Below, piece after piece: positions 1-36,773 of a DNA stretch of 36,773 bases (the first letter of the stretch is position 1; each line of letters opens with the position of its first letter). Below the pieces are notes generated by a model. The model had not been told where the DNA came from and searched no databases. It saw only the letters and a program-made list of their open reading frames with translations. Position numbers and translations under genes: made by a program. This DNA comes from Bacteroidaceae bacterium (GTDB taxonomy: Bacteria; Bacteroidota; Bacteroidia; Bacteroidales; Bacteroidaceae), in assembly GCA_024680695.1 (NCBI GenBank), contig JAILBW010000228.1, positions 1 through 36,773 of the forward strand, in the 5' to 3' direction.

Positions 1-1
1 T

Positions 2-247
2 GGTGAGCCAGAGCTGCCACAGGATGCAATCCTCCTGCCTCATAACCATTACTATATCAGTAAGCACAAGAAAGACCAAGGGCAGCGACCATTCTGTGAG
101 TGTATGGCATCTAAGGACATCGGGGAATACAACACCTGCCCACATCTTTGCGAATACTGCTATGCCAACACTACCAAACATTTGGCTTTGCAGAATTGGA
201 AACAGCATCAAGAAAATAGATTTGCAGATACAATAACAGGAAAGTAG
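2..247 (+). CDS. C-terminal part of a DUF1848-like protein (5' end outside window)
   Basis: Frame 2 reads GEPELPQDAILLPHNHYYISKHKKDQGQRPFCECMASKDIGEYNTCPHLCEYCYANTTKHLALQNWKQHQENRFADTITGK*. The SKDIGEYNTCxHxCxYCYAN motif is typical of DUF1848. The track ORF 3..236 is a different frame. Confidence 0.8.
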   Translation, partial: GEPELPQDAILLPHNHYYISKHKKDQGQRPFCECMASKDIGEYNTCPHLCEYCYANTTKHLALQNWKQHQENRFADTITGK

Positions 248-248
248 T

Positions 249-3200
249 ATGCCAGATTTCTACAGGAATATACAGCAATGCGATAGTATCTCACTTGAAA
301 TAATAAGAGATGCTGCATTAGAAGCTCTGCCACGTCAATATCGAAGGACGCCTTGGATTTTAACCAACCAAGGTGGATCAGACGATAATAACACCATATA
401 TACCGATGAATTGCAGCTCGATGCTTATCTTGCAGCTTATGTGGATTGGCATAAAGGAAAGCTGGAAAAAGCTTTTGAGCTTCTTGATGATGTTCTTCCT
501 CGCCAGATAAATATCATAGATTGGGGATGTGGTCAGGCGCTGGCTACAATCTTTATTTTTGATTATATCAAGTCAAGAAGGTTGGCTTGCAGTATTCAAG
601 AGGTTATACTTATTGAGCCATCAAACGTTGCACTTGAACGGGCAGAGTTTTTGATTAATCGTATAAATCCAAACATTTCTATTAGAAGTATAAACAAGAA
701 ACTTGACGAAGTTACTTCTAACGATTTGAAATTTAGAAATAATATACCTGTATACCATCTGTTCTCAAACATCTTGGATATTGGGGGAATTGATCTTAAA
801 CATCTAAGTCAAATCTTATATACAAATACATCGGCTTTCAATACGATTATTTGTGTTAGCCCGTATTATTACAGTGGTAACGTCCGTATCACCAGCTTCT
901 TTAATTATTTCCAAAGGCCGCTTGCTTTAGAAAAAAGTGAATTGCTTTCAGATAAGACTCAAACAGGATACACCTACAATATAAGGATAGTTAAGCTACA
1001 GCCTAATGCCAAGGAACAAATCGTAAACTACGTATTTTATCCGCCTGTACAATTAAGAGCTTCATATGAACTATCTGCCGTACAAGGGATGGTTGAATAC
1101 AATAATAATCTAACATACTATGATGTTTATGCTCCTTTTGATTTAGGCGCAAGTGTAAGTGATGATGTTCACCCAATTTACGCAGTTTTAAATAACATCA
1201 TAACGCGAGGGTTGTACACCCATGCGTCTCCATTTGTTGAGAGGACAATTAGTAAAACATATGATATTTTCCGAGAAACTTCTAATAACGGGGTTATTAG
1301 CTTTGATTTGCGTGATTTTGAATTAGATACTCATGGCTGTGGCCAACAGAATTCTGTTGATTTCTTATACGAAGCATTAATTATGAGAAACGACTTGGAA
1401 TTTAGTGAATTTCATATTCTAAATGAAATCGCATTCTGCCCACTTGCTATAGCTCGCATTCAGAAGCTTCTTGTTGAAATCCTCATTTCTGGTCATTTGG
1501 ATTTGGAAATGCCTGAATGGAATGTGCTTGTAGAAGAGAACGATGTTCCTTGCGCAGCGTTAGCTTTTAGAGACTTTACGCAGATGTTTAACACACTGAC
1601 AAGTATGAGTGTTAAATACGAATTTCTGAAATTGCCTAAGATAAACCTAACGATTGTAAGTAATGAGACATACTGTAATTCTCCATTACATATCGGAGAA
1701 TACTGTGTTGATAAAGCTACCAACGAGATAAAAAACGCTGAATATGATTTAGTAATCCATTATTCAACAAGCAGGAAAAAGCATGATTACACTTTTAGCA
1801 CATATAAAGCAAAGAATAATAGCTATTTCGCCATATTCTCTGCAGATGAAGACAATCTGACTGCTGAAAGATATGTCTACACTTCAGACAGAATTGATTA
1901 CAAGCCTTTTGTTGAGAAAGATCCACGAGGTGGCTTTATAGAAATCACCGAACAGTCAGCCAGGTTAACATACTTCTTGAACTTACTTTTCAGAAAAGAA
2001 AAATTCAGGAATGGCCAATTACCTATTTTAACGAGGGCCATGAGCAACCTCTCTGTCATAGGGTTGCTCCCAACAGGAAGCGGTAAATCGTTGACCTATC
2101 AACTAGCAGCTATGCTGCAGCCAGGCATAACCGTTGTAATAGACCCGTTGATCTCTTTAATGAAAGACCAATATGATGGGTTACGGAATGTGTGTATAGA
2201 TAGCTGCACCTTTATCAATTCTACTGTCGCAGACAGGGCTCGCAGGGAAGAAATGATGGAACGTTCTAAAATACAGTTCATCTTTCTTTCACCAGAACGT
2301 CTTTGTATCAGAGGCTTCAGGAACCGTCTACGCAACATGCAGGATATTCATGTATATTTTGCCTATGGGGTAATCGATGAAGTGCATTGCGTTTCAGAAT
2401 GGGGCCATGACTTTAGATTTACATATCTACATCTTGGCAGAAACCTCTATAATTACGTTTTGCCTAAACAATCAGAGGGAAAATTTACCAATCTTACATT
2501 GTTTGGATTAACTGCTACAGCCTCTTTTGATGTTCTCGCAGACGTTGAAAGAGAATTGTCTGGGAATGGCGCATTCCCACTTGATAGTGATGCTATTATT
2601 AGATATGAAAATACAAATAGGTTAGAACTTCAATATCACGTTATTCCTATAGATGGTAATCCATGCGTTAACAAATGGGACGTTTATAGAAGAAAAAACG
2701 ATTTGCTACCTGCTATAATTGAAGATAGTTCTCGAGAGATTGAAGAATTACTTTTGCCAGAGAATATAGAAAGAATAAAGAAACGTTTTGTAGAACGAGA
2801 ATCTATTTCAGACAAAGCCATACTAAAAGAGGTTGCTGATGCAGATCTATCCGTAGATGTTTCAGAAGATTGGTACAATGAGGAACCTAATAAGTCAGCT
2901 GCAATAGTTTTCTGCCCTCATCGCAGAGGAAGCATTGGTGTTAATGACACGCAAGCAAATGTTGGAATCGCATCATCGCTTAGAAATAATCTGTATAATG
3001 CGCAAATAAGCACCTATGTAGGTGGTGATGTTTTGACCGAGCAAGATCGTTTTATTTCAGGTGAAACCTCTATCATGGTTGCAACAAAAGCCTTTGGTAT
3101 GGGTATTGACAAGCCTAATGTTAGGTTTACATATAATGTCAATTTCTCTGGGTCATTAGAAGCATTTGTTCAAGAGGCCGGTCGTGCTGGACGAGACAGA

Positions 3201-4523
3201 AAGATGGCACTTGCAACAATCTTATATTGTCCAAAGAAGTGCTTAGAACAAAATCCCAAGACACGACTAATGGAAACAGTTCCTGTTGACTATGGCGTTC
3301 ATAAGTTCTTCTTTGATAACAATTTTATCGGTGAGGATTTCGAAAAGATGATAATGTACTACCTTCTTACAAAAACTCTGGTGGATGTAACTGATGAAGA
3401 AATAACTGTTACCAATCATATAAACCATCGACAAGTAGATGGTTTTATGGAAGAACTTCTATCTACCAACGTTGGTGATAACTTAGTTTCATATATTTCT
3501 TATGCCCCAGAGATAAATGCAGAATCTGTTGAAGAAATAAATATTTGGCTACGTAGAAGGAACTACCCAGTCTTGGTCTTTAGAGATGCCAGAGATTTAC
3601 GGGAAGGAGAAGTTGAATTTGTCGCAACTATTGAAAAAGCTATTTACCGAATGTGCTGTGTCGGAATCATAGATGACTATACAAGAGACTATTCTAATAG
3701 CCAATTTAGAATTGTGACTAAACGTAAAAGCGACAATGACTATTTCATGCATCTTAAGCTGTACCTTATGAGATACTATACAGAAGAACGTGCTGAAATT
3801 GAAATGCAAAATGCATTGTCGTATCGAGGGGACAATGCAATGCAAAAGTGCCTTGGCTATATAACCGAATTTGTGTACAATAAGATTGCCACAAAGAGGG
3901 AAAGGGCAATTCGTGATATTGAAACGTTTTGTGAACAAGCCGTTAACTCAAATTCGGATTGGCTGGAAACTAATGAGGATCTTAAAGATACAATCTATTA
4001 TTATTTCAATTCGAAATATGCTCGTGAAGATTATGTAACCGAGAGTGGTGAACCTTATAGCCTTACCGTGGATACAGAATATGGCAAGAAATCATCATAC
4101 GATATTCTTTTCAAGTATATGAACGTAGTGGATGATAATGTTGTTGGATCATCAGGTTCTCCAAAAGACAACATAAAGCATCTTCAAGGTGCCATACGTC
4201 TTATACGTCGTTCATTGACAGATAGTAACCCAGCGTTGGACTTTTTAAACGTTTATTGTTTGCTTTATCTAAATGTTTTAGACAATGATAACGTAAGGCA
4301 TGAAATGCGCGATAGCTTTATCAATGGGTATACAGAGTTTAAATTACGGTCGAAAGATATTGATGTTTTTTATCAAAAAATGGAACTATTTATCCAAACA
4401 TTAAAAGATAAAAACGCTCTTTCAGATGGATTCACATCTCTATTGGAAGAGTGGCAGCTAATGGGTGAAATAAATTATCACCTTGATTGGTTGAATAAGT
4501 TTAAAAAGCAATATGCGAATTAA
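249..4523 (+). CDS. Methyltransferase-like domain fused to RecQ-like superfamily 2 helicase
   Basis: N-terminal part has a SAM-MTase-like motif I (IIDWGCGQA) and acidic motif (VILIEPS). C-terminal part has LPTGSGKS (Walker A), IDEVHCVSEWGHDFR (motif II plus RecQ aromatic loop), GLTATA and QEAGRAGRDRK (motif VI). Confidence 0.85.
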   Translation: MPDFYRNIQQCDSISLEIIRDAALEALPRQYRRTPWILTNQGGSDDNNTIYTDELQLDAYLAAYVDWHKGKLEKAFELLDDVLPRQINIIDWGCGQALATIFIFDYIKSRRLACSIQEVILIEPSNVALERAEFLINRINPNISIRSINKKLDEVTSNDLKFRNNIPVYHLFSNILDIGGIDLKHLSQILYTNTSAFNTIICVSPYYYSGNVRITSFFNYFQRPLALEKSELLSDKTQTGYTYNIRIVKLQPNAKEQIVNYVFYPPVQLRASYELSAVQGMVEYNNNLTYYDVYAPFDLGASVSDDVHPIYAVLNNIITRGLYTHASPFVERTISKTYDIFRETSNNGVISFDLRDFELDTHGCGQQNSVDFLYEALIMRNDLEFSEFHILNEIAFCPLAIARIQKLLVEILISGHLDLEMPEWNVLVEENDVPCAALAFRDFTQMFNTLTSMSVKYEFLKLPKINLTIVSNETYCNSPLHIGEYCVDKATNEIKNAEYDLVIHYSTSRKKHDYTFSTYKAKNNSYFAIFSADEDNLTAERYVYTSDRIDYKPFVEKDPRGGFIEITEQSARLTYFLNLLFRKEKFRNGQLPILTRAMSNLSVIGLLPTGSGKSLTYQLAAMLQPGITVVIDPLISLMKDQYDGLRNVCIDSCTFINSTVADRARREEMMERSKIQFIFLSPERLCIRGFRNRLRNMQDIHVYFAYGVIDEVHCVSEWGHDFRFTYLHLGRNLYNYVLPKQSEGKFTNLTLFGLTATASFDVLADVERELSGNGAFPLDSDAIIRYENTNRLELQYHVIPIDGNPCVNKWDVYRRKNDLLPAIIEDSSREIEELLLPENIERIKKRFVERESISDKAILKEVADADLSVDVSEDWYNEEPNKSAAIVFCPHRRGSIGVNDTQANVGIASSLRNNLYNAQISTYVGGDVLTEQDRFISGETSIMVATKAFGMGIDKPNVRFTYNVNFSGSLEAFVQEAGRAGRDRKMALATILYCPKKCLEQNPKTRLMETVPVDYGVHKFFFDNNFIGEDFEKMIMYYLLTKTLVDVTDEEITVTNHINHRQVDGFMEELLSTNVGDNLVSYISYAPEINAESVEEINIWLRRRNYPVLVFRDARDLREGEVEFVATIEKAIYRMCCVGIIDDYTRDYSNSQFRIVTKRKSDNDYFMHLKLYLMRYYTEERAEIEMQNALSYRGDNAMQKCLGYITEFVYNKIATKRERAIRDIETFCEQAVNSNSDWLETNEDLKDTIYYYFNSKYAREDYVTESGEPYSLTVDTEYGKKSSYDILFKYMNVVDDNVVGSSGSPKDNIKHLQGAIRLIRRSLTDSNPALDFLNVYCLLYLNVLDNDNVRHEMRDSFINGYTEFKLRSKDIDVFYQKMELFIQTLKDKNALSDGFTSLLEEWQLMGEINYHLDWLNKFKKQYAN

Positions 4524-4541
4524 TTAAATAGTATATACTTC

Positions 4542-5420
4542 ATGGAATCAAATGAACTATTAGCATCGTTGGCAAAAATGGAAGCCAGCCTGAATGAAGT
4601 TGAGTCTGCAAGAAAGCAGGTAGAGTCAACTGTTAATGCAAGCTCAGAGTTGCAGAAAGAAGTCAGAGAATATGTTTCTGCTGTTAAAGCCCTCTGTGTA
4701 AACCTACAGTCATGGGAATCTGACCTGCGAGCACGAGAAGGGTCCCTGTCTCATGAATTTGAAGAGGCAATAACACGAGTTGGCTCAACTTGTGCTGATG
4801 TCGTCCGCTCATTTGAAACTGAAGTGGAAAAGACAAGCACTGATTTCAAAACCAAAACAGAGCTTGTAATTGAAAGATTTACCGAGCAAGTTGTTAAACT
4901 TGATAAGCATGCCCAAGATTTGAATGCGCTGAAGGATGAGATAAATAAGGCTAGGTCTGAAATCCTGACAGTCAAAGAGTCTCTTTCTCAGGTTTCCAAG
5001 GATTTGAACGAATCTCAAGAAAGCCAAGATGCTGTATTGGAAGATATAAAGCAAAATGTATTAGGCCTAAAAGAGACTGTTACAACTGCAGCAAGTAATA
5101 TATCGCAAGAGATATCTCATGCTAAGCAAGATTTGTTAGACACACAAAACCAGACAAATAGTAAGATTGATAGTGTTGCTGCTAAAGTAGATACACTTGC
5201 TACAAATATTACTAATTTGACAACTCTATGTCAAAATATTGATAATTCTATTTCGTCTTCAATAAAAAACTTAAATTCATCCATTGAAAGAATTAAAGAC
5301 GATATAACAAATGTGATATCTGAAACCAAAGAAGAGATAAAAAAATCTGGAATCATGAATCGATGGATAATAGTTGTAGGCTTTATTATTATCTCTATAT
5401 TGCAATATCTTTTCAAGTAG
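4542..5420 (+). CDS. Coiled-coil protein with C-terminal transmembrane anchor
   Basis: Long heptad-rich, Q/E/K/S-rich sequence ending in NRWIIVVGFIIISILQYLFK. Starts 18 nt after the helicase stop. Confidence 0.75.
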   Translation: MESNELLASLAKMEASLNEVESARKQVESTVNASSELQKEVREYVSAVKALCVNLQSWESDLRAREGSLSHEFEEAITRVGSTCADVVRSFETEVEKTSTDFKTKTELVIERFTEQVVKLDKHAQDLNALKDEINKARSEILTVKESLSQVSKDLNESQESQDAVLEDIKQNVLGLKETVTTAASNISQEISHAKQDLLDTQNQTNSKIDSVAAKVDTLATNITNLTTLCQNIDNSISSSIKNLNSSIERIKDDITNVISETKEEIKKSGIMNRWIIVVGFIIISILQYLFK

Positions 5421-5430
5421 CAAATTAAAG

Positions 5431-5529
5431 ATGTCAGAATCCATACAAATGTCTAATGTAGAAACCGTCCATATACTAGGGATTACTAATGATGATGTTA
5501 AGAAGGTCGTACATTTACTAAATAACTGA
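5431..5529 (+). CDS. Possible small ORF (32 aa)
   Basis: MSESIQMSNVETVHILGITNDDVKKVVHLLNN*, 10 nt after the preceding stop. Below the length limit of the ORF track. Confidence 0.35.
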   Translation: MSESIQMSNVETVHILGITNDDVKKVVHLLNN

Positions 5530-5534
5530 TTTTT

Positions 5535-5618
5535 ATGGCAAAGAGGATTTTAGTGGTACCAGATATTCATGGGGAAACCTTTTGGAAGGAGCCTGCCCAG
5601 AAATATATAAATAGATAA
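5535..5618 (+). pseudogene. Truncated N-terminus of a calcineurin-like metallophosphoesterase
   Basis: MAKRILVVPDIHGETFWKEPAQKYINR*. PDIHG matches the first metal-binding motif (DxHG) of this fold, then a stop after 27 codons. Confidence 0.5.
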
Positions 5619-5620
5619 CA

Positions 5621-6121
5621 ATGGAACTGACAAATACATTTAGGATTCCTCTGGTAATACGAGGTAACTCACCATTTGCAAAGATCAGCATTAATGGTAA
5701 TGAGTTGACTTTCCTCGTAGATAGTGGCGCAGGACTATCAGTCTATGATAAGAAGTTTATCAATATTCTTGGCCTTTCAACGGACCAACTTGGTGAAGCA
5801 ATAACCAATATTTCAGGTATCGGAGAAAATAGTTTTGATGGAAGGCTGGTGATGATATTCTTTAATATCGATAACACGAGGTTTGCCAATCAGTTCACTG
5901 TATCAGAGATGGGTGATACCTTCAGAGCATTCAAAGACTCATTGGGTGATGTGGCTGGCATCATAGGTGGAGATTTCCTATTTAGTTATGGTGCAGTTAT
6001 TGATTATGGCCAACAGGAATTGCGTTTTGAGAAGGATAGAATAAACTCTATAATGCATGATATTATGAGTAGAATAAATGTCTCAGAGACTGATGAGTGT
6101 CGGATGATGCTAGAAGACTGA
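5621..6121 (+). CDS. Retropepsin-like aspartyl protease family protein
   Basis: FLVDSGAGLSVYD (hydrophobic-DSGA active-site motif) and GIIGGDFL..GAVIDY near the C-terminus. Confidence 0.75.
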   Translation: MELTNTFRIPLVIRGNSPFAKISINGNELTFLVDSGAGLSVYDKKFINILGLSTDQLGEAITNISGIGENSFDGRLVMIFFNIDNTRFANQFTVSEMGDTFRAFKDSLGDVAGIIGGDFLFSYGAVIDYGQQELRFEKDRINSIMHDIMSRINVSETDECRMMLED

Positions 6122-6135
6122 TAGCCTCAAATTAA

Positions 6136-6321
6136 ATAATCAGGACTAAGCTATACCAACTGAAGAATCAAAAAAGTGACCTTGGACTGACAGGTGGAGA
6201 AATCATAAAATGTGCATTGCCTGAGAATTGTCCCAACAAATTCCTTCTCGAATACCCCGGTTTCGATAAGGTTTGGGCAAAGCATAGTGAGAATTTAAAT
6301 TGGTGTCCGAACTTTGATTAA
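6136..6321 (+). pseudogene. Possible gene-tail remnant
   Basis: Open frame without ATG ending ...LTGGEIIKCALPENCPNKFLLEYPGFDKVWAKHSENLNWCPNFD*. Protein-like composition, family not recognised. Confidence 0.25.
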
Positions 6322-6341
6322 TGCTGTACTAAGACCGTTAT

Positions 6342-7124
6342 ATGAAAGGAGAAATAATTGTATTATTGAGTCTTGTAATAAGCCTTATAATGAGTGGCTG
6401 CTCTTGCGAAAAGGGTAAGATTCACAATATGGAGGTCTCGGAGTGTGAAAAAGCATTCTTTGGAGATAGTATTGCAGTACTTATGCTTAATAAGCCCCAG
6501 AACGGTTATCATATATCCTTTATTCATAGTAAGCAATTGAATCTTATGCATTTTGAGAGAGGCGACTCGATCTGTCAATACTGTGCGATCCATAAATTGC
6601 CCTTTGAACTTAGAAACTATGAAGAAGACTCTATTGGCGTGTTTAATGTAGACATAGACTTCCCAATTCTCAAATTAGACACCTTAGGCGGGTCGAAAGA
6701 CGCTCCCGATATGTTTTTCATGGACATGAACTTTGATGATGAAGAAGAATTCGTAGTTAAACACGAAGGGTACAATCGTTTTTACTATGCATGTTTTGAT
6801 TTGGTGAAAGGTAATTGGGAAAGCTCATGTCCTGGCATCCTTGAATCCACGAACACCCCTCCATATAACAATATAGTTTCAGGGATTGTGGAGCAACCAT
6901 CATATACAGTATTCGATTACAATGAAAAAACAATCTATGTATATGAAACAATGGGATGCTGTTCCTTCTATGAAACCTGGGCTAAGTATTATGAAGGTGA
7001 CATGTATGGTACAGAAGCTAAAGTCAAGGTTTATAAAAAGGTGCACCATGATAGACGGGCAGACGGGACAGAACATGTTGAGACTTACAAGTTAATAAAT
7101 GACACATTAACATTAGTGGAGTAA
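6342..7124 (+). CDS. Hypothetical lipoprotein
   Basis: MKGEIIVLLSLVISLIMSGCSCEKG has a signal peptide with lipobox (MSGC). Confidence 0.7.
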   Translation: MKGEIIVLLSLVISLIMSGCSCEKGKIHNMEVSECEKAFFGDSIAVLMLNKPQNGYHISFIHSKQLNLMHFERGDSICQYCAIHKLPFELRNYEEDSIGVFNVDIDFPILKLDTLGGSKDAPDMFFMDMNFDDEEEFVVKHEGYNRFYYACFDLVKGNWESSCPGILESTNTPPYNNIVSGIVEQPSYTVFDYNEKTIYVYETMGCCSFYETWAKYYEGDMYGTEAKVKVYKKVHHDRRADGTEHVETYKLINDTLTLVE

Positions 7125-7165
7125 ACAGTAAATATGGCAAACAAGTTAAAATAGTATTTGTATGA

Positions 7166-8308
7166 AAGATTAAGCCCCGAACCACCAATATAAAGAAATT
7201 GTTGATCATAAACCGACAATTCCAGAAAAAACATGATGGTGTAATAGGTACAAATCTTAGTGAGAATGCGATTATTGAATATGTTGCATGGATTCCTAAC
7301 CAAATCAAATCAGCTACTGACAACAATGGCATGTTCTCTACGGAGAATGATGACATCCAGATGGCTATAGTTGGTAATTCAGAAAAAAATAGTAACTTTG
7401 CAGCAAAATCAAATAACAGTAACGATGAAAGAAGACAAATTCTATCTGAGCGATTCACACAGGAAGAACTCAGAGCTTGCACAGGAATCCTTGAAGAAAC
7501 AGAAGCCCTTCTCCAGGGAGGAGATGAAAGCTCAGTACCTGAAGCTAAAACAGAAAAAACAGGAGACGTAGAACTGGGCAGAAGGCAGGAAGACATCTTA
7601 GAGAGCTGGGCAAAAGAAAACAATCTGTGGATTGAAAACACCACTGAGACCCTTTCTAAGCAATATGGTGAACCATTTGCTGAGGAGGGAGAGGCTACGG
7701 TGTATAGTAAGGATGGCAATACTGTTGTAAAGGCAATAAGTCTTGCTTATTACATCGAGCCTCACTTGATGCTTGACAGGATTGTCCTGCATAACAGGGT
7801 TGCTCCAGATACTGCTCTGACTCTTACGCATTTTGGAAGAAACAAAAATGGAGAATTTGTAGTAGTAACAGAGCAGCCCTTTGTGGAAGGGGAAAAACCT
7901 ACTCAGGATGAGATAGTGGGCTTTATGAGGTCTTTGGGATTTAAACCCCATAACAATAGGAATACTGATTTTATAAACGAGGAGGCAGGAATTATAGCCG
8001 ACGACATACATGATGAAAATGTCATAAAGACACCCAACAATGCATTCCTCATTATTGATGGTGACTTCAGAATCAACACTGCAAATTATGGGCTCAATGG
8101 AACTCGTACTACTAAAGGGAACCAAGGTATTCAGGCATACATTACCTCTCAAGGAGAAGTCTATGGTTTTGTAGACAAAGACAACAATATCTATCTCGAT
8201 GAAACTATGGTTTCTTCAGAACATCCCATACATGAATATACCCATCTTTGGGACAGAGCTCTGGCTAAGATTAAAGATATTAATTCGTTGTATGAAGTTT
8301 TGCTATAG
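7166..8308 (+). pseudogene. Remnant of a large mobile-element polyvalent protein (kinase-like domain plus HExxH zincin start)
   Basis: Track ORF uses a TTG at 7199, but the frame is open from 7166 with no good start. NQIKSATDNNGMFSTENDDI resembles the linker after nuclease domains of polyvalent/MuF-type proteins. GEATVYSKDGNTVVKAI...DDIHDENVIKTPNNAFLIIDGDF is kinase-like. SSEHPIHEYTHLWDRALAK is followed by an early stop. Confidence 0.65.
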
Positions 8309-8316
8309 AATTAGTT

Positions 8317-8567
8317 TTTATAAGGCCGTAAGCTGCTGACAATCCCATCCGTCAGTCGCCCTACATGGCGGCTGACATTCTTAGTCGGCGGCTTGTCCTT
8401 GACGACCTACTTCACGATGCGCTCAATCTGAGGAATGAAGCCGATGGGCAAGGCTGTGTTGGCGATACTGAAAATTTGTCTAACATACGGCAAGAAACCT
8501 TGTGAAACTCGTCTGCCATGAAGAAAATTTCAGCAACTTTGTCTTCGTGAACATAGCGGAAATTGAA
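8317..8567 (-). pseudogene. Degenerate coding sequence including an IS982-like transposase N-terminal remnant
   Basis: Minus strand reads NFRYVHEDKVAEIFFMADEFHKVSCRML (IS982-transposase-like), then in another frame GFLPYVRQIFSIANTALPIGFIPQIERIVK*VVKDKPPTKNVSRHVGRLTDGIVSSL with an in-frame stop. Confidence 0.45.
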
Positions 8568-8609
8568 TTATTGCCATTGGAAGAGAAGGGGAGTTTGGCC
8601 TTTTCCTGC

Positions 8610-10841
8610 TCAGCGCATCACTTTGCGTGAGTGTCCGCCTTGGCGCAGAATGTAAATGCCGCGAGGGAGTATGTCCAGTCGGTAGCCGATGAGGCGGCCG
8701 TCGGTCGTATATACTCTTGTGTGCGGCTCACCGTCTTGTGTGTTAGCGTCCGTCAGTTCTTCCACATCCATGAGTTTCTCGTCGAAGATGCTCTCCCAGT
8801 TGCTGCGGCCGATAATCTTCAGGTAGGGCTGGAACACTTCGTCCTCGTTGTCCGTCTCGGCTGCCTGCCAAACGTACCATGCGGGTTTGCATCCGTTGGG
8901 TTCCGTCTCGTCGTCGATATAACGACGCAGTCCGATGCGCAGTCCGTATTCGGCGCGGTTGTCCTGCCAGTTGTGCCATTGTATGCCGTCGATGCCTGTG
9001 AGTCGCGCAGTCTTCTTCCACGCCCAGCATGCACCTGCTGCCTGATAGGCGAGCTGCGTATCGCTGTAGTCAGGACTGTTCGTCCCGTTCTCGCTGAGGA
9101 AGATGAGCCTCTTCTCGCGTCCCTGATAGAAGTTGTCGGCGTCGCGGGCCCACGCATCGATGACCTCGAGGTTCTTGAATGTGCAGAACTGGCTGTTCAT
9201 GTCGTAAGTGCTCTGTGTGTCGTTGACCCAGAAGCGTGGCTTCGTGAGGTCCTGCGGATAGGGATGGTAGGCAACGCCCCAGGGGAAGTCGCCCTCGGTG
9301 CGCGAATATTGCTTGGTGATTTCGAGCATGTTCTTCGTGTTATATCCCGCCCCGTCGCTGCTGCTGTTGGTCCAGCTGTGGGTGTACGATCCCATCACCC
9401 AGGTGTGCTGGTCGTACTGGCGGGCGATGGTGGAAACGAGGCGCATGGACTTGTAGTAGGCATCCATGTAGTTGTGGACGGGTTGGTCGCCCATATTGGT
9501 CCATTCCTTGCCATAGTCCACCTCGTTGTGCAGAATCCAATGGTTGATGCGTCCGTATTGTGTGCCGCTGTAACGCAATGCCATGTACTGAATCACTGCG
9601 GCATAGGCGCATACACTCTCGATTGTGGTCATGTTGGCCATACTGTAGTTGCCGCCGTCGCATTCGGGGTGTATCATGATTTTCTTCATCACAGCCGGAC
9701 ATGCATTCGGCGAGATGAGCAGGATGACGCTTGTGACGATGCCGCGTCTGGTGCATTCGCGCAGGGTGGCATCGAGGGAGTTCACCTGTCCGGCATCGAG
9801 GTAATACGTTTTGCCAGCGTAGGTGTAGGTGATGCTCGAACTGAAGGAAGTGGACGAGGTGCTGATCATTGCCGTAAGCAGTACGTTTATCGTGACGCTC
9901 TTTATGCCCAAGGCGTCGATGTCGCCGACATTCGGTCCCAGCCAGAAGCCTCCAAGTCCCTTCTTGCCCTTGAGCGGCATCTCGGTTGCCTGACGCAAGG
10001 CCGGTATCTCGTCCACATTGCGTGCATGGCAGGCAAGTACGGGACTGCCGCTCGAACGATCGATGATGGCCCACTTGGACAATAGGCGGTCGAAGCGGAA
10101 ATTGCTGCGCAGTGCGGTACGACTGACGGTGATGCTGAAGTCGGCCTCCTCGATTGGCTGTTCGAAGAGGAACTCGGTGAGTTCCGTGACATCCTGATAG
10201 GGTGCCACCTCGACGAGCGAGTATTGCCCGTTGCCGCGAGCGTGGCCGTTTATGGTAATCTGTGTCTTCGTCGCGCTCACCAGTTCGATGCCGCATTCGT
10301 TGCCGTCGGTCGTGGACAGGTATTTCTCAAGGTTCTTCGAGAGATTCCTCTTGTATTTCTCGGCCGGGTCATCCTTCGCGTTGATGGAGATGTTGCGTAT
10401 CTGGATGTTGTAGCCGCTGTTGAAGCCAAAGTCGAAGCGCAGTTGCTGGCCCTTGCTTCCCCAATTGAAACTGCTTCTGGGAATGCTGAGGTTGATGTCC
10501 ATCTCGCGCCATTCGTTGCCGGTGGATGTCAGGTTGCCCACTATTCTGGAGCGTTGCTCGGACCATGTATTGCCGAAGTAGAGTTGGAAGTTCGCGATGG
10601 TGCGGCTGCACTTGTATTCAAAGATGAGGTGCGTCTCGTCTTCCGTGAGCGAGCGGGACAGCGCGCTGGTGTACATATACGGATCGCCGCCTGTGGTGGT
10701 GATGTCGTAAGTGCCGGTGTTTCCATCGTAGGTGTAGTTCACATGGTTCTTGTTTGAGTTGAGCAATGTGAGATATACGCCGGCGTGTGCCGGAATCCAT
10801 GTGCCGACGAGGGCGAGCAATATGGCGCAGAGGTGTTTCAT
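8610..10841 (-). CDS. Secreted DUF5722-like (glycoside-hydrolase-like) protein with T9SS-like C-terminal tail
   Basis: Signal peptide MKHLCAILLALVGTWIPAHA; HNEVDYGKEWTNMG...; C-terminus VYTTDGRLIGYRLDILPRGIYILRQGGHSRKV. Confidence 0.65.
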   Translation of the reverse strand: MKHLCAILLALVGTWIPAHAGVYLTLLNSNKNHVNYTYDGNTGTYDITTTGGDPYMYTSALSRSLTEDETHLIFEYKCSRTIANFQLYFGNTWSEQRSRIVGNLTSTGNEWREMDINLSIPRSSFNWGSKGQQLRFDFGFNSGYNIQIRNISINAKDDPAEKYKRNLSKNLEKYLSTTDGNECGIELVSATKTQITINGHARGNGQYSLVEVAPYQDVTELTEFLFEQPIEEADFSITVSRTALRSNFRFDRLLSKWAIIDRSSGSPVLACHARNVDEIPALRQATEMPLKGKKGLGGFWLGPNVGDIDALGIKSVTINVLLTAMISTSSTSFSSSITYTYAGKTYYLDAGQVNSLDATLRECTRRGIVTSVILLISPNACPAVMKKIMIHPECDGGNYSMANMTTIESVCAYAAVIQYMALRYSGTQYGRINHWILHNEVDYGKEWTNMGDQPVHNYMDAYYKSMRLVSTIARQYDQHTWVMGSYTHSWTNSSSDGAGYNTKNMLEITKQYSRTEGDFPWGVAYHPYPQDLTKPRFWVNDTQSTYDMNSQFCTFKNLEVIDAWARDADNFYQGREKRLIFLSENGTNSPDYSDTQLAYQAAGACWAWKKTARLTGIDGIQWHNWQDNRAEYGLRIGLRRYIDDETEPNGCKPAWYVWQAAETDNEDEVFQPYLKIIGRSNWESIFDEKLMDVEELTDANTQDGEPHTRVYTTDGRLIGYRLDILPRGIYILRQGGHSRKVMR

Positions 10842-11120
10842 TTGTTAGATGGTTGCTTTTGGTGGTAGGTTTTAGGCGTGTTCTAATAATTATCAAATCC
10901 AGTGGGCATTATCTTCGTCTATGCTTGTCTCTTTTTGGCATATCTGACTCCAATTCCTTGAACCGTAGCTCGCTACGCTTCTTCGGCCTTGAAGCCACAT
11001 TTGCTCAAAAATTGCCGAATCATAGTTCAAAGCTAATTTTTAGAACCCACCTTAATGCTTTTAGAATGCAAAAATATGAAAAAATGTGTTACAGCGCATC
11101 GTGCTCCCTGCTTTTTTTTG

Positions 11121-11128
11121 TATTTTTG
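11121..11128 (+). promoter_or_regulatory. Bacteroidota-type -7 box (TATTTTTG)
   Basis: Matches TAnnTTTG, 28 nt before ATG 11156. Confidence 0.5.
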
Positions 11129-11155
11129 CATTCGAAAAGCATTCTGAACAAGCGT

Positions 11156-12439
11156 ATGAAACGATATTCAGTCCTATGTTTCTGCCTGCTGCTTGCCATT
11201 GCAAGGGGCGGTGCTCAGTTGAAGCGCTCCGAGGCGTTTCATTCCAAGTATGAGTTGGCCGAGGTGGTCGTACTCAGTCGTCACAACATCCGTTCGCCCC
11301 TCTCGGGCAACGGGTCGGCGCTCTCTCGCATTACGCCTCACGAGTGGTTCCCCTGGTCGTCGGCACCCAGCGAACTTTCGCTGCGCGGAGGTGTCCTGGA
11401 GACGATGATGGGACAGTACTTCCGCAAGTGGCTTGTGGGCGAAGGACTCATCGCCGAGCATGAGCAGGCAAGCCGTGACCTGCGCTTCTATGCCAATTCG
11501 ATGCAGCGCACAATAGCCACTGCCCAGTACTTCTCGAGCGGCATGCTCCCCGTGGCCAATGTGCCGGTGGAGCACCATTGCGCCATAGGCACGATGGATC
11601 CAGTCTTCAATCCGCAGTTCACCTTCGTGAGCGAAGCCTTTCGTCGGCAGGCTGGCCGCGAGATTGCTCAGATGGGGGGCGAACAGGGCATGGCAGGCTT
11701 GGGCGCGCGCATGCGCGATAATTATAAGGTACTGGAGCAGATGCTCGACCTGCGTAAGTCGGTCGCCTGCCGTGAGGGTGATACTTGTGCCTTTCGGCTC
11801 GACGATACCGAGGTGCACATCGAAATGGGGAAGGAACCATATATGCGCGGTGCCCTGCGTCTGGCCAATCAGGCTTCCGATGCGCTTATCCTGCAGTACT
11901 ACGAAGAAACGGATGCGCGCAAGGCTGCTTTCGGGCATAAGCTGAAGCAGCGCGATTGGGAACTAATTGCCGAAGTGAAGGACTGGTATGGCGATGTACT
12001 TTTCACAGCACCTTGCGTGGCGGTGAATGTGGCGCATCCATTGCTCGTTTGCATGAACGACGAGCTCTCCGTGCCTCACCGCCGGTTCACCTTCCTCTGC
12101 GGACACGATTCGAACATCGCTTCTGTTCTGGCTGCCCTCGAGGCTGAGGAGTACGTCCTGCCTCAAAGCATCGAGAAAAAGACGCCCATCGGTTCTAAAC
12201 TGGTCATAGAAAAATGGCGGGATGCACAGGGACGCGAGTATGCGGCTCTCAACCTCGTTTATCAGAGTACAGACCAGCTGCGCCGGCTGCAGATGATGGA
12301 CTTGGAGAATGCGCCAGCCATCTTTCCCATCCGACTGAAAGGGCTCACTGCGAATGCCGATGGACTCTACTCGCTCACCGACCTGCAGCAGCGCTTTGCC
12401 AAAGCCATCACGGCATATAGTTATCTTCCCAAAGACTGA
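11156..12439 (+). CDS. Histidine acid phosphatase family protein, secreted
   Basis: Start trimmed to MKRYSVLCFCLLLAIARGGAQ. SRHNIRSPL matches RHGxRxP with N for G; distal HD motif GHDSNI. Confidence 0.8.
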   Translation: MKRYSVLCFCLLLAIARGGAQLKRSEAFHSKYELAEVVVLSRHNIRSPLSGNGSALSRITPHEWFPWSSAPSELSLRGGVLETMMGQYFRKWLVGEGLIAEHEQASRDLRFYANSMQRTIATAQYFSSGMLPVANVPVEHHCAIGTMDPVFNPQFTFVSEAFRRQAGREIAQMGGEQGMAGLGARMRDNYKVLEQMLDLRKSVACREGDTCAFRLDDTEVHIEMGKEPYMRGALRLANQASDALILQYYEETDARKAAFGHKLKQRDWELIAEVKDWYGDVLFTAPCVAVNVAHPLLVCMNDELSVPHRRFTFLCGHDSNIASVLAALEAEEYVLPQSIEKKTPIGSKLVIEKWRDAQGREYAALNLVYQSTDQLRRLQMMDLENAPAIFPIRLKGLTANADGLYSLTDLQQRFAKAITAYSYLPKD

Positions 12440-12446
12440 TACGACA

Positions 12447-13424
12447 ATGAAACTGGTTACACTGGACGGCTTTGCCGCAAATCCGGGTGACATCGACCTC
12501 GAAGCTTGGCGCGCACTTGCCGATGCCGAGGGATGCCCCCTCGTAATGGAAACTTACGACCGAACAGCACCAGACCAGGTGCTGCTTCGCGCTCGAGATG
12601 CAGAACTGGTGCTCACGAACAAGACGGTGCTCGATGCCGACACCATTGGGCAACTTCCCTGCCTGCGCTACATCGGTGTGCTGGCAACAGGATACAATGT
12701 GGTGGACACCGAGGCTGCTCATCGTCAAGGCATCGTTGTAACAAACATTCCCGCATATAGCACGATGTCGGTGGCACAGATGGTCTTCGCACACTTGCTC
12801 CACATCACCCATCGCGTCTCTGAGCACAGTCGGGCCGTACACGGCGGACGCTGGCAGTCTGCTTCCGACTTCTGTTTCTGGGACTACCCTCTCATTGAAC
12901 TTGCCGGGCAGACGATGGGCATCGTGGGGCTGGGCAACACTGGCTTGGCCACAGCGTGCATTGCACAGGCCATGGGAATGCATGTTGTGGCTTGGAGTAG
13001 CAAGAGTGGGGAAGTACTGGACACTCTCGGCATCGAGAAAGCCCAGAGTCTCGAACAACTGTTTCGCGAGGCCGATGTACTCAGTCTGCATTGTCCGCTC
13101 ACTGTCGAGACGCACCATCTTGTCCGTCGTGAGACACTGGCGTGGATGAAGCCAACGGCCATCCTCATCAACACTGGTCGTGGCCCGTTGGTCTGTGAGC
13201 AGGACTTGGCCGATGCGCTTCGAGAGGGGCGCCTCTATGCAGCCGGCATCGATGTGCTCACCGAGGAGCCTCCCCGAAAGGGTTCACCCCTCATTGGTCT
13301 GGACAATTGCTTCATAACGCCCCACATCGCCTGGGCCACGCTTCAGGCTCGCCGACGCCTCTGGCAGGTGGCGCTGGCCAATGTGCAGAACTTCCTTGCC
13401 GGTACGCCAGAGAATCAGGTGTGA
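12447..13424 (+). CDS. D-2-hydroxyacid dehydrogenase (hydroxypyruvate/glycerate dehydrogenase-like)
   Basis: MKLVTLDGFAANPG..., VGLGNTGLA (Rossmann), INTGRGPLV, ITPHIAWAT. ATG 12447 chosen, 7 nt after the preceding stop. Confidence 0.85.
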   Translation: MKLVTLDGFAANPGDIDLEAWRALADAEGCPLVMETYDRTAPDQVLLRARDAELVLTNKTVLDADTIGQLPCLRYIGVLATGYNVVDTEAAHRQGIVVTNIPAYSTMSVAQMVFAHLLHITHRVSEHSRAVHGGRWQSASDFCFWDYPLIELAGQTMGIVGLGNTGLATACIAQAMGMHVVAWSSKSGEVLDTLGIEKAQSLEQLFREADVLSLHCPLTVETHHLVRRETLAWMKPTAILINTGRGPLVCEQDLADALREGRLYAAGIDVLTEEPPRKGSPLIGLDNCFITPHIAWATLQARRRLWQVALANVQNFLAGTPENQV

Positions 13425-13476
13425 AGGATAAATCTGCCAGTCCAGAATTAGCCGCTTTGCGGAGGTGCGCACTCTT

Positions 13477-13542
13477 CTAAGAGTGTGTTCCTGTTGGTCT
13501 AAGAGTGTATTCCAACTTGTCAAAGAGTGTGTTCCTGAGCCG
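13477..13542. repeat. 22-bp-period tandem repeat, 3 units, core CTAAGAGTGTGTTCC
   Basis: ctaagagtgtgttcctgttggt / ctaagagtgtattccaacttgt / caaagagtgtgttcctgagccg start at 13477, 13499 and 13521. Confidence 0.85.
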
Positions 13543-13594
13543 ACAAAAGCAAACTCTTGTTGAAGGTGAGGAAGTCCCGGAATCGGAGGACATC

Positions 13595-13807
13595 CTATGG
13601 TCTTGTATTGGTGCGTAGAGGGTCGGACGTAGTGTTGGAGGGAATGTTGTTGCACTCGCATTCCGGCATCACCTCGCGTATCTCGCCGTCTTGAACGATA
13701 ACCAGCGATTGGCGGTTGAATCGTGCGCGTTCCCACAAGCGTTCTTGGGCTTGGCGTATTCCTTCGTCGATGCGTCGTTGCATCTCGCGTATTTCCTTGT
13801 CTGTCAT
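13595..13807 (-). CDS. Small protein downstream of zeta-like toxin (candidate antitoxin)
   Basis: MTDKEIREMQRRIDEGIRQAQERLWERARFNRQSLVIVQDGEIREVMPE...; overlaps the upstream stop by 4 nt. Confidence 0.6.
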   Translation of the reverse strand: MTDKEIREMQRRIDEGIRQAQERLWERARFNRQSLVIVQDGEIREVMPECECNNIPSNTTSDPLRTNTRP

Positions 13808-14415
13808 GCCTGCTCGCCCTCCTCCGGCTCGGTGTGGTATTGAGTGCGCAAAGCCTCGAAACGTTCGGGTTCGAGCACGGTGATTTTCTTTCCCTTGCTG
13901 CCAAAGGCCAGTTTCACTGCCGGGCATCCGCTGTTGTCGTAAAGTGCCCAGTAATCGACCACTGGTATGTAGAGGTCGAAGAGGTTGCGGAGTCCTGCTT
14001 CGAAGCGACGGCAAATCACATCGGCCGGGATGTTGTGTCCGCCCATGCTGACGCGTTTCTCGACGCGACGCAGTGCCTGCTCGGGGCTGCTCAGGGAGAA
14101 GAAGAGCAGCGTGACGAAGTAGCCGCGGCGCTGTGCTTGCTGGATGAGCTTTACGTAGGAGCGCGTAGCTAGTGTGGTCTCGAAGGCGAATGTATCGCCT
14201 TCCTTGAGCAGGTGGATGATGCGGTCAATCATGAGTCGGCCAGCCTGGAGCGCCACTCCTTCGGGGTTGAAGGGCGAGAGTCCGGCGGCTATTTCGTCGG
14301 CATTGACAAATTCGCGGCATCCGAGTTGCTCGGGCAACACGGTGAACGAGGCTGTAGTCTTGCCTGCGCCGTTGCAGCCGGCGATGATATATAGGTTCAT
14401 CTTCTTCTGTTCCAT
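13804..14415 (-). CDS. Zeta toxin family P-loop kinase
   Basis: LYIIAGCNGAGKTTASFTVLP (Walker A), FVNADEIAAGLSPF, FAFETTLATRSYV. Confidence 0.85.
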   Translation of the reverse strand: MEQKKMNLYIIAGCNGAGKTTASFTVLPEQLGCREFVNADEIAAGLSPFNPEGVALQAGRLMIDRIIHLLKEGDTFAFETTLATRSYVKLIQQAQRRGYFVTLLFFSLSSPEQALRRVEKRVSMGGHNIPADVICRRFEAGLRNLFDLYIPVVDYWALYDNSGCPAVKLAFGSKGKKITVLEPERFEALRTQYHTEPEEGEQA

Positions 14416-14455
14416 GATTTATGGTCAAGAGTTCAAATGTTCAATTTCCAATCGG

Positions 14456-15145
14456 TCAATGGCTTGCGGAGTTTTCCAGCAGATCGGGCCGGAGGCGGCG
14501 GGTGCGCTCCATGCTCTGTGCCAGTTCCCATTCTTTGATTTTTGCATCATGGCCTGAAAGCAGCACCTCGGGAACACGCCAGCCCTTGTATTCGGCTGGG
14601 CGCGTATAGACGGGTGCGGCAAGCAGTCCGTCCTGGAACGAATCGGAGAGGGCACTCTGCTCGTCGCCGATGGCGCCCGGAATGAGGCGCACGATGGCAT
14701 CTGTCATCACGGCGGCAGCCAGTTCGCCACCCGTGAGTACATAGTCGCCGATGGATACCTCCTTCGTAATCAGATGTTCGCGGATGCGATAGTCGATGCC
14801 CTTGTAGTGGCCGCACAGGATGATGAGGTTCTCGGCCAGCGAGAGCGTATTGGCCATCGGCTGGCAGAACTGCTCGCCGTCGGGCGACGTGAAGATTACT
14901 TCGTCGTACTGACGTTCGGAGAGCAACTTGCTGATGCATCGGTCGATGGGCTCGCATTGCATCACCATCCCCGCAAAGCCGCCGAAGGGGTAGTCATCGA
15001 CGCGCCGCCAGCGGTTGGTGCTGTAGTCGCGCAGGTTGTGGACATGGATTTCCACCAGTCCCTTCTTCTGGGCGCGCCCGACGATGGACTCTTGGGTGAA
15101 ATTCTCCAGCAGTTCGGGCAACACTGTGATGATGTCTATTCGCAT
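14456..15145 (-). CDS. trmD: tRNA (guanine-N1)-methyltransferase TrmD
   Basis: [79 protein letters not shown]. Confidence 0.97.
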
Positions 15146-16044
15146 AGTCCTATTATCTCTTTCACGCTTGTGAATCCGTGTCGTTCCAGATAGTCGTTGA
15201 TGCCCTGTATCACCTTGATTGTCACGGCAGGGTCAAGGAAGTTTGCTGTGCCGATCTCCACGGCACTTGCGCCGGCCAGCAGGAATTCCACCGCGTCTGT
15301 GGCCGAGACGATGCCGCCCAGACCGATGACGGGGATGCCAACGGCATGAGCCACTTGCCACACCATGCGCAGAGCCACTGGTTTCACCGCCGGACCGCTC
15401 AGGCCACCAGTGCCGATGCTGAGCAGCCGGCAGCGCTTCTCGGCGTCGATGGCCATTCCCATCAGCGTATTGATAAGGCTTACGGCATCGGCTCCTTCGT
15501 CCTCGACCGCCTTGGCTATTGCCACGATGTCCGTCACGTTGGGGCTCAGCTTCACGATGAGCGTCTTCCCGTATGCTTTCCTCACTGCGCGCACCACACT
15601 TTGGGCACCCTCGACGGTCGTGCCGAAGGCCATGCCGCCATGCTTCACGTTGGGGCACGAAATGTTCAGTTCGATGGCTGGGATGGCTTCGAGCTCACCG
15701 ATGCGTGCGGCGCATTCTGCATAGTCCTCGGGGGCGTTGCCCGAGACGTTTACGATGAAGTTTGTCGGGATGTCGCGCAGTTGAGGGTAGATGTGTTGGC
15801 AGAAATAATCGACCCCGCGGTTCTGCAGGCCTACGCAGTTCAGCATCCCGCCCTCTGTCTCGGCCATGCGGGGATAGGGGTTGCCCTGCCGCGGATGCAG
15901 CGTGGTGCCCTTGACGATGATGCCGCCCAGTTGTTCCAGTGGGACGAAGTCCTCATACTCCGTTCCGTAGCCGAAGGTGCCGCTGGCCGTCATGACCGGA
16001 TTCCTCAGCCGAAGCCCTGCGATGTCTGTGGTCAGATTTGCCAT
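15136..16044 (-). CDS. pyrD: Dihydroorotate dehydrogenase B, catalytic subunit
   Basis: [68 protein letters not shown]. Confidence 0.95.
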
Positions 16045-16817
16045 TTTAGTTGTTCGATGTTAAAGACTGGGCCTTCGGTGCAGACGCAGACGTGGCCCTC
16101 GCTTGTGTCCTCCACGCAGCAGAGGCAGGCTCCGATGCCGCATGCCATCCGATTCTCGAGGCTCACCTCGCACCAGATGTTTCCGCTCTTGGCCCAGTGG
16201 GCTACGGCCACCATCATGGGCTTAGGTCCGCACACATAGACGCGGTCGAAGTGGGCTTCGTGCATTAGCGGATGCTGTGTGACGAAGCCGCGTTCGCCCA
16301 GCGAGCCGTCCTCGGTCGAAACGTGGAGGTCGCCGTAGTGGCGGAAGTGCTCCGTCTGCAGCAAGTCTTTTTCGCTGCGGGCTCCCAGAAGGAACGTGGG
16401 CCTCACACCTCGCTCGCTCAGCTGTTTGCCGAGCAGGAGCAGGGGAGCCACGCCGACGCCGCCTCCCACGAGCAGGACGCGCTCCGTCTGCCGCTCAGGC
16501 AGCGTGAAGCCGTTCCCCAGGGGCAGCACTGCGTTCAGCCGCTCGTGGCATTTCATCTGCGCCAAGCCCTTGGTGCCCTTGCCCACTATCTGAACCAGGA
16601 ACCACACTTCGTTCCGTTCGCGGTCCACATTGTGAATGCTGATGGGGCGGCGCAGGAAGGCATGCGGGCTGTTGTCCACACGCAACTGGGCAAACTGGCC
16701 CGCCTGCATCGGGGGCAGTGGGGCAGTAGGGTCGGTGGCCCGCAACAGCGCGCAACGCTCGTTCAGTTGCTCGACTGCCGTGAGAGTCAGGTCCAGAATG
16801 TATTTCCTGTGTGTCAT
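16032..16817 (-). CDS. pyrK: Dihydroorotate dehydrogenase B, electron transfer subunit
   Basis: [12 protein letters not shown] (FAD binding), [16 protein letters not shown]-terminal [2Fe-2S] motif [27 protein letters not shown]. Confidence 0.95.
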
Positions 16818-16848
16818 GTCAGACGTAGAGTGACTTTCTATTCGCGAG

Positions 16849-16856
16849 CAAAGTTA
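16849..16856 (-). promoter_or_regulatory. -7 box (TAACTTTG on minus strand) upstream of pyrK
   Basis: caaagtta on +, TAnnTTTG on -. Confidence 0.45.
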
Positions 16857-16953
16857 CAACAATTCTGCGACATAACCTCGTTTTTTGGTAAGAATTAAGG
16901 TAGGGGCAGAAAATAGTACTGCGCTGAGTTTCGGTTGTTCTTGAATTGATTTG

Positions 16954-17031
16954 CAGCAAGCAGGAGGAGATGCGACAGCAAGCAGGAGGAGATGCGACAG
17001 CAAGCAGGAGACGATGCGACGGCAAGCATCG
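16954..17031. repeat. 22-bp-period array, core CAGCAAGCAG, about 3.5 units
   Basis: Cores at 16954, 16976, 16998 and 17020 (degenerate); unit CAGCAAGCAGGAGGAGATGCGA. Confidence 0.9.
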
Positions 17032-17042
17032 GCTGGAACGAC

Positions 17043-17477
17043 TTACTTTGATTCCTGATCCTTTTCTACCAGTCTCCTCAGTCTTTCGCGATCCTTTTCG
17101 CGGTCGAAGAGGCGCATGAGGCGGAGGCACTCGGCGAATGAGGCATAGCGCAGTCCTTCGCGCTCGACAACCTCTTCCACACTCACCGGCAGCCAGCCCT
17201 CCGGCCTGCGAATCTCCAGTCCCTCGCTGATGTCCACCTCGATGCCTTCCACACAGAGCTTCGTGCGTCGGCGGCAGCGAAAGAGCTGGCCTTCGTCCCA
17301 CTCCTCTTCCATTCCTTCTGGCGGGGCGGTCAGAATGTCAATGTCGTGAGGCTTCACTTCGCGGAAACCATTCAGCCACAAGGCTGCCGATCCGAAGACG
17401 ACCCATCCCGGATACCGCTCATCCAGCCACGGCGCAATGCGACGCAGAACTTGGTGTAAAGATACCGAACTCTTCAT
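17043..17477 (-). CDS. Nucleotidyltransferase-fold protein
   Basis: VVFGSAALWLNGFREVKPHDIDIL matches GS...DxD of the MNT/AbiEii-like fold; GIEVDISEGLEI supplies a further acidic residue. Confidence 0.65.
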   Translation of the reverse strand: MKSSVSLHQVLRRIAPWLDERYPGWVVFGSAALWLNGFREVKPHDIDILTAPPEGMEEEWDEGQLFRCRRRTKLCVEGIEVDISEGLEIRRPEGWLPVSVEEVVEREGLRYASFAECLRLMRLFDREKDRERLRRLVEKDQESK

Positions 17478-17495
17478 TCTTCTTCATTTCCAGTG

Positions 17496-17503
17496 CAAAG
17501 GTA
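17496..17503 (-). promoter_or_regulatory. -7 box (TACCTTTG on minus strand)
   Basis: caaaggta on +, 19 nt upstream of start 17477. Confidence 0.5.
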
Positions 17504-17680
17504 CGACTAAGCAGGCGAAAACGCAAATGAATCTGCAGTTTTCTTCAACGCCAACTCCGTAGGCAGGAGCGGCAGAGCCGAGCGCCGGGCGAGAGCACTT
17601 TCTTCAACACCCGCAAGCGGGCAGAAGCGCTGCAAAGCGTCGAGCGCAGCAAAGCCAAAGTCACAATTGGATGCGATTAC

Positions 17681-17711
17681 TTGCAAATCTCGTTTCTTTG
17701 TACTACTTTTG
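17681..17711 (+). promoter_or_regulatory. Bacteroidota-type promoter: TTGC-N19-TACTTTTG
   Basis: TAnnTTTG at 17704-17711 with a -33-like TTG, just before ATG 17717. Confidence 0.5.
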
Positions 17712-17716
17712 CAGCG

Positions 17717-18541
17717 ATGAAACGAATCGTCTCCCTAATCGTGAGTGCCCTCCTCGCACTTGTTCTTGCTGCGCAGGACTATATGCCGACGGTGCGGCAG
17801 GCACTCGATGCGCTGGCTCAGGACAGTCTCGTCGAGGCGGAGGACTGTCTGCGGCGGGCAATCAGCATGCAGCCTGCGGCGAAGTCGAATGCCATCCTGT
17901 ACGGCTATCTCGCACAGATTCGCGAGCGGCAGGGACGCTGGGAGCAGGCACTCGAATTCTATTCGCAGGGCCTTGTACTCGCCCCCTCGATGCCCGACCT
18001 CCTTCTGCGGCGCGCTGCCCTCCACTTGCAACGGGACAACGAGAATCGTGCGCTGGCCGACTACAATGCGGTACTTCTCGACAATCCCGACCACAAGGAT
18101 GCACTCTTCTTCCGCGCCTATATCTATGTGCGTCAGCGCCTCTACAAGCAGGCGCGCACCGACTATATGCACCTGCTCCGCCTGGAGCCGCAGCACGAAG
18201 ATGCCCTGCTCGGATTGGCACTACTCAACGATAAGGACCGCCGGCCGCACGAGGCAATGGAGCAGATGAATGCCCTCATCAGCCTGCATCCCACCCATGC
18301 CCGCCTCTATGCTGCGCGCGGCGGAATGGAGGAGCAGCGCAGGCAGTTCGAACTGGCCCTCATCGATTACGATCATGCTATCGAACTCGAACCGGACAAT
18401 CCCGACTACTACCTCAGCCGCGGTTCCCTCTATCTCGCCACCAAGAAGCGCCGACAGGCTCGCTCTGACTTCCGCGAAGCCCTGCGCCTCGGAGCCAACG
18501 CCGATGAAGTCGCCTCGTTGCTGAAGCAGACGCAACGTTAG
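17717..18541 (+). CDS. Secreted tetratricopeptide repeat protein
   Basis: MKRIVSLIVSALLALVLAAQ signal peptide; repeated TPR pattern, e.g. ALIDYDHAIELEPDNPDYYLSRGSLYL. Confidence 0.85.
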   Translation: MKRIVSLIVSALLALVLAAQDYMPTVRQALDALAQDSLVEAEDCLRRAISMQPAAKSNAILYGYLAQIRERQGRWEQALEFYSQGLVLAPSMPDLLLRRAALHLQRDNENRALADYNAVLLDNPDHKDALFFRAYIYVRQRLYKQARTDYMHLLRLEPQHEDALLGLALLNDKDRRPHEAMEQMNALISLHPTHARLYAARGGMEEQRRQFELALIDYDHAIELEPDNPDYYLSRGSLYLATKKRRQARSDFREALRLGANADEVASLLKQTQR

Positions 18542-18551
18542 GTGTGCTCTC

Positions 18552-18785
18552 CTGCTTGCTGTCGCTTTGCCTCCCGCTTGCGCAAGTAATCGTCTCTGCT
18601 TGCTGTAATTTTGCCTTCCGCTTGCGCAAGTAATCGCCTCTGCTTGCTGTTGTTTTTCCTTCCGCTTGCGCAAGTAATCGCTCCTGCTTGCTGTCGCTTT
18701 GCTTCCCGCTTGCGCAAGTAGTCGCTCCTGCTTGCTGTAGTTTTGCCTTCCGCTTGCGCAAGTAATCGTCTCTGCTTGCTGTAGT
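18552..18785. repeat. 44-bp higher-order tandem repeat (2 x 22-bp half units), about 5.3 units
   Basis: ctgcttgctg at 18552, 18596, 18640, 18684, 18728 and 18772. On the minus strand each 44-mer is CAGCAAGCAG-N12 then GCGCAAGCGG-N12. Confidence 0.95.
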
Positions 18786-18986
18786 TTTTTGAGAAACAAA
18801 GTGAGGGAATGAGTGCTTCGTACGGAGAAAAGTTCTGCTTTTCGCCCCATTTTAGTCTCCAACGAATGCCCATTCGATGGCTTTGTGGCGGATTTACAAA
18901 CCATATCCAATCGTAAAACGGCGGACAGATGGCAGGAAGAAAGCCTGTTAGCGCTTGACTGCCTAACGATCGGGTCGAGGGCATCG

Positions 18987-19015
18987 AAAAAGCCCCCTCC
19001 CGAAAGGGAGAGGGC
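18987..19015 (-). terminator. Rho-independent terminator
   Basis: Minus strand AGCCCTCTCCC-TTTC-GGGAGGGGGCT followed by TTTTT. Confidence 0.85.
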
Positions 19016-19022
19016 TCTTGCC

Positions 19023-19181
19023 TTACTCTGCGTCGTCGTCCCAGATGTTCCAGTCATTTTCCTTTGTCAGTGCGTCACTGCCATTGACGGTTCCTTCGCC
19101 GATGGGTAGGCTGGCTGCCAGCATCTCGGTGGCCTCGCTGGAAGCTGCTTCCAGTCGAGGCGAAACATACATTTTCTTCAT
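19023..19181 (-). CDS. Small conserved-looking protein (52 aa)
   Basis: MKKMYVSPRLEAASSEATEMLAASLPIGEGTVNGSDALTKENDWNIWDDDAE*. Starts one nt after the 883-aa gene's stop and ends just before the terminator. Confidence 0.7.
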   Translation of the reverse strand: MKKMYVSPRLEAASSEATEMLAASLPIGEGTVNGSDALTKENDWNIWDDDAE

Positions 19182-19182
19182 A

Positions 19183-21834
19183 TTACTTCAATACCTTCTT
19201 ACCATTAATAATATAGATGCCCTTCTGCATCTTCTCTACGCGGCGGCCGCTCAGGTCGTAGACGTCTTGAGCCTTTGAATCCTTGAGCTCTTGAACCATC
19301 TCAAGGCCTGTTGTTTCTTCTCCGAAGAAGAAGCCCTTCACGTCTGCAGCACCGGTGTACTCGATGTAAGCCTTGCCAGCGGGGATGGTGCCCTCGGCCT
19401 TGTAGAAGCCTACCGCACCGTTCTTCGTGGCCAGTACATACTGCGAGCCGGTGGCCTCGAATGCCTGGGCCGAGCCCTTCAGGCTGTTGTCCTTGACGGT
19501 GGCGCCGACCGTAACGGGGATGAAGCTGTAGAAGCCAGGCTTACCCTCCAGCACGACAGCCTCGCCGGCGGGGATGATGCTGGTCAGCGGACGGAGGGCA
19601 ATCCAAGGTGTGTCGACGAAGCCGCTGTAGGCAGTTACGCCTTCGGGAATCAGGACGTTGCTCTCGGCGATGTACTGCGTTGCATAGCCGGTGTCGCCAA
19701 TCTTGTTCACAATGCCGCGGGCAGCTTTTGCTTTGAACGTAGGAATGTCGTCATAGCCAATGCTCTGGCGCCATACGGGATCCTGGATGTTGCCCTGATT
19801 CAGCAGGTAGCACAGTTCGCCGCTCGGAAGACGAGGATCGGAGGCGGAGATATTGTAAGTGTTGATGAGCTTGCCGCCACCACGAATGAAGCCGTCGCCC
19901 TCGCCGTTCACTACGACGCCGATGTTGTAGGTGTTCTCGATCGTGGAGTTGTCGCCGCCAGTCCAGCCGGTGATGGCACCGCTTTCGCGACCGGAGGTTA
20001 CTTTGCCTGCGTTGTAGCAGTTGAGGATGTAGAAGTGAGCCTGACCGCCCATGTTCACACCGATGATGCCGGCACCGTTAGCTTCTTTGGCGTTGATGAC
20101 GGCCTCGTTGCCGCAGTTGATGATGCTGAGCTTCTTGCCATCAGCGGAACCGTTGGAACCGCCAACGATAGCTCCGACGTAGCTGTTGCCGCTGACAATA
20201 CCCCTCACGATTACGTTCATGATGGTAGCACCGTCGGTAGCTACGCCGAAGAGGCCCTGATAGTTCAGTGTCTGATCTTCCAGTGCAAACGTTACGGTGT
20301 GTCCCTGGCCGTCGAATGTGCCGACGTACCTGTTGGCGGGATTGCCTGCAGGCTCATATTTGACAGTCCTCATGTCAATGTCGGTTGTGAGAACGGCGTT
20401 CGATGCGGGGTTGCCTGCATTGACATACTTTGCCCACCAGAGCAGGTTGCCTGCATTGTTGAGCTGGAAGACACCGTCCACCTCGTTTGCCTGCTGACCT
20501 ACCGACTTGCAGCCTTCGCACACACCGTTGGCTCCAAAGACATGGTCTTCGACGATCGACTCTTCCTTGTTGCTCAGTACGATTTCAACGCCCTCCTTCG
20601 GAGTAATACCGTCGCAATAGAAGGAGCCGTTGGCATAGAGCTTGGCGCTGGAGGAGAGGGGAGTGGGCATAGCGTCCGTGCCGAGAGTCTGATACCAGCC
20701 CTCTGCACCCGATACGCTGCTGTTCAGCTTGTACGTCATCTGTCCGTTAGCCAGCTCAGCATTGCTTGCCTCGACGCGGAAGCTGTTGATGACGCTGGGA
20801 TTGTTGCGACCGAAGTTCTCGCCACCAGCCCAGCTGATGTCGGCTACGACCAGACAGTTCTTGATGGTAGTGCTGGCACCGCTGTTGCACCATCCCACAA
20901 AACAGCCGTTGCCGTTGCGGTTGGGGGCGCTGATCTTGCCATAGAAGGCACAGTTCTCGATGGAGGTAGCATCGTAAGTCACAGAGCAGAAGCCGCCGAT
21001 AGTGCCGTCGCCGCTCTGGCTGTCGATAATCTCGACGCTGCTGATGCAGTTGAAAATCCCGTTGAACTCGCCCTTCAGCAGGCCGCAGAAACCAGCCGTC
21101 TGGTTCTTGTCGGTAGCCGTAACCTTGCCTGCAAGCTTCAGGTTGCGCACTTTACCCTCGATGGTTCCGAAGAAGCCAAAGCGTGTACTGTACGACTCGA
21201 GGTCGATGGTCACGGTGTGGTTCTGTCCGTCGAACTCGCCGCGGAAGGGCTTCTTCTCCGTTACTCCCAGCGCCGACATACTGCCGTTCTTGTAAGCCGT
21301 ATAGTCGATGTCGGCCGTCAGCTTCACCTTGTAGCTCTGGTTGTTTACATTGTTGCGCAGCATGAATGCCAGCGTGTTCAGCTCCTCGGCCGTGCCGATG
21401 TAGATGTAGCCGTCCTCCTTGGGTGTCAGCAGGTTGGGTGTCACGGTCTGCCAGGAGAGAGTGCCCTCTTTCTTGTTGAGCGTGATGGTGTAGTACTGCC
21501 AATCCTCATTGGCGGGATTCCACTTCCAGTCGGAACCGTTGTCCGTCGTGTAGGTGTCAACGCCCGCTTCGGCAATGGCCAAGGCCTGCGTGGAGGGATG
21601 GTAGCCGTCCCAGCCGCCGAAGGAGTTGCAGATCTTGAAACCCTCGCTGCCGTGCTTCAGCAGGCCGGTCCATACAAAGACGCCTTCGCTGGTCTCCGTC
21701 ATTCTTGTACTCTGACGCATTGTGCCGTCGCCTTCCCAGCCGATGGGTGTACCGTCACCGACCAGATACATTTCCTCCGCATTGATGCCTGTTGCAGCCA
21801 TCAGCGCGAAGACAAAAGTAAAAAACTTCTTCAT
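19183..21834 (-). CDS. Large secreted protein, beta-helix/GLUG-like repeats, T9SS-like C-terminal tail
   Basis: Signal peptide MKKFFTFVFALMAATGINA; repeats such as FRGEFDGQNHTVTIDL / YVGTFDGQGHTVTFAL; ends VYDLSGRRVEKMQKGIYIINGKKVLK. Confidence 0.8.
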   Translation of the reverse strand: MKKFFTFVFALMAATGINAEEMYLVGDGTPIGWEGDGTMRQSTRMTETSEGVFVWTGLLKHGSEGFKICNSFGGWDGYHPSTQALAIAEAGVDTYTTDNGSDWKWNPANEDWQYYTITLNKKEGTLSWQTVTPNLLTPKEDGYIYIGTAEELNTLAFMLRNNVNNQSYKVKLTADIDYTAYKNGSMSALGVTEKKPFRGEFDGQNHTVTIDLESYSTRFGFFGTIEGKVRNLKLAGKVTATDKNQTAGFCGLLKGEFNGIFNCISSVEIIDSQSGDGTIGGFCSVTYDATSIENCAFYGKISAPNRNGNGCFVGWCNSGASTTIKNCLVVADISWAGGENFGRNNPSVINSFRVEASNAELANGQMTYKLNSSVSGAEGWYQTLGTDAMPTPLSSSAKLYANGSFYCDGITPKEGVEIVLSNKEESIVEDHVFGANGVCEGCKSVGQQANEVDGVFQLNNAGNLLWWAKYVNAGNPASNAVLTTDIDMRTVKYEPAGNPANRYVGTFDGQGHTVTFALEDQTLNYQGLFGVATDGATIMNVIVRGIVSGNSYVGAIVGGSNGSADGKKLSIINCGNEAVINAKEANGAGIIGVNMGGQAHFYILNCYNAGKVTSGRESGAITGWTGGDNSTIENTYNIGVVVNGEGDGFIRGGGKLINTYNISASDPRLPSGELCYLLNQGNIQDPVWRQSIGYDDIPTFKAKAARGIVNKIGDTGYATQYIAESNVLIPEGVTAYSGFVDTPWIALRPLTSIIPAGEAVVLEGKPGFYSFIPVTVGATVKDNSLKGSAQAFEATGSQYVLATKNGAVGFYKAEGTIPAGKAYIEYTGAADVKGFFFGEETTGLEMVQELKDSKAQDVYDLSGRRVEKMQKGIYIINGKKVLK

Positions 21835-22027
21835 TGTTTTGTTGATGAGTTAAAAAATGAGTTAATATAAATGGTAAATTAATCTGTCTGTTATCCTGCC
21901 AAAAGCATGTCTGAGGGTCTGTTATGATTCTGTCGAAGGCCTTGTCTTGAGCCTCTTCTTCCTTCCTTTGGGGAGTCGGGCGGGGGCTCTCGAAGCGCTT
22001 CTGCCACATTAATAATAATGAGCGATG

Positions 22028-22035
22028 CAAAGGTA
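22028..22035 (-). promoter_or_regulatory. -7 box (TACCTTTG on minus strand)
   Basis: caaaggta on +; upstream of the gene starting at 21834, with a long implied leader. Confidence 0.45.
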
Positions 22036-22153
22036 CGAATTTTTTCTCTATAATGCGGCATAAAACCTTTAATTTATTTCAGCCAAGCCGGAATATTGCG
22101 AAAAAGCGAAATGTAAAGAAGACTGCAACATTCCAAAGGGCCCAAAAACACCA

Positions 22154-22275
22154 CAGCAAGCAGACGCTCCCGCGACAGCAAGCAGACGCTTCCGCGACAG
22201 CAAGCAGAGGCTCCCGCGACAGCAAGCAGAGGCTCCTGCGGCAGCAAGCGGAAATTTCCGCTACTGCAAGCGGTA
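22154..22275. repeat. 22-bp-period array, core CAGCAAGCAG, 6 units
   Basis: Cores at 22154, 22176, 22198, 22220, 22242 and 22264 (last two degenerate); unit CAGCAAGCAGACGCTCCCGCGA. Confidence 0.95.
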
Positions 22276-22330
22276 TTTTAATCCTCGTCAAGGTTAAGCA
22301 AAATGATAATCAACCTCCGTCGGAGTGCCG

Positions 22331-22362
22331 ATTTTGCATTTTGCATTTTGCATTTTGCATTT
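22331..22362. repeat. 7-bp tandem repeat (ATTTTGC)x4 plus ATTT
   Basis: attttgcattttgcattttgcattttgcattt. Confidence 0.95.
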
Positions 22363-22373
22363 AACCTTCGGTT

Positions 22374-22509
22374 GAGCCTGCTTCCGCTCGGGAAAGTCGA
22401 AGCGAGCTTCACTTTCCTCTCGCTTACTCGCAGCCGTGACTATCGTCGAGCCTGCTCACGCTCGGGAAAGTTCATGCAAGCATGACTTTCGTCTCGCTTA
22501 CTCGCAGCC
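22374..22509. repeat. Two tandem hairpin elements (74-bp offset)
   Basis: GAGCCTGCTtcCGCTCGGGAAAGT... and GAGCCTGCTcaCGCTCGGGAAAGT..., each ending ...TCTCGCTTACTCGCAGCC with the same hairpin layout (22392-22416; 22466-22490). Confidence 0.85.
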
Positions 22510-22564
22510 TTTGCATTTGAAAAAAGAGTAAGGTGCAGATTATACCTCTTGCCGGGAAGGGGAG

Positions 22565-23413
22565 TCAGACGGCTTGAACCTCATGGCCCGATGTGTTGTC
22601 CGTCTCGTCGTCATCGTCGGGTTCGTCTTCCTTCACCACTCGGATGGAGAGTTCGTAGAGCAGGTAGAGGGGTACGAAGACGACCATCAGCGTGAAGGGG
22701 TCGCCGCTGGGGGTGATGATGGCAGCCAGTACGAGCAGGCCCACAACGGCATGCTTCTTATACTCGCGAAGGAGGCTCCTGCGCAGGACGCCCAGAGAGG
22801 AGAGAAGCCAGGCGAGCAGGGGCATCTCGAAGACCAGGCCCATCACGATGATGAGCATCGAGAAGTTGCCGATGTAGTTGGAGAGGTTGATTTGGTTGGT
22901 GATGTTCGGGCTCAGGGTGTACTCGGTCAGGAAACGGAAGGTGAACGGGAACACCAGCAGGTAGCCGACAGCGCAGCCGACGAAGAACATCAGTGTGCCA
23001 CCGATGAAGGCGGGGCGGATGTTGCGGATTTCGTTCTCGAAGAGGGCGGGCTCGATGAATCGCCATATCTCATAGACCATGTAGGGGAAGGCCACTATGG
23101 CAGCCATGTAGAAAGAGGTCTTGATGTGTATCATGAAGGGGCCCGTGACCTCGATGTTGATGATTTCGACCTTGAAGTCGGGATCGAAGGTCATCAGGCC
23201 GAAGCTGAGCTTCGTGAGCCATTTGTATACGAAGAAGTCGCTCGACGTTGCGGCCATCACAAAGTCGTCGAAGATGTGGGGCATTGCCCAAAACCATACA
23301 ATGAAGGCTACGAAAATCACGCAGGCGATGCGGAACAGTGCCCAGCGCAGTACCTCGAGATGGTCCCAGAAGGACATGCCCTCGCCCTCTCTCTCTTCTG
23401 TCTCGTCGGTCAT
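22565..23413 (-). CDS. tatC: Twin-arginine translocase subunit TatC
   Basis: MSFWDHLEVLRWALFRI, multiple TM helices, TSFYMAAIVAFPYMVYEIWRFIEPAL, FEMPLLAWLLSSLGVL, ITPSGDPFTLMVVFVPLYLLYELSI. Confidence 0.95.
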   Translation of the reverse strand: MTDETEEREGEGMSFWDHLEVLRWALFRIACVIFVAFIVWFWAMPHIFDDFVMAATSSDFFVYKWLTKLSFGLMTFDPDFKVEIINIEVTGPFMIHIKTSFYMAAIVAFPYMVYEIWRFIEPALFENEIRNIRPAFIGGTLMFFVGCAVGYLLVFPFTFRFLTEYTLSPNITNQINLSNYIGNFSMLIIVMGLVFEMPLLAWLLSSLGVLRRSLLREYKKHAVVGLLVLAAIITPSGDPFTLMVVFVPLYLLYELSIRVVKEDEPDDDDETDNTSGHEVQAV

Positions 23414-23443
23414 AGTGTGTGTCTCTCTCTTTCGTTCGTAGAA

Positions 23444-23484
23444 ATGATGGGCTGCGCACCTTCATGTTGCGCGCAACCCATCAT
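23444..23484. other. Strong intergenic hairpin upstream of tatC
   Basis: ATGATGGG-c-TGCGC / GCGCA-a-CCCATCAT, 8+5 bp stem with 13-nt loop. Confidence 0.6.
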
Positions 23485-23502
23485 GCGTTTTTCATTGCGG
23501 TG

Positions 23503-24414
23503 TCAATTGTTGTAGGAGGGTTTCACGAAGTCGGCGTTCAGCAGGTAGTCGATGCTGGCCTTCATGCCCTCGAGGATGGTGGGTGCGTTGCAGCCCTCGA
23601 GCTCAACCACTGGGTACTTGGTGCCCGCTACGTCGAAGTTGTTGAAGATGGCATCGAAGCCTACCATGCCGCTCTGGCCCAGTTCGCGGTCGTCCTTGAT
23701 GTGGAGCAGGGTGAAGCGGCCGGGATACTTCTTGAAGTAGTTGACGGGGCTCACCTGTCCGCGTACGGCCCAATAGACATCCATCTCGAAGAATACCTTG
23801 TCGGCGTCGGTGTGCTCGACCATATAGTCGTACCACACTTTGTCCTCGACGCGACCGAACTCGTGGGAGTGGTTGTGATAGCCGAACTTCATGCCGGCGG
23901 CATTAGCCATCTCGCCGATCTTGTTCAGATAGTTGCAGATAACGTCGGCCTCGGCCAGCGTGCGGGGATAGTTTACGCCGGGGTTGACGATGTACTTCAT
24001 GCCAGCGCGCTTGTGGCAGTCGATGCACTGCTCCCACCACTTGAGGGCTTCGGGAAACTCGCCGCTCTGGAGTTCCTCGTCGTTCAGGTTGTGCCCTACA
24101 TGGCTGGAGAGGACTTCCATGCCGGCGGCTTCGATGTCGGCCTTAAACTGTTCGGGCTCTACGCCATAGAGCTTACCGTCGCCGTAGTTGGCGGCTTCGA
24201 TGGCCGTATAGCCCATGTCGGCAAGGGCCTTCAGCGTGGACTCGTGGTTCTCGGCATACTTACCGGGGTCGCCAATGAGTTCGCGTACGCTGTACATCTG
24301 GAATGCGACATCTTTCTTTATCGGCTCGGCGGGCTTGTTGTCGCAGCATGAGGTCAGGCAGAGGCTCAGCAGTCCGACGGCCAAGAGGCTAACGCTTGAA
24401 AATAACTTCTTCAT
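23503..24414 (-). CDS. Sugar phosphate isomerase/epimerase-like TIM-barrel lipoprotein
   Basis: LLSLCLTSCCDNK lipobox; GYTAIEAANYGDG, KFGYHNHSHEF, EMDVYWAVRGQ. Start may be 24435 or 24414. Confidence 0.8.
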   Translation of the reverse strand: MKKLFSSVSLLAVGLLSLCLTSCCDNKPAEPIKKDVAFQMYSVRELIGDPGKYAENHESTLKALADMGYTAIEAANYGDGKLYGVEPEQFKADIEAAGMEVLSSHVGHNLNDEELQSGEFPEALKWWEQCIDCHKRAGMKYIVNPGVNYPRTLAEADVICNYLNKIGEMANAAGMKFGYHNHSHEFGRVEDKVWYDYMVEHTDADKVFFEMDVYWAVRGQVSPVNYFKKYPGRFTLLHIKDDRELGQSGMVGFDAIFNNFDVAGTKYPVVELEGCNAPTILEGMKASIDYLLNADFVKPSYNN

Positions 24415-24455
24415 CTTTTCTTTGTTTTCTTTCAATGGTTTGATTCTCTCTCTGT

Positions 24456-25325
24456 TTACTTGAGCACCTTGACGCGGATGTTACGATACCACACCTCGTC
24501 GCCGTGGTCCTGCATGCCGAAGTAGCCGGCTTCCTTGCCACAGTCCTTCATGATCTCGAAGGCAAGGGGCCAGTTCTTCTGGCTGAACTTGGAGGTCTGA
24601 ACGAGGTCGACCCACGACTTGTCGGCCAGCGTATAGCTGAGCACCTTGACACCATTCTGGAAGTGGGTTACCTTGTTGTTCTTGACCACAATCTTCACCT
24701 TGTTCCATTCGCCGGCGGGCTTGGCGTTCTGCGGCTTAGCCACTATCATGTCGTAGAGCGACGTGGACTGGCGGATGCCGAGAGTGGCGCCGAGCTTTGC
24801 ATCGGGGTGACGCTCGTTGTCGAGCACCTGGCACTCGGGGCAGGAGATGTAGATGGGCTCATAGTTGAGTCGCTCGGTCGGCTCGATGGTCTGGGTGACT
24901 TTTATCTTGCCGTCGGGCGAGGCGAACTCCTCGGTCTTGGGCGCATCCTTGCGGATGGTAGCCGTCTCCTGGCCGAGGTAGAAGATGCCGGAGTTGCCTC
25001 CCTCGCTGATCTTCCACTCGAGCTCGAACTCGAAACTCTTGAACTTGTGGGCGAAGATGATGTCGCCGCCCTCGCCCTTCGTGGTGCGTCCGTCGAAGTG
25101 CAGTGCGCCGTCCTTGATGTTCCACTTGCTGGGGATGTGGTCCTTGCAGTAGCCACGCCAGCCGTCCATGCTCGTTCCGTCGAAGAGGACATAGAAGCCG
25201 TCCTTGTCCACCTTAAACTTGCTCATGTCCACCTGCGGATTGTTGAGCACAAGGTACTGAGGCTGTGCCTGTGTACCAATAGCTGCCACCATGGCGGTGG
25301 CAGCTATAATGTTCCTTAGTTTCAT
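24456..25325 (-). CDS. DUF1080 (3-keto-disaccharide hydrolase-like) protein
   Basis: GFYVLFDGTSMDGWRGY...WNIKDGALHF...GGDIIFAHKFKSFEFELEWKISEGGNSGIFY; signal peptide present. Confidence 0.9.
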   Translation of the reverse strand: MKLRNIIAATAMVAAIGTQAQPQYLVLNNPQVDMSKFKVDKDGFYVLFDGTSMDGWRGYCKDHIPSKWNIKDGALHFDGRTTKGEGGDIIFAHKFKSFEFELEWKISEGGNSGIFYLGQETATIRKDAPKTEEFASPDGKIKVTQTIEPTERLNYEPIYISCPECQVLDNERHPDAKLGATLGIRQSTSLYDMIVAKPQNAKPAGEWNKVKIVVKNNKVTHFQNGVKVLSYTLADKSWVDLVQTSKFSQKNWPLAFEIMKDCGKEAGYFGMQDHGDEVWYRNIRVKVLK

Positions 25326-25368
25326 ACTCTTATGAATAGATGTTCAATGCTAATAGACAATGATCGTA

Positions 25369-26892
25369 TCAGGCGGGCAGTTCGGGCAGAACGTAGCCAT
25401 TCTGGTACTTGGGCTTGATCAGCTCGGCAGCGAACTCACGGGCATTGACGGGCTCGGTCCACTTCTTGTCGAACGTGGGGTGTCCGTCGTGAATCGAGAA
25501 GCCGTCCTTGAGCATCGACCTTACGGTGGCGTTCTCGGGGATGTTGGTGAACTGCATCTTCTCGCCGTCCCACTCCAGAATCTGGTTCAGGCCCTGCAGA
25601 CGGGTGGCAACCACGCCCATGGCAACCATTTCATTGAACGGTCCGGCCTCGCTGAAGTCGGAAGCGGTCTTTGTCCAGTCCTTCTTACCCTCGCGGATTT
25701 CCTTGATGGCGCGGATCCAGTCGCGCTGGTGGCTCTCGGTTACGCGGCGGCAAACCTTGGGAGCGTTGGGCACACGGCCGCTTACCAGATATGGCTTCTC
25801 GCCGTAGCAGCCGACAACGAGGATGTCCTTCGTGCCGTAGAAGATGGCACCGCCACCGCTGACATTCATGTTCTTGCCTGCGGGCAGCAACTCAGGACGG
25901 AAGGGGATGATACCGCCGTCGCTCCACGTTACGACCACCTCGGGCATGGCCACCTTCGGACGGTTTGGACGAGCGGGATAGGTCAGCTTGACCACCTGTG
26001 CGCTGGGGCAGCAGTCGGACATCAGTGGAGTGGAGCTACCCTCGGCCTTGATGGGATAACCGAGGTCAAGAGCCTTGAATACGGGATGCAGGATGTGGCA
26101 GGCCATATCGCCCAGGGCACCTGTACCGAAGTCCCACCATCCGCGGAAGTTCCAGGGGTGATAGATGGAGTTGTAGGGACGCTTGGGAGCCGGGCCGATG
26201 AAGGCATCCCAGTTCAGCGTGCTGGGGATATCGTGTACTTCGGTCGGACGCTCCAGACCCTGCGGCCAGATAGGACGGTCAGTGAAGGCATCTACGCGGG
26301 TCACTTCGCCAATCTCGCCGTTCCAGATCCACTCACAAACGAGGTTTACGCCCTCGCCACTTGCACCCTGATTTCCCATCTGGGTAGCCACACCAGCCTT
26401 GGCAGCCAGTTTGGTGAGCAGGCGGGATTCATACACGGTGCGGGTCAGCGGCTTCTCGCAATATACATGCTTGCCGGCTGCCAATGCCTCGGCGCAGATG
26501 ATGGCATGAGTGTGGTCGGCAGTGCCGCAGATAACAGCGTCGGCCTGATCGAGCAACTCGGCATACATCTTCTTGTAGTCGTTGTAAATCTTCATGTTGG
26601 GGAAGAGTTTCTGATACTCTTCGAGGACACCCTTGGCATACTTCTGGTCAACGTCGCACATGCCGATGAACTCCACGTCATCGTAAACTTCGCCCTTGCC
26701 CTTGTAGGTAACGCCGTTAATGTCGGCATGGCCACGTCCGCCGACGCCTACGCCGAGGAGTTTGATCTTGCCGGGCTGTACTTTTTTCTTCGTAGCTTTG
26801 GCTTTTCCGAGCATGTCTGTGGGAGCCATTGCGAATGCAGCGGTTGCTGCGGTTCCTGCCTTCAGGAAGGAACGTCTTGACATTTTGTCCAT
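25369..26892 (-). CDS. Gfo/Idh/MocA family oxidoreductase with twin-arginine signal
   Basis: MDKMSRRSFLKAGTAATAAFAMA (Tat signal), LLGVGVGGRGHADI, VYCEKPLTRTV. Confidence 0.93.
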   Translation of the reverse strand: MDKMSRRSFLKAGTAATAAFAMAPTDMLGKAKATKKKVQPGKIKLLGVGVGGRGHADINGVTYKGKGEVYDDVEFIGMCDVDQKYAKGVLEEYQKLFPNMKIYNDYKKMYAELLDQADAVICGTADHTHAIICAEALAAGKHVYCEKPLTRTVYESRLLTKLAAKAGVATQMGNQGASGEGVNLVCEWIWNGEIGEVTRVDAFTDRPIWPQGLERPTEVHDIPSTLNWDAFIGPAPKRPYNSIYHPWNFRGWWDFGTGALGDMACHILHPVFKALDLGYPIKAEGSSTPLMSDCCPSAQVVKLTYPARPNRPKVAMPEVVVTWSDGGIIPFRPELLPAGKNMNVSGGGAIFYGTKDILVVGCYGEKPYLVSGRVPNAPKVCRRVTESHQRDWIRAIKEIREGKKDWTKTASDFSEAGPFNEMVAMGVVATRLQGLNQILEWDGEKMQFTNIPENATVRSMLKDGFSIHDGHPTFDKKWTEPVNAREFAAELIKPKYQNGYVLPELPA

Positions 26893-26922
26893 AATTGAAT
26901 AGATTGTTTTAAAGGGTTTGTA

Positions 26923-27150
26923 TTAGGATTGTTTCTCTTCCTTGTTATTGTCTTGTTCAGGTTTCTCGACGGGAGCATCGATTTCCTTTTCGATTTCGTT
27001 CATTCCCTGCTTGAAGCTTTTCACGCCTTTGCCCAGGCCTTTCATTAGTTCGGGAATCTTCTTTCCTCCGAAGAGGAGCAATACGACCAGGCCGATGACG
27101 ATGACCTCGCCGGTGCCCAGATTAGGCAAGAATAATAGATGGCTTGTCAT
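26923..27150 (-). CDS. tatA: Twin-arginine translocase subunit TatA/E
   Basis: [38 protein letters not shown]. Confidence 0.95.
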
Positions 27151-27178
27151 TTTGTTTGTGTTATTTTAATTGGTTCAA

Positions 27179-28252
27179 CTATTTCTTTTCCTTAAGCAGT
27201 CCGTAGCCGCTGCCTTGGCTGGCGCGCCGTTGGTGTATCTGTTCCAGCTCGTCGAGGGTGCCGATGGGGGGCAGGTCGTGGGAGCGTGCGTCGTCGAGCA
27301 TCGCCCAAGCATATTCGCTGGCCTTTGCCGCATCGCGGAGTGTGGGCAGGACCGGGTTGCGCTGGCCGCTGAGAATCGACTCTCCCATGAGTCGGCAGAG
27401 TACGTCGATGCACTTGTCGCCGTAGGGCTTCTCGACCACCTCCGTCACGTTTACTCCATGCTTTTCGACCACTGCGGTCTTAAAGTCGTGGTGCATTCTC
27501 ACGAAGCCTTTCGTGCCGATAATCTCCATGTAAGAGTTGTGCGTCTGGTCCTTGGCCAGCTGGCCGTACACGAAGCCCTGTGTGATGTCGTACACGATGC
27601 CGTTCTCGAACGTACCGTGGCACTGGAGCCACCAGGGATCCTTGTAGCTCCACATTCGGACGCCTTGGGCATGGCCCGTCTTGTATTCCGAATCGGCAAA
27701 CCATCGGCAGATGTCCACGTAGTGCATGCCAGCGTCGTGGAACGAGGGACCTTCGAACTGCAGTCCTTCGCCAGGCGAGAGGCCAGGAGTCATGTGGCAG
27801 ATGCGGATGATGGCCGGATAGCCAATCTCGCCACTCTGTGCGAAGCGTTTCATCTCGTTGGTGTACCAAGCGTAGCGCAGGAAGAGGTTCACCGTCGAGA
27901 GCAGGGGGGTCTTTTCCGAGAGTTCCACCACCTTCCATTCGTCCTCGATGCGGAAAGCAAGGGGTTTCTCGCAGATGACATGCTTTCCGTGCTCGAATGC
28001 CTTGCGTATCTGGCGTGGTCGGCAGTCGGCCAGCGTGAAGAGTCCGACACACTGTACTTCGGGATCCTGGAATATGTCGTCTTCCTGTGTGGTGAAGATG
28101 GCTTCTGGGGCTATTTCGGCAGCTTCGGCAGCTCTCTCAGGGTGGATGTTGCACATGTATTTCACATGCCAATATTCACTCTTTGTCAGCTCTCGCAAGT
28201 GCTTCTTTCCCATTCTTCCAAGGCCGATGACGCCTATCGAGATTTTCTTCAT
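27179..28252 (-). CDS. Gfo/Idh/MocA family oxidoreductase (no signal peptide)
   Basis: KISIGVIGLGRMGKKHLREL, GKHVICEKPLAFRIED. Confidence 0.93.
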   Translation of the reverse strand: MKKISIGVIGLGRMGKKHLRELTKSEYWHVKYMCNIHPERAAEAAEIAPEAIFTTQEDDIFQDPEVQCVGLFTLADCRPRQIRKAFEHGKHVICEKPLAFRIEDEWKVVELSEKTPLLSTVNLFLRYAWYTNEMKRFAQSGEIGYPAIIRICHMTPGLSPGEGLQFEGPSFHDAGMHYVDICRWFADSEYKTGHAQGVRMWSYKDPWWLQCHGTFENGIVYDITQGFVYGQLAKDQTHNSYMEIIGTKGFVRMHHDFKTAVVEKHGVNVTEVVEKPYGDKCIDVLCRLMGESILSGQRNPVLPTLRDAAKASEYAWAMLDDARSHDLPPIGTLDELEQIHQRRASQGSGYGLLKEKK

Positions 28253-28436
28253 CTTCTGCTTCCTTTTTTAGCCAAATGCCTTTCGGAGGGGCGTAAAACC
28301 GCTCTTTGCCTTGTAAAGTTATAAATAAAGTGTGAAATACTGTGAACTATGAGCGATAGTTTAATTTTTTTTAACACATCTTTGCGTCTCCTTCTGCCTT
28401 TTGGCCGACTTTTGTTTCTTCTGGCCTATATAAAAG

Positions 28437-28480
28437 CATCTCTGCCTGCATCGGTGGGAGGTCCGTATGCAGGCAGAGGT
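28437..28480 (-). terminator. Candidate terminator hairpin of the downstream-ending TPR gene
   Basis: 12-bp perfect stem CTCTGCCTGCAT / ATGCAGGCAGAG; minus strand continues into CTTTTATAT. Confidence 0.55.
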
Positions 28481-28528
28481 GTGTGGGGAGTCTGCCTTAT
28501 ATTATATAATAAGGTAGGGGACTGCGGC

Positions 28529-29953
28529 TTATTTCTTTGCGGCGCGCGTCCAGAACTCCTCCTCGGCCTTCTGTCGTGCAATGTATTCCTCGTATTCCCT
28601 GCGAGCCTTGTCGTTGGCAGCCTGGTTGGCCTGTACACGCTGGATGTTCTCCTTCAGTCGGTTGGCAGTTCCGCTGACGGTGATGTCGGAGTCGGCAGCC
28701 TTGGTGCAGTATTCGATGGCGTCCTTGTACTGGCCGAGCTGTGTGTACACGTTGGCCTCCTTCAGATAGGCCTTGCCTGCAAGGTCGGCATTGTACTGGA
28801 TTGCGCGCTCGGCGTAGGTCAGTGCACCAGTGAAGCTCTTGCTCTTTATGAGGCTGTTGGAGATGTTCAGGCAGATGATGCCACGGTTGGCGTCGCTCGA
28901 TGAGAGTTCGAGTGCCTTTTCGTAGTATTCGAGCATCTTCTCAGCCTCTCCGTCGCGCTGTGCCTTCTGTGCCAGACCGATGGCGCTGGTGTAGGTGGGT
29001 TCGATGCTGTATGCTGCTTCGGCGTACTGGTAGTAGATGTCGGTATTGTCGCAGTCGTTCTGCGCCATGACGGTCAGTGCGCTGTTCAGCTTGTTCTTGT
29101 CGGCCTTGTAGTCCTCCAGTTTCTTGGTGTATATCTTCACGATTTGGGCGCTGTCGGCAGCTCCGCTCTCCGAGAAGGCCTGCTCGATGGCAGCCAGCGG
29201 GGCGTCGTATGTGGCCACCAGTTTCTTGGCTCTCTCCTCGTCGCCGGCTTCCTTGGCTTCCTTGGCGAGTTGGAGCATGCGTTCGCAGGCGTCCTTCGAG
29301 TCGAGGTAGTCCTGCAGATACTGCTCGCGCAGGGCGTTTGGCGCGCTCTTATACATGGCGTCGCTCACCAGGAAGAAGGTGTGCAGGAAGGTGCCGGTAA
29401 TCTCGCGTCCGCCCTGTTCGTTCACCATCTTGATGGCGTCGGAGAAGTTTGCGTATGCCTTGTTCAGGGTATATGCGCTGCCTTCCACCACGGGAGCCGT
29501 CCAGTTGTAGTACTCGGCTTTCACGGAGAGTACGTCGCCCAATGTCGAGGTGGTGTTGGCAAACGTGTTGATGACGTCGATGTTCTTCTGGCGTGCATCG
29601 AAGAGCGACATCATCTCGTTGAAGTACTTCAGTTTCTTCTCCTTGTCCTGCTCGTTCTTGATGAGGTTGTAGAACATGAACGGGCCTTGGGTGTAGATGC
29701 CGTTGATGGCGAAGGGTGCGTTCTTGATGAGCCACGAGAAGTTTTCGTATGCGCCTGCCCAGTCCTGGTTGGCGAGGCTCTGCTGGAAGAGTGAGACGTT
29801 GCTTCGCCCTATCTTGATGCTGTCCTCGTTATTGTTGTTGGAGTATCCGATTCTCTCCTCGAGCGTCTTGTCCTTGAAGCTGAGTTCCTGTGCGAATGTG
29901 CTGGCAGAGAGTGTCATGCACATGGCCGCGATGATGAATTTCTTGTTCTTCAT
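28529..29953 (-). CDS. Secreted tetratricopeptide repeat protein
   Basis: MKNKKFIIAAMCMTLSASTFAQ signal peptide; C-terminal TPR units (ALTYAERAIQYNADLAGKAYLKEANVYTQLGQYKDAIEYCTKAAD). Confidence 0.85.
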   Translation of the reverse strand: MKNKKFIIAAMCMTLSASTFAQELSFKDKTLEERIGYSNNNNEDSIKIGRSNVSLFQQSLANQDWAGAYENFSWLIKNAPFAINGIYTQGPFMFYNLIKNEQDKEKKLKYFNEMMSLFDARQKNIDVINTFANTTSTLGDVLSVKAEYYNWTAPVVEGSAYTLNKAYANFSDAIKMVNEQGGREITGTFLHTFFLVSDAMYKSAPNALREQYLQDYLDSKDACERMLQLAKEAKEAGDEERAKKLVATYDAPLAAIEQAFSESGAADSAQIVKIYTKKLEDYKADKNKLNSALTVMAQNDCDNTDIYYQYAEAAYSIEPTYTSAIGLAQKAQRDGEAEKMLEYYEKALELSSSDANRGIICLNISNSLIKSKSFTGALTYAERAIQYNADLAGKAYLKEANVYTQLGQYKDAIEYCTKAADSDITVSGTANRLKENIQRVQANQAANDKARREYEEYIARQKAEEEFWTRAAKK

Positions 29954-30001
29954 ATACTGTTCTTGTTTGTTATTACGTGTTGTTTTCTTCTAATTTGTTG
30001 G

Positions 30002-30009
30002 CAAAGGTA
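30002..30009 (-). promoter_or_regulatory. -7 box (TACCTTTG on minus strand)
   Basis: caaaggta on +, 49 nt upstream of start 29953. Confidence 0.5.
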
Positions 30010-30064
30010 CGCATTTTCTTTCGAATTGCAATGTAAAAAGGGGTTAAAACAACTATAAAAAAAG

Positions 30065-30259
30065 TTAATCATAGCTGTCGTGGTGCAGAATCTGTGGTTC
30101 GCCGAGCCTTTCGCGATACTCTTTGCAGATGCGTCGGGTGGCTGCCACTTGTTTCTCGTTGTTGAGGGAGCAGGTGGCGATTACTGGGTTTTCGAACCAT
30201 TGTTGGTAGGTGCCCCACTTGCAGTTGAGGCATTGTACGAATTCGCTATTCTCGGCCAT
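30065..30259 (-). CDS. Small Cys-containing protein (64 aa)
   Basis: CLNCKWG...IATCSLNNEK...RICKEY; C-x2-C plus two further Cys, possible metal binding. Confidence 0.65.
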   Translation of the reverse strand: MAENSEFVQCLNCKWGTYQQWFENPVIATCSLNNEKQVAATRRICKEYRERLGEPQILHHDSYD

Positions 30260-30298
30260 TTTCTTTTGCTTTTTGGGATTATTTCATGTCCGATTGTG

Positions 30299-30306
30299 CA
30301 AAGTTA
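30299..30306 (-). promoter_or_regulatory. -7 box (TAACTTTG on minus strand)
   Basis: caaagtta on +, 40 nt upstream of start 30259. Confidence 0.5.
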
Positions 30307-30352
30307 CGCAGAATTTTTCGTTCTTCATCGTTCCGTATTGAAATATTCTGTG

Positions 30353-30360
30353 TAATTTTG
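30353..30360 (+). promoter_or_regulatory. -7 box (TAATTTTG)
   Basis: TAnnTTTG immediately before ATG 30369. Confidence 0.45.
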
Positions 30361-30368
30361 CAGCCGCT

Positions 30369-31298
30369 ATGATTTGGAACATCATTTTTATCATCATCGG
30401 GTTGGCTGGTGTGCTATGGGGAGCCGACCGTTTTACGGACGGCGCTTGCGGCTTGGCTCGTCGTTGGAAGGTGAGCGAGCTGGTCATCGGCCTCACCATC
30501 GTGGCTTTGGGCACGAGTCTGCCCGAGTTTGTCGTGAGTTTCATCAGCTGCCTGCGCGGCAGTGGCGACATGAGCGTGGGCAACATCATCGGCAGCAATA
30601 CGTTCAACTCGCTTGTGATTGTAGGCGCGTCGTGCATGCTGCTTGTCATCCCCGTCGAGCGTGGGGTGCTCTGGCGCGACCTGCCATTCTGCATCCTCGT
30701 CACAGCAGCCTTCGTCCTGATGGTTCTCACGGGTGAAATCAACCGCTACAGCGCGGCCATCCTGTGCCTGCTCTTTGCCGTCTTCCTTACCTATAATATA
30801 TATATAGCCAAGCGGCAGCGAGGTGCAGCCTCTGAGGTGGTTGAGGAGCAGACGCCGCTGTGGAGGCTGCTGGGGCTCATCGTGCTCGGAATGGCTGTAT
30901 TGGTGGGCTGTGGCCAGCTGCTGGTGAACTCGGCGACCGACGTAGCGCGCGCTTTAGGCGTGAGCGAGAAAGTCATCGGCATCACTATCTTGGCAGCAGG
31001 TACGAGCCTGCCCGAACTGGCTACAAGCCTTGTGGCTGCTCGAAAGGGGAGCGACGGACTGGCGCTGGGCAATGTCATCGGCAGCAACGTCTTCAACATC
31101 GCCTTTGTGCTGGGCATCTGCAACATGGTGTCGCCCATGCAGATGACGGATGTCAATCTCGTCGATTTGCTGGCCGTACTGGGCAGCGTAGTGCTCCTGT
31201 GGCTTGTATGCCTCACAGGTCGTCGCCTGACGCGCTGGGAGGGTGTCCTGCTACTTCTCGCCTACGGAGCCTACCTTTTCTGGGTCCTTTTTCATTAA
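30369..31298 (+). CDS. Calcium/sodium antiporter (CaCA family, YrbG-like)
   Basis: Two inverted alpha repeats: GTSLPEFVVSF...GNIIGSNTFNSLVIVG and GTSLPELATSL...GNVIGSNVFNIAFVLG. Confidence 0.95.
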   Translation: MIWNIIFIIIGLAGVLWGADRFTDGACGLARRWKVSELVIGLTIVALGTSLPEFVVSFISCLRGSGDMSVGNIIGSNTFNSLVIVGASCMLLVIPVERGVLWRDLPFCILVTAAFVLMVLTGEINRYSAAILCLLFAVFLTYNIYIAKRQRGAASEVVEEQTPLWRLLGLIVLGMAVLVGCGQLLVNSATDVARALGVSEKVIGITILAAGTSLPELATSLVAARKGSDGLALGNVIGSNVFNIAFVLGICNMVSPMQMTDVNLVDLLAVLGSVVLLWLVCLTGRRLTRWEGVLLLLAYGAYLFWVLFH

Positions 31299-31694
31299 TA
31301 GTTCGGACGGGATCTTCACCAGTTTCTTCCCGTCGGAGCGTTTCACCACGTTGCGTCCCTCGAAGCGCAGCAGCCAGGTGGAGTCGCTTTGCTGCGTGAG
31401 TGTGATGCGCTGTGTCTCGCTGCCCAGGTCGTTGGATACGCGCAGAGTGGCCTGTCGGTCGCTCTTGATGTCGAACGAGGTGATGCTCCACACTCCGTAG
31501 ATGTTGCCTCCCAGATAGCCGTTCATGGGGCCGAACATCTCCATGCGTGGCACAGTGATGCTCTCCTCGTACAAGTCCATTTCCAGCGTAATCTTCTCTG
31601 CCTCGCAGTTCAGGCACATCTTCCACGGTCCCTGTGCTGCCACGCTTCCTGCTATGGCGAGCAGCGCCATCCACATCGTCTTTCTCTTCTTCAT
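31251..31694 (-). CDS. Small secreted hypothetical protein
   Basis: Signal peptide MKKRKTMWMALLAIAGSVAAQ (trimmed from track start 31736). 3' end overlaps the antiporter 3' end by 48 nt. Confidence 0.65.
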   Translation of the reverse strand: MKKRKTMWMALLAIAGSVAAQGPWKMCLNCEAEKITLEMDLYEESITVPRMEMFGPMNGYLGGNIYGVWSITSFDIKSDRQATLRVSNDLGSETQRITLTQQSDSTWLLRFEGRNVVKRSDGKKLVKIPSELLMKKDPEKVGSVGEK

Positions 31695-31723
31695 GTCGTT
31701 TCTCTGTGTGATGTTTCGTGGGA

Positions 31724-31731
31724 CAAAAGTA
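31724..31731 (-). promoter_or_regulatory. -7 box (TACTTTTG on minus strand)
   Basis: caaaagta on +, 29 nt upstream of 31694. Confidence 0.5.
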
Positions 31732-31896
31732 CGCAAAAACGTTTTGTTGGCAAAGGAAATAACATTTTTTTAGATTTCAAGGGTTCAAAGGTTCATGCTC
31801 CTCTTGATGACTTTGGCCTTGTTCCCGCAGCAGTCCATCGTGATTGACATAGAGAGCAGGGCGCAAAAAACGAAAAATCTCGCTCGAAATTTGCAA

Positions 31897-32141
31897 AACA
31901 GCCTACATGCCTACATAAAATCTCTTGAAACCCGCATGAATAAAGGGATTGCGACGAATCCAAGCCTACATAAAGCCTACATAAGCCTACATAAAACCTA
32001 CATTCGGACACCCTCCCAATTAATGTATGAAGTATGTAGGCATCATGTAGGCTTTATGTAGGCTTTATGTAGGCTTGAAATTTTGCAACTTTTTGTACTA
32101 CAGAAATTTACAGTCAAATTATGTAGGCATGTAGGCTGTTT
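31897..32141. repeat. Nested long inverted repeat built from 11-bp CCTACATAAAG units
   Basis: Outer arms AAACAGCCTACATGCCTACATAAAAT (31897-) and AATTATGTAGGCATGTAGGCTGTTT (to 32141). Inner arms CAAGCCTACATAAAGCCTACATAAGCCTACATAAAACCTACATT (31961-32004) and its near-reverse complement (32022-32077). Confidence 0.9.
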
Positions 32142-32197
32142 GGCCTTTTTCAAAATAAAATTGCAGCAAAACAGGCCTAACATTTCAGCGAAAACTT

Positions 32198-32300
32198 GCG
32201 CAAGTAAAGGCGATTACTACAGCAAGCAAGGGCGGTTGCGACAGCAAGCAAAGGCGGTTGCGACAACAAGCAGGAGACGATACAACAGCAAGTAAGGGAT
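32198..32300. repeat. 22-bp-period array, core CAGCAAGCAG variants, 5 units
   Basis: Units start at 32198 (gcgcaagtaa), 32220, 32242, 32264 and 32286. Confidence 0.9.
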
Positions 32301-32394
32301 GGAATCAGATGATTTGTTACCATCTATATTGATGCAGAACCGTTTTTTTTTGAGAAAATTGGCGAAAACCTATTACGTTTTTTGAAGAATTGTT

Positions 32395-32402
32395 TATCTT
32401 TG
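32395..32402 (+). promoter_or_regulatory. -7 box (TATCTTTG)
   Basis: TAnnTTTG upstream of the gene at 32549; implies a leader of about 140 nt. Confidence 0.5.
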
Positions 32403-32548
32403 CAGAGCATACAATGGAAAAAATGCAAATCACATAGTATATGTCCCCCTGACGTGTCGGCCGTGCGAGGTCTCTACAGACGATGGCAGCTTCAGACACT
32501 CAGCGGCAGTTTCAGGCACTTGGACAAATGATTTAATACATTCATATT

Positions 32549-35500
32549 ATGCAGAATTCGTTGCGATTTAGAGTGTTGCTCTCGCTGTTCCTTACTATAT
32601 GGGGAGGCATATTGACATCTGCGAATGCAGAAGACACGCAAATGGTTCTTTTCCATGAGACTTTTGGAGATAACCCAGGTTCGGTTCGTGAGTGGAATGA
32701 CTCTTACAGCGTGAAGTCTGGCGTCAGTGCTGTTTATGCTGGCGTTACTGGTTACACCATTTCGAATGCCAAGCAAGGGAAGAACACGACGGGCTCGACG
32801 CTGTCGGGTCTGAACCAAAGCAGTCAGGGGACTGACGCCTACATAATAATCGGTCCGTTGAATGTGGCCTCCTACAACTCGCTGACACTTACCTATCAGT
32901 GGAAGGCAGCATCCATAAAGGAGACGTATTCCACCTCCCTGTTCTATGCAACCAGTTCTGCTGGGACATACACCGAGGTGAGCGGCACAGGCACTGGAGC
33001 CACGACCTTCGTGGAGCGCAGCTACTCCTTGCCTGCTGAGGCACAGGTGAGTACGCTGTACTTGAAAATCGTGTTCAATACCTCGAATTCTCAGGCCATC
33101 ATCGACGAGGTGGAGCTGCGAGCAGGCACAGCAACGGCCACGTTCGAAGACCACAGATTTGCTGGTACGTTCAGCCTGTATTCTGGTGCGCTTACTGAGG
33201 GCGACTATGTGATTTGCTACAACGGCGGTGTCATGAACACTACGTTGGATAACGGCAGATTGCAGTATGAGGAAGTACAGCCGTCGAACGTCCTCATCAC
33301 CAATCCGAGTCAAGACATTGTCTGGCACATTACTCAGAGCGGAGACTACTGGACCATCTACAACGCCGCCGCTGGCAAGTACGCAGCAAGCACAGGCGCT
33401 GCAAATAAGGCTCAGCTACTGGCCAGTGATGCAGACGACAAGGCGCTGTGGAGTGTGACGGCTGGCTCGGCTGGCTCGGCAGCCTCGACGTACGATTTTA
33501 CAAACAAGCAAAACTCAGCCAACAGCGTCAATGCCACGCTGCGACGCAACGGCACGTACGGCTTTGCTTGCTATGCGACAGGTACAGGCAGCGCACTGAC
33601 CCTATACAGGTTGGCAGACGACACATCAGGCGATTTCGACTACTATCAGGCTGCCGATGGGAAGACGGGTGCAGCCCTGAAGACGGCAATGTGCGGCATC
33701 ATTTATGACCACACGGAACTGGGCTACGACAACCTTTGGGAGGCCTATCAGACCACCGACGTGCGAAGCGACGGCAAGATATGGGACATGTACTCCAACA
33801 TCACCAACTACGACCCCTACAGCGGCCCACACAACAATAGCTCAGAGGGCAGCGGCTTCAACCGCGAGCACTCCTTCCCCAAAAGCTGGTTTGGCGGCGT
33901 GATGCCCATGTACACCGACCTCCACCATTTGTATCCCGTCGATGGAAATATCAATACGCGACGCTCCAACTATCCGTATGGAGAGACCGACGGCGAGGCC
34001 TACAAATCGACCAACGACTTCAGCAAGCTTGGCACCTGCACCTATCCTGGCTACGAGGGCACTGTCTTCGAGCCGGCCGACGAGTACAAGGGCGACCTCG
34101 CGCGTACCTATTTCTATATGGTGACCTGCTACGAGGAGAAGCTGCCCGACTGGTTCGCGAACTATGCCTCTACGGAGGTGGTGTATGTCATCGACGGCTC
34201 CACCTATCCAGGCCTGCAGGCTTGGCAACTGGCGATGCTGATGAAGTGGGCGAAGAACGACCCTGTGAGCGAGAAGGAGACCAACCGCAACAACACAGTC
34301 TTTGCCAAGCAGGGCAATCGCAATCCCTTCATCGACTATCCGGGCTTGCAGGAATATATCTGGGGATCCTTGACTAACTCGGAGTTTAGCAACGACAACT
34401 ACCTGCAGCCCGTCTATATGAGTTTCAGTCAGGTTGAGACTATGGCTGCTGTTGGCGAAGATTTCGTGGAACCGACGCTGACAACCAATCCCGCAGGTCT
34501 GACCGTCACTTACAGCAGCAGCGATGAAACGGTGGCAATCGTAGATGCCGTCACTGGTGAGATGACTCTTGTAGATGATGGCACCGCTACCATCACCGCT
34601 ACGTTTGCCGGCAACGACAGCTACAACGTCGGCACGGCTTCGTATAGGCTGACCGTCGGCGAGCCTTCGTTGGTCTATGGGCAGAAACTGCTGTATGAGG
34701 GAATGAGCAAATATTCAGGAAACGCTGACGCAACGAATGCTATCACGAACCAATATGCAAACCTCGACTGCAAGACCTGGTCGACGCTCGAGAAGATATA
34801 TGCCGGAGGAGGCGGCTACGCAAACGACGGCTGCCTAAAGTTCGGCACAACCAGCGGCGCAGGCTCAATGACATCGGGTCCCATCGCACTGACGGGCAAA
34901 GCCACGCTGACATTCTATCTGAAGCAATATGGCAGCGATACTGGTGTCAGGCTGAACGTCGCTGTGACAGGTGCGACAGCCGACGCCACACAATTTACGC
35001 CAGCCAGCGACTGGACACCCTGCGTCGTCCATCTCACCAATGCGACGGGCGCTGTGACCATCACGCTGTCAACCAGTTCGAAACGTGCCTATGTGGACGA
35101 AATCACTTTAATCAGCAGCGGCCAGTTCGAGCTCGCCAATGGTGGCGATAATGTCGAGAACATCTCCGCTGCAGCTGCCAATACAGCCGCAGTCGGCTGC
35201 ACGTTCGACGTCACCCTGCAGGGCCGCACACTCTACAGGGACGGCGCGTGGAACACACTCACCCTGCCGTTCCCCCTCTCAGCCGAGCAGATTGCCTCCA
35301 GCCTGAGTGGCGCTGAAATCCGCACGCTCAGCAGCGCCTCGTTCGCCGATGGCACGATGACGCTGGAGTTCACGCCAGCGACGGGCTCCGAAGCCGTCAC
35401 CAGCATCGCAGCCGGCACTCCATACATCATCAGGTGGGACGGCGGAAACGACATTGTCAATCCGACATTCACTGACGTGACCATCAGCAGCGAGACGCAC

Positions 35501-35923
35501 CCAGTCATCATCGACGACATCATCACCTTTGCCGGCACCTACGCAGCACAGACGTTCGACGTGGAAAATCGCAGCCTCCTCTTCCTTGGCAGCGCGAACA
35601 CGCTCTACTACCCCCAGAGCGGCGCCACCATCGGAGCCCAGCGCGCCTACTTCCAGCTGGCCGACGGGCTTACAGCTGGCGACAATGACAGCGCCGTCAA
35701 GCACATCCTCCTGAACCTCAGCGACGACGAGACAGGCATCGAGATGGTTCAGTGGTCTATGGCCGATGGCCGATGGTCAATGGATAAAAATGTCAACGGT
35801 CAAGGTCCAACGGTCAATGGAAGGAATGGTCAATGGTACGACCTGAGTGGACGTAGGCTGGATGGCAGGCCGACCGTGAGGGGTGTGTACGTCGTGAATG
35901 GCCGCAAGGTAGTCGTGAAATAA
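32549..35923 (+). CDS. Secreted endonuclease I-family (His-Me finger) nuclease with Ig-like domain and T9SS-like C-terminal tail
   Basis: FNREHSFPKSWFGG...DLHHLYPVDGNINTRRSNYPYGE; PTLTTNPAGLTVTYSSSDETVAIVDAVTGEMTLVDDGTATITATFAG; ends WYDLSGRRLDGRPTVRGVYVVNGRKVVVK. Confidence 0.88.
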   Translation: MQNSLRFRVLLSLFLTIWGGILTSANAEDTQMVLFHETFGDNPGSVREWNDSYSVKSGVSAVYAGVTGYTISNAKQGKNTTGSTLSGLNQSSQGTDAYIIIGPLNVASYNSLTLTYQWKAASIKETYSTSLFYATSSAGTYTEVSGTGTGATTFVERSYSLPAEAQVSTLYLKIVFNTSNSQAIIDEVELRAGTATATFEDHRFAGTFSLYSGALTEGDYVICYNGGVMNTTLDNGRLQYEEVQPSNVLITNPSQDIVWHITQSGDYWTIYNAAAGKYAASTGAANKAQLLASDADDKALWSVTAGSAGSAASTYDFTNKQNSANSVNATLRRNGTYGFACYATGTGSALTLYRLADDTSGDFDYYQAADGKTGAALKTAMCGIIYDHTELGYDNLWEAYQTTDVRSDGKIWDMYSNITNYDPYSGPHNNSSEGSGFNREHSFPKSWFGGVMPMYTDLHHLYPVDGNINTRRSNYPYGETDGEAYKSTNDFSKLGTCTYPGYEGTVFEPADEYKGDLARTYFYMVTCYEEKLPDWFANYASTEVVYVIDGSTYPGLQAWQLAMLMKWAKNDPVSEKETNRNNTVFAKQGNRNPFIDYPGLQEYIWGSLTNSEFSNDNYLQPVYMSFSQVETMAAVGEDFVEPTLTTNPAGLTVTYSSSDETVAIVDAVTGEMTLVDDGTATITATFAGNDSYNVGTASYRLTVGEPSLVYGQKLLYEGMSKYSGNADATNAITNQYANLDCKTWSTLEKIYAGGGGYANDGCLKFGTTSGAGSMTSGPIALTGKATLTFYLKQYGSDTGVRLNVAVTGATADATQFTPASDWTPCVVHLTNATGAVTITLSTSSKRAYVDEITLISSGQFELANGGDNVENISAAAANTAAVGCTFDVTLQGRTLYRDGAWNTLTLPFPLSAEQIASSLSGAEIRTLSSASFADGTMTLEFTPATGSEAVTSIAAGTPYIIRWDGGNDIVNPTFTDVTISSETHPVIIDDIITFAGTYAAQTFDVENRSLLFLGSANTLYYPQSGATIGAQRAYFQLADGLTAGDNDSAVKHILLNLSDDETGIEMVQWSMADGRWSMDKNVNGQGPTVNGRNGQWYDLSGRRLDGRPTVRGVYVVNGRKVVVK

Positions 35924-36037
35924 TGAGTCTGGGAGTTGGAGAGTGACAGCATCAGATAAAGTTCTTCAGCTCCCGTTTTTTCTCATCCCCCCCATTTCGG
36001 ATTTAGGCAAAAGGAAGGAAAAGAAGTGCTCCTACTT

Positions 36038-36269
36038 CAGCAAGCAGGAGCATTTTCTTTTATTGGTGTCCGGTAAAGTCGGCCTGAAAGGCCATTAAGC
36101 TGATAGCTTTCTGCCCCCTTTGGGGCGTTCCAAGCCCCTGTCAATCACATTTTGCTCTGAATGCCGATGGTTAGGAGGGTGCAGGAGATGATGAAACAAT
36201 TTTACCTGACAGCAATAATTTTCTTCAGCAAGCAGGAGTGTTTTCTTCAGCAAGCAGGAGCACTTATTA
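36038..36269. repeat. 22-bp-period array (CAGCAAGCAGGAGNNTTTTCTT), 3 units, interrupted by an insertion
   Basis: Units at 36038-36059, 36226-36247 and 36248-36269. Confidence 0.85.
36060..36217. mobile_element. MITE-like 158-bp insertion
   Basis: Imperfect TIR tattggtgtccggtaaag (36061-36078) versus reverse complement of 36200-36217 tattgctgtcaggtaaaa (15/18). Flanked by 8-bp duplication ATTTTCTT (36052-36059, 36218-36225). Confidence 0.75.
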
Positions 36270-36338
36270 TTTGGTACCTACCTAAACGTAACACCATGTT
36301 CTTTGTCGGTTTTAGTCTGCTCCATGCTACAGTGTGGC

Positions 36339-36773
36339 TCAGAGGCTCACGGTGGCCGACGTCTCGCCTACGCGCACTACGTACATGCCTTTGGGGAGGG
36401 GCGAGAGGGAAATCTTAGCCTGACTGGACGTAATCGGCTTTTCGGCCACGATACGGCCTGACGTGTCGAAGATGGCAGCCGTCTGCCCTGCAGCGTTCGC
36501 CACATGGAGCATGCCGCAGCCGACGCTGATTCTGACCTGAGCGCCGACGGGAGCCTCCACGGCATCGTCGAGCAACTCGATGGAGAGGGACGAGATGGAG
36601 CCCGAGAAGGTGCCTGTGAGCGCCGTGCGCGACTTGTCGGTGCGGAAGAAGGAGCCCGAGCAGTCCTTCGACTTGTACATCTTCACGCGATAGCCTTCCG
36701 TGACCTCCACCGAGGCGATGGCCTTGTCGGGAATGCCATAGACGGCAAGGTCGGACATCGAGTGGGAGCCCAA
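36339..36773 (-). CDS. C-terminal part of a secreted protein with T9SS-like tail (5' end outside window)
   Basis: ...VANAAGQTAAIFDTSGRIVAEKPITSSQAKISLSPLPKGMYVVRVGETSATVSL*; frame open to the window edge. Confidence 0.7.
   Translation of the reverse strand: MGSHSMSDLAVYGIPDKAIASVEVTEGYRVKMYKSKDCSGSFFRTDKSRTALTGTFSGSISSLSIELLDDAVEAPVGAQVRISVGCGMLHVANAAGQTAAIFDTSGRIVAEKPITSSQAKISLSPLPKGMYVVRVGETSATVSL

Follow-up and report, generated by a model that had tools for sequence, protein, structure and literature searches.

A two-tier CCTACAT palindrome in a Bacteroidaceae genome as a probable solo derivative of iteron islands linked to VapE and HU-HIG genes

A large palindrome lies between two divergent genes in the 36,773-nucleotide stretch of Bacteroidaceae DNA analysed here (the window), in agreement with the initial annotation. 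One gene, which starts near 31694 and runs along the minus strand, encodes a small unassigned protein, and the other an Endonuclease I protein on the plus strand (32549-35923), which is large, carries a Big_2 domain and belongs to a family that is multi-copy in the genus, with 12 matches in the same genome. The palindrome has the two tiers first described for it, except that the left outer arm starts one base earlier, at 31896. Its outer arms (AAACAGCCTACATGCCTACATAA) occupy 31896-31918 and 32119-32141, within a longer pair (31886-31918/32119-32151) of 33 nt that is 88% complementary. Its inner arms, at 31961-32004 and 32022-32077, include a perfect pair of 24 nt (31961-31984/32054-32077). CCTACAT occurs 17 times in the 36.8-kb window compared to an expected 2.97 ± 1.72, a number reached in 0 of 100 shuffles, and 12 of these sites are packed into 235 bp at the palindrome. 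Their starts (31902, 31910, 31965, 31976, 31986 and 31997 on the plus strand; 32034, 32045, 32056, 32067, 32121 and 32129 on the minus strand) bear out the tandem arrays of about 11-bp period that had been proposed.

From left to right, the element (hereafter, island) begins with a left block (31814-31900) common to several other copies in the same genome. There follow on the plus strand an outer doublet (GCCTACATGCCTACAT, 31901-31916; two sites, 8 bp apart), a spacer with a weak dyad consensus (31917-31963; 47 nt, 46-48 nt in measured relatives) and an inner array of four CCTACAT at 10-11 bp (31964-32003). A 30-nt middle (32004-32033) replaces the longer, two-palindrome middle of full-length relatives. 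Beyond it, in opposed orientation on the minus strand, are the right inner array (32034-32073; four sites, 11 bp), the right spacer (32074-32120; 46 nt as counted) and the right outer doublet (ATGTAGGCATGTAGGC, 32121-32136), and then the right block (TGTTTGGCC to ACTTGCGCAAG, 32137-32199). The left spacer was considered as a CRISPR repeat and this was rejected; its core, GGGATTGCGAC, is confined to islands in this genome. Tandem repeats of 22 bp, twice the iteron period, follow the island directly on the plus strand (32200-32292), as they do after most other copies. Repeats of this AGCAAGCAGGAGNCGATGCGAC type, some in arrays with CTTGCGCAAG palindromes, occur throughout the window (13476-13537, 16954-17028, 18549-18789, 22153-22271, 32200-32292 and 36219-36260) and the genome, both after islands and free of them.

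A search across the genome returned about 18 island copies, some of them partial. This count is approximate, since the assembly is a draft in 235 contigs, estimated as 83% complete, and many copies sit at contig ends. Most are 84-94% identical over approximately 260 bp, spacers and loop included, and three types of left block are found among them. The middles of the window copy and its genome mates measure 30-41 nt and contain neither of the two palindromes. In this genome the right block is found in full only beside islands, and would therefore be part of the amplified unit. Judged from sequence, it is the shortened island together with its right block that has been amplified to about 18 copies. 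In two copies (L023, at the end of contig C52, and L026, at the end of C150) the island middle is inverted relative to the others, which may be either a true inversion or an assembly artefact. One copy (C89:1499-1780) adjoins a BT4734/VapE gene, whose product is 76-83% identical to proteins of the CCTACAT class over 469 residues; the contig edge cuts it before the C-terminus and leaves the F-X-KIG residue discussed below outside.

Relatives from the genus are mostly without the element, and in the loci retrieved for Endonuclease I matches among 60 of them, none close enough for orthology, no island with the layout of the window copy was present. An exact search of public genomes with GCCTACATAAAGCCTACATAA returned 63 stretches, mostly from rumen Prevotella, Xylanibacter and unclassified Bacteroidales, the named genomes carrying a few islands each. 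The architecture computed from these relatives is rigid: a CCTACAT doublet (8 bp), a 46-48-nt spacer, an 11-bp inner array and the middle, and then the mirror image. Adjacent sites of like orientation are separated by 560 gaps, the 8-bp doublets left out, and 553 of these fall within one base of a multiple of 11 bp. Full-length middles contain two 18-bp palindromes, AATTCTC(T/G)AGAGAATT; of 36 start-to-start distances, 32 measure 65 bp and three measure 66 bp. Middles are only mildly AT-rich (GC about 0.37, and 0.41 in the flanks), while the loop of the window copy has a GC of 0.43. Further short palindromes, some with a 22-bp period (AAAGATAGTCTTT, AAAAGTAGCTTTT), were seen in or beside the full-length islands L058, L062, L073 and L185. 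No DnaA boxes were found in the islands, and a DnaA-dependent origin was rejected on that account. A simple longest-ORF rule, applicable to 36 relatives, gave 18 with divergent, 11 with tandem and 7 with convergent flanking genes; a promoter role argued from divergent orientation was dropped because of this mixture.

When the genes that neighbour the island in the 63 relatives were clustered, two protein families recurred, the BT4734-like/VapE primase-helicases (PF08800, PF05272) and HU-HIG (PF18291), with no recurrent integrase among the clustered loci. A gene for one or both adjoins the island in 11 of the 63 relatives, and in six the island lies between the two, divergently transcribed. The genes after HU-HIG vary and are defence-like, with HsdM, a DUF1016/YhcG nuclease, PDDEXK_4 and Fic among those inspected (L086:1977-5259, L076:5262-6635, L052:3833-4672). 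PF08800 genes number up to 14 per genome among 15 genomes, and the island-bearing VapEs form one group of the tree (support 91/88). No island-clade VapE of more than 60% identity was found on phages or plasmids, where all matches fell below 60%, and none of the viral contigs searched carried the iteron pair.

The ATPase domain of VapE matches PDB 7PDS (E 1e-9), a protein whose annotation notes similarity to D. nodosus vapE and which we take to be the SaPI5 Rep helicase. The primase active site looks dead. Motif I of the AEP domain reads E-x-N and not D-x-D in every island-linked VapE in which the region is present, departing from hhhDhD/E, and D-x-D was seen in distant paralogues only. One further VapE, from strain D31d, is missing residues 85-274, the primase region. 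An AlphaFold model of VapE (mean pLDDT 34) was discarded as fold evidence.

At the loci of close VapE paralogues the island plan is unchanged but the iterons differ, being AACTACAT, ATGACAT, TCGACAT, CCCTACA and TCTAC, and several of these loci carry the same central palindromes. Within the C-terminal motif F-X-KIG, the residue X is Q or H at all 13 loci with GCCTACAT and R or K at all seven with AACTACAT (20 loci that are not fully independent; Fisher 1.3e-5); it was chosen after viewing the alignment of the first loci and held in a later sample. On a protein tree built without the VapE C-terminal region, the AACTACAT class requires at least four independent changes, and a single clade was rejected (p-AU 2e-42). 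Residue and iteron both differ within each of the sister pairs L058/L169 and L052/L275. Identity of the VapE C-terminal region is 0.73 within iteron classes and 0.49 between them, whereas neither the ATPase (0.89 within, 0.86 between) nor HU (0.69 and 0.68) tracks the iteron, and HU was rejected as iteron reader for this reason. Since residue X and iteron switch together, repeatedly, the simplest reading of this computed co-switch is that the VapE C-terminal domain would be what reads the iteron, although some of it could be due to recombination moving both ends together. Together with the 11-bp phasing and the fixed spacers, it strongly supports the multi-site protein target that had been listed among the possible functions.

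It was also suggested that the palindrome could act as a cruciform or a long RNA hairpin. A transcribed hairpin or extruded cruciform, serving as structured RNA, terminator or roadblock, would account for the very stable fold predicted on both strands (-118 and -129 kcal/mol, z -13.9 and -15.1), but any such palindrome would give that. Conservation of complementary arms in relatives, the point on which the initial reading had been staked, was upheld in part: opposed arms are kept in nearly all copies, but their lengths are not matched. Left and right arrays show no correlation in length (rho -0.03, n = 45) and are equally long in only 19 of the 45. It is because the two vary independently that a hairpin is unlikely as the selected trait. 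Moreover, left and right spacers are not complementary to each other, no convincing covariation or compensatory changes were seen (covariation in a spacer mini-hairpin, striking in L098 and L101 taken singly, was absent across the set), no Rfam covariance model matched, flanking genes take any orientation, and the iteron class changes along with a protein. We therefore consider a structural nucleic-acid function very improbable. A MITE- or REPIN-like miniature element, with a palindrome kept for its own transposition and CCTACAT as transposase sites, would fit the dispersed copies, their common flanking blocks and mixed gene contexts, and many dispersed intergenic palindromes are indeed what islands share with REP/REPIN and MITE families. 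However, REP/REPIN sequences are tied to RAYT or another transposase, and neighbour clustering gave no recurrent transposase gene beside the elements; the island is instead tied to VapE, which its geometry and iterons track across species. No target duplication was seen by eye at the ends of the copies, and two solo copies in X. ruminicola, described below, resemble relics of VapE loss rather than fresh insertions. A mobile element of this kind is thus distinctly unlikely.

Autoregulation offers a third explanation, in which the island would be only a divergent operator controlling the VapE and HU promoters, and solo copies would be stray operators. At six loci a VapE promoter -7 box, TA(C/T)CTTTG, does lie 50-53 bp outside the outer doublet. 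Nevertheless, the size of the island, its two opposed 11-bp arrays and its central palindromes 65 bp apart exceed what an operator needs, and solo islands persist without VapE or HU, beside genes in any orientation. We regard a purely regulatory role as unlikely.

Our preferred reading, to which we give a probability of about 0.75, is that the island is a double-stranded binding array resembling a SaPI/PICI origin and read by the VapE C-terminal domain. The parental island would present two opposed sets of 11-bp-phased double-stranded sites between divergent VapE and HU-HIG genes, a flanking pair that belongs to the BT4734-like AEP (PF08800/PF05272) and HU-HIG (PF18291) families known as neighbours in Bacteroidota. 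We infer that VapE binds the iterons directly, via its C-terminal winged-helix-like domain, probably sitting as two opposed oligomers on DNA bent by HU-HIG, as SaPI/PICI Rep does at origins. PICI origins have an AT-rich region flanked by two iteron sets (PMC6092414), and in SaPI Rep and Cch2 iterons are read by the C-terminal domain (PMC7581432). Given this two-set layout, the C-terminal reading and the ATPase homology, the island most resembles such an origin or an initiator-loading site.

In the island and the SaPI/PICI origin alike, two sets of short iterons surround a central region, and the SaPI/PICI Rep, a VapE-like self-loading helicase, shares with VapE a homologous ATPase domain and specificity in the C-terminal domain. 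A primase-helicase gene adjoins the SaPI/PICI origin as it does the parental islands and the C89 copy, but not the window copy. On the other hand, the SaPI/PICI origin lies immediately 3' of rep, whereas the island is 5' of VapE, between the divergent VapE and HU genes. Unlike those origins, the island has an 11-bp phase, outer doublets, two palindromes 65 bp apart and dispersed solo copies; its loci have a degenerate primase motif, and integrase, capsid and terminase genes were not noticed there. The SCCmec helicase Cch2 and its putative origin offer a similar case, as the C-terminal domain binds direct repeats in the neighbouring intergenic region, but these are few and short, in contrast to the two long opposed arrays of fixed geometry in the island.

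An origin-like opening step is the least certain part of the mechanism, because the primase motif is degenerate, and we propose an active origin role only tentatively, at somewhat less than even odds. Also counting against a plain origin are the only mild AT-richness of the middles, the lack of DnaA boxes and the failure to find island-clade VapE above 60% identity on phages or plasmids. It is also possible, if less likely than not, that a chromosomal ex-replication protein, its primase dead and its helicase motor intact, uses the island together with HU-HIG in a role other than copying a mobile element, such as chromosome organisation or the detection or blocking of incoming replicons. Specificity switches would then keep loci mutually blind, and solo islands would be decoys or anchors.

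With neither the two central palindromes nor neighbouring VapE and HU genes, the window copy is most likely a solo, internally shortened derivative of the iteron island. A possible history for some solo copies is offered by the position downstream of dnaK, where X. ruminicola D31d and Ga6B6 carry an island preceded by what appears to be the 3' end of a VapE gene, while the same site in genome G488 holds a complete VapE-island-HU unit with AACTACAT iterons. From this comparison of a VapE remnant with a full unit, some solo islands are computed to be probable relics left by VapE loss. The site after dnaK in Prevotella (L223, L103) has VapE-island contents that differ per species, apparently with other motifs too (L203, L210), and is a possible hotspot. 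Solo copies may be extra binding sites or inert.

To our knowledge, BT4734/VapE and HU-HIG genes have no tested function. The literature searched held no description of an island, cis-acting site or iteron code for them, and a search with the iteron and palindrome strings gave no match on bacterial repeats, as judged by title. Through the island, these two families, multi-copy in rumen Prevotella genomes, would gain a cis-acting partner. They would also gain a one-residue specificity rule, in which Q or H reads GCCTACAT and R or K reads AACTACAT, that is directly testable. Finally, a prominent repeat of this genome would be explained, and there is a warning here against annotating stable palindromes of this kind as hairpin RNAs.
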